Assembly (NCBI RefSeq): GCF_026241135.1
Contig: NZ_JAPFGA010000014.1
Coordinates: 1 to 64,000, forward strand
DNA length: 64,000 nt
DNA from: Galbibacter kalidii
GTDB taxonomy: Bacteria; Bacteroidota; Bacteroidia; Flavobacteriales; Flavobacteriaceae
Direction of reading: 5' to 3'
Made by a program: the position numbers and the translations under genes. Below, in pieces: positions 1 through 64,000 of the stretch. Within the stretch, counting starts at the first letter, position 1. The number at the start of each line of letters is the position of its first letter. Below the pieces are notes generated by a model. The model searched no databases. It was not told the DNA's origin and saw only the letters and a program-made list of their open reading frames with translations.

Positions 1-1885
1 CGTTGCCCCCGGAGTCCAGCTCCACATAGGCCCCGTAGTACCACGTGTCGTGCGCCAGGGCCGTCCCCGGCGCCAAACGGTTGCCAGGGTCCGGCAGTAC
101 GCTGTCCTCCTCCGTCTGGTGGTCGTACCACACCAGCTCGTAGTCCGCCCCGGGGGCGATCAGCTCCTCCACCGAAAGGTCCGAAAGCGTCGGGCCGTCC
201 TCCGCACAGAAGTCCTGGCGGCCCTCCCCCTCCGGGACAGGCACCGCGTCCACCGTTACCGTGTTCGACTGGACCGACTCGCAGCCGCCGATGTCGCCGA
301 TCACGTAATAGTCGCCACCGTCCGTCACCGCATAGGTCGGGCCGTCCGCACCCTCGATCTGTACGTTGTTGCGGAACCAGCGGTAACCGTCGAAAAGGTC
401 GTCACCGACGTCCAATACCTGCGGCAGACAGGCCGCATCGTCGATGCGAAGGTTGATCGTCGGGGTGAAGCCCGAATAAAAACCGCCATAGCTTCCACGA
501 AAATTTTCCCAACCATTTATACCGCAATACAGGTCCCGGGTGGACTCTACCAAAATATCTCCCGTTATGGCAGTTCCCCTTAACTTATAAGTAACATAGT
601 TTTCTGTTCCGTCTATATGATGCCCGTTGATATCGTTGGTACCATAATTGGTAATGGTTCCCGCCGTCAAATAATCCTGTAAAGGGGCGCCGTTGATAAA
701 TAACTCGGCATCAGAACGGGTTGTGATATGTAATGCTGCAGTAAAGGCGGAACCTCTAATCTCGTCCACATTAGGAATCAATACCTTTCTTGGTACCGTA
801 CAGAGAAACGGAGGAACAACCCACCATCCCATTTCCGGAGAAGCACTAGTATCGGATGAAACCTGATACACATATGCCGGATTAGTGGTACGGACATACA
901 TGTTGTCGCTTGACGTGAAGTTTGATTGGTCCAACTTAATATATTCCCCTGCTTCCAAATCGGCAATAGGAGACACCTCGCCGTTGACAAAAACAAAGGT
1001 GTTATTGGTATGGGCATAAATGTAAACATATTCCCCAGTTGTCCCTGTTGCTTCCGACTTGTTGATTACATGTTCTGTCCCTATTTGAGAAACCGGGATG
1101 GCCTGATCAGCAAAAAGATCGTAAGCAGTATCTGTATCAGTTGCACGACCATGGTTCACCCCTGTGGTCAATACTATATCCTGATCGGCTTCTACAAGCG
1201 CCCCAAGCATTCCAATATCACTTCCGGTAAGCCCCGTGGTAGTACCCGTGGTAAGCATAGTATATGTTTCCCCTCTATCCAACGTGATGGTCTCCACATG
1301 ACCTACAGGGATCGTATTTCCTCCATTAACCCCGATAATGGTACGTCCTGTCGTAAATCCGGATACATTGATGGTAGTACCGTCAACCGTGGCCATAATA
1401 GAAGCAAAATCACTTCGGTTCTGCCCATCTCGCATCAGGTCATGGACAGCCACCCGGAAGCTTCCCCCCAAGGCATTTGCACCTTTAGATACCACTATGT
1501 CCATCCAGTTTCCAGAAAGGAAAAGTTGACGGTAATCTACTGAAACAGGAAGATCGGATACAAGATGGTATCCCCGATCAGCTGTTACATTTCCCAGAGA
1601 AGCATCCTCGGTAATCATATCATTATTACCTACTCCCCCAAGATCATGTGTAATCCTTTGTCCCGCAGGAACTGTAAGTGTAGTGATGGCGGTTAAATCG
1701 GTTCCTCTAAATATTTGTACCGTAGCGTCGGTTGTATTTAGGTTTGTGATATTTACCTCTCCCCGATCATCAGTAGTATCGGATCTGGAAATAGGCGCCA
1801 ACCAATGTTCTAAACTTCCCTGGGCTTGCACAGAAGCAACCCAGCCCAACAATAACACAAACAGTAATAGTAATTTTTTTAACAT
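1..1885 (-). CDS. IgGFc-binding / Ig-like repeat surface protein (partial, 3' end outside window)
   Basis: The frame is open from the ATG at 1885 to the left edge (628 codons) and runs on outside the window. It starts with a signal peptide (MLKKLLLLFVLLLGWVASVQAQ). About 450 residues follow with the look of an IgGFc-binding N-terminal domain: asserted motifs include DLPVSVDYRQLF, a VTADRGYHLVSD-like segment and GVNGG near the middle. From about residue 480 the protein changes to Ig-like repeats with FCAEDGPTLSDL and WYYGAYVELDSGG signatures, of the kind that precede a gliding-motility-type C-terminal sorting domain in flavobacteria. It is probably secreted or cell-surface and adhesive. The Ig-like part (1-480) is strikingly GC-rich compared with the AT-rich N-terminal part. 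No neighbour shares its strand closely, so it is probably transcribed alone. Family assignment is by motif memory only; the C-terminus is not visible. Confidence 0.75.
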   Translation of the reverse strand, partial: MLKKLLLLFVLLLGWVASVQAQGSLEHWLAPISRSDTTDDRGEVNITNLNTTDATVQIFRGTDLTAITTLTVPAGQRITHDLGGVGNNDMITEDASLGNVTADRGYHLVSDLPVSVDYRQLFLSGNWMDIVVSKGANALGGSFRVAVHDLMRDGQNRSDFASIMATVDGTTINVSGFTTGRTIIGVNGGNTIPVGHVETITLDRGETYTMLTTGTTTGLTGSDIGMLGALVEADQDIVLTTGVNHGRATDTDTAYDLFADQAIPVSQIGTEHVINKSEATGTTGEYVYIYAHTNNTFVFVNGEVSPIADLEAGEYIKLDQSNFTSSDNMYVRTTNPAYVYQVSSDTSASPEMGWWVVPPFLCTVPRKVLIPNVDEIRGSAFTAALHITTRSDAELFINGAPLQDYLTAGTITNYGTNDINGHHIDGTENYVTYKLRGTAITGDILVESTRDLYCGINGWENFRGSYGGFYSGFTPTINLRIDDAACLPQVLDVGDDLFDGYRWFRNNVQIEGADGPTYAVTDGGDYYVIGDIGGCESVQSNTVTVDAVPVPEGEGRQDFCAEDGPTLSDLSVEELIAPGADYELVWYDHQTEEDSVLPDPGNRLAPGTALAHDTWYYGAYVELDSGGN

Positions 1886-2040
1886 AATTGATCGTTTTAG
1901 ATTCGTAATGAACAGGCATTAAACCTGAAAAAACCAAAATCAGGGACCATAATAAAACTACATCAACTTTAGCTGTGTTTCATCCACTATGTAACAAACG
2001 GTATAAACAATGAAACAAACGGATGGATTTTTTAAATAAT

Positions 2041-2124
2041 GGTTATTGGTTATTGGTTGTTGGTTGTTAGTTGTTGGTTGTTGGTTGTTGGTTGTTGGTT
2101 GTTGGTTGTTGGTTGTTGGTTGTT
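2041..2124. repeat. Heptanucleotide tandem repeat (GGTTGTT)12
   Basis: Twelve consecutive 7-mers. Nine are exactly GGTTGTT, two at the left end are GGTTATT and one is AGTTGTT. It lies about 155 bp upstream of the surface-protein start codon, outside any gene. Such an array can change length by slippage; whether it affects expression of the adhesin is inference. Confidence 0.95.
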
Positions 2125-2227
2125 GGGTTTTGAGGTTGAGAGGTAGAAGTAAGTCTTCAATTAAGATTGTTCATTCTTCATTAAAATCATCTACTTCTAC
2201 TCTTTCTGTGTGCCACCCGGAGCGTAA

Positions 2228-2409
2228 AGAGGGTGTCTAAAAAGACTTTTTTGCACATATTGTCAGTCTGAGCTCCTGTGCTGAACATAGCTTCAGTATG
2301 TCGAAGACGATTTGATTTTCGCATTACATTACACTTCGACAGAGCCTGTACTGAGTTTATCGAAGTACTCAGTGTGACAAAGGTTTTCAAGTCTTTTTAG
2401 ACACCCTCT
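2228..2409. mobile_element. MITE-like element with 19-bp terminal inverted repeats
   Basis: The left end AGAGGGTGTCTAAAAAGAC (2228-2246) is the exact reverse complement of 2391-2409. The 182-bp interior carries inverted TGTCA...CTGAG...TCGAAG segments also found at 4.2, 29.4, 30.1, 31.5, 31.9 and 32.3 kb. No coding capacity is seen. Right after the right end (2407-2432) is half of the covarying hairpin repeat described elsewhere, so elements are nested or fused here. Confidence 0.7.
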
Positions 2410-2756
2410 AGCGATGGAGCCAGCCGGTGCATAGAAGTTTTTCGCCTCAATCAAAAAAACTTAAACAGAAAACAAGGGTTGTTAATTGACAGACCGTCTA
2501 TATCCGGATATCGGAGGTGGTATCATATGAATTGTAAGAATCCATGGAAAAGAGCAAGCCCCACTTACTAAAGACTTGATAATCAAAAGTGCAAGAAGAT
2601 TGTATTTAAACTTTATTGATGCTTTAGATATCAGCCTACAGTTGAAAAAAGTTAGTCTTGAGAGAAATAATAAATGCATACCTCTCGCAAAGTCGTAAAG
2701 AAACTACTATTATCCATCTATAATTAACCATAAATTTTAAGTGTATAACCAATTCT

Positions 2757-3052
2757 GTCCTAAATAAATTTTTATCTGTTCATTTTTTCCATTGATGAAA
2801 AAACGAACCAAAAAAATCTAGGCTGACGATAAAAACATAAGAAAATACTACGGAATCCCCAGCCACAGATAAAAATAACTCATTCCGCCTTCGGGCGGAA
2901 CTCAAACAGATTTTTATCTTTAACCCACCGCTGCTTCCTTGATTTTCAATATTTTTATCGTAGGCCCGAACCAAACCACAAACGTTGAAATTTCATCAAA
3001 ACCTCAGCAGATTCAGTATGTTTAAAAAATTCAATAAAAACGTTTTGGACGC
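2757..3052 (+). repeat. About 300-bp dispersed non-coding repeat, copy A
   Basis: The sequence starts at TGTCCTAAATAAATTT and contains the landmark GAAAATACTACGGAATCCCC. It recurs at 35834-36133 in the same orientation and at 27305-27613 in the opposite orientation. It has no convincing open reading frame; the short ORFs over it are chance. The spacer 1886-3232 holds this copy, the heptamer array, the MITE-like element and otherwise nothing I recognise. Confidence 0.85.
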
Positions 3053-3232
3053 TATTAGTGTATATCCCAAAAATTTTAAAAGGGTTCAAGAAACCCTCCT
3101 ACAGAGGGCATAATTTTTTCTTGAACCCTTAGACTGTCCACTTTAACATTAAGAAGTAATTTAAAGTGTTCTTAATTAGCTATAAAAAATCATATCATAA
3201 TTTGATTAATATGATTCCTGTTTATAATATTT

Positions 3233-3718
3233 TTACAGAAAGCGGTAGCCTAAACCAATAGTAAAGGTGTTTATATTAACATTATCAATATCCCGGATAA
3301 TCTCAAAGCCGTAACGTGCCTCGGCAAAGAACTGTTCTGTGATATTAAAGCCTGCTCCGGCGGCCAAATCTATCCCAAACTTCCCATCACCCTCACCATC
3401 TTCAACTATCCAGTTAACTTGTGGACCTGCCTGGATATTGAACTTTTCAGAAACTTTATACTTGCCCATCACAGGAATATATATCGCATTGAGGTCATCA
3501 ACAAAACTATAAAGAAGGGACGGCTCAATATCAAATTTATCATCCAAAACAAAATTGTAACCGGCTCCAACAAATAACCCTCCTTCACTTTCCGACCCAA
3601 AACCATCCACGTCAATATTCACTGAGTTGTAACCTGCTTTTACACTAAACCCTTCCTGTGCCCTGGAAACAAATACAACTCCCATAAAGGCCATAATAAT
3701 TAATAGTAATTTTCTCAT
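3233..3718 (-). CDS. Outer-membrane beta-barrel protein
   Basis: The product has 161 residues and a clear signal peptide (MRKLLLIIMAFMGVVFVSRAQ, cleaved before EGF). The mature part alternates aromatic and glycine residues in beta-strand pattern (KAGYNSVNID, GAGYNFVL, FAEARYGFEI) and ends in GLGYRFL, with the terminal aromatic residue typical of barrels inserted by the BAM machinery. Size and pattern fit small porin/OmpW-like families of Bacteroidota (beta-barrel OMP domains). It would sit in the outer membrane; substrate or role cannot be read from the sequence. The gene stands alone between repeat-rich spacers. An alternative is a PorT-like assembly barrel, but the protein is short for that. 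Confidence 0.8.
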   Translation of the reverse strand: MRKLLLIIMAFMGVVFVSRAQEGFSVKAGYNSVNIDVDGFGSESEGGLFVGAGYNFVLDDKFDIEPSLLYSFVDDLNAIYIPVMGKYKVSEKFNIQAGPQVNWIVEDGEGDGKFGIDLAAGAGFNITEQFFAEARYGFEIIRDIDNVNINTFTIGLGYRFL

Positions 3719-4583
3719 CTTTATATAAATTTAAGGTTTCATAAAAAGGTTTTATGAATTGAAAACATGCCCATTTACAAATACATTAACTTCATAAATA
3801 GGTGATACAATTTGACCTAAGCCAAATAAAACAGGTCATATCACAATCCACAAAACTAGTCCTGAAATTACATATACCCGCTCTATGGTGAGAGTGTAAA
3901 GTAATATTTAGCCACAACTACGATATATTCGGGAACATTATGAGCATGCCTGTATATAAATGCACCTTCTCGATTAACTAAACTACTATGGATTTTAACA
4001 TAGGAACTCAGGTTATTTTATAAAAACATAGCTGTAGGTTTTATAGACATCTTTTTTGTAAATAGGGTCTTCACCTATCGATTGTTACATAATCCCTTAC
4101 GAATATTACGTTAGGATTGGATAGAAAATCCATTTTAACCATTTTGCATCTGAACAAGAGGTTCACTGCAGCCCTTCGATACTTCGTCAATCCTTCGACA
4201 AGCTCAGGATGACATTGCTAAGTACAGCCCTTCGGCATACTGAAGCCATGTTCAGCACAGGAGCTCAGGATGACATTGCTCAGGGTGACATATCAAATTC
4301 ACCAAGGGCTTTTTAGACAGCCTCTTTTTCGACAACTACTTAAAAATAAATACTCAAAAAATCTTTATTATAAGAAATGGCCCCACTCCCAAACTTTACA
4401 GCACATGGGCACTATAAGTTCATGTGCTGTATTATTTTGCCCCACCCAGCTTAGGCGGAAGTGGTGAATTCGGATACGAGCAAAGCGAACTGGCGAAGCA
4501 AACCCCGAGGCAGAGCCTCGAAGAATTCTTTAGATTGAATAATAAATATGGTTTCAATAGCTTTAAGCACTATACGATCGTTG
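3719..4583. other. Intergenic region with repeat debris
   Basis: There is no gene I can support here. Positions 4150-4322 hold CTTCGACAAGCTCAGGATGACA-type repeat segments (shared with 2.3, 29.4, 30.1, 31.5 and 32.3 kb) and a solo end of the MITE-like family, CTTTTTAGACAGCCTC (about 4309-4324). Positions 4380-4540 contain further repeat-like sequence around GAGGCAGAGCCTC. Confidence 0.6.
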
Positions 4584-5039
4584 TCAAATAACGATACTGG
4601 TTAAGATATCTAACCAACCTATAGGTTTTTCTTCTGAAGGTGTTTTCTTTTTATAAAACTTTGTGTTGATCATACCCAAGTAACTATCCAGTTCCTCCAT
4701 GGATTCTTGATTAATCAGCGTTGTCCGGATGTATAATTTTTCTTTAGCTGTTTTTAAAATATATCTTCCTCTTGATTTTTTGACCTCGATGATTTCATGA
4801 AGTGCAATCATTTTAGGGGACAGGATGGAATTTTTAATTAGAAGGCCATTTTCTATAGTCAAATACAAGGAAGTGCTCTCAAAAATAAAATTTATCTGAA
4901 AATAAAGACCGGCAAGTATACATCCATAAATCAAAAAAGTATTAAAATTTTCATAAATACCTACAATTCCCAATAATAATAAAGAATTTCCTATAAATAT
5001 TTGGAAAATAAGTCTGTATGTTTTATACCGGATCAGCAT
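4584..5039 (-). CDS. Small membrane protein with PH-like cytoplasmic part
   Basis: The product has 151 residues. Two adjacent hydrophobic segments (about residues 11-30 and 32-52) are followed by a soluble part that reads like a bacterial PH-like beta-rich fold (YLTIENGLLIKNSILSPKMIALHEIIEVKKSRGRYI... pattern with LHEI and KKSRG). Such proteins are common and uncharacterised in Bacteroidota. I do not recognise a specific function. No operon partner is near: both flanks are long spacers. Confidence 0.55.
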   Translation of the reverse strand: MLIRYKTYRLIFQIFIGNSLLLLGIVGIYENFNTFLIYGCILAGLYFQINFIFESTSLYLTIENGLLIKNSILSPKMIALHEIIEVKKSRGRYILKTAKEKLYIRTTLINQESMEELDSYLGMINTKFYKKKTPSEEKPIGWLDILTSIVI

Positions 5040-5586
5040 AGGTTGGCCATTTAAAGCGAGTATCCATAGCTAAAGATACAACTATTTGTATAAAAAAGGA
5101 GTTTTAAAGTAAAAAAAATATCCTCAGTAGAAAATTTATAAAAGAGGAAACAAATAATTTTAATGTCTTTTGACTTTCGAAAAATTCCTGTTAAGTGTAA
5201 TTTTACCCCTTCTCGTATGTGTCTATATATCTCTCTTTTATATATGGTATCTCATGTTTATTCATATTAATTAATACGTAAATACTGTCATATATGAAAA
5301 AATCAGCCACCATCTACTTTTCACCACTTGCTTATTGTGTTGATGGTTATTGTATTCCTTTCTCTGCTATAGATTCCTTTATGAATTCTTTTGGTTTCCC
5401 TGCTATCATAATTCAGTGGAGATTATAATATCATTGTTTATAAAAACCAATTTATGGCAATTCTGACAGTCAATAGCATGAAACTAAAATTGATAAATGA
5501 GTTTAATATTAGAAATCATATGTGACCATTTCTTGTATTCTGTGTCTAAAAAATAAAGGAGCACTAACTAAAGAATTTCAGAAGGT

Positions 5587-5742
5587 ATGAACATATTGAT
5601 TTTTCTTGAGGGTTTGATATCAGTCATTTTATTGGTAATACTTTGTATGATGTGGCTGGATTATAGAAAATCCAAAATGGAATATAAAGAGTTTGATAAG
5701 ATTGAAAGGGTAGATAGAGAAGACTTCAGACCGTTTAATTAA
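5587..5742 (+). CDS. Possible 51-residue single-span membrane protein
   Basis: A short frame begins with ATG at 5587 and ends with TAA at 5740-5742. It would encode one hydrophobic helix (LISVILLVILCMMW) followed by a charged tail (KSKMEYKEFDKIERVDREDF). The membrane-then-charged layout is coherent and the codon use looks natural, but there is no homologue I recognise. It lies alone in the 1.2-kb spacer 5040-6246, in which I see no other gene. Confidence 0.4.
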   Translation: MNILIFLEGLISVILLVILCMMWLDYRKSKMEYKEFDKIERVDREDFRPFN

Positions 5743-5991
5743 TCTATTAAAATTTCTTGAAACTGACTATCCTCGAGGCATCCAGATAGCTATCGGGGTC
5801 GAGGAACTCTTTAGATTAAACATGGGGGGGCAGCTCTAGTCCTTTAAATTCTTATGGTTTCTTTACGAAAATATCTTTAAACATATCAAATACATCTTAA
5901 TTCGCATCGAATATTACTTTGCTGTTTGTTTGTAATAAATGAAAGGGTATCTTTAGTCTAAAGAATAACTCAAATAGCAATATGGATAAAT

Positions 5992-6059
5992 AAAGGCTCC
6001 AGTGGGTTGGATTCTTTGATTTTGAGTTGACCAAATAGGCGAGGACATTGGAGCCTTTT
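5992..6059. terminator. Inverted repeat, possible terminator or element
   Basis: AAAGGCTCCAGTG at 5992-6004 pairs with CATTGGAGCCTTT at 6046-6058 with one mismatch, around a loop of about 41 nt. The loop is long for an intrinsic terminator, so it may instead be a small mobile element. Confidence 0.35.
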
Positions 6060-6246
6060 ACTCCGTTTGCATTTTTTTATCCTTGAACTCTTAGGCATTG
6101 AATAATGTTTCTATTATATAATGATGCGCTTTTAATTATCTAGTAGAGGTTGTGAAAAATCCCAGCCACTGCCAGTTTGTAACTAATGGAAACCCTAGCA
6201 TTTCACTCATCCTCACAACTCCTTTAAAAGGATATAAAATGTTGCA

Positions 6247-8289
6247 TTATTGTTTCACCAACTTTATATAATCCAATTTCATGTTTTTCCCTTCATCAGC
6301 CGTTCCTATCCATTCGATTTTTAGGTTTTGAAGGCCCGGACTTATTTCTACCACTCCTAAGGTTACTTTTTCTGTAATTCCGGGATCTTTATCTGCCTGG
6401 AAATTAAGTTTGCCCAGTTCCTTTTTGTTTAATATGAAATGGAACCTTCCTCCATTTTTCGATTTGATAATGTTGGCTTCCACCAGATAACTTCCCTCTT
6501 CCGGCCATTCAAATCCGAGGTTTAATTCGTTCTCTTTTTGAGGCTTGGCATTCCATACTAAAACCTTGTGTCCGCTAACTTCTTTAAAAAGGTCTTCATG
6601 GGCCCAGGTATTGGTAGAAGCCCAGCCTCCGGAGTTTTCTTTGATTTTTAGGCTCTCCCCCTCGACGACGTCCTCTTCACGATAAACTTCATAGGGGGTT
6701 TCGTAGCCATATCTTTCCTCCACAGGAACTATTCCAAGGGGATCGGTCCCACCGGGTTCCAGATACCAATATACCACAGTTGCATACTGGGTGGGCCAAT
6801 GATTAGGGAAATATTTCTCCAAATATCCATCAAATGATTTTTGGAAAGGAATATTATCAATAATATGCCAGCGGTTTACAGGTTGATATCCCATATTATC
6901 ATTGTCCTGGGTCTGACTGTGAAAAGCGTGTTCAAAAACAGATGGAATACACCAGGCATATCCAAAATAATCTTCCGTGCCGGTTCCAAAGGTTGAAGGG
7001 AAATCTTCCCCATCTATAAAGAATTTTTCATCACCTTCACCCCACCAGTAATGTCCCGGACCTCCTAATGTGCAGCTTCCACCTTTTGGACTCCAAACCA
7101 GTAAGTGGGTTCCCACATACCTTCCTTTTCCTTTTGTTTCCAGTAGAGTCCAGTCCGGCCAACGTTCTTTCTCTAAAGGTTCAAGGTCACGATGCCATTT
7201 GGCGTGGAACCTACCAAGGTTTTCGGTCTCCTCCAAAGCTTCATGTACAATTTCCATTTCTATATCCAGAGCTTCTTCATATTCATTGTGGATCAGGATC
7301 TCGGCGCCATCGGCAAAAGGCATATACCAGTAACTGTACATCCATTCAGCAGTCATTCCCATTGGCAAAGTTCTGTACTCATTCCACCCGGGGGATGTCC
7401 CAAAAAAATCACCTAATGGTGACCATACTGCGGCTTCCTCTTCTCCATCCCATTTTATTTGCAGGACAGCCTTTCTTAAAATCTCTTCCAGTTTTGTACT
7501 GTCATTAATATTCACCCTCACCTTTAGGGAAGAAATAGCTCCGGCACCATTACGTTTAAACATTTGCTTTTTCTCTCCGGCAGCAACGGTTTCCGAAATT
7601 CGGGTTGTTTCACCTTCAGTTTTATACGGTAATTCTCCCATGTTTTCAGCAAACATCTTATTTACTTTTTCCAAAGCTCCTTTATCGGCCTCATCGGGGT
7701 TTGGGTCAAATGATCCTACTTTAGTACCCTCGGGAAAACTGATATAATTAAAGTGATAGTACTGACCCCATCCCGGTTCGGCCACTATCTTACAAGATTT
7801 TTGATAGGTGATAGGGATATAATTATTAAAGCCCCTGGCATTGGTTTCGTATACCAGTTCTGGGAAATCGAAAGCGGAAATACTTGGTTTAAAATAATCT
7901 ATAAAGGGCTGGTCTATTAATGGTTGTTCCTTACCATCAATATATATTTTCACTTTGCCATCCCGCGGACTTGCAGACCAAATCCGGACTATTGCTCCGG
8001 GGCCTTCCATTTCTGCCAGAACCTCATTGTCTCCTTCTTTTCGAATATATTGGGGTTGAAATCCGTCATTATTGGCTTCCCAATTCAAAAATTCCCCTGT
8101 TTTGGGATCAATTTTACTTTTGCGGTCATAACTGGACCACATAGCACTCTCTTCACCGGGCTCAGGTAGTGTAGCCAAGGTTTTGAGATCTGTCAATCGT
8201 TCTACTACTTCAGGATATGTTATTTCCTTATCTCCCTTTTGACAGGAAAACAAAATAAAAACAACAGCTAAAAGACTTAATTTCTTCAT
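6247..8289 (-). CDS. DUF2961 / glycoside hydrolase family 172 lipoprotein
   Basis: The product has 680 residues. The N-terminus MKKLSLLAVVFILFSCQKG is a lipoprotein signal with the cysteine at residue 16. The DUF2961 domain spans about residues 40-510, with the family hallmark GTGTEDYFGYAW. Family members (GH172) act on fructofuranose- or arabinofuranose-containing glycans; substrate cannot be read here. A C-terminal stretch (about 555-680) resembles a carbohydrate-binding beta-sandwich (NLGFEWPEEGSYLVEANI, LKIEWIGT). It is probably surface- or periplasm-facing and used for polysaccharide degradation. The gene is not inside a SusC/SusD locus in this window, which is unusual for such enzymes. 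Confidence 0.85.
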   Translation of the reverse strand: MKKLSLLAVVFILFSCQKGDKEITYPEVVERLTDLKTLATLPEPGEESAMWSSYDRKSKIDPKTGEFLNWEANNDGFQPQYIRKEGDNEVLAEMEGPGAIVRIWSASPRDGKVKIYIDGKEQPLIDQPFIDYFKPSISAFDFPELVYETNARGFNNYIPITYQKSCKIVAEPGWGQYYHFNYISFPEGTKVGSFDPNPDEADKGALEKVNKMFAENMGELPYKTEGETTRISETVAAGEKKQMFKRNGAGAISSLKVRVNINDSTKLEEILRKAVLQIKWDGEEEAAVWSPLGDFFGTSPGWNEYRTLPMGMTAEWMYSYWYMPFADGAEILIHNEYEEALDIEMEIVHEALEETENLGRFHAKWHRDLEPLEKERWPDWTLLETKGKGRYVGTHLLVWSPKGGSCTLGGPGHYWWGEGDEKFFIDGEDFPSTFGTGTEDYFGYAWCIPSVFEHAFHSQTQDNDNMGYQPVNRWHIIDNIPFQKSFDGYLEKYFPNHWPTQYATVVYWYLEPGGTDPLGIVPVEERYGYETPYEVYREEDVVEGESLKIKENSGGWASTNTWAHEDLFKEVSGHKVLVWNAKPQKENELNLGFEWPEEGSYLVEANIIKSKNGGRFHFILNKKELGKLNFQADKDPGITEKVTLGVVEISPGLQNLKIEWIGTADEGKNMKLDYIKLVKQ

Positions 8290-8425
8290 AAAACTCTGTA
8301 TCTCATTAAAATTAATAAGAAAAAGAGGATTCCTGAAGGGATGATGGTTTTTATTTATGGGGAAGCACTGATTAAAAAACCGGATTGGAGTGGAAATGTT
8401 TTTTTTGATTTGAGGTATTTGCCCT

Positions 8426-8487
8426 CGCGCCGGCTGGCTCCTTCACTAAAACAGTCCACCGGACTGTTTCTTAACGCTCGGCCCTCC
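8426..8487 (+). repeat. Covarying hairpin repeat, copy 1 (stem ACAGTCC/GGACTGT)
   Basis: Conserved frame GCGCCGGCTGGC ... CACTAAAA, hairpin, TTAACGCTCGGCCC. The hairpin arms are ACAGTCC and GGACTGT around ACC. Confidence 0.85.
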
Positions 8488-8564
8488 TCTTTAGACGAAC
8501 CTGCCTGCCGGCAAAGGCAGGGAGGGGAATGAATCCGCCAACGGCGGAGAAAGGGGTGTTTTGA

Positions 8565-8622
8565 TAGCCCATGCTTTTTGGTTTTAGTAGCAAATGTTTG
8601 CTTTTATCCCCGTGGCTTGGGT
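8565..8622 (-). pseudogene. Fragment of the 3' end of a coiled-coil gene (duplicate of 10882-10937)
   Basis: The segment GATAGCCCATGC, then TTTTAG(T/C)AGCAAATG and TTTGCTTTTATCCC, matches almost base for base the last codons (SGIKANICC, stop) and downstream flank of the coiled-coil gene ending at 10904. Nothing else of the gene is present, so this is a leftover copy of a gene end plus its flank. Confidence 0.65.
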
Positions 8623-8700
8623 TTTCAGAACCCTGACGCTTCGGTCAGGACAGGCCCTCCGTCTTCATACAATTCTTACCTATTCGGAAATCTGCTTCAA

Positions 8701-8767
8701 TTCGCCCGCCAGCCATCTGGCCCGTCGCTAAAATAACCCACCGGGTTATTTTTTTACGCTCCGTCCT
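8701..8767 (+). repeat. Covarying hairpin repeat, copy 2 (stem ATAACCC/GGGTTAT)
   Basis: Same frame as copy 1 (CAGCCATCTGGCCCGTCGCT ... TTACGCTCCGTCC) but the arms are AATAACCC and GGGTTATT. Both arms changed together relative to copy 1. Confidence 0.85.
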
Positions 8768-8975
8768 ATCTAAAGGGAGGAGCTGTGTTTTTTGCTTTAT
8801 TGTTTATTTATAGATTGCTTTACCTCACACACCAGCTCGCCTGCCTCTGAATAATCATACCCTTTTAAACGGATGCTACGCCTGTTGTGGTTGTTTGGGG
8901 TGTATTTGTTCTTTTTCTTTTTTTATTAATTCCAAATCCACTCAAAGTTTTTATGGACTTTTATTTACAATAAAA

Positions 8976-9836
8976 TTATTTGCCATTGGGTAAATATGTT
9001 TTAATCTGTTTTGCTACTGTTCCTATAATCTCATCTGCCTCTGGTTGATCACCTTCTGTAATTTGATGTGCTACACTGGTTTTCCACGCTCGTTTTACGT
9101 TTATTAATTTAGATTCATCTATTAAATCCTCTGGGGATTGATACGCCAGATTTTTACGTTCCATTTTTTTAAGGAAAATAGGAAGAACCGTTTGCCAGTC
9201 TTCTTTGGTAAACTTTTTTGTTAAATGGTAAAGGTCGTAAAAATCTCTTGGGGCTGTGTATGACCGTTGTTTTAATGCCCTTAATTTTTCTGCTACCACT
9301 TCGGTAATGCTATAACAATTCCCTTTTTGATTGCCTGTTAACTCATCAGAATACGGATGCATAATTGACAGCGCCTCTGTGTCCAGCAACAACATCTCAT
9401 CAGTACTGACTTCGAGTTTTATTTTGGTATGCCAACGATCGGGTGGCAATGGGCGTTGGTTTTTTGAATGATTGGCTCCCCAATATTTTATGTAAACCTG
9501 AAACCCTTTGGGTTCATCCTGAAATGTTAAGGGTTTGATTTTATCTACACTAAATTGTATTCCCGTATTAGCTTCGGTAATTCTGGCTATGCTTTGCAGC
9601 GTCTTTTGGTCTAATACAAAATTTTTATCCAAAGCCGTAAAATCCAAGTCTTCTGAAAACCGATAGTTTTCCATATAGCATTTGCGTAGACACGTTCCGC
9701 CTTTAAACACCAAATCGTCTTTGTAATGTGCTACAAAAACCGATAGAAAATGCCCCAACACATAGTCTTTATCTACCGTATCCGGTGGCACTTTCCATTC
9801 TTGAGCTTTTTTTACAATCTCTTTTTGTAGAATCAT
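8976..9836 (-). CDS. AbiEii/AbiGii-family nucleotidyltransferase toxin
   Basis: The product has 286 residues. The nucleotidyltransferase core is visible: VFKGGTCLRKCY (residues about 43-54), then the acidic motif RFSEDLDFTALD (about 58-70), followed by KLEVSTDE and the C-terminal ALKQRSYTAPRDFYDLYHL helix typical of the family. In characterised members the enzyme transfers nucleotides to tRNA or other acceptors and blocks growth or phage propagation. The preceding gene ends at 9837, one base upstream of this ATG, so the two are translationally coupled as antitoxin then toxin. This is the usual order and orientation for AbiE type IV systems. Confidence 0.88.
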   Translation of the reverse strand: MILQKEIVKKAQEWKVPPDTVDKDYVLGHFLSVFVAHYKDDLVFKGGTCLRKCYMENYRFSEDLDFTALDKNFVLDQKTLQSIARITEANTGIQFSVDKIKPLTFQDEPKGFQVYIKYWGANHSKNQRPLPPDRWHTKIKLEVSTDEMLLLDTEALSIMHPYSDELTGNQKGNCYSITEVVAEKLRALKQRSYTAPRDFYDLYHLTKKFTKEDWQTVLPIFLKKMERKNLAYQSPEDLIDESKLINVKRAWKTSVAHQITEGDQPEADEIIGTVAKQIKTYLPNGK

Positions 9837-10640
9837 CTAATATTCATTTTGTGCCATTTGTAATAGGTTTTCTTTACTTGTGTTTAAGCGTAATTTCCAT
9901 TCGCTTACAAACTCACCTTTTTCTATACCCCCTGCATCTATTAAGTTGTATCGCTTATTTACCTGTGTTTTTGCATAATTAATAAAACTTTGTAGTTTTT
10001 CTTTATGAAATAAGGTTGCTAAATACCCCATCCGTTTTATCAGGGCTATATTATTATAGGATTTTGTGTATTCTATTAGTTTATTATTGGTTAGTTTGGA
10101 TGTAGCGAAAGCCTTTATTAAGTCTGCAAAACCACCTGCATAACGAGGTTGGTCAAAACAATCTACCAAGGTCATTTCCATATCGGTTATGGAAAAGCTG
10201 TCGTCACCGTATCCTTCCTGAATAGCACCTATATTTTTAGTTGATTTTACACTTACAAATTTTATGGTAGAACCCAATATTTGTGTCTCCCTTTTGCGTT
10301 GTGTGGTTTTTACAAATATTGTATTAGGAAATCGTTCTGTTAGCCCGTGATAGTATAAAGCGGACCAATAGGCAATACTACTGTTCTGGCTTATAAAAGT
10401 TGCCAATACGTTTACATTGTTATAATTAGGTTTAGCATACACCCCTCGCTCTATACGTACTAATAATTCTTTTTGGTAAAGGTTTTCTACCAACTCATTA
10501 ACGTTGTTGGCTAGCTTTTCAGGAAGCTGTGAAGCCAAGTCCTTTAAATTAAAGTATAAGATTTCATAATCTTCCAAATACTTTAATAGCCCAATTTGGT
10601 TTTCGTTTAAACTTTCTGATATGTAGGTGCTTTTTGCCAT
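9837..10640 (-). CDS. AbiEi-type antitoxin / transcriptional repressor
   Basis: The product has 267 residues. An N-terminal winged-helix part (ENQIGLLKYLEDYEILYFNLKDLASQLPEKL, then VRIERGVYAKPNYN) precedes the AbiEi core with GLTERFPNTIFVKTTQRKR and DMEMTLVDCFDQPRYAGG, the latter being the conserved signature of this antitoxin family. Known homologues repress their own operon by binding repeats upstream and neutralise the partner toxin without direct contact. It sits directly upstream of the nucleotidyltransferase toxin with no gap. No clear operator repeat is visible by eye in the 40 bp upstream. Confidence 0.85.
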   Translation of the reverse strand: MAKSTYISESLNENQIGLLKYLEDYEILYFNLKDLASQLPEKLANNVNELVENLYQKELLVRIERGVYAKPNYNNVNVLATFISQNSSIAYWSALYYHGLTERFPNTIFVKTTQRKRETQILGSTIKFVSVKSTKNIGAIQEGYGDDSFSITDMEMTLVDCFDQPRYAGGFADLIKAFATSKLTNNKLIEYTKSYNNIALIKRMGYLATLFHKEKLQSFINYAKTQVNKRYNLIDAGGIEKGEFVSEWKLRLNTSKENLLQMAQNEY

Positions 10641-10903
10641 TACCTTTTATGTTTCAACAGACCCTAAAAAATGGGGTCTATTGTTACACGAATGGTAAAG
10701 GTAATTTATTTGTTTTAAAAATCTCCACTTTTTATTAAAAAAGTACGGACGAATTGCGATTGGCATAATGATGTATTCGTGTAGGGCAACAGCCTTCTCA
10801 ATTTGCCCGCGCGCCAGCTGGCTCCCCTCTTCAGAGGAAGAGGGGTGGCTCAGCTCAGGAACTGAGGTGAGACGGGGTGTTTTGATAGCCCATGCTTTTG
10901 GTT

Positions 10904-11626
10904 TTAGCAGCAAATGTTTGCTTTTATCCCGGAGACTTTGGTATACTCCGGGGCGGTGGCGCCATAGACACTTTTGACGTATTTTTTTACATCCAAGGCG
11001 ATGTCGTACAGGCCGGTGTCCTCGGCATACAACAACTCGTTTCGCTCTATAAGTGCGGCGTTGAGCTCGGCTTCGGTTTGGTCTACGGCTTTGGTGCTTT
11101 CCACCATGGCTGTTTGATAGTTTTTTACTTCTTCCAATTTTAGCTCTTCTATATTGGGATTGTAGTTGGGTATGTTTTCCAACAGTTGTATCAATTTTGA
11201 AAAATTGTCTGCTAATTGTGTAAAGGATTGACGGGAAGTCGAAATCGTGACGGTCTCCACCTCTATTTCCTCTTCGCTGTCCTTCTTTATCTGCCTTTTG
11301 CCCTGAATCAGGTTGTTTAAGGACTTGGCCTGGGCAAAATCTCCTTCGGAAAGGTTCAGGATGTCCAGTTGGTTGATGATCCTTGTGGTGGTTGGCCTTA
11401 GGTCTTCATAGGCGTCCTGTCTGGCGTGAATGGCTTTTTTGTTGGTAGCGCGTTTTTCCTCCACCTTGTTTAAGACTTCCGTTGCCTTGGTGTACAATTG
11501 TTTGAGGTTTTCCGTTTTTAACACCTCTACTGCGGGGTTGTACGCTCCAAATACAGAAATTTGTTCAATCATTTTCTGTAGGTTGGCCACATTTATGGCA
11601 TGGCCGGTTTCATAAGTTTGACTCAT
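10904..11626 (-). CDS. Conserved coiled-coil protein of unknown function
   Basis: The product has 240 residues. It is mostly alpha-helical and highly charged (VEEKRATNKKAIHARQDAYEDLRPTTTRI, TKAVDQTEAELNAALIERNELLY) and ends in YGATAPEYTKVSGIKANICC. There is no signal peptide or membrane span, so it is cytoplasmic. I recognise the type as a recurrent flavobacterial hypothetical protein, but no function is known to me. A copy of its 3' end persists at 8565-8622, suggesting duplication and loss of a paralogue. Confidence 0.6.
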   Translation of the reverse strand: MSQTYETGHAINVANLQKMIEQISVFGAYNPAVEVLKTENLKQLYTKATEVLNKVEEKRATNKKAIHARQDAYEDLRPTTTRIINQLDILNLSEGDFAQAKSLNNLIQGKRQIKKDSEEEIEVETVTISTSRQSFTQLADNFSKLIQLLENIPNYNPNIEELKLEEVKNYQTAMVESTKAVDQTEAELNAALIERNELLYAEDTGLYDIALDVKKYVKSVYGATAPEYTKVSGIKANICC

Positions 11627-11843
11627 AATATATTATATTTTATAGTTATAGGATATAAATATATAGTATATAATGTTAATTTTCTGTGAAGAAGTTATTT
11701 TATCTTGTTAAATAGTGATTATAATAAGAAAACAAAACCTCTTTAAGGTTTAAAATTAAAGATTGGAAATTTGTTTTATTGGGTTTGTTGGAATGTTGAC
11801 CCGCAAAGTCGGGAGACTTTGCGGAGCGGGTGCTTAGTACTTT

Positions 11844-13085
11844 TTATGTTCTTGGCCTGGCAACTTGACACACTTTAAACGTTTTAATTAATTGACCAAT
11901 TTTCAAAACAGAATTATAAATGTCAAGTGTTTTATTTAAAAAATCTATATACTTTATTTGGTATTCTTCATCAGGTCTACGAGTTATTGGGTAGTAACTG
12001 ATAATCTGTGTATTACTATCTACTTTCGTTTTAAAATGATTAATTCCATTGCGCAGTTTATTATCAAATGAGTTAACATATAAATCTTTTGGAATAGGGT
12101 CACTAGAAAGAATTAAAATATCAAGTCTATTTCCGTGATTTAATGCTTGAAAAGTTGATGCATCAGTTACATTTCTCGGTGTTCCGGCAGGTATATTATT
12201 TTGATTACCTCTCTCAAATAAGTTTTGTAATCTGAAGATTATATGACTTGTTCTTCCAATAAATTCAAAGCAATCACAGTAAAAGCTTTTAATTTTATTG
12301 AATTCTTGTGTTCCAGCAAAACTATCACTAGTTGTCTCTTTATTATATGCATAATATAAATTATCTTTAATCTTTGAAAATTGAATATTTAATAAACTGA
12401 TTTCACTTCTTAATTTATTTATTTCTTCTTCTGTTACTATGTCTAAGTAAATAGTTTTGAAGTCTGTATTATTGATGTATTCTTCATTAAAAACCTTATC
12501 GTTTAGCCATTCTACAAATTGTGTGTGATTTTCAAAATCTATCCAAGGATATACAAGAAAATTAAGAACAAGAAAATATAATTGTTGATAGTCTAAATCG
12601 TGTTTACAATCAAAGATTTTTGAAGGATGTGTTTTTCCAATAATTCTCTTTGATAATTTTACTATTAGCGGTTTGTTCCAATTAGCGTATGCCTTATTTA
12701 AATCTTGAAAATTTTCCCAATCTTCATCATTGTGGAATTTTCTTTGGTCTTTTACTTGTTTTAATTTTTCTAACTTTCTAGGTGGCATACGCATAGTAGC
12801 CATATGAGTTTTATGTGGTGTTGTACTTGGTTTTTCCGTTGGCAGAGTATCACTAAACTCATAAAAATAATCTCCTTTGTCAAATTCTCCGTTGATAAGA
12901 TTTCCTTTAATTACTTTGAAATCCCACGATGCCTTTTTAAAGTCAACAGTCAGTTCTGAATTTAGTAAGGATGAGCAATTTGGACATTCAAAGCTAATAG
13001 GAAGCTTTTCTTTTTCGGGTATTTGGACTCTAAGGTTAGTAACCTTTTCACAATTATTACATTCAATATGAAATCTTGTCCACAT
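11844..13085 (-). CDS. Zinc-ribbon-bearing protein of unknown function
   Basis: I place the start at the ATG at 13085 (413 residues; MWTRFHIECNNCEK) because the unit's boundary repeat GTGCTTAATACC lies just upstream of it, inside the longer frame. The N-terminus has a CxxC...CxxC zinc-ribbon pattern (ECNNCEK at about residues 8-14, ECPNCSS at about 35-41). The rest is helical and charged with no motif I recognise; one stretch (ILILSSDPIPKDLYVNSFDNKLRNGINHFKTK) reads like a HEPN-type segment. The cassette context suggests an accessory, perhaps defensive, function; this is inference. Confidence 0.6.
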   Translation of the reverse strand: MWTRFHIECNNCEKVTNLRVQIPEKEKLPISFECPNCSSLLNSELTVDFKKASWDFKVIKGNLINGEFDKGDYFYEFSDTLPTEKPSTTPHKTHMATMRMPPRKLEKLKQVKDQRKFHNDEDWENFQDLNKAYANWNKPLIVKLSKRIIGKTHPSKIFDCKHDLDYQQLYFLVLNFLVYPWIDFENHTQFVEWLNDKVFNEEYINNTDFKTIYLDIVTEEEINKLRSEISLLNIQFSKIKDNLYYAYNKETTSDSFAGTQEFNKIKSFYCDCFEFIGRTSHIIFRLQNLFERGNQNNIPAGTPRNVTDASTFQALNHGNRLDILILSSDPIPKDLYVNSFDNKLRNGINHFKTKVDSNTQIISYYPITRRPDEEYQIKYIDFLNKTLDIYNSVLKIGQLIKTFKVCQVARPRT

Positions 13086-13163
13086 TTTTTTGGTATTAAG
13101 CACAACGGTTTGTGTATGGTGCATATCCCGCAGGGTATACACTATACATCGTGTTATGGGCTT

Positions 13164-14252
13164 TTATTTTATTTCTTTATTTAATTGTTGCAAAATCTCA
13201 ATATTTCTCATTAATTCTTGATTTGAAATAGTTGTTGGTTTATGAACAACACTATTTCTAAACATTCTCATATAGTCAAACTCTTTGAGTAATCCATATT
13301 GCTCCTCTTCATTTCTCATTAGTGCATTTATAGCATTTCTAACATTGTGAACTTCCCTTTTATGTTTACGTGCTTTTCTTAAAATCTCTTGTTCTAACTC
13401 AGTCCATAATTGCAAGAATGTGCCTAAATTGGCTGGAGCTATTTCTGAACGTAATTCTAATTCTATCTCTTTACAAATTTCCTCGATTCTGTCGTTTTTA
13501 GGATAAAGTGCATTTTCTGGTATCCTGTCAAAATCTTTACCCCAAAAACTATCATTGTTAGGAATTTCAATTTTTGCGATTAAGCGGCTATTTAAATCAA
13601 GCTCTCCTTTGTATTCGTATTCGTTTGTAATGTCGTCAGTACCTACTAAAAAACCTTCTTGAAAGTAAGGTCTTAATGCTTGCGGTGGCGTAATACTTAA
13701 AAGCCTAATATTAACTAAATCGTGTTCTGAATTAGTTGAGATTCTATTTGAGTAATATGGTAAACCAAGAACGTATACAAATGCAGTCTCCTGGTCGTTT
13801 TTGTATTGAGCAAAAGAGCAGGCCACACGCAATGATTGAGTAATATCAATCAACGGGGTCTCGGTTACCTCATAATGTTGTAAAACACTCCATTGAATGA
13901 GCTTTTTTCTTCGAAATTCTGCTAACCCATCAACTTTATGCTTCTTAAAAAGATCAACTAATATTTTACTTGCACTATATAATTTATCAAATCGATAATC
14001 TAATTCTTGCTGTGTTAAATGTTCCCCACGATATATAGTTGGATAAAAAGTAGATTTATTTGCTTTGTTCCTATAGTCATTTTTCTGACCTCGAAAGAAA
14101 AGTAAATGGTCTTTATTCAAATATGAGAGTTTTGCAACTTGTTCGACTAATTCTCGGTAATTATTTACTGGAAACCCTGCATCTTTACCAACATCTTTTG
14201 GAGTAGTATGCTTGTAAAGTTCACTTGTTAATCTACCGTAAATTTGTCTCAC
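13164..14252 (-). CDS. FRG-domain protein with HEPN-like C-terminus
   Basis: The product has 362 residues. The FRG domain is recognised by HLLFFRGQKNDY (about residues 49-60), STFYPTIYRGE and IQWSVLQHYEVTETPLIDIT (the conserved LQHYG-T-LLDWT-like motif). The C-terminal 110 residues resemble a HEPN-like helical domain with RNAINALMRNEEE and DYMRMFRNSVVHKP. FRG proteins are frequently found in defence islands and toxin contexts. The biochemical activity of the domain is not settled in my knowledge. It lies in the cassette-like array with an imperfect boundary repeat. Confidence 0.75.
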   Translation of the reverse strand: MRQIYGRLTSELYKHTTPKDVGKDAGFPVNNYRELVEQVAKLSYLNKDHLLFFRGQKNDYRNKANKSTFYPTIYRGEHLTQQELDYRFDKLYSASKILVDLFKKHKVDGLAEFRRKKLIQWSVLQHYEVTETPLIDITQSLRVACSFAQYKNDQETAFVYVLGLPYYSNRISTNSEHDLVNIRLLSITPPQALRPYFQEGFLVGTDDITNEYEYKGELDLNSRLIAKIEIPNNDSFWGKDFDRIPENALYPKNDRIEEICKEIELELRSEIAPANLGTFLQLWTELEQEILRKARKHKREVHNVRNAINALMRNEEEQYGLLKEFDYMRMFRNSVVHKPTTISNQELMRNIEILQQLNKEIK

Positions 14253-14462
14253 TTATTGTTCTTGTTTTAATTATTTTTATGTGTAATAACCCAACATACC
14301 CCTATTAAAAATCGAGATATAAACAGGCTTTATATCTTTTTATTCCTCCCCGAAAATAATCAAATTTATGGGAAGTATCCTTGTAAGGTCCCGTAAAATG
14401 GGATGTTTATTATTTTTAAAATTTACAGGCTTGTGCAACAACTACCATTATTGTAGCACGTT

Positions 14463-14876
14463 TTATTTTCTTCGCGTAATTGCAAACATTGATATTTTTA
14501 AAGGGCAGTCCATAAATTTTTCGGTATTCAGCGAAATATCACCTTCCGACAATACCTTGTTGATTTTCCCTTTTATGTCCTCTTTATCTATTAATTTAAT
14601 TCCATTATTGTCTAGTTGACCTATGAAACCACGTACTACACTTCTAACAGTTGGCTCAATTATCATAGAGTTCAGTTCCTCTTTTGATTCTACCAAACAA
14701 TCTTGATTTTCCACTTGTTCAAATTCCACTGTGTATCCAATATTAAAATCAACAGGATTTTCATTTACATTAAGAGCGGTTACTTCGATGGCTGAAAGAA
14801 ACTGTCCTTCGAATTCATTTTTAGATTTGCAGTTAAACAAAATCAATAGGATGAATAAAGGTATAATTTTTTTCAT
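14463..14876 (-). CDS. Small lipoprotein of unknown function
   Basis: I chose the ATG at 14876 (137 residues) because it begins a lipoprotein signal, MKKIIPLFILLILFNCKSKN, with cysteine at residue 16. The longer frame to 14951 runs back through the array boundary repeat GTGCTACAA (14893-14901). The mature part has no recognised domain (EVTALNVNENPVDFNIGYTVEFE). It forms a one-gene unit in the array with a perfect 9-bp bracket (TTGTAGCAC at 14451-14459). Confidence 0.65.
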   Translation of the reverse strand: MKKIIPLFILLILFNCKSKNEFEGQFLSAIEVTALNVNENPVDFNIGYTVEFEQVENQDCLVESKEELNSMIIEPTVRSVVRGFIGQLDNNGIKLIDKEDIKGKINKVLSEGDISLNTEKFMDCPLKISMFAITRRK

Positions 14877-14964
14877 TTCGTAAGTTTTAAATGTGCTACA
14901 ATGGTCTCGTATACCCGGACTGCAAATCCGCATTATCGAGGGGTTTGTCATTATCTTTATTGTT

Positions 14965-15765
14965 TTACTTCTGTGTATTTGGTTGTTTAGCTATAACTTC
15001 CTTAAAATCTTTTATCGATTCATTATTTATTTCCCTCCAATTTTCCACACTTGCCATTACGATTAAAGCATTTTCATCTTGAATGTCTGAAATTATATCA
15101 AACTCTTTTGGGATTGATTGTTTATTTGTATAAGTGTAAACTATAAAATCAACCAAAAAGAGCCCGAATGCATTTTCACCTATTTGATAAGTTGAAAAAG
15201 GACCTCTTGAGAATTCGTTTTTAACCTTGCACTTAAAAAAATAAGAATCTAAACCTGTATCGTCTTGTATTTCATTAAAGTTATTTATTAACCCTGAATG
15301 CGAAATAAATAAATTTGCATCCAGTATCCCTCTTAATTTTTCTTCATAAGATTCTGGGAGTTTATATTTTTCAAACAGAAAATGATTTGATATGCTTGCC
15401 CTCCAAACCAATGAGTAATTAAATAGTTTTAACGCATTATAAGATACTTTGAAACACTCCAAAATACTGTTGACACCACCTGAGTGAACCTTGAATTTAT
15501 CTTTCTCGTTAGTATAATTATGTATGCTTGTTAGTTTCCTGGCAAAATAGGTCTCAAGTCTTTCAAATCGTTTTTCACAGTTTGAACAAAAAATAAAATC
15601 TTCTTTTGGGATACTTTGTATTTTGCTTTGTTTCCCGGTGATGTCAATTTGAATACCATGCCTTGGCTTAGCCTCAAAAAGTCTTTCTCCCATGAATTTT
15701 GGTATGATATGGGAATTTTTTTTATCGGCTTCTGCTTTTAAACAAAGTTTACATTTTGGCATCAC
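14965..15765 (-). CDS. HNH-like zinc-binding protein, putative nuclease
   Basis: The product has 266 residues. It opens with CKLC (residues 5-8), SHIIPKFMGERLF (about 18-30) and, after about 35 residues, FCSNCEKRFERLE. This C-x2-C ... SHIIP ... C-x2-C arrangement is that of an HNH/zinc-finger fold often seen in uncharacterised nuclease-like proteins. The rest is without recognised motifs. It is the last gene of a tight minus-strand run starting at 17146 (gap of 12 bp to the upstream gene). Nuclease activity is inference. Confidence 0.55.
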   Translation of the reverse strand: MMPKCKLCLKAEADKKNSHIIPKFMGERLFEAKPRHGIQIDITGKQSKIQSIPKEDFIFCSNCEKRFERLETYFARKLTSIHNYTNEKDKFKVHSGGVNSILECFKVSYNALKLFNYSLVWRASISNHFLFEKYKLPESYEEKLRGILDANLFISHSGLINNFNEIQDDTGLDSYFFKCKVKNEFSRGPFSTYQIGENAFGLFLVDFIVYTYTNKQSIPKEFDIISDIQDENALIVMASVENWREINNESIKDFKEVIAKQPNTQK

Positions 15766-15777
15766 CTATTTTTTTAA

Positions 15778-16320
15778 CTATTTCGATTTATCCAATTTGA
15801 TTTTAACTTCCTTGTTGCTAGTGTTTTTATAAGTTAAAAACCATTTGGAATTATATATTCGTTCAATGTCTTTATCGAGTGAGACAGATAGAATAAAGCT
15901 TTTAATTTCCTTTGGGTTTAAATTTAAGACCCTAAGCTTTCCAGTTTGCGTAGCAAAATTGGTTATATCGTTCACTTCATTATTGTACATCTTAATCACT
16001 AATTCTTTCCCGTTCTCAAAAGGACGAAATTTGATGCCACGCATTATCTTTCTTGAATATTCTGATGAATTAAATATATCCAACTTAACTCTTATAGCTA
16101 ACTTTTCAGTTTCATTTGTTATAGAGTTCATGGACTTGAAACCTCCGGACGAGTTTCTTTTTAAAAAAGAATAATCTACTTCGTTGACAAACACCTTTAT
16201 TTTACCCAGCCTTGCTATCCTATTTAGTAAAGCCCCTAAGACTACCCCTAGTAAAGTACCGACGACTCCTATTAAAGCTGAAAAATTATCTTCTATCAAT
16301 TTTGTTATAGTCTGTAGCAT
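15778..16320 (-). CDS. Membrane-anchored protein of unknown function
   Basis: I chose the ATG at 16320 (180 residues, MLQTITKLIEDNFSALIG), which starts just before a single N-terminal membrane helix (SALIGVVGTLLGVVLGALLNRI). The longer frame overlaps the upstream 34-residue ORF. The remainder looks like a beta-rich extramembrane domain (KIKVFVNEVDYSF, LRVLNLNPKEIKSFILSVSL). The gene is 12 bp upstream of the HNH-like gene, so the two are probably co-translated. No family is recognised. Confidence 0.55.
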   Translation of the reverse strand: MLQTITKLIEDNFSALIGVVGTLLGVVLGALLNRIARLGKIKVFVNEVDYSFLKRNSSGGFKSMNSITNETEKLAIRVKLDIFNSSEYSRKIMRGIKFRPFENGKELVIKMYNNEVNDITNFATQTGKLRVLNLNPKEIKSFILSVSLDKDIERIYNSKWFLTYKNTSNKEVKIKLDKSK

Positions 16321-16330
16321 TATATTTCTA

Positions 16331-16435
16331 TTATTCCACCGTTTCTTTTTTCTCCTCAACCCTAACCCGCGTCATTATAGCAATAAGCAAGTTTTTTAAC
16401 GACTCTAATATTTGATTTTCAATAATATTGTCCAT
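16331..16435 (-). CDS. 34-residue microprotein candidate
   Basis: ATG at 16435, TAA at 16331-16333. The product begins MDNIIENQILESLKNLL and ends in EEKKETVE, a plausible amphipathic helix. It fills the gap between the 47-residue ORF and the membrane-protein gene with 10-bp spacing and fits the run of small genes here. Coding status rests on position and composition only. Confidence 0.4.
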   Translation of the reverse strand: MDNIIENQILESLKNLLIAIMTRVRVEEKKETVE

Positions 16436-16441
16436 AATCAT

Positions 16442-16585
16442 TTACTTCTTAGGCTTTGACTTTTCCGATGTAGGAGTTTTAGATGCTTGAAATTGAGTTG
16501 ATGGATGTTTAGGGGGCTTTGAAATAGTTCTTCCAAGCCCCACTGCCTTTCCTTTTTTCCCTTTAGGTTTATTGCCCTTTGCCAT
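16442..16585 (-). CDS. 47-residue Lys/Pro-rich basic microprotein
   Basis: ATG at 16585, TAA at 16442-16444. It starts MAKGNKPKGKKGKAVGLGRT, then ISKPPKHPSTQF, and ends KSKPKK. The start MAK-G-N and the G-R-T-(V/I)-x-K-P-P core match the neighbouring 42-residue ORF, so the two are paralogues. That similarity argues that both are genuinely translated. It is very basic and could bind nucleic acid or membranes; function is unknown. Confidence 0.55.
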   Translation of the reverse strand: MAKGNKPKGKKGKAVGLGRTISKPPKHPSTQFQASKTPTSEKSKPKK

Positions 16586-16587
16586 TA

Positions 16588-16716
16588 CTATTTTTTTGGA
16601 GGTGTTTGTGACGGTTTTGAAAGGGGTGGTTTTGGAACCGTTCGTCCTTTATTTGCTCCATCCCGTCCCGGATTTGATGGATTTGTTTTCGGTCTTGAAT
16701 TGCCTTTTTTAGCCAT
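16588..16716 (-). CDS. 42-residue Lys/Pro-rich basic microprotein
   Basis: ATG at 16716, TAG at 16588-16590. It starts MAKKGNSRPKTNPSNPG, has a GRTVPKPPLSKP core and ends PPKK. It overlaps the end of the upstream membrane-protein gene by 8 bp, which indicates translational coupling. It shares start and core motif with the 47-residue ORF 2 bp downstream. Confidence 0.55.
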   Translation of the reverse strand: MAKKGNSRPKTNPSNPGRDGANKGRTVPKPPLSKPSQTPPKK

Positions 16717-17146
16717 GTTTACTTAAATTTAAAATCGAAAAAATTAGAATTAAAAGAATGCCTAGCCCCAATAAAATAATGGAAGCCAAGTTTAAAATTG
16801 ATATTTTATTATTTCGTCTGTCTATGTTGCACGATAGTTTTTCATAGGAAATATTGCTATCTAAATCCTGAACTGTTTTTTCATTATATCGACTGGAAAG
16901 GTAATGAGACAAAAGATTAACAAATAAAGTAATGGCTAAAGCAATCCAACCGGTTGCTATTATCCATAAACTAATGGACTTTTCTAAAGGTGAAATTTTG
17001 TCAAAAAATGTCATGGTTAACCCCAAAGCTCCTGAAGAGATATAGGTTATGTACTTTTCAAAATCATCATCACTTTTGCTTTTTTCTTCAAGAATAGACC
17101 TTCTATATTCTTTCCACTCGTTAATTTCTTCTTCGGATTTTTCCAT
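16709..17146 (-). CDS. Membrane protein with two to three helices, unknown function
   Basis: I chose the ATG at 17146 (145 residues, MEKSEEEINEWKEYRR). A charged N-terminal helix is followed by hydrophobic segments (ISSGALGLTMTFF, LWIIATGWIALAITLFVNLL, ILNLASIILLGLGILLILIFSIL). The layout resembles small SLATT-like membrane proteins found in conflict systems, but I cannot confirm a family. It heads an apparent six-gene run with three microproteins, a membrane-anchored protein and an HNH-like protein. Confidence 0.6.
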   Translation of the reverse strand: MEKSEEEINEWKEYRRSILEEKSKSDDDFEKYITYISSGALGLTMTFFDKISPLEKSISLWIIATGWIALAITLFVNLLSHYLSSRYNEKTVQDLDSNISYEKLSCNIDRRNNKISILNLASIILLGLGILLILIFSILNLSKHG

Positions 17147-17522
17147 ATTATCCAACTTCAAACACACCAATTGCTTTGGCAGTTTAAATCAGTTAAATTT
17201 AGTTAAATCATAAAAATACTACGTAACCAAAACAATACCACCCTGTTTTTCAAAAAGTTATTATCGTGTTTTTAACAAGTGTTTAGACAGATAAATTGGG
17301 GGTAGTGGAATTGAGAATGGTGGGCTTACAGACTTCTCACCTATTCATCTCTCTACGAGTTAAAAACTTGCGAGAGCGGGGGCAACGGTTGACAATATGG
17401 CCAGTAAGGGATTTCGGGATTTTTTCCTATCAGGGTACACGAATCTTTGAAGCGGGCTACAAACCTTTGTATACTGCTGAAACCCTTATTGGCTATATTG
17501 TGTGTTGCCACCATGTGCTTTT
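17147..17522. other. Intercassette spacer
   Basis: There is no gene. The segment around ACGAGTTAAAAACTTGCGAG (about 17356-17375) recurs as AAAAACTCGCGGGAGCGGGG-type sequence at about 19016-19036 and 23715-23740. The right end of the DUF4236 unit bracket (GTTGCCACCA) is at 17504-17513. Confidence 0.5.
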
Positions 17523-18632
17523 TTATTTGATTATTTCTCGATATTGAATCATTGCCTGTGCGAACTTTTTCGACTTTTCATAACTGCTCAAAGAGTAGGC
17601 TTCATTCAGTCCTGTCTTGCTTGTCAGCTCGATTTCTCCGTATTGGCAAATCGGTATTTCATAGTTGTCCTTGAACCTTTTGTCAGGAGTGCCATTCTTA
17701 TTGACTTTTGCCCATGTTTTGTCAACAACAGCAGCGTCTTTTGGAACCCTTTCCTCCTCTATGAAACGCTGTCCATGAAAATTAAAGTCTAATTCTCTGA
17801 TGTCAACAAGACCGAATTTCTTGTGAGCGTCAACAATGGCAACAAATGCAGGATAGATGTATAAGTCTCCACCGTTAGCGTTCTCAAAGTGTAAAGCGTC
17901 ATACTTGGATTTAATGATATCTATGTTTCCAAATCCAAATTTTACTGGTCTGCGAGTAACTGCTGTTGAAGCGGCTGAACGTGTTGTTTTTTGGTCAACC
18001 GCAACGGAGGATGTTATATCCCATATTTTCTCACAGGACAGTAATGTTTTGTAGTTTTCAAGTAAAGCGAGATATTTCTTGTCAAACTGTTCGTCAACGT
18101 CCATGTCTATATTAACGAAACAGTTTTCAAGCTGCTTTTTCAAGTCCTCTAAATATTCCTTTTTGTCTTTTTTGTTCTCCTTGAACCACTTAATGAAAAA
18201 GCCAAATATGAGAATGTAAGAGAAGACCATTAAAACTGTTGCAAATGTCAGTTTGCTTTTCGCTTTGATTATCTCTTTTTTGAGGTCGTTCCTTTCTTGG
18301 TAGCAATCAAGTAGAGTTTTCTTAAGTTCTTGCAGTCCTGCCGTTGTTGTCGCTTCTGCATGGTCTGTCTTGATAGCTCCAATTTCTTCATTTGAATACG
18401 TTTCTACAGGTGTTCCTGAGTCGGTTAATGGAGTTGTCTGTTTACCTTTCTTTCCTCCACCGATTTTCTGTCGGTCATAAATTCCTGTCCCAGGAATACC
18501 TGTGTTTAAATATGCTCCCTGTTTTCCAAGATTGATACTTGCTCCGGGCACTCCTATTGTCGTACTGATACCTGATTTGCTGAAGTTCAGATATACTCCG
18601 GGAAATAGTTTGGCTTTTCTTCTAAATCTCAT
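17523..18632 (-). CDS. DUF4236-domain membrane protein
   Basis: The product has 369 residues. The N-terminal about 60 residues are a textbook DUF4236 domain (FRRKAKLFPGVYLNFSKSGI, then GVPGASINLGKQGAYLNTGIPGTG). A coiled segment and one or two membrane helices follow (LTFATVLMVFSYILIFGFFIKWF at about 145-170). The C-terminal half is a soluble domain without recognised motif. The function of DUF4236 is unknown. It forms one unit of the array with a perfect 10-bp bracket. Confidence 0.8.
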   Translation of the reverse strand: MRFRRKAKLFPGVYLNFSKSGISTTIGVPGASINLGKQGAYLNTGIPGTGIYDRQKIGGGKKGKQTTPLTDSGTPVETYSNEEIGAIKTDHAEATTTAGLQELKKTLLDCYQERNDLKKEIIKAKSKLTFATVLMVFSYILIFGFFIKWFKENKKDKKEYLEDLKKQLENCFVNIDMDVDEQFDKKYLALLENYKTLLSCEKIWDITSSVAVDQKTTRSAASTAVTRRPVKFGFGNIDIIKSKYDALHFENANGGDLYIYPAFVAIVDAHKKFGLVDIRELDFNFHGQRFIEEERVPKDAAVVDKTWAKVNKNGTPDKRFKDNYEIPICQYGEIELTSKTGLNEAYSLSSYEKSKKFAQAMIQYREIIK

Positions 18633-18649
18633 GGTTTCTTATTTTATGC

Positions 18650-18820
18650 ATTGGTGGCAACTTGATTATATACGCACTCTAATACCGTATATCTATATAA
18701 AAAGTCGAGATATATGTAGACTTTATATCTTTTTGTTTCCCCTGCAAATAATAAAACTCATTTCAATATTCCATACGGGATTCCGTAAAACGGGACTATT
18801 TATTTCCTTCTAAAGTATAT
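18650..18820. repeat. Array spacer repeat block (one of five)
   Basis: It is characterised by GATTCCGTAAAACGGGACTA, TATTTCCTTCTAAAGTAT and a CCCGTTTTACGG half-palindrome. Related blocks are at about 14275-14410, 22406-22541, 23341-23500 and 25459-25620, each just upstream (on the minus strand) of a unit start. A further covarying hairpin repeat follows at 18871-18930. Confidence 0.75.
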
Positions 18821-18870
18821 TTTTCTGCCTAAAAGGAGAGTTTTTGTTGAGGTTTGGGGTTTCTTACCCA

Positions 18871-18930
18871 TGCGCCAGCTGGCTCCATCGCTAAAAAGGT
18901 ACACTGGACATTTTCTTTACGCTCTGTCCT
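18871..18930 (+). repeat. Covarying hairpin repeat, copy 3
   Basis: Frame GCGCCAGCTGGCTCCATCGC ... TTTACGCTCTGTCC with a degraded hairpin (GGTACACTGGAC). Related copies lie at 23572-23633 (AAGTAC/GTAC) and 25690-25750 (TTAGTCC/GGACTAA). Confidence 0.75.
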
Positions 18931-19101
18931 GTTGTGAAAAGGGGGAAATCCGAAGTCAGGTTAGAATTGAAAGTTTTATATAGAATTTATCTTGCTTGCC
19001 ATATCGCCACAAGTTAAAAACTCGCGGGAGCGGGGATCTTATAAAATGGTTTTTAAGGCCGCTTAATTACTCCAAGATTCTATACTGTTAAAAAACAAAA
19101 C

Positions 19102-19127
19102 TGCCTTAAAAGGCAGCTATGGACGGC
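19102..19127. terminator. Intrinsic terminator-like palindrome
   Basis: CTGCC and GGCAG arms form an almost loopless palindrome CTGCCTTAAAAGGCAG (about 19109-19124) with A- and T-rich flanks. It lies after the AAA ATPase gene on the minus strand. Confidence 0.5.
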
Positions 19128-19181
19128 AATATTTTATTAATTATAGGCTTGTGCAACGGTTACCATTGTTGGGCATAGTTT

Positions 19182-20924
19182 TTAGTTTATTTCTTTTATA
19201 ATTTTCTTTATCGTGAGATTCTCAAGTTTGCCTGAAATAGCGTCATCATTATTCTTGTAGTGCATTCCATCGTTATAAATTATTCCTAAAAGATAATATG
19301 TTTCGGGAATATCAATCCCTTTACTTTCGGCATATTTAAGTTTTTCTGATGTTCTATGTGTGAGAAGAAATTCTTGCTTAAAATCGATATCACCTATTTG
19401 GTCGTAAGCATATCTTTCAACTTTTTTTCTGATGAAACAACAAACAGCAAATGGGTCATACTCTTTCTCATCATTGGTGTATTTTTCGAACTCTTCGCTT
19501 AAATATACATCAAAAACGGAAGAATCTCCCCAAGTAGGCTTTAAATTTAAAGCTTCAAATTCTGGTCGAATGTTAATTGAATTTGAGTGATAGTGTAAAT
19601 GATATTTTGATAAATTATCTTCAATTGTAGAATCTTCTCGATTAAGTAAGATTTTTTTGAAATGGGGATTTATTTGGGCTTCTTTTTTATCAATAAAATG
19701 AACTTTTTGCTTACTAAACGTAAAGTTTTTGAAGAAAAGAGGATTAAGGTGAGTTAAAATTAAAGGATAAAACTTTTTTCCTTTGCTTTTCATTTTTTCA
19801 ATTAATTGAGTTATATAATACTGAACTGCAATTAGGTTAGCATCATCCAAATAGTCGAAAACTTCATCGATAATCAGAATGCAATTTTCTTTTTCAAGAC
19901 TTAGTTCTGCTTTTTTTAATAGTGCTATAAAGCACATAACGTCTCTTTGACCATTAGAAATGAAAACTGTTTTTGGTACAGATATAATAAGTTTCCCATC
20001 CTTTTCCACTGGTTTGAAATCTTGCCAACTTGAATTAAAATCCTTAAAAACTTTATTGTATTTTGATTTCTCTAACTCATATATTTTTCTCTTGCAAGCA
20101 GATTTAAATTGATTTTGGTCTCTGTTGAAATCTATAGAAAGTTGTATAGCTGTTAGATAGTTATCTGCTTCAGTATCATAACCTAAATCAAAAGTAGATA
20201 TAAAATTTGCGAGATTAGATAGATTATTAGTTGCATTCAAAAAGTCAAGTTCATTGTTGTCAATCCATTCTCTTAATCTATCTGCTGTATCATTTTGGGC
20301 ATTAACTCTTTCAATAAAAGCTGAAATTCTATTTTGGAAAGTTTGTCCATTAATCCTTTGCAATGTTAAAAAATGTGAACTAAGCTTTTTTATAAATTTC
20401 TTGTTTTGATATAAGGCAGAAATATTTCTTAAAACTTTACCATTTGCTCCAAATTCTGCTTTTTGATTGTTTACAGAATATTCAAAATTTATATTTTCGG
20501 GTATTGAGTTTATAAGAATTATAGGTGGTGTTTCAAGAGATGCAGAAGCAATTACATTTCCACCTATTCTATTCTTTTTTGCCTTTGCAAAAAGTTGGTT
20601 GTTTATTACAAACCAATCAAAAGTTGGTCTGAATTGATTTGAATTTTCATCAGCTACTAAAGTGGTTTGGTTAACACCATTGTCTGAAAATGTTAATTCA
20701 ATAACTGGTTTATTATTTTCATCTTTTTGATAGAAATCGTTTTTTTCTAAAACAATTTTTGTCGGACGAAGTCTATTAAATGCTGTAGCCAATGAACTTT
20801 TTCCAAAACCATTTGGTGCTACTAAAATATTGGGTTTGTTTGGTCTTAATTCAAACTCATATGTCGAATTAGCAGTATTGTTGCCTATACCTTTAATATT
20901 AGTTATCTGAATTCTTTCAATCAT
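19182..20924 (-). CDS. AAA/ABC-type ATPase, probable defence-related
   Basis: The product has 580 residues. The N-terminus MIERIQITNIKGIG begins a RecF/SMC-like ATPase head, with Walker A APNGFGKSSLA (about residues 36-46), a late signature-like region (KTVFISNGQRDVMCFIALL) and Walker B CILIIDEVFDYLDD (about 346-359) followed by the LTHLNPLFF switch-like segment. The C-terminal about 170 residues form an extra domain without recognised motif. Such stand-alone ATPases (OLD/PARIS/Septu-like heads) are common in phage-defence cassettes; no partner nuclease lies next to it. It forms one array unit with a perfect 10-bp bracket. Confidence 0.7.
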   Translation of the reverse strand: MIERIQITNIKGIGNNTANSTYEFELRPNKPNILVAPNGFGKSSLATAFNRLRPTKIVLEKNDFYQKDENNKPVIELTFSDNGVNQTTLVADENSNQFRPTFDWFVINNQLFAKAKKNRIGGNVIASASLETPPIILINSIPENINFEYSVNNQKAEFGANGKVLRNISALYQNKKFIKKLSSHFLTLQRINGQTFQNRISAFIERVNAQNDTADRLREWIDNNELDFLNATNNLSNLANFISTFDLGYDTEADNYLTAIQLSIDFNRDQNQFKSACKRKIYELEKSKYNKVFKDFNSSWQDFKPVEKDGKLIISVPKTVFISNGQRDVMCFIALLKKAELSLEKENCILIIDEVFDYLDDANLIAVQYYITQLIEKMKSKGKKFYPLILTHLNPLFFKNFTFSKQKVHFIDKKEAQINPHFKKILLNREDSTIEDNLSKYHLHYHSNSINIRPEFEALNLKPTWGDSSVFDVYLSEEFEKYTNDEKEYDPFAVCCFIRKKVERYAYDQIGDIDFKQEFLLTHRTSEKLKYAESKGIDIPETYYLLGIIYNDGMHYKNNDDAISGKLENLTIKKIIKEIN

Positions 20925-21080
20925 TTAGTTTAAATTATGCCCAACGGTTTGAATATGGGGCGTTTGGCATGTCAAAGCTCCATTCTATCAAACTGCTATA
21001 TATTTTATTAATTGTACTCATTCCAAGATTTAGCACTATCCGCCAAATGACTTATATTTTTTGTTGTGTTTAGTTCATTA

Positions 21081-22373
21081 TCAGGACTCTTCAAATACAT
21101 ACCTTTCCGAGAATTCATGTAATTTTTTTCTATACTCATCTATCTCTTTTTGTTTATTCTCTACAATCGACAAAACGCCTGTTTTTCCACTTTCCAGTAA
21201 TTCTTCATGCAGTATTCTATAATTTAAAAGAATCGTCAAAAGTTCATCATGTGTTTTTTTCTTTTGAACAGGAACAACAACACTTTTAATTTTTTCTTCT
21301 TTATCTTTTATATGGTTTATAAGACCTTGAAGATTTGTCACCGATTTTGTAAGCTTCAATTGCTGGTTTGTTTCGTTAAGCACCTCTGGATCAGAATATG
21401 GTAAGTCTGGTTTTGGAAGCATAATTTCTTTTAATTGTATTTTCCAGTTATCTATTAAGTAAGTCGGTATTATTCCTGGATATTTGTCAGTTATTCCAAG
21501 AAGCATAAACTCATATATTATTTTAAGCCTATCCAAATGAATTACAGAAACATCTCGATTGTGAGCTTCCTCTCTTCTAATCTCATTTAACTCACCAATA
21601 AAGTTTTCAAACTCAATCTTATTTGCAAATAAATCAGAAAAGTCTTTCCAGTTCGTGAAGATTATTTTCTTTAACTGTAGAATAAATGTATACTCTATCA
21701 GAACATTACCATTTTCAATTTCTTCACCAAATTGATTTTCATAAGTTCCTTTGATATTTTCAAAGAGCTTCTTGCCTAATGATAATTTAAACCAATCTGG
21801 ACCGTGCTTTGATGACAATCTATCTATAATAACTTTCCTTAGTGCATTTTCAATATCAGAAATTTGTCGTTTAGCAATTGCTAATCTGTAATCTTCTGTA
21901 TTTTCTTGAAATATTGTAGATTTCATCCAATCAATTGCTTTCCCATTCCCAATCAAAGCCGCAGATTCCTTTGATGAAATAGCGTACATTATTTCAATAT
22001 CTGATTTATCGTATGCTCTAACAGCATAATAATCAAGTCGAATATTCTTGAATGAATCATCCTTAAAAAAACCATGAAGAGCTCCCATTACAGAACTAAT
22101 CTCAGCTTTAATATCTATTGAATTCTCCGCTTCTGCATAAAATTGACATTCTAATGTTTTTCCATTAAGTAACTTAATTTGCTTTACAGAAATATTTGAA
22201 ACCTCACTGTTAACGGAATTAATATTTTTAAAGCCCATTTCCAGAAATGATATGATTTCATCTACCGAGAATTCCTTTTGGGGAACATCTGATGTTGAAT
22301 CATTTTTCATACAGCACTTTTTGTATTTTAATCCACTCCCACATGGGCAAATATCATTTCTTCCAATTTTCAT
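21081..22373 (-). CDS. SEC-C zinc-motif protein of unknown function
   Basis: The product has 430 residues. The first 22 residues are a SEC-C motif ([18 protein letters not shown]), a zinc-binding module best known from the SecA C-terminus but widespread in accessory proteins. The rest is helical, with a charged C-terminal coiled part ([24 protein letters not shown]). A segment [24 protein letters not shown] resembles the R-x4-H motif of HEPN domains. It forms one array unit with a perfect 10-bp bracket (GTTGTGTTTA). A role in defence or stress is inference. Confidence 0.65.
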
Positions 22374-22569
22374 TTAGCAGAATGTTTCTCTGGATTAAAC
22401 ACAACTTGTTTATATCCCCATATTATTACTGTTTATCCCAATAATTTGGCTGGATATGCACAGGTTTTATCTGTTTTACTTCTCTCCGCAAATAACCAAA
22501 TCCATTTTAATATTTCATACGGGATTCCGTAAAGCAGGGACGTTCGGCATTATTAGTACTTTATCTTAG

Positions 22570-22872
22570 TTAACGATGTTTGGCGTCATGACAAGACTTG
22601 CAAACTGAAACAAGCCATTTTATTGGTTCCTTTCCAATGTTCTTTTTTGCATATCTTTTATGGTGAACTTGGGTTGCACGTGCTCCACAGTATACGCAAC
22701 GCCAATTATCTCGTTTAAGCACTACGTATCGTTTACGCTTCCATTCGCCTGATTTAAGATATACATTCCTATAATATTCACGTCTGCGTTTACGTTTCGT
22801 CTCAAACAGCAAACGGTTAAACACAGGTATTGCTATTACAACAATTAGTAAAATTAAAATCTGAAAATTCAT
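22570..22872 (-). CDS. Membrane-anchored HNH endonuclease
   Basis: The product has 100 residues. An N-terminal hydrophobic helix (FQILILLIVVIAIPVFNRLLF) precedes a compact HNH domain: WRCVYCGARATQVHHKRYAKK (quoted in part: CVYCG, VHHKRY) and VCKSCHDAKH, with both CxxC pairs and the catalytic-type histidines present. A membrane anchor on an HNH nuclease is unusual and would fit attack on DNA entering the cell. It shares a unit with the lipoprotein gene 29 bp upstream, bracketed by an imperfect inverted repeat. Confidence 0.7.
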   Translation of the reverse strand: MNFQILILLIVVIAIPVFNRLLFETKRKRRREYYRNVYLKSGEWKRKRYVVLKRDNWRCVYCGARATQVHHKRYAKKNIGKEPIKWLVSVCKSCHDAKHR

Positions 22873-22901
22873 TTAATTCAACGGGGTTTAAAATCTTCTC
22901 G

Positions 22902-23279
22902 TCACTCACATAACATTGTATCAAAATCTATATGGAGTTGAGTTGCTCCATCATCATTTACAGTAATCCATTTGTAACTGGTAAGTACATATGCATTACC
23001 TCCATCTAATTCTACCCATTCATCTATTCCTTTAGCACCATTCTTTAAATCATCTTTTACAGTAAATCCAATAGGAGCAACATAATTCCTCCCTTTAGTC
23101 AAATATTTACACTTATTTGTTTTTACAAGTTCTTCTGCTTGTGCCTGCGAAATGAACTTTGATTTAGTTAGTGTCGGCAAGGTATTGTTTACTTGAACTG
23201 GCGACATTGAAGTTGCACAAGAGGTAAGAAATAAAAATACCCCAATAATCAAGCAAGAAACTAGTCCACTTTTTTTCAT
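22902..23279 (-). CDS. Small lipoprotein of unknown function
   Basis: The product has 125 residues. The N-terminus MKKSGLVSCLIIGVFLFLTSCATS is a lipoprotein signal with the cysteine at residue 21. The mature part has a mixed alpha/beta character (ISQAQAEELVKTNKCKYLTKG, IDEWVELDGGNAYVLTSYKW) and no recognised domain. It is probably co-transcribed with the membrane-anchored HNH gene downstream (29-bp gap) and could be its immunity or accessory partner; that is inference. Confidence 0.6.
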   Translation of the reverse strand: MKKSGLVSCLIIGVFLFLTSCATSMSPVQVNNTLPTLTKSKFISQAQAEELVKTNKCKYLTKGRNYVAPIGFTVKDDLKNGAKGIDEWVELDGGNAYVLTSYKWITVNDDGATQLHIDFDTMLCE

Positions 23280-23798
23280 TTTTTATCTGTATTAAAGTTC
23301 CTCAATGTCAGTACTGTTTTTGTTTATGCTGATGCACAACTCGTTTATATACATAACTCTAATTCACCACCCCCATTTAACAAGTCAGGATATCTGTAAG
23401 TTTTATATCTTTTACTCCTCCCCGCAAATAATCAAATCCATTTTAATATTCCATACGGGATTCCGTAAAACGGGACTATTTATTTCCTTCTAAAGTATGT
23501 TTTTTTCTCTTAATAGCAGAATTAATGTTGTGAAGTATGATTATTTTGTTGTGAGGTTGGAATTTCTTGCCTGCGCGCCACCTGGCTCCATCGCTAAAAA
23601 AGTACACTGTACCTTTTTTTTAACACTCGGCCCTGTTGTGAAAAGGGGAAAGTCGGGAGTCAGGTTAGAATTGAAAGTTTTATATAGCATTTATCTTGCT
23701 TACTGATATCGCCACGAATTAAAAACTCGCAGGAGTGGGGTTCATGTTTGGCCGTTCCGACCACACGAACGCTTAGCTATTGGTAGCAGTTTTTTATT
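23280..23798. other. Intercassette spacer with repeats
   Basis: There is no gene. It holds a spacer repeat block (23341-23500), a covarying hairpin repeat (23572-23633) and a segment nearly identical to 18930-19035. Confidence 0.65.
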
Positions 23799-24452
23799 TT
23801 AATTCCACTTATTAACGTCTTTATTTGATTCGGTCAAATACTTAAGAAAATCTACTCCGAGGATTGTGATATTCAAAATATTATTGTCCTCCCTTAGAAG
23901 AGTGTAGCTGAAGAGAAAGTCGAGATATTGCTCATAGCTATAATTTTCATAAAACTTTGGATTGTTCTTTTTGGCATTCTCGTAGAAGAATTTGACTGAT
24001 TCTCTTGTCTGTCCAGCGTGAGAATTGATATGTTCTAAAATCCTTATTTGGGAACCAAATATGTCATTATATACAATGTCAAAGTGCCTCATAATATATA
24101 GCAGGCAACCATAATTAGTCAACCTCTCTATTTTTTCTTCTTGTGTCTTTAATGACTGAACTTCAGTTTCATTAGCAACGGCATCTTTGAAAGTATCTAT
24201 TGTTTCAGGTCGAAAAATTCCAACTACACGATCGATATGAGAAACTTCTTCTGTTTTCTTTTCAGTCGCTGTGGCTTGCTGTTTTGCTTCAAGTGATTTG
24301 TTTCCATAACCAACCTTTGTCACTCTATTTATTAAGTCAACAAGCGGTTTCCTGAAAATCAAAATCAAAATCACTATAACTAAGGGCCATTTCAGAGTGT
24401 CCGCTAGGCTGATATAATCGAATACTTGTTCTATATTTTCTTTTTCGTCCAT
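23799..24452 (-). CDS. Membrane-anchored protein of unknown function
   Basis: The product has 217 residues. One hydrophobic helix is near the N-terminus (DTLKWPLVIVILILIFRKPLV) and the rest is helical and charged, with a coiled stretch (LEAKQQATATEKKTEEVSHI). No family is recognised. Array brackets GGTAGCA/TGCTACC lie within 20 bp of the stop and start codons. Confidence 0.55.
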   Translation of the reverse strand: MDEKENIEQVFDYISLADTLKWPLVIVILILIFRKPLVDLINRVTKVGYGNKSLEAKQQATATEKKTEEVSHIDRVVGIFRPETIDTFKDAVANETEVQSLKTQEEKIERLTNYGCLLYIMRHFDIVYNDIFGSQIRILEHINSHAGQTRESVKFFYENAKKNNPKFYENYSYEQYLDFLFSYTLLREDNNILNITILGVDFLKYLTESNKDVNKWN

Positions 24453-24602
24453 GTGTTTTTTAATTGCTACCGTGTTTGTATAAGATTAGTTGCGTGTTCA
24501 AGCACCTAATTTAGCAAATACAAACCGAATAGAAAATCCGCGAGGATTTTCGTAAGTAGGCTTGCACTAGCAATTAATTTTATAGGGTGTTGGCAACTGT
24601 TT

Positions 24603-25430
24603 TTATTTCAAATAATTCTTTATAAATTGAAAAAGGCGATAAATAAATAATCCGAATATCAAGTTTAAAAACCCAACTATTCCCAATATCACTATTGGTT
24701 TTAAGGATTCAGGAAAATAATATGATAGTAGAATGGTGGTTAGGACAAAAATAATCAGTCCGTAAGTAATCATTCCTATGCCGAGTTTTTTGTCCTCATC
24801 ATATTTGTCATTTTCTTTGATTAATTTCAGTCCTTTATGTTTTATGTCAATTCCAATATTTGGTTGTTGTGCGTTATCGTTTTCTGCTAGGATGTTAAAT
24901 TTAATTTCAGATTTTCGATTAAATACAGGTAGGTAGAACTTAGAATTTGTTTGGAAATATTCAATGTCATTTTCAAGTTTTACTGGGGTAATATGAGTCG
25001 GGTCTTCTTTCTTTTTTTCAATGTTTTCAGTATTCTGCTTGAGTACTTCCACTAGTCCATTATAGTGGTTTTTTTCCAATGGAATTGATTTTCCTGAGTC
25101 TACATAAAATCCGTTTTGCCCTTTTATAAACGAATTTTTATCAACCCAAATGTCGATGAAAATATCTTGGTAGTCTTTATTACTATCATTTTCGAGAATG
25201 ATGGTCATAAAATTCAAATGATTAGTTTTCAGTCCATTGTAATAGACTTCAATATTTCCCCAATATTCATTTTGATTTGAGGTTGCCAATGGTTGAAATA
25301 GAATATTGTATTTTATGAAAGTAAGTCTGTTTTTGAATTTTTCAAGATATATTCCGATAGCAAGACTAACCAAGCCTGTTATAACAAGTGAGATTGTAGT
25401 AGGTGCGATGTCTTGTAAAAATTCAGTCAT
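24603..25430 (-). CDS. Membrane protein of unknown function
   Basis: The product has 275 residues. It has an N-terminal helix (TISLVITGLVSLAIGIYLEKF), a beta-rich middle (about 45-200) and two C-terminal helices (IGMITYGLIIFVLTTILLSYYF and PIVILGIVGFLNLIFGLFIYRLF). The layout fits small envelope proteins with a periplasmic or cytoplasmic domain between spans. No family is recognised. It is the last array unit on the right, with a perfect 9-bp bracket (GTTGGCAAC/GTTGCCAAC). Confidence 0.55.
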   Translation of the reverse strand: MTEFLQDIAPTTISLVITGLVSLAIGIYLEKFKNRLTFIKYNILFQPLATSNQNEYWGNIEVYYNGLKTNHLNFMTIILENDSNKDYQDIFIDIWVDKNSFIKGQNGFYVDSGKSIPLEKNHYNGLVEVLKQNTENIEKKKEDPTHITPVKLENDIEYFQTNSKFYLPVFNRKSEIKFNILAENDNAQQPNIGIDIKHKGLKLIKENDKYDEDKKLGIGMITYGLIIFVLTTILLSYYFPESLKPIVILGIVGFLNLIFGLFIYRLFQFIKNYLK

Positions 25431-25802
25431 AGTTTTCGTTTTTCAAATAGTTGCCAACTTGTTTATATCCCCATATTTTTACTGCTTATCCCGAAAATTT
25501 GGTTGTATATACACAGGTTTTATATATCTTATTTCTCCCCGCAAATAATCAAATCCATTTTAATATTCCTTACTGGATTCCGTAAAACGGAGCTATTTAT
25601 TTCCTTCTAAAGTATATTTTTTTCGCCTAAAAGGAGAATTTTTGTTGTGAAGTATGATTATTTTGTTGTGAAGTTGGGATTTCTTGCCTGTGCGCCACCT
25701 GGCCCGTTCACTAAATTAGTCCACCGGACTAATTCTTTACGCTCTGTCCTGTTGTGAAAAGGAGGATGACCGGTGACGGGAATAAAACTAGTGGTTTTAG
25801 AA
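25431..25802. other. Right end of the cassette-like array
   Basis: There is no gene. It contains the fifth spacer repeat block (25459-25620) and covarying hairpin repeat copy 5 (25690-25750, stem TTAGTCC/GGACTAA). Confidence 0.65.
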
Positions 25803-26075
25803 TTATTTGTATTCGTAACCATCATTCAAAAACTTTCCGTACTTCTTTTCTACCAATTTAAAAAAATCAGAAAGAGATATATTTCTAGATTCGCAGATTT
25901 TGTGAAGTGTTTCGACAGGAATGCGATACTCTTTGGGGGTTTTTATTTTTCTTACAATGCTTTCTTCTACATTATGATGATCTGCAAAAGATCTTTGAGA
26001 TTTTTTAGAATTAAGCCAAGGTGTTAGCCATTCTTTCGTTATAAATTCACATATAATTTTATTAACCCCTATCAT
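25803..26075 (-). CDS. Cro/C1-type HTH regulator
   Basis: I chose the ATG at 26075 (90 residues, MIGVNKIICEFITKEWLTPW); the longer frame to 26126 adds an unlikely hydrophobic leader. The helix-turn-helix reads SQRSFADHHNVEESIVRKIKTP followed by RIPVETLHKICESRNISLSDFF, the usual XRE pattern with the C-terminal ISLSDFF helix. It is divergent from the sigma-factor locus, 100 bp from the TATATTTG promoter elements. It could therefore regulate the structured RNA, the sigma factor or itself. That regulatory link is inference. Confidence 0.7.
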   Translation of the reverse strand: MIGVNKIICEFITKEWLTPWLNSKKSQRSFADHHNVEESIVRKIKTPKEYRIPVETLHKICESRNISLSDFFKLVEKKYGKFLNDGYEYK

Positions 26076-26141
26076 ATAACAAAAAAATAGAATACTTGAA
26101 GAATGATTGCGCACGTTCATACGCAATAAGAAAAATTTTAT

Positions 26142-26168
26142 TATATTTGTTTTGTAATATTATATTTG
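26142..26168 (+). promoter_or_regulatory. Two Bacteroidota -7 elements TATATTTG
   Basis: TATATTTG occurs at 26142-26149 and again at 26161-26168, matching the TAnnTTTG consensus. Initiation about 7 nt after the second would place the RNA start at about 26174, where the structured RNA begins. No clear TTG -33 element at ideal spacing is visible. Confidence 0.5.
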
Positions 26169-26173
26169 CGAAA

Positions 26174-26345
26174 CTTCTTAGAGTAAAATATTAGAAGCAT
26201 TCGCTTTGAAGCCTGATCTAAAAACTGGTAATTTTTAAACGACAGGGTGATAAGTGTAAATGCTCACGACCCGGGCGTGGGCTTACTTGTTGTCGTGCGG
26301 TATACCAGTACCTTAGATCGATAAGTTGAGTATCCACGCCTTTTT
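26174..26345 (+). ncRNA. Structured RNA candidate upstream of the sigma factor
   Basis: A long imperfect hairpin can be drawn by eye: GATCTAA 26215-26221 with TTAGATC 26313-26319; ACTGGTA 26224-26230 with TACCAGT 26303-26309; ACGACA 26239-26244 with TGTCGT 26291-26296; AAGT 26252-26255 with ACTT 26285-26288; CACG 26265-26268 with CGTG 26276-26279. A small 5' hairpin pairs CTTCT 26174-26178 with AGAAG 26193-26197. Alternatively GGCGTGG (26274-26280) pairs with CCACGCC (26334-26340) just before a T-run, a terminator-like helix incompatible with the apical stem. It could be a stand-alone RNA (shape reminiscent of 6S RNA) or a switching leader of the sigma-factor gene. Identity is unknown to me. 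Confidence 0.55.
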
Positions 26346-26482
26346 ATTTATAGAAAAAGTGCATTCTTCTCAACCCTTTTCAAAGTTATCTTCTCTTTAT
26401 AAGCTGTAAGAACTCGCATCAGCTATTTTATCAATCCAATTTAATTCCGGTGGAAGCTACCGCCGCTTTAAATGAGTTCGTT

Positions 26483-27268
26483 ATGTCACACCGTAATTTT
26501 AAATTATTAAAAAACAGTGACCCCACTGCTTTGGTACAAATCCACGCGCAATACAGCAGAAGTATCTTTTGGATGGGCAAGCAATGGCTTGATGATGAAT
26601 TTGTGGTAAAATCTTTAGTTCAGGATGTTTTTTTAAAATTATGGGTGCATAGGGACAAAATAGAATCTCCTAAGCATATTTTCTTTTTTTTACGGTTTGT
26701 CATGAAAAGGGAATGTATTTCATATTACAGCAAACCCAAAAACAGGTTTTTTAGAACGGTCAACTCCTTAGAGAATTACGGCAATTACCAAGATTATATG
26801 CTAGGTTATGATCCGGTAAATGATGATGAAAGTTTACGGGATCAGGAGTCGAAACAAAAAGCCTTCGACCAAATCAAAAAGGTATTGCCCTTGTTAAGTG
26901 CAAAAAGGAGACACTTGATAGAGCTCTGTTTAAAATACGGCTTTCAATATAAAGCGATTGCCGAGGTTATGGGAAAGGGTATCACCGAAACCAGCAACGA
27001 GGTAAAACGGGCTATTGAGGACATAAAGAATATGGTCGATCAGGGAAACAGGCTTGGCAACGACCAAAAACGGCTTACCCGTATAAAAGTGCAGGGAACC
27101 ATGACCGAAGAGCAGTCCACGGTATTAAAACTTAGGTGTGAAAAGAAGTTTTCTTTTGCGGCTATCGCCAGGGAACTCAACCTGTCTGAAAAGGAAGTGC
27201 ATAAAGAATTTATGGCCGCGTATAAACTCATGCAGGAGAAACATACGGAACAATTAGAATCAGCTTAG
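26483..27268 (+). CDS. ECF sigma factor with extra C-terminal HTH, linked to dCas12f
   Basis: I chose ATG 26483 (261 residues), which begins about 7 residues before region sigma2; a GTG at 26450 would add 11 residues. Sigma2 covers about residues 8-90: [20 protein letters not shown], then [17 protein letters not shown] with the core-RNAP-binding pattern. Sigma4 covers about 130-190 ([20 protein letters not shown] and [20 protein letters not shown]). A second HTH-like region follows at about 205-255 ([20 protein letters not shown] and [20 protein letters not shown]), which ordinary ECF factors lack. No anti-sigma gene follows; the next gene on the strand is the dead Cas12f homologue. Partnering of such sigma factors with dCas12f is known from recent work on Bacteroidota; here it is inferred from linkage. 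Confidence 0.88.
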
Positions 27269-27304
27269 ACATGAAATGAGCATAAACAAATTTCATCATT
27301 ATAT

Positions 27305-27613
27305 ACCAACTGATATGATTAAATTTTTTAAACATACTGAATTTGTTAAGGTTTTGATGAAATCTCAATGTTTGTGGTTTGGTTCCGGCCTACGATAGGA
27401 CCAAGCGTTAAAAAAACATCCAGTGGATGTTTTTAGCGACGGGGCCAGCCGGCGCGAAGGAATAATGACTCAGGCGGAATGAGTTTTTTTTCATCTGTGG
27501 CTGGGGATTCCGTAGTATTTTCTTATGTTTTTATCGTCAGCCTAGACTTTTTTGGTTCTTTTTTGGGCAATGCAAAAAAGAACAGATGAAAATTTATTTA
27601 GGACGGAATTGAT
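27305..27613 (-). repeat. About 300-bp dispersed repeat, copy B (inverted), with nested hairpin repeat
   Basis: This is the reverse-orientation copy of the repeats at 2757 and 35834, recognised by CTGGGGATTCCGTAGTATTT. It contains covarying hairpin repeat copy 6 (27399-27456, stem AACATCC/GGATGTT). It separates the sigma-factor gene from dcas12f. Confidence 0.85.
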
Positions 27614-27667
27614 GCGAAACAGAAGGTTCACGAACACTATTTATATAATAAGAGTTAAGTGAGTAAT

Positions 27668-27732
27668 TCCTGAATGTGCAGAAATTTTTAGTTTTTTCAT
27701 CCGCCGTTGGCGGACTATAAAATTTTAAACAG
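27668..27732 (+). promoter_or_regulatory. dcas12f leader shared with the S9 peptidase gene
   Basis: From ATTCCTGAATGTG through the hairpin TCCGCC-GTT-GGCGGA to the start codon, this leader is nearly identical to the 70-75 bp upstream of the S9 peptidase start (43006-43076, minus strand). The hairpin sits about 20 nt before the ATG in both. Confidence 0.6.
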
Positions 27733-28830
27733 ATGAAAAATTCAACACTCAAACTCACCCGAAAGATCCAGCTTTTGGTCGATCTGCCCACTCAAGAGGA
27801 ACGAAAGGAGGCGCTGGACAAGCTTTACCGGTGGCAAAACCGCTGTTACAGGGCGGCCAACCTTATTGTTTCCCATTTGTATGTACAGGAAATGATCAAA
27901 GACTTCTTTTATCTTTCTGAAGGAATCAGGTATAAACTGGCCGATGAAAAAAAAGATGAAGATGGCATTTTACAATGTTATCGTCTCAACGCAACCTATC
28001 GTGTTATATCGAATCGCTTTAAAGGTGAAATCCCAACCAATATTTTGTTAAGTTTAAACAAAACTTTAGTTTCTACTTTTTATAAAAAAAAGTCTGAATA
28101 TTGGAAGGGTATGCGTTCACTGGATAACTTTAAAAGTGATATGGCATTTCCATTTTTACCGATAAACATAAGAAAATTACACTATGAGGAACAGAAAAAG
28201 GCATTTTGTTTTCGATTGTTTAAAATCCCATTTAAGACGTATTTAGGGAGGGATTTTAATGACAAACGAAAACTATTGGAACGTTTTGTAAATGGAGATA
28301 TTAAGCTATGTGCTTCGCATATTAAACTAAAAGGCAAAAAAACCTTTTGGCTGGCGACCTTTGAAATTGAAAAGGAAAAGCATGACCTGAAGCCCGAGGT
28401 CGTAGCAGAGGCCTCACTCTCTCTTGAATATCCTATGATTGTAAAAATTGGAAGTACAAGGCTCAGTATCGGCACTAGGGAAGAGTTTCTGTATAGAAGG
28501 TTGGCGATACAGGCAGCCCGGAAAAGGACTCTTGAAGGTATTGCTTACTGTAAATCAGGTAAAGGACGTAAACGAAAACTTAAAGCAGTGGACAAGTTCC
28601 ACAACACAGAAAGTAATTATGTAGACCACCGACTGCATGTATACAGTAGAAAACTCATTGATTTTTGTGTGAAACATCAGGCCGGAACGCTTATTTTATT
28701 AAACCAGGAGGACAAGATCGCGATTGCAAAAGAGGAAGAATTTGTACTTAGAAACTGGAGCTATTATGAACTGATGACTAAAATAAAATACAAGGCTGAA
28801 AAAGCGGGTATTGAACTTATTATAGGTTAA
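27733..28830 (+). CDS. Nuclease-dead Cas12f/TnpB-like RNA-guided DNA-binding protein (dCas12f)
   Basis: The product has 365 residues. The N-terminal region (LYRWQNRCYRAANLIVSHLY at about 31-50) and the central KLKGKKTFWLATFEIEKEKH segment (about 198-217) match Cas12f/TnpB wedge and REC architecture. The RuvC-I motif, normally VDLG, reads A227-S228-L229-S230, so the catalytic aspartate is serine. The arginine-rich bridge follows (FLYRRLAIQAARKR). RuvC-II, normally MEDL, reads L322-L323-N324-Q325, so the glutamate is leucine. The NWSYYELMTKIKYKAEKAGI segment typical of Cas12f is kept (341-360), but the protein stops five residues later: zinc ribbon and RuvC-III aspartate are absent. It should bind guide RNA and DNA without cutting. 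A sigma factor lies upstream and the guide RNA starts 13 bp after the stop codon. Confidence 0.92.
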   Translation: MKNSTLKLTRKIQLLVDLPTQEERKEALDKLYRWQNRCYRAANLIVSHLYVQEMIKDFFYLSEGIRYKLADEKKDEDGILQCYRLNATYRVISNRFKGEIPTNILLSLNKTLVSTFYKKKSEYWKGMRSLDNFKSDMAFPFLPINIRKLHYEEQKKAFCFRLFKIPFKTYLGRDFNDKRKLLERFVNGDIKLCASHIKLKGKKTFWLATFEIEKEKHDLKPEVVAEASLSLEYPMIVKIGSTRLSIGTREEFLYRRLAIQAARKRTLEGIAYCKSGKGRKRKLKAVDKFHNTESNYVDHRLHVYSRKLIDFCVKHQAGTLILLNQEDKIAIAKEEEFVLRNWSYYELMTKIKYKAEKAGIELIIG

Positions 28831-28842
28831 GGAATTTATCGA

Positions 28843-28927
28843 GGGTGCTTGTACACCCATAGGGTGAGGTTTAATAACGCTCACTAAATGCGGATAGCAT
28901 ATACAACCCCTCCAATCTTTAAAATCG
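28843..28927 (+). ncRNA. dCas12f guide RNA 1 (scaffold plus 20-nt guide)
   Basis: The scaffold begins 13 bp after the dcas12f stop. Helices: GGGTG 28843-28847 with CACCC 28854-28858; GTGAG 28864-28868 with CTCAC 28880-28884; ATGC 28888-28891 with GCAT 28897-28900; then ATACAAC (28901-28907). Cas12f crRNA repeats characteristically end in GCAAC/ACAAC directly before the guide. The guide would be CCCTCCAATCTTTAAAATCG (28908-28927). The scaffold recurs twice (29042 and 33889) with helices conserved and loops variable. I found no second match to the guide in the window. Confidence 0.82.
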
Positions 28928-28970
28928 ATGAGGTTAATATCATTCATTAAATGCAAACTGAATATTAAAT
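28864..28970 (+). CRISPR. Minimal repeat-spacer-degenerate repeat unit
   Basis: A 44-nt repeat (28864-28907) is followed by a 20-nt spacer (28908-28927) and a 43-nt degraded second repeat (28928-28970). Shared landmarks are TGAGGTT, TTCA(C/T)TAAATGC or CTCACTAAATGC, and (A/G)CATAT or GAATAT. In the degraded repeat the GTGAG/CTCAC stem becomes ATGAG/TTCAT, still pairing. No cas1/cas2 and no further repeats are present, so this is an exapted, fixed guide rather than an adaptive array. Confidence 0.75.
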
Positions 28971-28980
28971 TAATGTCTAT

Positions 28981-29030
28981 AAAAATACAAATCCCAAAGC
29001 TAGGTATTGATCTTATTACGGATTAATAGC
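28981..29030 (+). pseudogene. Duplicated 3' end of dcas12f
   Basis: AAAATACAA...GGTATTGATCTTATTACGGATTAA resembles the last codons of dcas12f (GGTATTGAACTTATTATAGG, then TTAA); 20 of the 24 terminal bases agree. It sits just before the second scaffold copy, as the true gene end sits before the first. Confidence 0.7.
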
Positions 29031-29041
29031 TTGATTTTAAG

Positions 29042-29128
29042 GATGCTTGCACACCCGTAAGGTGAGGTTACTTACGAACGCTCACTAAATGTGAACAGCA
29101 TATACAACGGCGTGGGTTCTCTTATTTT
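29042..29128 (+). ncRNA. Guide RNA scaffold copy 2
   Basis: The scaffold spans 29042-29108 with CACC/GGTG, GTGAG/CTCAC and ATGT/GCAT (G-U wobble) helices and ends in ATACAAC. The next 20 nt are GGCGTGGGTTCTCTTATTTT. From the third base on, this matches the flank that follows guide 3 (33972 onward). So copy 2 either uses flank as its guide or has lost its guide and is inactive. Confidence 0.65.
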
Positions 29129-29129
29129 G

Positions 29130-30240
29130 ACATCCCTTAATTAGAGGGGCAAGAAACAAAGTAATGTCACCCTGAAAGGCATTGTCCCCTTGAGGGGACT
29201 TTAGGGGTGTTATGACGGTATGCCAAAAGAATTTATCACACTCTCTTGGACAAGCAAAGAAATCGAAGATTCATGGACACCTATTAAAAAAACAGAAAGG
29301 TTCGTGAATAAATGAACAAAAGCCTATGAAAATGTCGGGAACAATGTCACCCTGAGTAATGTTGTCATGCTGAGCTTGTCGAAGCACAGTCGAAGGGCTG
29401 CACTGAGCAATGCCACCCTGAGCTCCTGTGCTGAACATGGTTTCAGTATGTCGAAGGATTGACGAAGTATCGAAGCACAATCAAAACACCAAAAGAGAAC
29501 GTTCATTTTAAAACCAGCAGTAATCAAAACCCGCCCTAATTGTTTTTTTGTAGCAAATCAGGGACTATTTTGGCGATGGACGAAGCAGCAATGGTAATAG
29601 CATCCGACGCAGGAGGAGCGGCTACCATGCGGCGGATCAAAATAGTCACGTAGATTTCAAGAGGCATGAACGTTAAGAAAATTTCCGGTGGACATTTTTA
29701 GTGAACCTGCCTGTCGGCAGACAGGGGAGCCAGCCGGCGCAAGGGGAATTCAGGCTAGATTTTTTTGGCTTGGTTTATCCTGAGCGTAGCCGAAGGGTTT
29801 TTTCATCGATGGAAACCGACAACGGAGGTTCACGAACCCAAAATCAACTGCCTCGGGGCAAGCCCACGAGGTATTCAAACGAACAAACCTTAACCCATTT
29901 CGACGCAGAGCATCGGGGAATTAAAACCCATTTAATGGGATTAAAAATAGAAAAGGGCGTGAGCTAAAAAATGAACAAAAGCATGAAACAAAGACGAAAT
30001 GACAAAACAATAACCAAAAGCCTATGAAAATGTCGGGAACAATGTCACCCTGAGTAATGTTGTCATGCTGAGCTTGTCGAAGCACAGTCGAAGGGCTGTA
30101 CTGAGCAATGTCATCCTGAGCTCCTGTACTGAACATGGTTTCAGTATGTCGAAGGGCTGCACTGAGCAATGTCATCCTGAGCTTGTCGAAGGATTAACGA
30201 AGTATCGAAGCACAGTCGAAGGCTCATTGATTTTCAATTA
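29130..30240. repeat. Nested dispersed repeats
   Basis: There is no gene. Segments: GTCCCCTTGAGGGGACTTTA hairpin (about 29187-29206); TGAGCTTGTCGAAG-type repeats at 29340-29480 and 30040-30230; a 190-bp module with GGACTATTTTGGCGATGGAC (29485-29680) that recurs at 31557-31735 and 32410-32590; a covarying hairpin repeat (29667-29741, minus). Confidence 0.75.
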
Positions 30241-30256
30241 ACTTTCATATATTTCG

Positions 30257-30284
30257 TTTGTTTCGATTATTTCGATTAACTTTG
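30257..30284 (+). promoter_or_regulatory. Promoter of the HTH/PIN operon
   Basis: TAACTTTG at 30277-30284 matches the TAnnTTTG -7 element; TTTG at 30257-30260 could be the -33 element, with slightly short spacing. The start codon is 20 bp further. Confidence 0.6.
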
Positions 30285-30304
30285 CGATAAACCGTAAACT
30301 CAAA

Positions 30305-30760
30305 ATGGAAGAATTAAAAGATATACGAAGACCTTCTAAGGAAGAGCAGACTACTGCCATTGCTTCTTATAATGCCCTGTCGGCTACTTTGGAGGAGCTA
30401 AAGGTTAAAAACCCTGAAATAGAAATAGAAGAAACTCAGGATAAAATTAAAATTCCTTTAAAGGCTTTAAGGTTATTGGCTACCATTCTAAAAGCTATGG
30501 GAGAAGGAAAGCCCATTTCCATAGTTCCGATGGCAACTGAAATGACTACTCAGTCGGCTGCAGAATTTTTAGGGTGCTCAAGGCCTCACCTTGTAAAGCT
30601 ATTAGAGAAAGGTAAAATCCCTTTTACCAAAATAGGAAAGCACCGAAGGGTAAAGTTTGAAGATGTGGCCAATTATAAAGAGGCCATGAAAGAACAGCAA
30701 GAAGCATTACTCAAAAAAATGATGAAGTTGGACGAAGAATCCGGGTTGTATGATTCATAG
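30305..30760 (+). CDS. Excisionase-type HTH antitoxin
   Basis: The product has 151 residues. An N-terminal helical region (about 1-75) is followed by a MerR/excisionase-like helix-turn-helix: TTQSAAEFLGCSRPHLVKLL (about 81-100) and KIPFTKIGKHRRVKFEDVAN. This is the DNA-binding partner usually found upstream of PIN_3-type toxins in Bacteria. It overlaps the PIN gene by 11 bp, indicating coupled translation. It presumably binds and neutralises the PIN RNase and represses the TAACTTTG promoter upstream. Confidence 0.85.
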   Translation: MEELKDIRRPSKEEQTTAIASYNALSATLEELKVKNPEIEIEETQDKIKIPLKALRLLATILKAMGEGKPISIVPMATEMTTQSAAEFLGCSRPHLVKLLEKGKIPFTKIGKHRRVKFEDVANYKEAMKEQQEALLKKMMKLDEESGLYDS

Positions 30761-31313
30761 TGTTCGTTTTACTTGTGTGTTAGACACTAATGTAATCTAC
30801 CCGATTGATATCCGTGATTTGTTGTTTTGGTTTGCTGTTTATGAACTTTTTACACCTAAATGGAGTAAGCACATCTTTGATGAATGGGAATCGGTAATGA
30901 AGCGAAAAGGGGTTCCGGATGCTGAAATAAAAAAACGCATTAAAATGGCCAATGATGCATTTCCGGACGCTTTTGTCAATAATTATGAAGGCCTTATAGA
31001 CGGTTTAACACTACCAGATGAAAAAGACAGGCATGTATTGGCAGCAGCTATTAAAACAAACGCCAATATCATTGTAACCAACAATCTCAAAGACTTTCCT
31101 AAAGAATATATAGTTACTTTTGGATTGAGCGCAAAAGGGGTCGATGATTTTTTAACCGATATTATTGATCTAAACCCGCAAAAAGCCATAGAAGCATTTC
31201 GTAAACTTGTTTTAAACAGAACAAATCCCGACCTGGATGAATTTGAAACGCTGGATAGATTTAGAAAATTAGGTTTAAACGATACAGCCAATTATTTGCA
31301 TGCTCTTCTATAA
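30750..31313 (+). CDS. PIN-domain toxin (ribonuclease)
   Basis: The product has 187 residues. The PIN core is clear: LDTNVIYPIDIRDLL (first catalytic aspartate, residue 11 or so), DEWESVMKRKG (acidic), LPDEKDRHVLAAAI (second acidic cluster) and IIVTNNLKDFP (third site). PIN toxins cleave RNA, often tRNA or mRNA. The C-terminal about 60 residues (FLTDIIDLNPQKAIEAFRKL) are typical of the longer PIN_3 group. It pairs with the excisionase-type HTH gene it overlaps by 11 bp. The pair sits as an island between two blocks of dispersed repeats. Confidence 0.87.
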   Translation: MIHSVRFTCVLDTNVIYPIDIRDLLFWFAVYELFTPKWSKHIFDEWESVMKRKGVPDAEIKKRIKMANDAFPDAFVNNYEGLIDGLTLPDEKDRHVLAAAIKTNANIIVTNNLKDFPKEYIVTFGLSAKGVDDFLTDIIDLNPQKAIEAFRKLVLNRTNPDLDEFETLDRFRKLGLNDTANYLHALL

Positions 31314-32879
31314 CTAAACTATTTGGAAATCCTGAACAGTTCAACAAGAAAGAAATCGAAGCCTGACTAGAAATAGACTTCGCTATAATCTTGATATGAT
31401 AATATCTGTAGGCAGAGCCCTGACACTTCGAAGCGTCACCCCTGCCACCCTGAACTTAGCAATGTCATCCTGAGCTCCTGTGCTGAACATGGTTTCAGTA
31501 TGTCGAAGCATCGAAATGCAAACAAAACGGTATGTCATGCTGAGCCTGTCGAAGCATCAAAAGAGAACGTTCATTTTAAAACCAGCAGTAATCAAAACCC
31601 GCCCTAATTGTTTTTTTGTAGCAAATCAGGGACTATTTTGGCGATGGACGAAGCAGCAATGGTAATAGCATCCGACGCAGGAGGAGCGGCTACCATGCGG
31701 CGGATCAAAATAGTCACGTAGATTTCAAAAAAAAAGAATTCAGGCTAGATTTTTTTGGTTCGTTTTTTCATCGATGGAAAAAATGAACAAAAGCATGAAA
31801 CAAAGACGAAATGACAAAACAATAACCAAAAGCCTATGAAAATGTCGGGAACAATGTCACCCTAAGTAATGTTGTCATGCTGAGCTTGTCGAAGCACAGT
31901 CGAAGGGCTGCACTGAGCAATGCCACCCTGAGCTCCTGTGCTGAACACGGTTTCAGTATGTCGAAGGATTGACGAAGTATCGAAGCACAATCAAAACACC
32001 AAAAGAGAACGTTCATTTTAAAACCAGCAGTAATCAAAACCCGCCCTAATTGTTTTTTTAGGGCCGAGCGTTAAAAAAACATCCGGTGGATGTTTTTAGA
32101 GAACCTGCCTGTCGGCAGACAGGGGAGCCAGCCGGCGCAAGGGGAATTCAGGCTAGATTTTTTTGGCTTGGTTTATCCTGAGCGTAGCCGAAGGATTTTT
32201 TCATCGATGGAAACCGACAACGGAGGTTCACGAACCCAAATTAAAAATAGAAAAGGGCGTGAGCTAAAAAATGAACAAAAGCATAAAACAAAAACGTATG
32301 TCACCCTGAGCCTGCCGAAGGGCTGCACTGAGCAATGTCATCCTGAGCTCCTGTGCTGAACATGGTTTCAGTATGTCGAAGGATTGACGAAGTATCGAAG
32401 CACAATCAAAACACCAAAAGAGAACGTTCATTTTAAAACCAGCAGTAATCAAAACCCGCCCTAATTGTTTTTTTGTAGCAAATCAGGGACTATTTTGGCG
32501 ATGGACGAAGCAGCAATGGTAATAGCATCCGACGCAGGAGGAGCGGCTACCATGCGGCGGATCAAAATAGTCACGTAGATTTCAAAAAAAAAGAATTCAG
32601 GCTAGATTTTTTTGGTTCGTTTTTTCATCGATGGAAAAAATGAACAAAAGCATGAAACAAAGTTGAAATGACAAAGCAATAACCAACATGCCTATGAAAG
32701 TGTCGAATACCACATTGGTAAATAAAACAAAATGTCACTCTGAGCTTAGCCTGCACTGAGCCTGCCGAAGTGTCGAAGGGCTATCGAAGCACAATAACTA
32801 AAAGGCTTTTTATCCTGACAGCCCTTCAAGGGTTTGAAACCCTTGAAGGGCTCTGGGACCAAGCAACATCTGGAATAAT
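31314..32879. repeat. Nested dispersed repeats downstream of the PIN operon
   Basis: There is no gene. The block 31834-32056 is almost identical to 29324-29546, and 32300-32590 repeats much of it again. The GGACTATTTTGGCGATGGAC module occurs at 31630 and 32487; at about 32060 the module is interrupted by a covarying hairpin repeat (32060-32137, stem ACATCC/GGATGT). Confidence 0.75.
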
Positions 32880-33629
32880 TTAAAAAACATCCAAAAGCTT
32901 TATCCCCGTAGCACCCTCAGCCTTTAAAATCTCTAGCGTCCCCGACACCTCCTGATAAAAACGGATACCCAAAAAGGCAAATTTCATACCACCATCTTTG
33001 GGGGTGTCTTCCGGTGCCAACACAATATGGTTATTGTCAAAATCCTTCCCTATGCTTACAGGAGCTGCCATATAGGTTGTCGAAGTCAAAACCTCAAAAT
33101 CCATTCGCACAATGCCAAAGAGCAGTTCAAAATGGGTCGCATCCGGGTGAAACCTGAATTGCCCCATGTCAAAGCCAGATATATCGCACTTATAACTTTC
33201 CCTGTCAAAAGCAATGTCGGCCACAAGGGTGGTTTCCACATCCCTTTTGGGGGTAAAACTAAAATCCTTGAGCAATTGCCTCCCCCTATCGGTTTCCAAG
33301 CCCTTGCCCACTCTCCGTTTTCCTCTTTCGGATGCGGAGTCACAGGTCTTTATCTGCTGGAAAACCTTCATCATCCTGCCGTGCAATGTCGGATCTTTAT
33401 GGTGTTGCAAAAAGGGGTACAGGCTATCCTTAAAAACTTTTTTTGTACGCGAACACAAGCCAAACTCACTGCTGTTCTCGCGCACCCGCTCCATCTTCGG
33501 GGATTTCTTGATCGCTTCCTTATTGAATCCACCACCGGCCTTTCGGGCCACGGGAACGCCCTTTCTATAATAAAAATTGACCCCGTCTATAGTCCCTGTA
33601 AACTTTACAATACTCTTTTGTTTTGCCAT
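32880..33629 (-). CDS. Conserved flavobacterial hypothetical protein
   Basis: The product has 249 residues. The N-terminus MAKQKSIVKFTGTIDGVNFYYRKGV-type pattern (quoted in part: IVKFTGTIDGVNFYY, VARKAGGGFNKEAI) is a family I know from many Bacteroidota genomes, without known function; VRENSSEFGLCSRTKKVFKD is also typical. It has no signal peptide or membrane span and is beta-rich in the C-terminal half. It is often found near mobile or repeat DNA. Here it stands alone between repeats. Confidence 0.65.
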   Translation of the reverse strand: MAKQKSIVKFTGTIDGVNFYYRKGVPVARKAGGGFNKEAIKKSPKMERVRENSSEFGLCSRTKKVFKDSLYPFLQHHKDPTLHGRMMKVFQQIKTCDSASERGKRRVGKGLETDRGRQLLKDFSFTPKRDVETTLVADIAFDRESYKCDISGFDMGQFRFHPDATHFELLFGIVRMDFEVLTSTTYMAAPVSIGKDFDNNHIVLAPEDTPKDGGMKFAFLGIRFYQEVSGTLEILKAEGATGIKLLDVF

Positions 33630-33763
33630 GGGTATTTAGAATAGGTGTTATTTGTTAATATTTATTGATTTTTATCGGTCAGATAATGCCCTGATTATCA
33701 CGCTTGGTTTGATAAATCTTCTATGGGCATTCATAACTAAGATACAACAAAAACATAGATGAC

Positions 33764-33850
33764 CCATATTTATAGCGTATATATAGCGTATATATGGCGT
33801 ATATATAACGTGTTTATAGCGTATTTATAACGTATATAACATATATAAAC
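33764..33850. repeat. Degenerate 10-13 bp AT-rich tandem repeat
   Basis: Repeated (T)ATAGCGTATATA-like units with variants GGCGTAT, AACGTGTT and AACGTATA. It precedes the third guide-RNA scaffold by about 40 bp and lies 135 bp upstream of the hypothetical gene ending at 33629. Confidence 0.8.
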
Positions 33851-33888
33851 AACATCCCACACCCATAGATTAACCAATAGGGTTAAGA

Positions 33889-33972
33889 GGGTGCTTGTAC
33901 ACCCGTAAGGTGAGGTCAATGACACTCACTAAATGCGAACAGCATATGCAACTAACTGACGACTACACTGAC
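33889..33972 (+). ncRNA. Orphan guide RNA copy 3 with a distinct guide
   Basis: The scaffold spans 33889-33952 with GGGTG/CACCC, GTGAG/CTCAC and ATGC/GCAT helices all intact and ends in ATGCAAC, closest to the classical Cas12f repeat end. The following 20 nt TAACTGACGACTACACTGAC differ from the other guides. It lies 5 kb from dcas12f without protein genes of the system. No second occurrence of the guide was found in the window. Confidence 0.72.
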
Positions 33973-34062
33973 GTGGGTTCACTTATTTTGATAAACCTTA
34001 ATTAGAGGGGGCAAGAAACAAAGGAATGTCACTCTGAAGGGGACGGAGCGTTTAAAAATAAA

Positions 34063-34214
34063 GGGGTTGTCTAAAAAGTAATTTAATCTGGATATGTCAG
34101 GTTGAGCGCAGTCGAAACCTCCTGATTTTCAACAGACGTTTAGTTCTCGACTGCGCCTGTCTGCCGACAAAGGCAGGCTCGAACTGACAAGAAACAATCT
34201 TTTTAGACAGCCTC
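34063..34214. mobile_element. MITE-like element
   Basis: The ends GGGTTGTCTAAAAAG and CTTTTTAGACAGCCTC (34199-34214) are inverted with one mismatch. The interior holds an inverted pair GTCAGGTTGAGCGCAGTCGA and TCTCGACTGCGC...GCTCGAACTGAC with a 20-bp insertion (CTGTCTGCCGACAAAGGCAG). The interior recurs at 40530-40585 without the insertion. Confidence 0.7.
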
Positions 34215-34545
34215 GTTTTTCAATATTGTACATAATACTAAAAATCTTATTGATTGGATTTCTTTATCTTAGAGATAATCTTTTTACGGTACTCTTCTTT
34301 TTGCTCCATCATCTTTTTCAATGTAGCAACCGTCTTTTTATCTGGAGATATGTTAACTGTGACGAAGTGTCGAAGGGCTGCCGAAGCACAATAACTAAAA
34401 GACCTTCAAGGTTTTGAAAACCTTGAAGGTCTCACTAGAATAATTTAAAAAACACAGCTTCCAAGAGTTATGGGTGTTTTTTTAGTTGTGGGTTGGGGTT
34501 TGGTACTTGGAATTTGGGATTTATAGCCTGCCGGCTGGGCTATAA

Positions 34546-34590
34546 ATCAAAAAAGCCTTCCATATTCCGATAAGAACCGGAAGGAAAGCC
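34546..34590. terminator. Terminator-like hairpin
   Basis: AAAAAAGCCTTCC pairs with GGAAGGAAAGCCTTT across a loop of about 17 nt. The flanks are A- and T-rich, so it could act on either strand. Confidence 0.55.
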
Positions 34591-34682
34591 TTTCATTGGT
34601 TAAGTGCTCAACTTGGTTGGGCACCTCTACTAAACCTTCAGCAGTATTACTACCACTGAACAACACAACTATTTTTATGCCA

Positions 34683-34712
34683 AAAAAGCCCCAATTTATT
34701 GATTGAAGCTTT
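34683..34712 (-). terminator. tRNA-Asp terminator
   Basis: Read on the minus strand, AGCTTCAAT and ATTGGGGCT pair (two G-U) around CAATAA and are followed by TTTTT. It lies just downstream of tRNA-Asp. Confidence 0.6.
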
Positions 34713-34722
34713 TTGCTTTTCG

Positions 34723-34796
34723 CGGTCTGGACGGGATTCGAACCCGCGACCCCATGCGTGACAGGCATGTATTCTAACCAGCTGAACTACCAGACC
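34723..34796 (-). tRNA. tRNA-Asp (GTC)
   Basis: Acceptor arms GGTCTGG and CCAGACC with discriminator G; D-arm AGTTCAGCTGGTTAGAAT; anticodon loop with GTC in GCCTGTCACGC; T-arm GGGTTCGAATCCC. CCA is not encoded. It has 74 nt as expected. Confidence 0.97.
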
Positions 34797-34881
34797 TTTC
34801 CTGATTGCGGATGCAAATATACGCCCCATTTTTAATTACACAAACGTTTTCCTTAAAAAAATTAAATAAAAAACCAACCGG

Positions 34882-35811
34882 CTAAATAAACTTTTGACGC
34901 TCAACAAGGTAAGTGGTTAAAATTTTGTTGATATCCTGCTGTACATCAGCTTCAACGTACTTTATTTTATACTGCATACACTGCAATTTCAAACTGTCGA
35001 GATATTTTTTCATTCGCTCTTCGTAGCCAAGTTGTACATTTTCAGCAAACAGGTTGATGGCTTCCCCGGTTTCGACATCGACAAATCGCTTTGGGGTGTT
35101 CTCAAAATTGAAATTGAATTCCTTTTCCTTGTCCATCACATGAAAAAGGATCACCTCGTGTTTGTTGTACTTTAAATGCTGAAGGGCCCGAAACAAAGCT
35201 TTATCATCGGTTTCGGTCTGGAACATATCGGTAAACAGAAAAATAAGGCTTCTACGGTGTATTTTTTCTGCTATTTGATGCAGATAGGTATAGGTTTTTG
35301 TGCCACTGGCTTTTACCGTTGTGTTTACCACTCCTTCCAAAGTATCCAACAAAAGGTGGCGATGGCGCTCACTCCCCTTTTCGGGTGCGTAAAAATCGTA
35401 GGCGTCTGAATAGATGCTCATCCCTACGGCATCCCTCTGTTTTTTCAATAGTTTCATCAGGGCTGCGGAGGCCAATACGGAAAATCCTATTTTGTTTAAC
35501 CGGTCAACCGACTGTGTTTTTAGCGACGGATAGTGCATGGAAGCCGAGTTGTCAATAATAATATGACACCTCAAGTTGGTTTCTTCGTCGTATTTTTTGG
35601 TGTAGAGCTTGTCCGTTTTGGCAAAAAGTTTCCAATCGATATGCCGGGTGCTTTCGCCTTGATTGTAAATTTTATGTTCGGCAAATTCTGATGAGAACCC
35701 GTGAAACGGACTCTTGTGCATTCCACTGATAAAGCCTTCTACTACTTGTCCTGCCAATAGGTCCAGGTTATCGGATAGCTGTAATTTGTTTAATGTTTGC
35801 CTTAATTTCAT
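34882..35811 (-). CDS. DUF58 domain protein (vWA-like, MoxR-associated type)
   Basis: The product has 309 residues. The N-terminal DUF58 signature is clear: FHGFSSEFAEHKIYNQGEST followed by RHIDWKLFAKTDKLYTKKYDEE. The vWA-like core has HIIIDNSASMHYPS (MIDAS-like DxSxS at about 90-95) and LIFLFTDMFQTETD. DUF58 proteins usually work with a MoxR AAA ATPase in envelope or complex assembly (Bat/aerotolerance-type operons), but no moxR is adjacent here. It has no signal peptide. Confidence 0.88.
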   Translation of the reverse strand: MKLRQTLNKLQLSDNLDLLAGQVVEGFISGMHKSPFHGFSSEFAEHKIYNQGESTRHIDWKLFAKTDKLYTKKYDEETNLRCHIIIDNSASMHYPSLKTQSVDRLNKIGFSVLASAALMKLLKKQRDAVGMSIYSDAYDFYAPEKGSERHRHLLLDTLEGVVNTTVKASGTKTYTYLHQIAEKIHRRSLIFLFTDMFQTETDDKALFRALQHLKYNKHEVILFHVMDKEKEFNFNFENTPKRFVDVETGEAINLFAENVQLGYEERMKKYLDSLKLQCMQYKIKYVEADVQQDINKILTTYLVERQKFI

Positions 35812-35833
35812 TTTTTTTATTATTCAATGTCAG

Positions 35834-36133
35834 TTTTGTTCTAAATAAATTTCACCTGTTCTTTTTTGCATTGCCCAAAAAAGAACCAAAAAAGTCTAGG
35901 CTGATGATAAAAACATAAGAAAATACTACGGAATCCCCAGCCACAGATAAAAATAACTCATTCCGCCTTGAGGGCGGAACTCAAACAGATTTTTATCTTC
36001 TTGCCCCGCTGCTTCCTTGATTTTCAATGTTTTTATCATAGGCCGAAAAACCCAAACATTGAAAATTTCATCTAAACCTTAACAAGTTCAGTAAAATTCA
36101 ATATAAATGTTTTGGACACTATTGATTTAATAT
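35834..36133 (+). repeat. About 300-bp dispersed repeat, copy C
   Basis: It closely matches copy A (2757-3052), including GAAAATACTACGGAATCCCC, but carries the CTTTTTTGCATTGCCCAAAA variant seen in copy B near its left end. It fills most of the spacer 35812-36233. Confidence 0.85.
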
Positions 36134-36233
36134 CTTTTCAACACCTAAACAACAAACACAAAAGGTTCACCGTTATAAATTATCGTGATTAAATTTACTT
36201 TATTACTTTTACACATCCAATTATATTAACCGT

Positions 36234-37112
36234 ATGAGCAAATCTTTTGAGCGCTATCAAAAACGCAAACTAATATCTTCTTACTTTTCTGTTGTATTAA
36301 GTATTGCGCTTGTTCTGTTTCTTCTCGGCGCGCTGGGTCTTTTGGTTATAAACACCAAAAAACTGGCCGATCATTTTAAAGAGCAGGTTGCCATTACCGT
36401 ATTTTTAAAAGACACGGCAAAAGAGGTGGAGATAAATCAGTTGCAAAAAAGCCTTGCCATGGCCGAATATACCAAATCGGCCACCTATGTTTCAAAAGAT
36501 GAAGCCGCAGAATCGCACAGTCAGGAAATTGGAGAGAATTTTTTGGAGTTTCTGGGGTATAATCCGCTGCAAAATTCTATAGATGTACATTTAAATGCAG
36601 GATATGTGGCTACGGACAGTATTCAAAAGATAGCTGATTATCTAGCCAAAAAAGAATATGTCGCCGATATCGCATACGACAAACCTCTTATTACCTTGCT
36701 GAATGAAAATGTAAAACGCATGAGCTTTTGGATCCTTATCGCCAGTGGGGTTTTTACGATTATTGCCGTGTTGCTCATCAACAGTTCTATCCGTCTTTCA
36801 GTATATTCAAAAAGATTTATCATAAAAACCATGCAAATGGTGGGGGCTACCAAACGTTTTATCCGCCGTCCTTTTATATGGAACAGTATAAAATTGGGCA
36901 TGGTTGGTGCCTTGGTCGCCATGATTGCCATGGGGGGCGTACTTTATTATGTCAATGTGAAAATGCCCCAACTGAGCTTGTTTTCTGAACCGATAACACT
37001 AATTGGTCTTTTTCTGGGTATCTTTGTCATCGGAATTATTATCACATGGATAAGCACCTATATCGCGACACAACGCTTTTTAAACCTAAGGACAGACGAT
37101 CTGTATTATTAA
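36234..37112 (+). CDS. ftsX: Cell division protein FtsX
   Basis: The product has 292 residues. It has a first membrane helix (SVVLSIALVLFLLGALGLLVI), a periplasmic loop of about 120 residues and three C-terminal helices (about 165-285) with the FtsX/MacB permease pattern. With FtsE it forms an ABC-like complex that activates cell-wall hydrolases during division. The ftsX-DUF3098-uppP-truB order is the conserved flavobacterial arrangement, and gaps of 10-25 bp suggest one operon. ftsE is elsewhere. Confidence 0.93.
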   Translation: MSKSFERYQKRKLISSYFSVVLSIALVLFLLGALGLLVINTKKLADHFKEQVAITVFLKDTAKEVEINQLQKSLAMAEYTKSATYVSKDEAAESHSQEIGENFLEFLGYNPLQNSIDVHLNAGYVATDSIQKIADYLAKKEYVADIAYDKPLITLLNENVKRMSFWILIASGVFTIIAVLLINSSIRLSVYSKRFIIKTMQMVGATKRFIRRPFIWNSIKLGMVGALVAMIAMGGVLYYVNVKMPQLSLFSEPITLIGLFLGIFVIGIIITWISTYIATQRFLNLRTDDLYY

Positions 37113-37122
37113 AATAACGCAT

Positions 37123-37395
37123 ATGTCAAAAAAGAAGAATCAAAATACAAAGACTGATCAAGAATTCATCTTTCAGAAGAAAAACTATATGTTCATGTTC
37201 ATTGGTCTTGCCTTTATCGTGCTCGGGTTTATTCTGATGAGCGGCGGTGGTAGTGACGACCCCAATGTTTTCAATACGGATATTTTCAGTTTTAGAAGAA
37301 TCCGTCTTGCTCCGACATTGATTCTTATCGGTTTTGGTATTGAAGTGTACGCTATTCTCCTGAATCCGAATAAAAAGAAATCCAACAACCCATAA
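37123..37395 (+). CDS. DUF3098 membrane protein
   Basis: The product has 90 residues, with two membrane helices (MFMFIGLAFIVLGFILMSGG and LAPTLILIGFGIEVYAILL) separated by DDPNVFNTDIFSFRRI, the DUF3098 hallmark. The function is unknown; the conserved place between ftsX and uppP suggests a link to envelope synthesis or division. The start is 10 bp after ftsX. Confidence 0.9.
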   Translation: MSKKKNQNTKTDQEFIFQKKNYMFMFIGLAFIVLGFILMSGGGSDDPNVFNTDIFSFRRIRLAPTLILIGFGIEVYAILLNPNKKKSNNP

Positions 37396-37412
37396 ACTCC
37401 ATCACATAAATA

Positions 37413-38207
37413 ATGGATGTAATTGATGCTATTATCCTGGGAATCATTCAAGGACTTACCGAATTTCTCCCGGTTTCCTCTAGTGGCCATTTAGAATTGG
37501 GGAAAGCTATTTTGGGTGATCATTCCTTGCCACAGGAAAGTTTACTGTTCACGGTTGTTTTACACTTCGCTACGGCACTAAGTACCATGGTGGTTTTCAG
37601 AAAAGACATTTATGACATTATAAAAGGAATCTTCCAATCGACATGGAACGAAGAAAAGGTATTCTCGTTAAAAATCATCCTTTCCATGGTTCCGGCGGCG
37701 CTTATCGGTTTCTTTTTTGAGGAACAACTCGAACTATTGTTCGGTGGTAATATCGTATTGGTCGGTTTTATGCTGATCGTCACTGCGCTTTTATTGTATC
37801 TGGCTGACAAAGCAAAAAACACCGGAAAGAAAGTGAGCTATTCCAATGCCTTTGTTATTGGTGTGTCACAGGCCATCGCCTTGCTTCCGGGGGTTTCCAG
37901 ATCCGGAGCTACGATCTCCACTTCCGTATTACTTGGGAATGATAAAAGCAAGGCCGCCCGTTTTTCATTTTTGATGGTCGTCCCTTTAATCTTCGGGAAA
38001 ATAGCAAAAGACATTCTAAGCGGTGCGCTTTCATATGATAGTGTTCATATACAATCCCTTTCTGTAGGGTTTATCGCTGCTTTTATATCGGGAATACTGG
38101 CCTGTACGTGGATGATCAAACTTGTAAAGAACAGCAAACTTATTTATTTTGCTATATATTGCTTTATTGTTGGATTGGTAGCTATTTTCCTTGGCTACTA
38201 CTATTAA
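37413..38207 (+). CDS. uppP: Undecaprenyl-diphosphatase UppP (BacA)
   Basis: The product has 264 residues and about eight membrane helices. Both catalytic motifs are present: GLTEFLPVSSSGHLELG (residues about 14-30) and LLPGVSRSGATIST (about 160-173). The enzyme dephosphorylates undecaprenyl diphosphate to recycle the lipid carrier for peptidoglycan and other glycans, and loss or gain changes bacitracin tolerance. It is in the operon with ftsX and truB. Confidence 0.96.
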   Translation: MDVIDAIILGIIQGLTEFLPVSSSGHLELGKAILGDHSLPQESLLFTVVLHFATALSTMVVFRKDIYDIIKGIFQSTWNEEKVFSLKIILSMVPAALIGFFFEEQLELLFGGNIVLVGFMLIVTALLLYLADKAKNTGKKVSYSNAFVIGVSQAIALLPGVSRSGATISTSVLLGNDKSKAARFSFLMVVPLIFGKIAKDILSGALSYDSVHIQSLSVGFIAAFISGILACTWMIKLVKNSKLIYFAIYCFIVGLVAIFLGYYY

Positions 38208-38226
38208 AGGTGGGTTCTAAAAATTG
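38207..38226 (+). repeat. Solo terminal inverted repeat between uppP and truB
   Basis: AAGGTGGGTTCTAAAAATTG is identical to the right end (reverse complement) of the element at 46905-47171. It overlaps the last base of uppP and ends 4 bp before truB. Confidence 0.8.
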
Positions 38227-38230
38227 ATTC

Positions 38231-38920
38231 ATGGCTTATACTGAAGAGCAAATAAAAAACGGACAAATACTTCTTATTGACAAACCCCTTGAGTGGTCTT
38301 CTTTTCAGGCGGTAAACAAGATAAAATGGGCCATTAAGAAAAAGTTTGGGCTTAAAAAGATAAAAGTAGGTCATGCCGGTACTTTAGATCCACTTGCTAC
38401 AGGCTTACTTATTATCTGCACCGGAAAATTCACTAAAAAGATCCCTGAACTGCAAGGTCAGGTTAAAGAATATACGGGAACCATCACTTTGGGAGCCACG
38501 CGACCGTCGTATGACATGGAAACCGAAATAGACAGCACCTACCCTACTGAACACATTACGGAAGAAAAAATCCGGGAAAACACCAAGCAATTTACCGGGG
38601 TTATCGAACAATATCCACCGGTTTTTTCCGCTTTAAAAAAAGGGGGAAAACGTTTGTATGAATATGCCCGCGAAGGGAAAGAGGTGGAAATAAAACCACG
38701 GAATGTTGAAATCACCGAATTTGAGATCACCCATATTCAACTTCCCGAAGTACAATTTAGGGTGGTTTGCAGCAAAGGTACCTACATCCGTTCGCTCGCC
38801 CATGATTTTGGAAAATCTTTGGAATCAGGAGCTTATCTTTCTGAACTCAGGAGAACCAAAATAGGTGATTTCAACGTAAATAAAGCCATAAGTCCGGACG
38901 CTTTTACAACTTTATTATAA
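38231..38920 (+). CDS. truB: tRNA pseudouridine55 synthase TruB
   Basis: The product has 229 residues. The catalytic motif GHAGTLDPLATGLLI with the nucleophile aspartate (about residue 47) is intact. Also present are KPLEWSSFQAVNKIK, YTGTITLGATRPSYDMETE and GTYIRSLAHDFG. It makes pseudouridine at position 55 of tRNA T-loops. It is shorter than the E. coli enzyme, lacking the C-terminal PUA domain, as is usual in this phylum. Confidence 0.95.
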   Translation: MAYTEEQIKNGQILLIDKPLEWSSFQAVNKIKWAIKKKFGLKKIKVGHAGTLDPLATGLLIICTGKFTKKIPELQGQVKEYTGTITLGATRPSYDMETEIDSTYPTEHITEEKIRENTKQFTGVIEQYPPVFSALKKGGKRLYEYAREGKEVEIKPRNVEITEFEITHIQLPEVQFRVVCSKGTYIRSLAHDFGKSLESGAYLSELRRTKIGDFNVNKAISPDAFTTLL

Positions 38921-38969
38921 TCGTAGTTGGTGAAATTTTTTATCTTTAGCGTCCAAGTCGTTTTAAAAT

Positions 38970-39743
38970 ATGAACTTTAATACCATAATAGCAAAGCTTG
39001 ACAAGGTTGGTGACAAGATCATTGACGGAATTAACGGGCTTAACAACAAACAGCTTTCTTTTATCATCACCAGCTGCTTGATGGGAATCATTATCCTTAC
39101 CATCTTCAATATCCGAATGGCGGGCCAACAAGAAGAAGAATTCTTGTATGAGCTGAGTTTTGATGAAGAATTACTTGAAGAAGTTCCAATGGAAGAGGAA
39201 GTTGTGATGGAAGAGCTGGAAACCCATCAGGCCTATAACGAAGCCATGGAAAGTAAATATTCCCAAGAATTAGAGGATTTTAAAACTCTGGAAGAATTGG
39301 CGCAGGAAGCGCAGGAAGCTGCCAGTGAAAATCCGGAGAACTCCGAATTGAACGATCTTTCGCTTGATAATACTTATGCCAAAGAAATGGCCGAAAAACT
39401 AAGGGAACAACGCGAAAAAATAAAAAGCCTGAACAAAGAAGATGACGCTCCTAAGCCTAATATCAAAAGGAGAACTACCATTACCTATTCTTTGTTAGAT
39501 CGTACTCACATCAAACTTGCCAATCCCGTTTATACCTGCCAGAGTTTTGGTAAAGTGGTGATCAACATCATAGTAGATTCCAATGGTTTTGTTACCGACG
39601 CCAGCCATAATAGGAATAGCTCTAATACCAGTAACGCTTGCTTGGTTGAAAATGCCATTAAATATGCATTACGGTCTCGATTTGCAGCAAAATCGACTGC
39701 AGAACAACGCGGAACGATTACCTATTTGTTTCAGGGGGAATAA
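38970..39743 (+). CDS. TonB-like C-terminal domain protein
   Basis: The product has 257 residues. It has a single N-terminal membrane helix (FIITSCLMGIIILTIFNIRM), a long acidic linker (EEELLEEVPMEEE-like, about 55-140) and a C-terminal TonB-like fold (ANPVYTCQSFGKVVINIIVD and SNACLVENAIKYALRSRFAA, RGTITYLFQGE). It is likely an energy transducer or envelope linker anchored in the inner membrane. The acidic rather than proline-rich linker is atypical for TonB. The gene follows truB by 49 bp. Confidence 0.75.
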   Translation: MNFNTIIAKLDKVGDKIIDGINGLNNKQLSFIITSCLMGIIILTIFNIRMAGQQEEEFLYELSFDEELLEEVPMEEEVVMEELETHQAYNEAMESKYSQELEDFKTLEELAQEAQEAASENPENSELNDLSLDNTYAKEMAEKLREQREKIKSLNKEDDAPKPNIKRRTTITYSLLDRTHIKLANPVYTCQSFGKVVINIIVDSNGFVTDASHNRNSSNTSNACLVENAIKYALRSRFAAKSTAEQRGTITYLFQGE

Positions 39744-39923
39744 TACATTGTGGGTTCTTTTTCATAGCAAACCTTGCGTATTCCCTTACGCTCCCTACGT
39801 TTAGGTTTAACCGCAATGGACGCTAAGCAAAGCGCAAAGGGCGCAAAGAGGGTTCGCAAGGAAATTATATATGACTCCACTATTTTATTTTATACCTTTA
39901 TTACCAATTAAACTCAAAAAACT

Positions 39924-40481
39924 ATGAATCGATGTGGTTGGTGTGTGGGCGATCCGCTTTATGAAGCCTATCATGACACCGAATGGGGTGTCCCGGTATA
40001 TGAGGACACTACTTTATTTGAATTTTTGATCTTGGAAACCTTTCAGGCCGGGTTGAGTTGGATCACCATCCTGCGAAAGCGGGAAAACTTCAGAAAGGCT
40101 TTTGACAACTTCGACTACAAAAAGATTGCCGCTTACGACGATGCCAAATACGAATCCTTGCTTGAGGACAAAGGTATTATCAGAAACAAGCTAAAAATAA
40201 AATCGGCTATTACCAATGCGCAAAATTTTATAAAAATACAGCAGGAATTTGGCAGTTTCAGCGATTATATCTGGGGCTTTGTGGATGGAAAGCCCATTCA
40301 AAACCATCTCAAATCATATAAAGATGCCCCGGCGAACACACCCCTTTCAGACGAGATCAGTAAAGACCTGAAAAAGCGCGGATTCAAATTTGTAGGCACC
40401 ACCGTTGTCTACGCCCATATGCAAGCCACAGGTATGGTTAATGATCATGAAGTGGAATGTTTTAGGTATAAGGAAGTGTGA
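39924..40481 (+). CDS. tag: DNA-3-methyladenine glycosylase I
   Basis: The product has 185 residues with the Tag signature CGWCVGDPLYEAYHDTEWG at the start (zinc-binding cysteine and histidine pattern), FQAGLSWITILRKRENFRKA, and the C-terminal KRGFKFVGTTVVYAHMQATG and VNDH...CF zinc ligands. It removes 3-methyladenine from alkylated DNA by base excision. It stands alone and is probably constitutively expressed. Confidence 0.95.
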   Translation: MNRCGWCVGDPLYEAYHDTEWGVPVYEDTTLFEFLILETFQAGLSWITILRKRENFRKAFDNFDYKKIAAYDDAKYESLLEDKGIIRNKLKIKSAITNAQNFIKIQQEFGSFSDYIWGFVDGKPIQNHLKSYKDAPANTPLSDEISKDLKKRGFKFVGTTVVYAHMQATGMVNDHEVECFRYKEV

Positions 40482-40485
40482 CTTA

Positions 40486-40600
40486 TTGCATAAAAAGAGG
40501 CTTTCTAAAAGCAACAGAAACTTAATTTGTCAGGTTGAGCGCAGTCGAAACCTACTTTTAGTTCTCGACTGCGCTCGAACTGACAGCAAACAATCTTAAT
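40486..40600. repeat. Repeat related to the 34-kb MITE-like element
   Basis: It contains GAGGCTTTCTAAAAG and the inverted pair GTCAGGTTGAGCGCAGTCGA / TCTCGACTGCGCTCGAACTG. The right terminal repeat is degraded. Confidence 0.6.
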
Positions 40601-40725
40601 TTTGTTTATTGAATTGGGTTTTCGTTCAAAAGCCTATTCTCGATACACCCCGTGGAATAAAATTGCTTCACAATATTCCACAGGGCACTCGAATTGACGG
40701 CTTTTGAAATCACATCAAACCCAGG

Positions 40726-43005
40726 TTATTTCAAATGCTTTGCAAAGAATCCCATCATGGCTTTATACATGGCTATTGAATTTTCTTCTTTTGCATATCC
40801 GTGTCCTTCATCATACTTAACCATGTAGGGCACATCATATCCTTTTTCACGTAAAGCACTTACGATCTGGTCTGACTCATCTATATTCACCCGTGGATCA
40901 TTAGCTCCCTGTACCACAAACAAAGGCTTTTTAATCTTGTCTATCTGAAACACCGGTGATACTTCTTCCATTATTACTTTCTCTTCAGGAATATCTTCAT
41001 CATACCATATTTCTTTAATTATCTTTAAATAGGGTTCCCAGTATGGAGGTATTGTTTCCATAAACGTAAACAGATTAGACACCCCAACATAATCTACTCC
41101 ACAGGTATAAAGATCAGGTGTTTTTGTGAGTCCGCGCAACACCGCATACCCGCCATGGCTGCCACCATAAATAGCTACTTTATCTTTGTCTATCCATCCC
41201 TGGTCTATAGCATATTGAACACCGTCTTCTACATCGTCCATGGCTTTTCTTCCAATTTGTTTAAATCCGGATTCTAAAAACTTTCGTCCGTACCCTCCTG
41301 AAATCCTGAAATTCACTTGTAAGGTAGCATAGCCCCTACTAGCAAACAATTGAGCTTCCGGGTTAAAACCCCATGTGTCCCGGATTCCTTGTGGCCCACC
41401 ATGCGGATTCACAACAAGTGGTACTTGTCCATTTGCAGCTTCTTTCGGCAGTGTAATATACCCGTGAAGGGTTAAACCGTCCCTGCTCTTAAAAGTGATC
41501 GGTTGCATTTCTGCCATGTCCTCTTCTTTTAATTGCGGCATCAGGTTGTAAAGCAATTTAAATTCGTCTTTGGCTACATCATAAGAATAGTAAGATCCGT
41601 AAAGTTTATCGCTTTGGATGAAGATCAGGTATTTACTTTCATCATCTGTAAAATCGGCAATGGAATATTGTTTTCCTTCAAACTCTTTTTCCAGTTTTGC
41701 ATGTAACTTTTTGAAATAGTCACTCACAGGAATTACCACTTTTTTCACTCCTTGATATACTATATAATCAAGCTCATAATTTCTTTTTCTGGAAAGGCTT
41801 AAACTCGATACATCATAGTCTTCATTTGAAAAAACATTATCAATTATTTTGTCTTCTTTAAGGTCGTACAATAAAATTTCAGACTTGTCATTATCTAAAT
41901 TGGACACCACGTAAGCATCATGAGGATTCTCTGTAGCATAATTGAATGTAATAATAGAGAAAGCATCTTTCCAGCTTAAACTTTTCATTTTTTCCGGCTC
42001 GCCCGCTTCATTAAAATAGTATAAGTCCTGTTCAACCCCATCGCGCATTTTGGTGAAGGCTTTTAAATTTCCCTTTCTGTCAAAATTATATCCGGCAACA
42101 GGATTGGCTATGTCATCATTTTTATATAGTTCTTCCATTTCCCCGGTCACGACATTTATTTTGTAGGGATCAAAAACCTGAGGATTATTTTTATTTAATG
42201 AAATTATGATATGGTCTTTATCTTCTTTTAATAATGCTAACATACTAGCTTTCACATCGTCAAAAGGGGTCAGGTCTTTAAGCTCTGAGCCATCTAAATT
42301 AACAGCATAGAGGTGATAGTTTTCATCTCCCCCTGTATCCATGGCATACACTAGGCGTTCATTGTTTAGCCAGCCATAGCCTCTAATGAGTTCTTCTTTC
42401 TCTTCAATAGCACGCGAAACTTTTCCGGTGCTTATTTCCTTGACATAAATATGACGCTTTCCATTCTCATCTTTTTCTTTATAGGAAAGGTATTTTCCGT
42501 CTGGGGAAAAATTAAAACTCGATGCTTTTGGTTTAGCAAAATAGTCTTCTACACTATATGAATAACTTCCCGAATCAAACGAGGCCAATTCCTCAAGCTC
42601 GGCATCAGACGTTACCAACTCAGGGTTGCCCGGCACTGTTTTTTCTGATCTTTCTAAATTTAAAGGTAATTCCATAGGTCCCTGATAAAACGTTCCTGAT
42701 ATTTTGTCTTTATTTAAATTCCCTACATATTTAATCCCCGCTTGTTTGAATGTTATTGTCAACTGATCATCAACAAACAAGGTTTCATCCATTGGGATTC
42801 CGGTAGCCCCTTGGGACGGACTGTCCATAGTTGAAGAATACCCATCGTTGGCTTTTTCTATATTAAAAACCAAAGGCATCTCATTTCCCTGAACATTTAT
42901 TGTCCCTTTCCATGTTCCGGCTACTTCTTGAGCACAAAGCCCAAAACTACTGACTAAAAAAGCCAAAACAAAAACTTGCTTGATTTTAAAGATTTGTTTT
43001 TTCAT
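40726..43005 (-). CDS. S9 family (prolyl oligopeptidase-type) secreted peptidase
   Basis: The product has 759 residues. It has a signal peptide (ending FGLCAQ), then a small N-terminal domain (about 28-130, [20 protein letters not shown]) and a beta-propeller-like region (about 150-480). The alpha/beta hydrolase follows, with catalytic serine in [10 protein letters not shown] (about residue 612), aspartate in [11 protein letters not shown] and histidine in [12 protein letters not shown]. It is secreted to periplasm or surface and degrades peptides. Its 5' leader (43006-43076) is nearly the same as that of dcas12f, including a TCCGCC/GGCGGA hairpin. Confidence 0.92.
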
Positions 43006-43266
43006 CTGTTTTTAAATTTTTAGTCCGCCAACGGCGGATGAAGAAACTAAAAATTTCTTCACATTCAGGAATATACATAAACTTATTTTAACCATATTCA
43101 GTATGGTATACTTAAATAAGTTTATGTGTATTGCATAATAATTGATTAAAATGGTTAGTAATGCTCATGTAGTATCAACTCATTAGTATCGAAAAGAGCC
43201 GTTTTGTTACAGATTAAACATGACTTTTTTGTTTTTTAGAAAATCAACTATCTATGGCAACTGATC

Positions 43267-43908
43267 TCAATCTTTCTTTTTTAAAATCTCAATAAAATCT
43301 GTTCTGGGAATCTCCCGTGCACCGAGGGATTTCAAATGATCGGTATAAATTTGGCAGTCTATCAACTTATAATTTTCGGTCTTTAGTTTATTCGCCAAAA
43401 AGATAAAGGCTGCCTTGGAAGCATTGCTCATTTTGGAAAACATGCTCTCCCCACAAAAAACATGGCCGAGGTCAACCCCATACAAACCGCCCACCAATTT
43501 GCCTTCATGCCAAACCTCAACCGACTTCGCTATCCCCATTTTATGCAGTTTCGTATATGCCTCTTGCATATCATCGGTAATCCAGGTTCCATTTTGATCT
43601 TGGCGTTTGATTTTTGCACAATTTTCAATCACATCTTCAAAAGCCGTATTGAAAGTAATCTTAAAAATCTCCTTTTTCAATACCGATCGCATGCTTTTTG
43701 ATATCTTCACCTCTTCAGGAAACAAAACCATTCGAGGATCCGGACTCCACCACAAGATCATCGACCCCTGATCAAACCATGGAAAAATCCCTTGGCGGTA
43801 TGCTTCGATCAATCTTTCGACAGATAAATCGCCGCCCATCGCTACTACTCCATCCTCTGTGGCATTCTCTACAGGAGGAAATATTATTTCGTTTGTAAGA
43901 AAAAACAA
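43267..43908 (-). CDS. aat: Leucyl/phenylalanyl-tRNA-protein transferase
   Basis: The product has 213 residues with GVVAMGGDLSVERLIEAYRQ, GIFPWFDQG, WWSPDPRMVLFPEE and GLYGVDLGHVFCGESMFSKM, all hallmarks of Aat. It transfers Leu or Phe from tRNA to N-terminal Arg/Lys of proteins, marking them for ClpS/ClpAP degradation by the N-end rule. No clpS or clpA is adjacent. The start at 43908 gives the normal short N-terminus. Confidence 0.95.
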   Translation of the reverse strand: MFFLTNEIIFPPVENATEDGVVAMGGDLSVERLIEAYRQGIFPWFDQGSMILWWSPDPRMVLFPEEVKISKSMRSVLKKEIFKITFNTAFEDVIENCAKIKRQDQNGTWITDDMQEAYTKLHKMGIAKSVEVWHEGKLVGGLYGVDLGHVFCGESMFSKMSNASKAAFIFLANKLKTENYKLIDCQIYTDHLKSLGAREIPRTDFIEILKKKD

Positions 43909-43989
43909 TTTACTACACTTATTAATAATTTTTTTTGCTTAAAAAAGTATTAAATATTAAGTTTTTCTTGGTAATCTGCAATTTTTATT

Positions 43990-44108
43990 AGATTTTTGAT
44001 ACTGTCGTTGCAACCAAATTATTTTCATCATTGCTTTTTGAGTTTAATGCAATGGCAGCCTAAAACCACAACATTAAGTCCCGAATATTTTTTGTTCGGG
44101 GCTTTTTT
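43990..44108 (+). ncRNA. Possible small RNA ending in a strong terminator
   Basis: An intrinsic terminator (AGTCCCGAA, loop, TTCGGGGC, TTTTTT at 44087-44108) faces right with no protein gene upstream on that strand, between divergent or minus-strand genes. A short RNA of about 100 nt could end here. No structure or promoter beyond that is clear. Confidence 0.3.
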
Positions 44109-44148
44109 ATTTAAAAAACTAATTGAGCCTCACCTACCTATGGGGACA

Positions 44149-44186
44149 AAAAAAGGAACTCGTATTTCGTTTACAAGTTCCTTTTT
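44149..44186. terminator. Bidirectional terminator
   Basis: AAAAAAAGGAACT and AAGTTCCTTTTT flank a loop of about 15 nt; A- and T-runs on both sides. It lies just downstream of the DUF3127 gene. Confidence 0.75.
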
Positions 44187-44212
44187 GATTTTTTCTGTTC
44201 TGTTGTTCTTTC

Positions 44213-44590
44213 TCAGAAAGGAAGATCGTCGTGATCATCCTCATTAAAATCCTTGGCAGGCTCAAAAGCATCTTCAGGTGGCATCGGAGGCATTTGTTGA
44301 TTGTCCCCGGCAGTCTCCAAACTTTCGATACGCCATCCTTGAATGGAGTTAAAATATTTGGTTTCCCCTTGTGGATTTACCCATTCTCTTCCTCTTAAAT
44401 TGATACTTATCTTAGCCTGTTGTCCCACTTGAAAGGCATCCAGCAACTCACATTTATCTTGAATGAATTCAACCATAATATGTTGTGGATACTGCTCTTC
44501 AGTAGTGATAACTATTTCTCTTTTCCTGAAACCGTTGTTTCCGTATGTTTTGGTTTCGTCAATCAATTTTATTCTTCCTTGTATTTCCAT
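44213..44590 (-). CDS. DUF3127 protein
   Basis: The product has 125 residues. It has an OB-like beta pattern with EIQGRIKLIDETKTYGNNGF, RKREIVITTEE, QHIMVEFIQDKCELLD and ISINLRGREWVNPQGETKYF, the DUF3127 signature, and an acidic tail (EPAKDFNEDDHDDLPF) like that of single-stranded DNA-binding proteins. Single-stranded nucleic-acid binding is a reasonable inference; function is unproven. Confidence 0.88.
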   Translation of the reverse strand: MEIQGRIKLIDETKTYGNNGFRKREIVITTEEQYPQHIMVEFIQDKCELLDAFQVGQQAKISINLRGREWVNPQGETKYFNSIQGWRIESLETAGDNQQMPPMPPEDAFEPAKDFNEDDHDDLPF

Positions 44591-44619
44591 GTTTCAAAAA
44601 TATTAAAATTCTTCTATTT

Positions 44620-45495
44620 CTACTTATTAGCCAATAATAATTTCCATGCGGCCATCACATCGTTTGTGGCAATCAATTCCTGCGCTTTTTTGTGTATTTG
44701 ACTCACATCATCTGCACTCAAAATCCTTTTGACTTCGATGGAATGTGATACATAATCTTCCACTTCTTCTTTGGTTGGCAATCTTTCCACATTGCCCAAG
44801 ATACCCAAGTCGTTTCCTGTAAGCACTTTACTATACCTAATGGCAGACGGGATCTTATCAACCCCAATCCCGATGCTCGACAAGGGTTTTGGCACTTCAA
44901 ACATGCCCAGATTGGAACGGCAATACCAATTCCCTCCCATTCTACTCACCAAATCTATTTTATGTTGATCAATCTCTCCGTTTTCATCCAGTACAGCCTC
45001 ATTAATGTGCATTTTTAGCACTTCACAAACGATTAAATTCCCGGCACCTCCTTCTTTTCCCAAGGAGATCACTTCATTGACCTTGCATTCAAATTGCACC
45101 GGGGATTCGGCTACCCGAAACGGTTTTACCATTTCTGATCTCAACATCGTTAGACCTGCTTTTTCAAATTCGTTGACATCCTTTGCATATTCGGTACTGC
45201 TCAAAGAAGCTTGTTGCACAATATCGTGATTCACCACATTGATAACCACCTCCTTGGTTTTCAACACATTTTCCAGGGTGTGTTTTGTGGTGTTGTCCCT
45301 CACCCTTCTGTTTGCCGAAAAAATCATAATGGGTGGTTTGGAGCTAAACACATTAAAAAAGCTGAAAGGCGACAGATTCACATTCCCCTTTTTGTCAATC
45401 GTACTTGCAAAAGCAATTGGCCTTGGAGCTACGGCCTTTAATAAATACCCGTGGAATTTACCCGTTGGAATGTTGTTGGGATCTATTGTTAACAT
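44620..45495 (-). CDS. Flavin reductase-family FMN-binding protein
   Basis: The product has 291 residues with the flavin reductase/split-barrel pattern: LLKAVAPRPIAFASTIDKKG, LSPFSFFNVFSSKPPIMIFS, KEVVINVVNHD and VIVCEV-like core (NLIVCEVLKMHINE). It probably binds FMN and reduces or uses it for an unknown oxidoreductase reaction. The gene is 29 bp upstream of DUF3127 on the same strand and may be co-transcribed with it. Confidence 0.87.
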   Translation of the reverse strand: MLTIDPNNIPTGKFHGYLLKAVAPRPIAFASTIDKKGNVNLSPFSFFNVFSSKPPIMIFSANRRVRDNTTKHTLENVLKTKEVVINVVNHDIVQQASLSSTEYAKDVNEFEKAGLTMLRSEMVKPFRVAESPVQFECKVNEVISLGKEGGAGNLIVCEVLKMHINEAVLDENGEIDQHKIDLVSRMGGNWYCRSNLGMFEVPKPLSSIGIGVDKIPSAIRYSKVLTGNDLGILGNVERLPTKEEVEDYVSHSIEVKRILSADDVSQIHKKAQELIATNDVMAAWKLLLANK

Positions 45496-45779
45496 CGAGA
45501 CATTTTAAACAAAAATAGCCTAAATAAAAGAGCTGTAAAAATGTTTTCCTTTATATTCGGAGAATCAATGCTCAATTCCAACCCGATTACATCCCACAAT
45601 CAAAATTAGTCTCCCCTTTACAATAAAATTAAAGGTTTTGCTTTATATTTATGCAATGAGCTCGGGTAAAAACCATCTTTTTCTTCAATTAAAATGAAAC
45701 GTTTTTTTGGACATACAAGGACACGATCGCAGGCGTTCCCTATCGATAAATACCGGGATGACCATTAAGAAATAAACAC

Positions 45780-46925
45780 ATGAAAAAAACCACACGTTGG
45801 ATCTTAATTGTTTCCTCATTTGTAATTGTTGTTTCCATACTTTGGAATACGTATGTCTTTTTTCAGAAATTCAAAGAAGAAGAACGCACCAAAATGAAGA
45901 TATGGGCCGAAGCCATGGGGGAATTTCTTCAAACCACCAATTTAGAACGCGACTTGGGGAAACTTACACTGGAAGTACTAAAAAACAATACCAGTACCCC
46001 GATGATCTATGTAGGGAACGAAGGCGATATTACATCAAACAACCTTCCCGAGAGAAAGGCCGGGGATTCGATTTACCTTCAAAAAAAAATAAGGCAATTC
46101 AATGCTGAAAACGTTCCTATTGAAGTCACTTTCAAAAACGACAAATACGGAACCCTCTATTACGGCAATTCCGAGGTGTTGAACAATCTGAAGTATTATC
46201 CAATCGCACTGATCCTCATTATCGTTTTCTTCAGTGCTTCGGTTTACTTTTTTTACAGAACGGCAAAAATATCAGATCAAAACAAGCTCTGGGCAGGAAT
46301 GGCCAAAGAAACAGCCCATCAAATAGGAACACCGCTTTCTTCCCTACTCGGCTGGGCGGAAATATTAAAAAGTGAGGATATAAACCCTGACATCACTACT
46401 GAAATAGAAAAGGACATCGACAGGCTTTCCACCATCACCGAACGCTTTTCAAAAATAGGTTCTATTCCGGCTCTGGAAAAGAGAAATATTGTAGCTGAAA
46501 CCAAAGAAGCTTTTCAATATTTACAATCGAGAAGTTCGAAGATGGTCGATTTTCAATTTCAGGCTTCAAAAGAGGCTATCTATTGCAATATCAACGATCA
46601 ACTGTACAGTTGGACCATCGAAAACCTCATCAAAAATGCCATAGATGCCATGAAAGGCAAAGGAAAACTCTCTATTGAAATTACTTCGGATAAGAAAACA
46701 GCAAAAATAAACGTTATAGATACCGGAAAAGGAATCCATAAAAGTAATTTTATAAAAATATTTGAACCGGGTTATACAACCAAAAAAAGAGGATGGGGTC
46801 TCGGATTATCTTTAGTCAAAAGAATCATAGAGGATTACCACAATGGAAAAGTAAAGGTTTTAAATTCGGTGATAAATAAGGGAACCACAATACAAATTGT
46901 ACTGAAGGTGGTTTCTAAAAATTGA
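45780..46925 (+). CDS. Membrane sensor histidine kinase
   Basis: The product has 381 residues. Two membrane helices (about 8-28 and 139-160) enclose a periplasmic sensor of about 110 residues. The H-box reads MAKETAHQIGTPLSSLLGWA with the phosphorylated histidine at about 180. The ATPase has NLIKNAIDAM (N-box), IDTGKGI (G1), IFEPGYTTKKRGWGLGLSLV (F/G2). No response regulator is adjacent, so it is an orphan kinase here. The last codons (VVSKN, stop) are provided by the terminal repeat of the element at 46905-47171, so the original end may have been altered by its insertion. Confidence 0.92.
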   Translation: MKKTTRWILIVSSFVIVVSILWNTYVFFQKFKEEERTKMKIWAEAMGEFLQTTNLERDLGKLTLEVLKNNTSTPMIYVGNEGDITSNNLPERKAGDSIYLQKKIRQFNAENVPIEVTFKNDKYGTLYYGNSEVLNNLKYYPIALILIIVFFSASVYFFYRTAKISDQNKLWAGMAKETAHQIGTPLSSLLGWAEILKSEDINPDITTEIEKDIDRLSTITERFSKIGSIPALEKRNIVAETKEAFQYLQSRSSKMVDFQFQASKEAIYCNINDQLYSWTIENLIKNAIDAMKGKGKLSIEITSDKKTAKINVIDTGKGIHKSNFIKIFEPGYTTKKRGWGLGLSLVKRIIEDYHNGKVKVLNSVINKGTTIQIVLKVVSKN

Positions 46926-47171
46926 TTTGCATTGAAATTTTCATAGTTTTTTAGAGACAATGAAAATTTTAGCAACGCTATCGCAGGATAACGTAAGAAA
47001 ATTTGAAGCAGTATATGAAAAACTATGAAAACCCAAAGGGAACGAATATAACAAGCAATCTGACTGCGTTATATTTTTTTGCAATAGCTAAGGCTATTCC
47101 AAAAAAATATGCCTTGCACCTTATTTGTTATCTTCATTTTTCAAAAGAAAGCAATTTTTAGAACCCACCTT
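46905..47171. mobile_element. MITE-like element with 20-bp terminal inverted repeats
   Basis: AAGGTGGTTTCTAAAAATTG (46905-46924) and the reverse complement of 47152-47171 agree at 19 of 20 bases. The 267-bp interior is non-coding and contains a hairpin around TGCAATAGCTAAGGCTATTCC. The same end exists solo at 38207-38226. Confidence 0.75.
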
Positions 47172-47211
47172 AAAGTTTTAGATTCATAAATTAGCACAAA
47201 AAACAAGCCCC

Positions 47212-47577
47212 GTGAAAACAAAACAGAAAGAAATAAAACAAGCTTCGTTAACCAATAATTGTCCTGAATGTTTTTCAAACGAAGGTCTCCTACTCACCTT
47301 TTATCAAAAACATATTGAAGGACTTTTATTTAAAAGAGCCACCAGCCAAATTTCAGATATTATTGTGTGTAATAACTGCAATACTACCATATACCCGGTA
47401 AGGTGGACCGATGATATAGAAAGGGTTCGAGAATTTTATCAGAAAACGGTAGAAAAGCCGAGAACTTATTTCAGGCTTACTGGATGGGGTGTTCTTGGCT
47501 TATTAATAATTTTCCTGATCGCTGTCAGTATTTTTATGTATTACTATTATCCTGAAGTTCTTAAAGAAATTCTCTAA
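47212..47577 (+). CDS. Zinc-ribbon membrane protein of unknown function
   Basis: The product has 121 residues starting with GTG at 47212. It has CPEC (about residue 18) and CNNC (about 54), a four-cysteine zinc ribbon, then a C-terminal membrane helix (WGVLGLLIIFLIAVSIFMYYYYPEV). It resembles the 109-residue zinc-ribbon membrane protein at 54421. It converges on and overlaps the HIT gene by 17 bp. Confidence 0.65.
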   Translation: MKTKQKEIKQASLTNNCPECFSNEGLLLTFYQKHIEGLLFKRATSQISDIIVCNNCNTTIYPVRWTDDIERVREFYQKTVEKPRTYFRLTGWGVLGLLIIFLIAVSIFMYYYYPEVLKEIL

Positions 47578-47950
47578 TCTTTTCAGCAACTTTTTCAAAC
47601 TCCTCAGGGGAAAGGTTGACTTTGTGTTGAAAGGTCATTTCTTTCATACTATTCAGTGGAATCAAGTGGATGTGTACGTGAGGAACTTCCAATCCTACTA
47701 CAGCTACTCCTACCCGCTGACAATCGATAGCTCTTTCCATTGCTATTGCCACTTTTCTTGAAAAAGCCATGAGCCCGGCATAAGTCTCTTCATCGAGATC
47801 AAAAAGTTTATCCACTTCTTTCTTAGGAATACAGAGCGTGTGTCCTAAAGCATTAGGGTTAATATCCAAAAAGGCATAAAAATTGTCATCTTCGGCAATT
47901 TTATAGCTCGGGATTTCTCCATTAACAATTTTGGTAAAAATGGACGCCAT
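47561..47950 (-). CDS. HIT family nucleotide-binding protein
   Basis: The product has 129 residues with FTKIVNGEIPSYKIAEDDNF, LDINPNALGHTLCIPKK and the histidine triad HVHIHLIPL (about 98-106). HIT proteins hydrolyse or bind nucleotides such as AMP-lysine or ApppA; the exact substrate is unknown. Its 3' end overlaps that of the convergent zinc-ribbon gene by 17 bp. Confidence 0.93.
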   Translation of the reverse strand: MASIFTKIVNGEIPSYKIAEDDNFYAFLDINPNALGHTLCIPKKEVDKLFDLDEETYAGLMAFSRKVAIAMERAIDCQRVGVAVVGLEVPHVHIHLIPLNSMKEMTFQHKVNLSPEEFEKVAEKIREFL

Positions 47951-47990
47951 TATAAATTAGTTGGTTTTACTTGCAATATAATCTAAAATA

Positions 47991-48020
47991 AAAAAGGTTT
48001 GGTAATTACCAAACCTTTTT
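47991..48020. terminator. Bidirectional intrinsic terminator
   Basis: A perfect 30-bp palindrome with arms AAAAAGGTTTGGTAA and TTACCAAACCTTTTT, between trxA (end 48044) and the HIT gene start. It should terminate trxA transcripts. Confidence 0.85.
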
Positions 48021-48043
48021 TATACAATAGATCGTTAATTTTC

Positions 48044-48361
48044 TTATAACAAAGAATCAATTGCTTCCGAATAAGAATTCTTAGGAGCTACGCCTACTTG
48101 TCTTCCAACAACTTCTCCATTTTGGAAAACCAATACCGTAGGAATGTTTCTCACTCCATATTTAGCTGCGAATTCCTGATTGGCATCCACATCTACTTTT
48201 CCCACTACAGCTTTTCCTTCGTATTCTTCACTCAACTGTTCGATAATCGGACCAACCATTCTACATGGACCACACCAAGCTGCCCAAAAATCTACTAAAA
48301 CAGGTTTGTCGCTTTTCAAAACCACTTCGTCAAAAGTAGCATCTGTTATTTCTAAAGCCAT
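48044..48361 (-). CDS. trxA: Thioredoxin
   Basis: The product has 105 residues. The active site is WAAWCGPCRM with the redox pair at about residues 30 and 33, cis-proline motif RNIPTVLVFQNG. It is the general cytoplasmic disulfide reductase. It stands alone with a strong terminator downstream. Confidence 0.97.
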   Translation of the reverse strand: MALEITDATFDEVVLKSDKPVLVDFWAAWCGPCRMVGPIIEQLSEEYEGKAVVGKVDVDANQEFAAKYGVRNIPTVLVFQNGEVVGRQVGVAPKNSYSEAIDSLL

Positions 48362-48544
48362 TTTATTTATGTTTAAATGTTACTCAATTTTTTTACGCTA
48401 CAAATTTAGTCAAATATTCTTCCAAACCTTACAGCGGTTGTATTTGTTTTGATTATCAGTGCATTTGATTTTTCGATAGTACGATATCGGTGCTTTTTTC
48501 GTTATCTATCTTAAGAACTCGTTTAAACGCTCAATTATAAGTCA

Positions 48545-48982
48545 ATGCTATATTTCAGCAAAATAAATAAAATATACAGTTCTTTTATCTTTTTAGTCTT
48601 TCTTCTGAACGCGACTTTCGGTTGTGCACAGAAAAAAGAAATTCCGGACGATGATTTCAACTGGAAACCACTTACGGTAAAAGCCTCTGCCTATAACTCC
48701 ATGCAGGGACAAACCGTTGGACATCCTACCATAGCCGCATGGGGAGACACACTGCGCCCCGGTATAAAAGCTGTTGCTATTTCCAGGGATCTTATAAAAC
48801 TCGGCATCACCAAAAACACCCCTATTAAAATTGAAGGTTTTGACGGTATTTATCTCGTTAAAGATAAAATGAACGCTCGCTACAGCAAAAAAATCGATAT
48901 CTATATGGGTACTGAACGCCAAAAAGCGATCAATTTTGGCATCAAAACCCTTAAAATCTGGTATGGAATTCCGGTGGATTAA
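48545..48982 (+). CDS. 3D-domain secreted protein
   Basis: The product has 145 residues. A hydrophobic N-terminal signal (IFLVFLLNATFGCAQ) is followed by a double-psi-beta-barrel 3D domain: VKASAYNSMQGQTVG, AAWGDTLRPGIKAVAISRDL and VKDKMNARYSKKIDIYMG. 3D domains occur in MltA-type lytic transglycosylases and RlpA-like proteins acting on peptidoglycan. Whether it is enzymatic here is unclear. Confidence 0.85.
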   Translation: MLYFSKINKIYSSFIFLVFLLNATFGCAQKKEIPDDDFNWKPLTVKASAYNSMQGQTVGHPTIAAWGDTLRPGIKAVAISRDLIKLGITKNTPIKIEGFDGIYLVKDKMNARYSKKIDIYMGTERQKAINFGIKTLKIWYGIPVD

Positions 48983-49023
48983 AAATTCCAACAGAGAAAT
49001 GAGAGAGGTCTTTATACTTATAA

Positions 49024-52000
49024 TTAATTCAACTTATAAACCACATCTTCTTGTTTGAGCTGGTCGAGGAGTTCGTTGGAGATTTGTACTTTTTGTTTTC
49101 GGCTTGGCATGTTGAGTTTTATTTTTTCTTCAATTTCATGCACTACAAAATTCAGCGTACTATCGCCTTTGTGTAATGAAATCACCTGTTTCAATGTTTC
49201 AATACGTTGTTCTGCCAGTTCTTCCAACCGTAGATGAATGGTTAGTTTTCTGGCATATTTATCCATCACATCCTGAAGTTGTTCCATCGAGTTGTATTGC
49301 AGTCTCGGGTCACCTTTCTTTCCGGTTTCCCTATTGGTCCATCCCTCTTTTATATACACTTTGATATAGATAAAGGAGTTAATCATCAGAAAATGGCGAA
49401 ACTTCAGATATTCTTCCCCAAAAATCTTAAACTCGTATGTATCTGTGTAGTCTTCCACCGAAAAAATGGCCCAGCCTTTACCGTTTTTTGAAGTGCGGTG
49501 TTGCACATCAGTAATCACCCCGGCAAAAGAGACTTCCCTGTTCAGTAACTGCTCAGGATCATTAAAAGCCCCTACATTGCTATTGCAGAACACCTTTATT
49601 TCCGTTTTAAAATCATCCAAGGGGTGTCCGGAAATATAGATCCCCACCACTTCTTTTTCCCGTCTTAATTTCTCCATAGTCCCCCACGAATCACATGGTG
49701 GCACCTGTGGTTCGGGAATTTGGACTTCACTCGCTTCTCCAAAGAGACTCACCTGGGAAGAATTTGCATTTTCCTGAAACTTTGCTCCATATTTTATGGC
49801 CTTTTCCAAGAAGGTAATCCCATCGCCTTCATCGTGAAAATATTGTGCTCTGTGTGTATCCCCAAAAGAATCAAAACCACCGGCCAAAGCCAAGTTTTCA
49901 AATGCTTTTTTATTGGCCGCCCTTAGGTCGACCCGCTTGGCCAAATCGAAAACTGATTTGTATTTTTCTTCATCCCTGCATTCAACTATGGTTTTTACAG
50001 CACCTCGTCCAACACCTTTTATCGCCCCCATTCCAAAACGGATTGCATTGTCTTTGTTTACCGTAAATTTATAGTAGGATTCGTTTACGTCAGGACCGAG
50101 CACTGTAATTCCCATCCGTTTACATTCTTCAAGGAAGAAAGTCACCTGCTTGATGTCATTCATATTGTTCGACAACACTGCCGCCATATATTCCGCCGGG
50201 TAATTCGCTTTTAAATAAGCCGTTTGATAACCAATCCACGCATAACAGGTAGAATGTGATTTATTGAACGCATAACTCGCAAAGGCCTCCCAGTCTTTCC
50301 ATATTTTTTCCAAGGTTTCCCGCGAATGTCCGTTTTCCTCACCACCATCCAAGAACTTCGGCTTCAATTGTTCCAGCAAGGAAAATATCTTTTTCCCCAT
50401 GGCCTTACGAAGTACATCGGCTTCACCTTTGGAGAATCCGGCCAGTTTTTGGGAAAGCAACATCACCTGCTCCTGGTAGACCGTGATCCCATAGGTTTCC
50501 TTAAGGTATTCCTCCATGGCTTCGAGATCATATTTGATCTCTTCCTCCCCATGTTTTCTTCGGATAAAACTCGGGATATATTCCAACGGCCCCGGACGAT
50601 ACAAGGCATTCATGGCAATAAGATCGGCAAACACAGTAGGTTTCAGATCTTTCATGTGTTTCTGCATCCCGGCAGATTCGTATTGGAATATCCCTACGGT
50701 TTCCCCTCTTTGAAAGAGTTCGTATGTTTTTTGATCGTCCAACGGAAATTCATCCGGATTCAGATCGATCCCGTGTTTGTATTTCACCAATTTGACCGTG
50801 TCTTTGATCAAGGTCAATGTCTTCAATCCCAAGAAGTCCATTTTTAACAGTCCGGCGTTTTCCACGACGGAGTTATCAAATTGGGTTACATACAGATCGG
50901 AATCTTTTGCGATGGAAACAGGAACGAATTTTGTAATATCATCCGGTGTGATGATCACCCCGCAGGCATGAATTCCCGTGTTACGTACCGAACCTTCGAG
51001 CACCCTTGCTTGATTTACAGTTTGTGCTTCCAAATCATTCCCTTCGGATATATTTTTAAGTTCGTTGACCTTCAGCAATTCATCTGCACGCAAACTCGAT
51101 TTCAATTTTGCATCATCAAAACCAAAGATTTTGGCCAGTTTCATATTGGGAATCAACTTGGCAATCCTATCTGCATCGTGTAACGGAAGATCAAGCACCC
51201 TGGCCGTATCCCTGATGGACGATTTTGCTGCCATCGTTCCGTAGGTGACGATCTGTGCCACCTGATTGGCTCCGTATTTCTCGATCACATAATCCATCAC
51301 CCTACTTCGCCCTTCATCATCAAAATCAATATCAATATCGGGAAGTGACACCCTATCGGGATTCAAGAAACGCTCAAAAAGTAGGTCGTATTCAATGGGA
51401 TCCAAATTGGTAATCCCCAAACAATATGCCACGGCAGAACCTGCCGCAGACCCCCTTCCGGGTCCGACGGACACGTCCATTTCCCGAGCAGCAGCTATAA
51501 AATCCTGAACAATCAGGAAATATCCCGGATATCCGGTATTCTCGATAACGCTCAACTCAAAATCCAGGCGTTCGCGTATCTCCTCTGTAATTTCAGGATA
51601 GCGATGCTTCGCCCCTTCATAAGTGAGGTGTCTTAAATATTTGTTTTCCCCACGTTTGCCACCGTCTTCCCTGTCTTCTTCCATCTGAAATTCCTCCGGA
51701 ATGGTAAATGCCGGAAGGAGTACATCCCTTGCCAGTTCAAAAGGCTCCACTTTGTCGACAACCTCCTGGATGTTGATAATGGCTTCCGGAAGGTCTTTAA
51801 AAAGCGCTTTCATTTCGTCAGCACTTTTAAAGTAATATTCACTATTTGGCAAACCGTAACGATAACCTCGACCCCGGCCTATGGGCGTATCTTTTTTCTC
51901 GCCGTCTTTTACACACAATAGAATATCGTGTGCATTAGCATTATCTTTATTAATATAGTAGGTGTTGTTGGTCGCTACCAGTTTTACATTGTGTTTGTTC

Positions 52001-53406
52001 GCCAATCTGATCAGTTCAACATTCAACCTGTTCTCATCCTCTTGATCGTGACGCATTATCTCAGCGTACAAATCGTCCCCAAACTGCTCTTTCCACCACA
52101 GTAAGGCCTCTTCTGCCTGGGTTTCCCCTACATTCAAGAGCTTGCTAGGCACTTCCCCATAGAGGTTTCCTGTGAGGACAATAATATCTTCTTTATATTT
52201 TTCTACAACGGTTTTATCGATCCGGGGTACATAATAGAACCCTTCGGTATAGGCGATGGATGACATTTTTGCCAGATTGTGATATCCCTTTTTATTTTTG
52301 GCCAGCATCACAATCTGATACCCGTTATCTTTAACTTTTTTGTTTAAATGATCTTCACATACATTGAGTGTACACCCGACAATAGGTTTTATTTCCAACT
52401 CTTCAGGCTCTTCCCCATTGGCAATGGCTTCTTCATTTTTCGCCTTGGCCGCTTTGTTGTGGTTCCCTACTTCTTTCACAAAATGGAAGGCTCCCATCAT
52501 ATTCCCCATATCGGTCATGGCTACAGCGGGCATTTTTGCTTTGGCCGTTGCCGATACTAAATCCGGGATACTGGAAGTGGCTTGTAGGATTGAAAACTGG
52601 GTATGGTTATGAAGGTGAACAAAATCGACTTCAGCCAACTCCCTAATGTTTTGCTTCAGCTCTTCTTTTGACAGCTCTTCAGAAGGTTCTTTTTGCGCCA
52701 GCTGTTCCCTGATCTTTTTCGAAGCTTTTTTCAGGTTGATATGCTTCAATCCTATAAGTCCGATTGGTTGCGGATTGGCTTCAGAAAAGTTTTTAAAATA
52801 ATCTGGGCTTACATCCAATTCTTCCCTGGTGAAGACTTCTTTTCTAATCAGTTCCAGAAAACAACGCGTAGTCGCTTCTACGTCGGCGGTTGCATTATGC
52901 GCTTCAGCAAAAGGCTCTCCAAAAAGATATTCGTGAAGTTCTGTAAGGGTAGGCAATTTAAATTTTCCGCCTCGCCCACCGGGAATACGGCACAATTCAG
53001 CCGTGGTTTCGGTACAAGTGTCCAATACCGGGAGTTCGAGCAAGCTACTATCTATGCTTTCCCTATGGAATTCAGCTCCCATGATATTGACATCAAAACC
53101 TACATTTTGACCTACGACGAACTTGGTTTTAGAAAGTGCCTCTTTGAATTTATCTAACACCTCACCCAAAGGAATTCCCTCTTCCTGAGCCAATTCGGTT
53201 GAAATTCCGTGAATTTTTTCAGCATCAAAAGGAATATTGAATCCTTCCGGTTTTATCAAATAATCCTGATGCTCGATTACATTTCCCATCTCGTCATGCA
53301 ACTGCCATGCGATCTGTATGGCACGTGGCCAATTGTCAACATCGGTAACAGGGGCATCCCAGCGTTTCGGCAATCCGGTGGTTTCAGTATCAAAAATCAG
53401 GTACAT
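49024..53406 (-). CDS. dnaE: DNA polymerase III alpha subunit with N-terminal exonuclease domain
   Basis: The product has 1460 residues. Residues about 1-180 form a DEDDh 3'-5' exonuclease (YLIFDTETTGLP, then HNATADVEATTRCFL), i.e. proofreading fused to the polymerase. Next is a PHP domain (VDFVHLHNHTQFSILQATSS, about 263-282). The C-family polymerase palm has GPGRGSAAGSAVAY and LPDIDIDFDD with the catalytic aspartates, then the thumb/fingers (GIFQYESAGMQKHMKDLKP). The helix-hairpin-helix and OB domains close the protein (VSFAGVITDVQHRTSKNGK). It replicates the chromosome. Confidence 0.96.
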   Translation of the reverse strand: MYLIFDTETTGLPKRWDAPVTDVDNWPRAIQIAWQLHDEMGNVIEHQDYLIKPEGFNIPFDAEKIHGISTELAQEEGIPLGEVLDKFKEALSKTKFVVGQNVGFDVNIMGAEFHRESIDSSLLELPVLDTCTETTAELCRIPGGRGGKFKLPTLTELHEYLFGEPFAEAHNATADVEATTRCFLELIRKEVFTREELDVSPDYFKNFSEANPQPIGLIGLKHINLKKASKKIREQLAQKEPSEELSKEELKQNIRELAEVDFVHLHNHTQFSILQATSSIPDLVSATAKAKMPAVAMTDMGNMMGAFHFVKEVGNHNKAAKAKNEEAIANGEEPEELEIKPIVGCTLNVCEDHLNKKVKDNGYQIVMLAKNKKGYHNLAKMSSIAYTEGFYYVPRIDKTVVEKYKEDIIVLTGNLYGEVPSKLLNVGETQAEEALLWWKEQFGDDLYAEIMRHDQEDENRLNVELIRLANKHNVKLVATNNTYYINKDNANAHDILLCVKDGEKKDTPIGRGRGYRYGLPNSEYYFKSADEMKALFKDLPEAIINIQEVVDKVEPFELARDVLLPAFTIPEEFQMEEDREDGGKRGENKYLRHLTYEGAKHRYPEITEEIRERLDFELSVIENTGYPGYFLIVQDFIAAAREMDVSVGPGRGSAAGSAVAYCLGITNLDPIEYDLLFERFLNPDRVSLPDIDIDFDDEGRSRVMDYVIEKYGANQVAQIVTYGTMAAKSSIRDTARVLDLPLHDADRIAKLIPNMKLAKIFGFDDAKLKSSLRADELLKVNELKNISEGNDLEAQTVNQARVLEGSVRNTGIHACGVIITPDDITKFVPVSIAKDSDLYVTQFDNSVVENAGLLKMDFLGLKTLTLIKDTVKLVKYKHGIDLNPDEFPLDDQKTYELFQRGETVGIFQYESAGMQKHMKDLKPTVFADLIAMNALYRPGPLEYIPSFIRRKHGEEEIKYDLEAMEEYLKETYGITVYQEQVMLLSQKLAGFSKGEADVLRKAMGKKIFSLLEQLKPKFLDGGEENGHSRETLEKIWKDWEAFASYAFNKSHSTCYAWIGYQTAYLKANYPAEYMAAVLSNNMNDIKQVTFFLEECKRMGITVLGPDVNESYYKFTVNKDNAIRFGMGAIKGVGRGAVKTIVECRDEEKYKSVFDLAKRVDLRAANKKAFENLALAGGFDSFGDTHRAQYFHDEGDGITFLEKAIKYGAKFQENANSSQVSLFGEASEVQIPEPQVPPCDSWGTMEKLRREKEVVGIYISGHPLDDFKTEIKVFCNSNVGAFNDPEQLLNREVSFAGVITDVQHRTSKNGKGWAIFSVEDYTDTYEFKIFGEEYLKFRHFLMINSFIYIKVYIKEGWTNRETGKKGDPRLQYNSMEQLQDVMDKYARKLTIHLRLEELAEQRIETLKQVISLHKGDSTLNFVVHEIEEKIKLNMPSRKQKVQISNELLDQLKQEDVVYKLN

Positions 53407-53845
53407 AAAAAATGTTATCTCTTTAAAGTTGAAGTTTTGAACTCATTTAAGCTTTTTTGATTGAAGCGAAAAGCCCATGCGCCAGCTGGCTCATTCGCTA
53501 AAATAACCCACTGGGTTATTTTTATACGCTCAGCCCTGTGCTCGGTTGAAGACTTTTTTGAGTTACATAGCAGCGCTACGTAAGGAAACAAAGACGAAAA
53601 GCAAGTGCAAAAGGACGATTTTTTAGCCAATTGGAAAAAGTTTAAATGAGTTCATTAAGTCGTGACACAACCCAAAAGCTAAAATAAGAATATTTAAACG
53701 GAGATAAAAGGATAAGTTTTTAAGAGTTATTAACCAAAATATATCCTTTTTAGACTTCAAACGGGGATTTTCAAAAAACCAAAAAAATTCCCTGAAAAAT
53801 ATGCGGGTTTATTTATCTTTGCCCCACAATAAAAATTCAATATCG
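53407..53845. other. Spacer with covarying hairpin repeat copy 9
   Basis: There is no gene. The hairpin repeat is at 53478-53537 (stem ATAACCC/GGGTTAT with ACT loop). A -7 element TATCTTTG is at 53813-53820, for the downstream TerB-like gene. Confidence 0.65.
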
Positions 53846-54277
53846 ATGTCGATTTCAGATTTATATTCAAGTGGTTTCAGGGAGCGTAACCGTGATCATT
53901 TTGCTTCTATAGTAAGGGTTGCGTTGACCGATGGGGAAATCAATGACGAAGAAAAAGCATTTTTAGATCGTTTGGCCAACAACCTAGATATCTCGAAAGA
54001 AGATTACGAAGCTGTTTTGGAGAACCCAACAGCATATAAGATCAATCCACCTGTTTTATACGATGCCCGTTTAGAGCGTTTGTACGATATCGGACGTATG
54101 GTGTATGCAGATCATATTGCAGATGATCATGAAATGCGTATTATGATCCGTATGGCTATAGGTCTTGGTTTTACTTCTGCCAATGCCGAGTTTATCGTAA
54201 AAAAAGCCATGTACCTGTTGAATATTGGCGTGGATTTGGAAACTTTTATAGAAGAGATCAAACACATGAACCGATAA
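53846..54277 (+). CDS. TerB-like protein
   Basis: I chose the ATG at 53846 (143 residues, MSISDLYSSGFRERN) because a TATCTTTG promoter element at 53813-53820 lies between it and the longer-frame ATG at 53801, which would be untranscribed. The product is all-helical with VALTDGEINDEEKAFLDRLA and YADHIADDHEMRIMIRMAIG, the acidic pattern of TerB/tellurite-resistance domains. It is cytoplasmic; function in this phylum is unknown. An intrinsic terminator follows at 54298-54331. Confidence 0.78.
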   Translation: MSISDLYSSGFRERNRDHFASIVRVALTDGEINDEEKAFLDRLANNLDISKEDYEAVLENPTAYKINPPVLYDARLERLYDIGRMVYADHIADDHEMRIMIRMAIGLGFTSANAEFIVKKAMYLLNIGVDLETFIEEIKHMNR

Positions 54278-54297
54278 TTTCGGTTTACATAAAAACT

Positions 54298-54331
54298 CAA
54301 AAAAGGGATGCTGGAAAGTGTCCCTTTTTTT
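54298..54331 (+). terminator. Intrinsic terminator
   Basis: AAAAAAGGGA and TCCCTTTTTTT arms around a 12-nt loop, 20 bp after the TerB-like stop. Confidence 0.75.
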
Positions 54332-54420
54332 ATGTCATTAACAACCTTTTTATTTTAAGCCGAAACTATTATATTTGTTTTCGATATCCCCCCTGAATTT
54401 TAATTTAAAAACCTACAAAT

Positions 54421-54750
54421 ATGATTATTTTTGGTAGTAGGGCTGCTCATATCAAGTCAGTTCGTTCCAGCACAGGCTTCTGCCCAAGTTGTCACTCCCA
54501 AGGGGAGTTACAGTTTAATATCTTCAGGCATCATGTCCACATTTTTTGGATCCCTCTTTTCCCTTTTATGAAAACTGTTACCGTACAGTGCGGACACTGT
54601 AAGTATGCCATGGGTAAAAAAGAAATCCCTGAGAATCTGAAAAACGAGAGCAGACGTATTAAAAAAGAAACAAAAGGACCTATTTGGCAATTTGCGGGAT
54701 TGATTCTTTTTGGGCTGCTTATTGCGATGCTTTTTATACTGAAAAGCTGA
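54421..54750 (+). CDS. Zinc-ribbon membrane protein
   Basis: The product has 109 residues. FCPSCHSQGELQF and VQCGHCKYAMGK give four cysteines of a zinc ribbon; HHVHIFWIPLFPF between them is a known family feature. One membrane helix ends the protein (FAGLILFGLLIAMLFIL). The function is unknown. It resembles the 121-residue protein at 47212 in layout. Confidence 0.78.
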   Translation: MIIFGSRAAHIKSVRSSTGFCPSCHSQGELQFNIFRHHVHIFWIPLFPFMKTVTVQCGHCKYAMGKKEIPENLKNESRRIKKETKGPIWQFAGLILFGLLIAMLFILKS

Positions 54751-54897
54751 AAAAACTGCTCTTCGTAGATATAAACTAATATTGTTCCCGCAAAGTCAGG
54801 AGGCATTTCTGGACCAATTTTTTGTTCAACAAATACATTTCGAAGAGCAGATTTCCTACCCACTAAAGATGCATCCCTACCGGTTCAATTTCTGTTC

Positions 54898-55905
54898 CTA
54901 CCCATAAATCTTCATATATTCCTCAATTTTTTCCACCATGTTTTTACTTCCGCAGAAAAAAGGCACCCGCTGATGCAATTCTTTGGGTTCGATATCCAAA
55001 ATAGGATGAAATCCGTCACTGGCCTTCCCACCGGACTGCTCCGCTAAAAAAGCCATAGGATTGCATTCGTATAACAAACGCAACTTCCCTTCTTTTGCCC
55101 TACTGCTTTTCGGATACAAAAACACCCCACCTTTAATCATATTCCTGTGGAAATCGGAAACCAGTGAACCGATATAGCGCGAAGTATATGGCCTGTCTTC
55201 CTCCTCCATCTGGCAATATTTAATATATTTTTTTACCCCTTCAGAAAAATGGATGTAATTCCCTTCATTGACCGAGTAAATTTGACCGTCTTCGGGGTAT
55301 TTCATATCGGGATGTGACAAATAGAAGGTACCAATTGCCGGATTAAGGGTAAAACCGTTTACACCATGTCCGGTAGTGTAGACCAGCATGGTTGAAGTCC
55401 CGTAAACAATATAACCCGCAGCCACTTGTTTTCTTCCCGGCTGTAAAAAATCTTCCATGGTCACGGGACCTCCTATAGGGGTTACCCGCCTGTAGATCGA
55501 AAAAATCGTCCCCACGGAAACATTCACATCAATATTGCTCGAACCGTCCAACGGATCAAAGAGTACTACATATTTATTCTGATGTTTTTTGTCCAGACTG
55601 TTGATCGCTACAAAATCGTCTTCTTCCTCAGATGCTATTCCGCAGACAATCTCCCTGTTGGACAGGGTTTGAATAAACTTATTGTTTGCCAACACATCAA
55701 GTTTTTGTTGGTCTTCGCCTTGCACGTTAACATCGCCACTCGTACCCAAAATATCTATCAAACCTGCTTTATTTACCTCATGATTAACAACCTTTGCAGC
55801 CAAACGGATGGCGTTGATCAATTTTGAAAGCTCCCCAGTGGAATACAGAAAGGCATTTTGGTTCTCAATAATAAACTCTCCTAGTGTCTGGTTTCTTTTA
55901 GCCAT
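54898..55905 (-). CDS. fbp: Fructose-1,6-bisphosphatase class I
   Basis: The product has 335 residues with [31 protein letters not shown] (metal and phosphate site) and [20 protein letters not shown]. It catalyses the committed step of gluconeogenesis, fructose-1,6-bisphosphate to fructose-6-phosphate. It stands divergently from the GNAT/aspartate-kinase pair. Confidence 0.97.
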
Positions 55906-55998
55906 TTTTTTGTGTTTTCATGCTCACAAATATCGTTATTTTTGTGAAACTACAACGTTTTCGTTAAAATTCATTTTTAAATATATATAACTCTGTGT

Positions 55999-56006
55999 TA
56001 TATTTG
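55999..56006 (+). promoter_or_regulatory. -7 promoter element TATATTTG
   Basis: TATATTTG ends only 8 bp before the GNAT start codon at 56015, so the transcript would have almost no leader. Confidence 0.55.
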
Positions 56007-56014
56007 TAACAGTT

Positions 56015-56500
56015 ATGAAGTACACAATCAGAACCGCCGTAAAAGAAGACATGAATCAAGTGCTGGAGCTTATCCGTGAACTGGCTATCTTCGAAAAAGA
56101 ACCGGATGCTGTTGAAGTGACCGTAGCTGATTTGCAACGGGATGGCTTTGGCGATAAACCGGCTTTTCATTGTTTTGTGGCAGAAGCAGATAATAAGATT
56201 GAAGGCATTGCTCTTGTTTATGACAGGTATTCTACTTGGAAAGGAAAAACCATACACCTAGAAGACCTGATCGTAAGGGAGAGCAGGCGTGGTACCGGAT
56301 TGGGAAGCGCACTTTTTGCCCAGGTGATTCAATACGGGCATGAACAAGGCGTAAAACGCATTGAATGGGCGGTACTTGATTGGAACGATCCGGCCATCAA
56401 CTTTTATGAAAAGAACGGTGCCAACGTCATGAGGGATTGGGATACGGTTCAATTGGATGAAGAAGGAATCAAAAATTTTATAGCAAAGAATAATTTATAA
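56015..56500 (+). CDS. GNAT N-acetyltransferase
   Basis: The product has 161 residues with the acetyl-CoA-binding motif VRESRRGTGLGSALFAQVIQ, preceded by GKTIHLEDLIV and followed by WNDPAINFYEKNGANVMRDW. This is the pattern of diamine (spermidine/spermine-type) acetyltransferases; the substrate is unproven. The stop codon ends one base before the aspartate kinase ATG, so the two are coupled. Its -7 element lies 8 bp upstream of the start, suggesting a leaderless mRNA. Confidence 0.88.
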   Translation: MKYTIRTAVKEDMNQVLELIRELAIFEKEPDAVEVTVADLQRDGFGDKPAFHCFVAEADNKIEGIALVYDRYSTWKGKTIHLEDLIVRESRRGTGLGSALFAQVIQYGHEQGVKRIEWAVLDWNDPAINFYEKNGANVMRDWDTVQLDEEGIKNFIAKNNL

Positions 56501-57754
56501 ATGATGAGAATATTTAAGTTCGGAGGAGCATCGGTAAAGGATGCTGAGGGAGTGAGAAATGTGGTCAATGTGTTGAAAACCGTTGGACATGAAAACACAT
56601 TGTTGGTAGTTTCTGCTATGGGAAAAATCACAAACGCCATGGAAACGGTAGTCAAAAGCTATTTTGAAAACAAAAACGAACTCAATACCGCTTTTGAAGA
56701 AGTTATCAACTATCACAACGATATACTTTCAGATCTTTTCCCCAACGACCAACATCCTGTATATGGAAAAGTAAAAGATTTGGTCGAGCAAGTGAAAGGT
56801 TTTTTGGCTTGGAATAAATCGCCTAAATACAACTTTGTGTACGATCAAGTTGTTGGTTACGGTGAGCTAATCTCAACCACCATTATCAGCTCCTATTTTG
56901 AAGAGGTAGGTCTTAAAAACCAATGGCTGGATGTGAGGGATTATATCAAAACCGATGACAATTACAGGGAAGCGATCGTTAATTGGGATCTCACACAGAA
57001 AAACATCACCGAAAACATAGACCGTAGCAGCCTGAACATCACCCAAGGTTTTCTTAGTAGTGATGACAATAATTTTACTACCACATTGGGCAGGGAAGGT
57101 TCCGACTATACAGCCGCCATTTTTGCTTATTGCCTAAATGCCGAATCAGTTACTATCTGGAAAGATGTGCCGGGGGTGTTGAATGCCGATCCCCGTTATT
57201 TTGAAAAGGCAGAACTGCTTAATAGGATATCATACAGAGAGGCTATCGAGCTCGCTTTTTACGGAGCTTCAGTAATCCATCCAAAAACACTGCAACCCTT
57301 GCAAAGGAAGGAGATCCCTCTTCATGTTAAGTCTTTTGTTAATCCAACAGAAAATGGTACTACCGTAGTGAAAGGCAAAGGAATTTCGCCGAACGTCCCA
57401 TGTTTCATTGTGAAAAAGAATCAAACCTTGATGAAATTATCTTCCTTGGATTTTTCATTCATTGTCGAAGACAGTATCAGCGAATTGTTCAAACTTTTAC
57501 ACGACAACAGGATGAAAGTGGACCTTATCCAAAACTCCGCCATTAGTTTTTCTGTTTGTGTGGACAACAAATTCAATAATCTTGACAATTTGCTGAAAAC
57601 ACTGAAATCGAAATTCAAGGTGACCCATTATGAAGATGTTTCGCTTTACACCATAAGACACTTTAACGAAGAAGCGATAGCATCGCTACAAAATGGAAGG
57701 GAAGTACTCGTGGAACAGCGCACACAAGAAACAGTTCAACTGGTTGTACGTTAA
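56501..57754 (+). CDS. Aspartate kinase (monofunctional)
   Basis: The product has 417 residues. The kinase domain opens with KFGGASVKDAEG and has TTLGREGSDYTAAI and WKDVPGVLNADPRYF. The C-terminal ACT-like regulatory part (about 310-405) is present but shortened. It phosphorylates aspartate, first step of the Lys/Thr/Met/diaminopimelate pathway. ATG at 56501 directly follows the GNAT stop codon. Confidence 0.93.
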   Translation: MMRIFKFGGASVKDAEGVRNVVNVLKTVGHENTLLVVSAMGKITNAMETVVKSYFENKNELNTAFEEVINYHNDILSDLFPNDQHPVYGKVKDLVEQVKGFLAWNKSPKYNFVYDQVVGYGELISTTIISSYFEEVGLKNQWLDVRDYIKTDDNYREAIVNWDLTQKNITENIDRSSLNITQGFLSSDDNNFTTTLGREGSDYTAAIFAYCLNAESVTIWKDVPGVLNADPRYFEKAELLNRISYREAIELAFYGASVIHPKTLQPLQRKEIPLHVKSFVNPTENGTTVVKGKGISPNVPCFIVKKNQTLMKLSSLDFSFIVEDSISELFKLLHDNRMKVDLIQNSAISFSVCVDNKFNNLDNLLKTLKSKFKVTHYEDVSLYTIRHFNEEAIASLQNGREVLVEQRTQETVQLVVR

Positions 57755-57905
57755 TCTTTGGTCATTCTTTTTCAGAAACATCCCATTTAACCCGAATAGC
57801 ATTTTAGCTTAATAAAATCCTATTTGGTTTTTTTTCCTATATTTCCTCTGTACAAATTAAATTTTGTAGCCAAAAAGTACAAATTTTCAATGAGAAATTT
57901 TAATG

Positions 57906-57913
57906 TACTTTTG
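57906..57913 (+). promoter_or_regulatory. -7 promoter element TACTTTTG
   Basis: It matches TAnnTTTG, 27 bp upstream of the acyltransferase start codon. Confidence 0.55.
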
Positions 57914-57939
57914 TTTTGATTTGATTAATATCATTATAA

Positions 57940-59763
57940 ATGGGATTAGTAACTGCTAAAGAGGTTGCACAAGTAATCAAGGCGGACAAATACGGTTTTT
58001 TAGGAACCTTTGTCGGTTGGGGACTCATGAAAGTGCTCAACATCTCCACTCTTAATAAAATTTATACTAAACACCAAGATAAAACCGACCTCGATTTTAT
58101 GAATTCGATCTTGGGTGAGTTTGAGATCAATTTTGAAATCCCAAAAGAAGACCTAAAAAGATTGCCCAAAGACGGAGCGTATATTACCATTTCCAATCAT
58201 CCCCTGGGTGGAATAGACGGCATTCTCCTCTTAAAATTATTATTGGAGCAACGACCAGATTATAAAATCATAGCCAATTTCCTGTTACACCGCATAAAAC
58301 CACTTGTCCCCTACATCATGCCAGTAAATCCGTTTGAAGACCACAAAGATGCCAAAAGCAGCATTATGGGCTTTAAACAATCTTTACAACATATCAGGGA
58401 TGGGCATCCTTTGGGAATTTTCCCTGCCGGAGAAGTTTCTACTTATCAGGATGGCAAACTTATAGTAGACAGGCCTTGGGAAGAAGCCGCTATGAAGCTC
58501 ATAAAAAAAGCAGAGGTTCCGGTGGTTCCTATTTATTTTCATGCAAAAAATAGCCGTTTGTTCTATCGGCTGTCAAAAATCAGTGACACTTTGCGTACTG
58601 CCAAATTGCCTTCAGAATTGTTGACCCAGCGAAACCGTGTTATCCGGGTACGAATTGGGCGCCCCATCAGTGTAAAAGCCCAGCAGGAGTTTGACAATCT
58701 GGATGAATTCACCGAATTCCTACGCAGAAAAACATACATGCTCTCTAATGCGTATGACAAGAGCCGTTTATTTGACAAAGTCCCTACAAGCTTTAAATTT
58801 CCCCGCTCACCAAAAGAAATTATAACTCCTGTGAGCAAAGATCTTATGAGCAGGGAGGTGGAAGGCCTAAGGGAAAATGATCTTCGTCTGCTTCAAAGTA
58901 AGAATTTTGAAGTCTTCCTTTCTAAAGCCAAAAAGATGCCATATATACTTCGGGAGATAGGCAGGCTTCGGGAAATTACATTTAGAGAAGTTGGTGAAGG
59001 CACCAATCAAGCCACCGATATTGATGAATTTGACGAATATTACCACCACCTTTTCTTGTGGGATAACAAAGAAAAAGCTATCGTTGGCGCCTACAGAATG
59101 GGATTGGGTGCCGAAATTTTCAAAACAAAAGGCATTAATGGTTTTTACCTGCAAGACCTCTTCAGATTTGAGCCAGAACTCTATAAAATGATGAGCGAAT
59201 CCATAGAAATGGGCAGGGCTTTTATCGTGAGTGAATATCAGCAAAAACCCATGCCTTTGTTCTTGCTTTGGAAAGGGATCGTGCACACGACACTTCGCCA
59301 TCCCGAACACAAATACTTGATTGGCGGAGTAAGCATCAGCAATCAATTTTCGAAATTTTCTAAATCGCTGATGATCGAATTTATGAAATCACATTACTGG
59401 GATCCGTATGTGGCTCAATATATCAGTCCGAAAAAAGAATTCAAGGTCAAATTGAAGGATGCCGACAAGGAATTTGTCTTTGATGAAACTGAAGCCGACC
59501 TCAATAAATTCGACCGCATGATCGATGAAGTAGAACCCGGAAGTCTACGATTACCGGTGTTGATCAAAAAATACATCAAACAAAATGCAAAAGTAGTCGC
59601 TTTTAATGTTGATCCACTGTTCAACAATTCGGTAGACGGACTTATGTATATCAAAATAGCCGATTTACCCGAAAGTACTGTAAAGCCTGTTATGGAAGAA
59701 TTTCAAGCCGAATTGGAACGGAAATTTATGAACGGAAATGGGGAGCAGAAAGAGGATTCATAA
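57940..59763 (+). CDS. OlsF-like bifunctional acyltransferase (aminolipid synthesis)
   Basis: The product has 607 residues. The N-terminal half is a PlsC-like O-acyltransferase with SNHPLGGIDG (H-x4-D catalytic motif, about residues 86-92) and FPAGEVSTYQ. The C-terminal half (about 330-560) is an OlsB/GNAT-like N-acyltransferase (LREIGRLREITFREVGEGTN, YYHHLFLWDNKEKAIVGAYR, FYLQDLFRFEP). This fusion order is that of OlsF, which makes ornithine or related aminoacyl lipids in Bacteroidota. Substrate amino acid is inferred from family only. Confidence 0.85.
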   Translation: MGLVTAKEVAQVIKADKYGFLGTFVGWGLMKVLNISTLNKIYTKHQDKTDLDFMNSILGEFEINFEIPKEDLKRLPKDGAYITISNHPLGGIDGILLLKLLLEQRPDYKIIANFLLHRIKPLVPYIMPVNPFEDHKDAKSSIMGFKQSLQHIRDGHPLGIFPAGEVSTYQDGKLIVDRPWEEAAMKLIKKAEVPVVPIYFHAKNSRLFYRLSKISDTLRTAKLPSELLTQRNRVIRVRIGRPISVKAQQEFDNLDEFTEFLRRKTYMLSNAYDKSRLFDKVPTSFKFPRSPKEIITPVSKDLMSREVEGLRENDLRLLQSKNFEVFLSKAKKMPYILREIGRLREITFREVGEGTNQATDIDEFDEYYHHLFLWDNKEKAIVGAYRMGLGAEIFKTKGINGFYLQDLFRFEPELYKMMSESIEMGRAFIVSEYQQKPMPLFLLWKGIVHTTLRHPEHKYLIGGVSISNQFSKFSKSLMIEFMKSHYWDPYVAQYISPKKEFKVKLKDADKEFVFDETEADLNKFDRMIDEVEPGSLRLPVLIKKYIKQNAKVVAFNVDPLFNNSVDGLMYIKIADLPESTVKPVMEEFQAELERKFMNGNGEQKEDS

Positions 59764-59922
59764 ACAACGTGAATTCGGCATATAAGATTAATCTTTGGAA
59801 AGCTTACAGGAAACAAAAACGTGTTAACTAACAAATATCAAATAATTTCAAACTATAATAAATCGAACTCATGTTAAGCATGAAAAGATTCCTGCCTGCG
59901 CAGGAATTTAAATAACCAACCA

Positions 59923-60891
59923 ATGAAAAAAATAACACTACTTTTTGCCTTTATTGGATTTCTTGTTTCCTGTAAAGGTCAAATAAATAAGGAGGAAGAA
60001 ACTCCCGTTAACCTGATAAAGGAGAATGGGGTCTTAACCATAGAAATAAACAAAAAACCGCTTGTTTCTTATCATTACGGAGTCAAATACCCTCCAAAAG
60101 GGGTTGATTCTGTTTATCAACGTAGTGGATTTATCCATCCGTTGAAAACCATCGGCGGACATACATTAACACGTATTCAGCCCGAAGATCATTATCATCA
60201 TTATGGAATATGGAATCCGTGGACACATGTTCTTTTTGAAACCGATACGCTCGATTTCTGGAATTTGGCAAAAAAGGAAGGCACAGTGCGTTTTGTCAAC
60301 TTTAAATCAATCTCAACTGATCATGATACTGCAACATATCAAACTATGCACGAACATGTGGTTTTAAAAAATGGCCAAGAAAAAACAGCCTTGAATGAAT
60401 TACAGACTGTTCGCGTTTTTCAGCCCGAAGCCAATTACTATATAGTTGACTTTAAAATAGATTACAGCTGTGCCACCGATGAACCTTTTAAAATTTTAAA
60501 ATACAGATATGGAGGTTTTGGATTCAGAGCTACCGAAGCATGGGGCAAAAATAACAGTAAAATACTGTCTTCTGAAGGAAAAACAAGATTGAATGTAGAC
60601 AGTACTACGGCAAAATGGTGCATGATACAGGGGGAATTGGGCAATGATTACGGCGGAATAATCATGATGTCACACCCAAACAATTACAATCATCCGGAAC
60701 CCCTCAGGGTATGGCCCGTTAGTGATGAAGAATCTGGTGATGTCTTTGTCAATTACTCTCCTACTAAAACCAAAAATTGGCTTCTGGAACCTGGTAAAAC
60801 CTATACGTTAAACTATCGATTAGTGGTTTTTGACGGTACATTTTCTGCTGAAAGAGCTGAAAAACTATGGAGTGGGTATGTAAATCGGTAG
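59923..60891 (+). CDS. PmoA-like (DUF6807) lipoprotein
   Basis: The product has 322 residues with a lipoprotein signal (FAFIGFLVSCKGQ, cysteine at about residue 17). The histidine-rich QPEDHYHHYGIWNPWTHVLF and MMSHPNNYNHPEPLRVWPVS are the hallmark of the PmoA-like DUF6807 family, common in polysaccharide-degrading Bacteroidota. Despite the database name it is not a methane monooxygenase. It is exported; substrate is unknown. Confidence 0.88.
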   Translation: MKKITLLFAFIGFLVSCKGQINKEEETPVNLIKENGVLTIEINKKPLVSYHYGVKYPPKGVDSVYQRSGFIHPLKTIGGHTLTRIQPEDHYHHYGIWNPWTHVLFETDTLDFWNLAKKEGTVRFVNFKSISTDHDTATYQTMHEHVVLKNGQEKTALNELQTVRVFQPEANYYIVDFKIDYSCATDEPFKILKYRYGGFGFRATEAWGKNNSKILSSEGKTRLNVDSTTAKWCMIQGELGNDYGGIIMMSHPNNYNHPEPLRVWPVSDEESGDVFVNYSPTKTKNWLLEPGKTYTLNYRLVVFDGTFSAERAEKLWSGYVNR

Positions 60892-60984
60892 ATTTTAAAA
60901 TTCAATTCACAAATAACAAAATTTAATTTACCAGTACGCCAGCTGATTATATATGCCCTCCTGTATCAGTTGGTGGTCTCGTTT

Positions 60985-61050
60985 GCCTGCGCGCCGGCTG
61001 GCCCCATCGCTAAAAACATCCACCGGATGTTTTTTTAACGCTCGGTCCCC
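60985..61050 (+). repeat. Covarying hairpin repeat, copy 10
   Basis: GCGCGCCGGCTGGCCCCATC ... TTTTAACGCTCGGTCC with stem AACATCC/GGATGTT around ACC. Confidence 0.85.
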
Positions 61051-61082
61051 TACCTAATCTCGGCAGGCAAGTTCGCAAGAAT

Positions 61083-63524
61083 TTAGAACTTAAACTGGAG
61101 GGTTGCATAATATGTTCTCGGTGCAGACGGAATGATTCCCGGACCGGGATAACCTGTTGCCCTTCGGGTGAAATAGCTGTTATTAGTCAAATTATTAATT
61201 CCTGTTTCTATCCTAAACTTTGAGAATGCGTATGAGAATGACAAATCCATAATATGATAGGCGGGAATCTCCCCTTCTATACCTCGCACATTTTCGGTTC
61301 TATCAATTGGTGCATTGGAAGCATCAGTATATTGATCGGACAAATAGGAGTACTGAAGTGAAGCCAAAAAGTTTTTATAACCAAAGGTAGTTCCTGTTTT
61401 AAAATTGACATTCGGTACGAACTCCACTTTATTTCCTTCAACTCCAGGCACTTCAGATTCCAAGTATTCCGAATCGGTGAAAGCCGTATTTACAAAAAGG
61501 TTCCATCGGTATTCAGGACTTCCATTGAAAAAGGTTTTGTAAATATTCCAATCGGCAAAAGTTTCCAATCCATAGATAAAAGCTTTTCCAATATTTCCTC
61601 TTTTTCGTATCACCCTATTATCTTCAGCCACTAACACCTCTCCTATCCTGCCGTTATACATCAAGCCAAATACATTTGCATCATAAGACACTTTATTGGA
61701 AAGCTGTCCGCGAAGTCCCAAGTCTGCCGTAAAACCTTTTTCATCGTTAATATTTTCATCGACCTGAAAAGAAGGATTGGCTATACGAATATCATTAAAA
61801 GTAACCGATCTGTAATTCTGTGAAAAATTACCATATACTTCCAATCCGTCCACCGGTTTATAGCTTAGTCCCAATCCCAGTAATGCCAGTGAACGCTCAA
61901 AGTTATCGTTCTCTTCAATCGTTTCATTCTGAATTACATTCCCTGCATTATCCTGATTGATATTTCTATAGAAACCGTCTGCTTTGGTATTGATAAACTC
62001 TACCCGAAAGCCCGGTGTAACTGAAAATGTTTCAGAGAATTTGAATATATTCTCCCCGAAAAACGCCAGATTAAGGTTAGGAAAATCATAATCCGATTGA
62101 TTGGGGTAATTTGGATATTCATCAGTGTAAAAGTTAAAATCAGCATCACTACCAGCGCTCCCAGGTCCTTGAATAGCACTGTTATCTGACTGATAATATT
62201 TCACCCCTAACAATAAAGCATTCTGATGGTCTTTAAAATTGTATTTGGTCAGTATACGGGCTTCTGCCCCCCAGTTTACAAAATTCCCTGTAATCAGGTC
62301 GCGTTCCCCGCCTTCATCGGTTTGGGACACCCTATTCACTCTAAATCCAAGTGCTTTTCTGGAAGCATCGAGTCCGAAGAGATTCAAGGTAAACATGGTA
62401 TTTTCTGAAAACCCATGCTTAAATTTTAGGGCAAACAAATTCCAATCTACCGAAAACCAGTTCCTTTCCCTGATACTTTGTGAAGGGTCTTCCAAAAACA
62501 TGACATCTGTCAACCCACCGGCCTGCTGTGCCAGATAATAAAAATAAGTATAATCGAAACTCAAGCTCGTTCTTTCAGAAAACCGATAATTCAGGTTGGC
62601 AAAAAAATTTCTCGAATCAAACTCTGAATTATCCTGATAACCATCACCTTGTTTGTAATTGTAATAGGTATAATAACTAAACTTGCCCATCGTACCGCTC
62701 AAACTATTAAAACTCGTGAAAAGACTGTTTGATCCCAATGTTTGTCTGCTCACCAACGCTATCTTTTTATCGGCTACAGGTTCTTTTATTTTAAAATTCA
62801 CCAATCCGCCAAACTGTGTTCCGTATTGAAGCGAGGCCGCCCCCCTTACTATTTGGATTTCCTGAAGGGCTTCTGTCGGGGGTGTATAATAACTTTCCGG
62901 ATATCCTAAAACATCGGCACTTATATCATATCCGTTTTGTCTTATGTTGAAATTTGCCGAACGGTTGGGGTCGAGTCCCCTCCCTCCTATGTTCAGTTGG
63001 AGTCCGCCATCATTGCTTTCATATATATTCAACCCTACTACTTGTGAAAATACCTGTCTGGCATTATTAATCGCCATATTTCCCATTTGCTCACCTACCA
63101 GTACCACTTCACTCTTTTTTCCTGCGTAAATGGCTGTTTCGTCAACATCTTTTAATCGTTTTAAGGCAAAAAGTTCTTTCCGCTTCTGCGAAATGACTAC
63201 TTCTGATAATTCAACAGCTAAAGGATAGAGCTCCACGTCCAACTTCGTGATCTTATCTCCATTGACTTCAACATCCTTCTTCAAGGTGGTATACTGGTAA
63301 CTGAAAAATGTTATTTTATGGATTCCCTCATCAACATCAGCAAGCTCATAGCTACCATCATCATTAGTCTCAACAAGTTTGCCTATTGCTTCATCATACA
63401 CTTCAACAAAAGGCACCGGAAGACCTGTTTCTTGATCAACAACTACTCCCTTTATACTATTTTGGGAAAAAACAAATCCTGAAAGCATCAGGAAACACAT
63501 TAAATTACAAGCCTTTAATTTCAT
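61083..63524 (-). CDS. TonB-dependent receptor
   Basis: I chose the ATG at 63524 (813 residues, MKLKACNLMCFLMLSGFVFSQ), which begins a signal peptide; the longer frame overlaps the upstream gene. A carboxypeptidase-like regulatory domain follows (IKGVVVDQETGLPVPFVEVY), then the plug (NINIGGRGLDPN-like, QEIQIVRGAASLQYGTQFGG) and a 22-strand barrel ending in TYYATLQFKF. It imports a siderophore, metal complex or other ligand. The upstream HTTM gene overlaps it by 20 bp, suggesting an iron-regulated HTTM/TBDR operon. Confidence 0.94.
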   Translation of the reverse strand: MKLKACNLMCFLMLSGFVFSQNSIKGVVVDQETGLPVPFVEVYDEAIGKLVETNDDGSYELADVDEGIHKITFFSYQYTTLKKDVEVNGDKITKLDVELYPLAVELSEVVISQKRKELFALKRLKDVDETAIYAGKKSEVVLVGEQMGNMAINNARQVFSQVVGLNIYESNDGGLQLNIGGRGLDPNRSANFNIRQNGYDISADVLGYPESYYTPPTEALQEIQIVRGAASLQYGTQFGGLVNFKIKEPVADKKIALVSRQTLGSNSLFTSFNSLSGTMGKFSYYTYYNYKQGDGYQDNSEFDSRNFFANLNYRFSERTSLSFDYTYFYYLAQQAGGLTDVMFLEDPSQSIRERNWFSVDWNLFALKFKHGFSENTMFTLNLFGLDASRKALGFRVNRVSQTDEGGERDLITGNFVNWGAEARILTKYNFKDHQNALLLGVKYYQSDNSAIQGPGSAGSDADFNFYTDEYPNYPNQSDYDFPNLNLAFFGENIFKFSETFSVTPGFRVEFINTKADGFYRNINQDNAGNVIQNETIEENDNFERSLALLGLGLSYKPVDGLEVYGNFSQNYRSVTFNDIRIANPSFQVDENINDEKGFTADLGLRGQLSNKVSYDANVFGLMYNGRIGEVLVAEDNRVIRKRGNIGKAFIYGLETFADWNIYKTFFNGSPEYRWNLFVNTAFTDSEYLESEVPGVEGNKVEFVPNVNFKTGTTFGYKNFLASLQYSYLSDQYTDASNAPIDRTENVRGIEGEIPAYHIMDLSFSYAFSKFRIETGINNLTNNSYFTRRATGYPGPGIIPSAPRTYYATLQFKF

Positions 63525-64000
63525 CTTCAAATGGTAATATCCATGTTTTATGAGCAAACGATTCTTTTTCGTCCGCCAAATTTACTGTACTGTCTATAAA
63601 TGGTCGACTACGGCGCCCGTTAAGGGTTACATAGCTGTTTACATATATCTCGGGGTTTGTTATACCCTGTTTTTTATAATGATCGTGTAAAAAATGTGCG
63701 TATTCCAGAATAAAATCAGGTTGAAACGACATTTGTTTTTCCTGGAAAGGTGTTAAAAATTCGCTGTTATCCACATGAAAAGATTGTTTCGTAACCGCAT
63801 CTTTCACTTTAAAATCGGCATGTCCGGCTTTTTCCATCAGCATTACCCGCCACGAAAATCGATAGCCTTCTTCGGTCCAAAAAAGTTCCCCGGGGTACAA
63901 CAAATACCTGAAGGGGAATAGCAATTGCACTGCAAAAAATAAAAGAATTATTATCCGCTTAAACCCAGAAAATGTTGTGTTGATAGTCGGGAAGGTTTTT
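63505..64000 (-). CDS. HTTM (vitamin K-dependent gamma-carboxylase-like) protein, C-terminal part
   Basis: The frame is open to the right edge; about 165 codons are visible. YLLYPGELFWTEEGYRFSWR and VMLMEKAGHADFKVKD are the C-terminal signature of HTTM proteins. A hydrophobic helix precedes it (RIIILLFFAVQLLFPFRYLL). The gene ends 20 bp inside the TonB-dependent receptor gene, so they form an operon. The substrate of bacterial HTTM proteins is unknown to me. Confidence 0.85.
   Translation of the reverse strand, partial: KTFPTINTTFSGFKRIIILLFFAVQLLFPFRYLLYPGELFWTEEGYRFSWRVMLMEKAGHADFKVKDAVTKQSFHVDNSEFLTPFQEKQMSFQPDFILEYAHFLHDHYKKQGITNPEIYVNSYVTLNGRRSRPFIDSTVNLADEKESFAHKTWILPFEDEIKGL

What the first reader, a model, noticed from the sequence alone, without database searches (positions are those of the whole stretch)
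26174..29128. Nuclease-dead Cas12f + ECF sigma factor + guide RNA: probable RNA-guided transcription system
Seen: an ECF sigma gene (26483-27268) is followed on the same strand by a 365-residue Cas12f/TnpB homologue (27733-28830). Its RuvC-I aspartate is serine (S228) and its RuvC-II glutamate is leucine (L323). RuvC-III and the zinc ribbon are missing, and a structured scaffold plus 20-nt guide starts 13 bp downstream. Known: recent work, as I recall it, reported dCas12f-sigma pairs in Bacteroidota in which the guide RNA places the sigma factor and RNA polymerase at a target with a minimal 5'-G adjacent motif, starting transcription without promoter motifs. Inference: this locus is such a system and its guides define a regulon outside this window.
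Basis: partly seen in the sequence, partly recalled or inferred. Interest (0 to 1): 0.97.

Follow-up and report, generated by a model that had tools for sequence, protein, structure and literature searches.

The report
Guide-RNA gene switch aimed at attenuators
The window carries an intact member of a recently described kind of bacterial system in which a disabled CRISPR-type protein and a partner sigma factor are thought to use guide RNAs to switch genes on, and its commonest guide matches a conserved RNA off-switch found in front of nutrient-uptake operons and of the system's own genes.

Summary
The window encodes a 261-aa ECF sigma factor and a 365-aa Cas12f homologue lacking the RuvC-I Asp (S228), RuvC-III and zinc ribbon, followed by guide-RNA scaffolds. 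It belongs to a known kind: a 75% identical Flagellimonas taeanensis protein is in the PDB (9n9c, 9n9q) with its sigma factor.

New here is where the guides point. In 66 of 82 loci a guide starts GCGTGGGC (up to one mismatch). In 21 related genomes all 51 matches to GCGTGGGCTCTCTTAT lie in gRNA guides (21) or a ~145-nt leader (28 whole, 2 halves); G precedes the core at all 30 leader sites. The leader has covarying helices plus an alternative terminator, reaches no Rfam threshold, and precedes SusC-like genes or the system's own sigma gene. The window's genome has four: at both dCas12f loci and at two SusCD-protease operons.

Proposed: RNA-guided initiation at or beyond the attenuator skips the terminator's 5' arm. 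Targeting is well supported; bypass is inference. Against: guides do not track their own leader, matching is firm over only about 10 nt, and two of six guides here found no target.

The parts
25803..26126 (-). divergent small HTH (Cro/C1-like) gene, TTG start, 107 aa
   Evidence: HTH_26 E 8.4e-4, just below cut-off; a divergent HTH gene also stands at the paralogue and at both own SusCD leaders
26161..26168 (+). TATATTTG, -7 motif of a probable housekeeping promoter (motif recalled)
   Evidence: TANNTTTG within 110 nt upstream in 69 of 81 leaders, 12% in mononucleotide shuffles; several leaders are near-duplicates
26202..26346 (+). structured leader RNA (attenuator-like)
   Evidence: model R1 151 bits in the window; covariation; no Rfam family at threshold
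26274..26293 (+). predicted guide site on the switch strand, G at 26273 before it
   Evidence: guide g2 matches 9 of first 12 and 15 of 20; one of only two genome matches to GCGTGGGYTNNNTTRTT, the other being the guide itself
26273..26346 (+). alternative terminator hairpin followed by T run
   Evidence: -30.7 kcal/mol, z -4.92, 0 of 200 shuffles; pair counts
26483..27268 (+). ECF sigma factor, 261 aa
27269..27732 (+). 464-nt spacer with a repeat, absent from other loci (median gap 1 nt)
27733..28830 (+). nuclease-dead Cas12f, 365 aa
28841..28907 (+). gRNA scaffold g1
   Evidence: model R2, E 7.9e-19
28908..28927 (+). guide g1 CCCTCCAATC..., no target found
29039..29108 (+). gRNA scaffold g2
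   Evidence: model R2, E 2.8e-15
29109..29128 (+). guide g2 GGCGTGGGTTCTCTTATTTT, leader type
33887..33952 (+). orphan gRNA scaffold g3
   Evidence: model R2, E 4.9e-19
33953..33972 (+). guide g3 TAACTGACGACTACACTGAC, 10-nt match with G before it upstream of an own SusC gene

Best explanation
The locus is a dCas12f-sigma RNA-guided transcription system. A gRNA-dCas12f complex carries the sigma factor, and with it RNA polymerase, to DNA beside a 5'-G, and transcription starts a short way downstream in the direction of the guide (this activity is transferred from the F. taeanensis system by recall and PDB chain names, not shown here). Its main guide addresses a class of sites: the switch strand of a conserved attenuator-like leader in front of SusC/SusD uptake operons and of the sigma-dCas12f operon itself (shown by sequence). 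By default a housekeeping promoter would transcribe the leader, which folds either as a nested hairpin or as a terminator (folds supported by covariation; regulation inferred). RNA-guided initiation at or beyond the switch strand would make transcripts without the terminator's 5' arm, so they escape attenuation: uptake operons on, and the system reinforces itself (inferred).
For: Homology to the solved complex. 51 of 51 matches to the conserved guide in 21 genomes are gRNA guides or leaders (2 of them leader halves judged by eye), reversed-pattern controls 0. Own genome: four leaders, two at dCas12f loci and two at SusCD operons. All 9 dCas12f genomes among 199 of the family have the leader, against 38 of 199 overall (P 1.5e-7). 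Two further guides match G-preceded sense sites upstream of one own SusC gene, 3 of 400 shuffled guides each doing as well, six guides tested, no correction. The F. taeanensis-type guide matches five G-preceded SusC-type sites beyond the leader. Terminator and nested fold both covary. dN/dS about 0.1.
Against: Guides do not fit their own locus's leader better than other leaders: 12.88 of 16 against 12.99 permuted, 847 of 1000 permutations as good, 33 loci. Within-locus identity is high only over about 10 nt. In the window g2 fits its own leader worst of the four (9 of 12), and also matches the opposite strand there, 10 of 12, preceded by A. The G before the core is paired in the hairpin model, so it is not independent proof of a TAM; in Chryseobacterium, reading the guide from GGCG, the base before the site is C. 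g1 and the paralogue's first guide have no target. The switch strand is conserved in genomes without this dCas12f, so its conservation is not due to guides. Most hits of the F. taeanensis-type guide are at chance level (29 against 25 in controls). No expression data.
Confidence: 0.6

Rival explanations
1. The complex represses: dCas12f parked on the leader blocks transcription from the upstream promoter, like a TldR repressor or CRISPRi, and the sigma factor is a by-product or acts elsewhere.
For: Leader sites lie downstream of a conserved promoter motif, where a bound complex could block elongation; nuclease-dead relatives repress (TldR, passages of PMC13418256).
Against: A sigma gene of this kind stands directly upstream in 81 of 82 loci (the other is cut by a contig end), median gap 1 nt, and the relative was solved together with RpoE in 9n9q.
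Confidence: 0.15
2. The gRNA acts on leader RNA, not DNA: its guide copies the switch strand, so it could pair with the 5' arm of the antiterminator or the 3' arm of the terminator and tip the attenuator in trans.
For: The guide equals the strand shared by both folds; on the own leader g2 also matches the complementary arm, 10 of 12.
Against: Other guides match sites beyond the leader in sense orientation, where a sense RNA has no complementary transcript; a DNA target explains both. The protein is a DNA-binding Cas12f relative.
Confidence: 0.12
3. The conserved GCGTGGGCTC plus T run is part of the gRNA's own 3' end or terminator, not a guide, and its likeness to the leader is structural convergence.
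For: In many loci, above all Chryseobacterium, the segment runs into a T tract after about 10-12 nt; no locus-level covariation with the leader.
Against: 46 of 113 scaffolds carry other sequence at this place, some of it matching SusC upstream sites. Outside gRNAs the sequence occurs only at leaders in 21 genomes. A short guide ending in a T tract would explain both facts.
Confidence: 0.1
4. The window copy is decaying and only the paralogue on contig 26 works.
For: 464-nt repeat-bearing spacer between sigma and dCas12f, the largest of 81 loci; g2 fits its own leader poorly; g1 has no target.
Against: Both ORFs intact, dN/dS about 0.1, scaffolds intact.
Confidence: 0.15

Closest known systems
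F. taeanensis dCas12f-sigma complex (PDB 9n9c, 9n9m, 9n9o, 9n9q; preprints on RNA-guided transcription recalled, not held)
   Same: Both proteins align full length; same order with scaffold downstream; the F. taeanensis locus L017 carries the same leader in front of its sigma gene
   Different: 75% identity; 464-nt spacer between the genes; two paralogous loci in one genome; leader-type guide, where L017 carries a different guide that matches beyond the leader
TldR, nuclease-dead TnpB repressors (passages of PMC13418256 seen)
   Same: RuvC-dead relatives of TnpB/Cas12f with a guide RNA, acting on transcription
   Different: Here a sigma factor is encoded alongside; TldR represses according to the passages
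Active Cas12f nucleases (9nzr, 9nzo)
   Same: Same protein family (E 1.9e-42)
   Different: RuvC-I Asp, RuvC-III and zinc ribbon lost
Transcription attenuators and riboswitch leaders
   Same: Alternative nested and terminator folds sharing one strand, both with covariation
   Different: No Rfam family at threshold; no ligand known; the shared strand is also the guide match

Membership tests
dCas12f-sigma RNA-guided transcription system | Cas12f homologue without catalytic RuvC | tested here: met
   S228 for Asp; S or T in 82 of 82 loci
dCas12f-sigma RNA-guided transcription system | linked ECF sigma gene of the same subfamily | tested here: met
   9n9q_C, E 2.2e-115; present in 81 of 82 loci
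dCas12f-sigma RNA-guided transcription system | gRNA scaffold next to dCas12f | tested here: met
   82 of 82 sources have at least one scaffold by model R2, which was built from 25 of the 113
dCas12f-sigma RNA-guided transcription system | guides match DNA upstream of genes beside a 5'-G | tested here: inconclusive
   G before the core at 30 of 30 leader sites, but that G is hairpin-paired and in Chryseobacterium the base is C if the guide is read from GGCG
dCas12f-sigma RNA-guided transcription system | guide-dependent transcription start | not testable with these tools
   no transcript data
TldR | nuclease-dead TnpB acting as repressor | not testable with these tools
   adjacent sigma gene speaks against it; activity unknown
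Active Cas12f nuclease | intact RuvC triad | tested here: not met
IS605/IS607 transposon TnpB | transposon ends and TnpA | not tested
   ends and TnpA were not searched for
Transcription attenuator | two mutually exclusive folds, one a terminator | tested here: met
   nested fold 96.2% of cells paired, slid 29.5-43.1%; terminator 95.3%, slid 39.5-62.2%, both-side changes in 6 pairs against 2.5 in shuffles
Transcription attenuator | regulated termination | not testable with these tools
   needs transcription assays
Known Rfam leader | match at gathering score | tested here: not met

The most novel reading that the evidence does not exclude
A natural RNA-guided transcription system that addresses not single genes but a widespread structured attenuator. 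One short guide copies the attenuator's switch strand, so polymerase is loaded past the terminator's 5' arm at SusCD operons that carry the element and at the system's own operon: guided bypass of attenuation with positive feedback. The attenuator is a new RNA class that also exists in genomes without this dCas12f.
Probability: 0.45. Interest if true: 0.88.

Novelty: new member of a known kind. Interest (0 to 1): 0.72.

Why it matters
It gives natural, testable addresses for dCas12f-sigma systems: in this genome four leaders plus two further sites. It suggests that one guide can serve a whole regulon by aiming at a shared regulatory element. It also brings up a structured leader with no Rfam match at threshold in front of SusC/SusD operons, the main nutrient-uptake operons of Bacteroidota, including in genomes where this dCas12f was not found. 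If the bypass idea is right, the choice of start site decides whether an attenuator counts at all.

Tried and rejected
Target for g1: 20 matches at up to 3 mismatches in 18; all but the guide itself have 3; reversed control 9: taken as chance. The near-match of g2 at 33970 looked like a target but is flank of the orphan gRNA, homologous to the stretch after g2.

Guide-leader covariation locus by locus: tested, not found. Rfam at a lax threshold: only hits far below gathering scores. Extra guides of Sinomicrobium (L016): no site in the five stretches examined. Salegentibacter sp. 24, one SusC stretch and one sigma-leader stretch examined, the SusC stretch again: an L064 guide matches 12 of 12 but after C, an L061 guide 10 of 12 after G (3 of 300 shuffled guides as good), the others nothing above shuffles with a G required; I do not lean on these.

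Literature: (eight searches; listings only, and passages of PMC13418256) found neither the dCas12f-sigma papers nor a description of the leader in the held library. Preprints are not held, so I cannot say either is unpublished.

Not run: structure prediction and fold search (a solved full-length relative exists), viral and metagenome scans, a tree.
Full report
Check of the observation. The Cas12f homologue hits OrfB_IS605 and the first 20 of 60 positions of Cas12f1-like_TNB, both below cut-off. It aligns along its length to PDB 9n9c_A 'Nuclease-deactivated Cas12f' (E 1.4e-188), and the sigma factor to 9n9q_C 'RpoE' (E 2.2e-115). The PDB sequence shows no difference from the F. taeanensis protein of locus L017 over 365 residues. 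Against Cas12f nuclease 9nzr, S228 replaces the RuvC-I Asp and the RuvC-II Glu falls in a gap; over 82 loci residue 228 is S or T and residue 323 is never E, while E326 is kept in 74. dN/dS is about 0.1. The anatomy is right and the system is a member of a known kind.

Copies. The genome holds a second complete system at G000:C26:178601-179692, 77% identical, with sigma gene, leader, divergent HTH gene and three scaffolds, beside what by eye are mobilisation genes. Scaffold model R2 finds six scaffolds in the genome: two after dCas12f in the window, an orphan at 33887, three at the second locus. A scan of one collection found 118 relatives and kept the best 80; with the two own loci these 82 sources hold 113 scaffolds, at least one each. 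By record title they are Bacteroidota, mostly Flavobacteriia.

The conserved guide. In 66 of 82 loci (67 of 113 guides) a guide has GCGTGGGC, up to one mismatch, within its first bases. GCGTGGGCTCTCTTAT with up to one mismatch was searched in 21 genomes (a 22nd was not held): 51 matches in 20 genomes, reversed pattern 0. Read in context, 21 are gRNA guides, 28 whole leaders, and 2 were classed 'other' by the script; by eye these are 3' halves of leaders. The base before the core is G at all 30. Of the 28 leaders, 13 have a SusC-like gene downstream by motif (one only a 110-aa ORF), 10 a sigma gene of this kind, and 5 neither within the stretch; two of these five reach a contig end, one inside a SusC-like start. 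Leader sites at this threshold occur in 15 of 21 genomes. In the own genome the looser pattern GCGTGGGYTNNNTTRTT has two matches, guide g2 and the window leader, control 0.

The leader. It spans 26202-26346; 38 examples align. RNAalifold gives 33 pairs. 96.2% of cells pair, against 29.5-43.1% when one side is slid, and 15 pairs show both-side changes. A second, incompatible fold pairs GGGCGTGGGCTTACTT with the segment that ends in CCACGCC before a T run: 95.3% of cells, slid 39.5-62.2%, both-side changes in 6 pairs against 2.5 in shuffles; in the window z is -4.92. These are marks of an attenuator. TANNTTTG stands within 110 nt upstream of 69 of 81 leaders, 12% in shuffles. No Rfam family reaches its threshold. 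Model R1 finds strong leaders in 50 of the 82 sources, plus two weak hits.

Regulon in this genome. R1 finds four leaders: the two dCas12f loci and two on contig 13. The latter precede SusC-SusD-S9 peptidase and SusC-SusD-DUF4953 metalloprotease operons, each with a divergent HTH gene (one HTH hit is below cut-off). Guide g2 matches the four leaders in 9-11 of its first 12 nt, best at the paralogue's leader, worst at its own; at one SusC leader the first 10 match without a break. The orphan g3 and the paralogue's second guide match G-preceded sense sites 50 nt apart upstream of the same SusC gene (10 and 11 of 12; 3 of 400 shuffled guides each as good; six guides tested, no correction). g1 and the paralogue's first guide do no better than shuffles.

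Independent lineage. The F. taeanensis-type guide TTGTGGGATAYACG was searched in four genomes at up to 3 mismatches in 18: 29 matches, 25 for the reversed pattern, so most are chance. I read 15 of the places. Five are SusC-type upstream stretches with the same surroundings and a G before the site. Three of the five show the leader about 230 nt upstream and a SusC gene downstream; the other two lie 289 and 263 nt after a leader site on their contigs.

Leader without the system. Of 199 genomes of the family, 38 have the leader and 9 this dCas12f (E up to 1e-40); all 9 are among the 38 (P 1.5e-7). Scaffolds occur in those 9 and, once and weakly, in one more leader genome. More distant dCas12f proteins were not excluded. 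Of the 47 leader places in genomes without this dCas12f I fetched 20, from the strong end: 15 precede a SusC-like gene by motif, 2 by eye an ECF sigma/FecR/TonB-receptor set, 3 have none in the stretch. So the leader is an independent element whose sequence is held by its own structure.

Mechanism and limits. The predicted sites of this genome and the five F. taeanensis-type sites lie at or beyond the terminator's 5' arm, in sense orientation. If initiation falls a few tens of nt beyond the R-loop, as I recall for the F. taeanensis system, transcripts lack that arm; this is the basis of the bypass proposal. Against over-reading: guides fit their own leader no better than others'; identity is firm over about 10 nt; the G before the core is hairpin-paired and in Chryseobacterium the neighbour is C if the guide is read from GGCG; g2 also matches the opposite strand of its own leader; nothing about expression was tested. 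In the window a 464-nt repeat-bearing spacer parts sigma and dCas12f, which may weaken this copy.

Noticed in passing
window 27269-27732: 464-nt spacer between sigma and dCas12f with a palindromic repeat (ACATCCAGTGGATGTTTTTAG and relatives, 4 matches in the window, 2 of them overlapping at 27410-27436); other loci have a median gap of 1 nt.
   Followed up: partly
window 28960-29038: By eye, a decayed copy of the 3' end of dCas12f stands before scaffold g2, as if the gene end and gRNA had duplicated as one unit.
   Followed up: no
window 28908-28927 and L002 (first guide): Two guides without any target better than shuffled guides: unexplained.
   Followed up: partly
L132 and L133 (own contig 13): Both own SusCD operons with the leader end in a protease gene (S9; DUF4953 met-zincin), which suggests peptide uptake.
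   Followed up: no
L178, L179: The leader also precedes, by eye, an ECF sigma/FecR/TonB-receptor set in genomes where this dCas12f was not found.
   Followed up: no
window 30305-31313: HTH_17 and PIN_3 gene pair, a probable toxin-antitoxin module.
   Followed up: no
G042:C1:23457-23523: A single weak gRNA scaffold in a leader-bearing genome without this dCas12f, perhaps a remnant.
   Followed up: no
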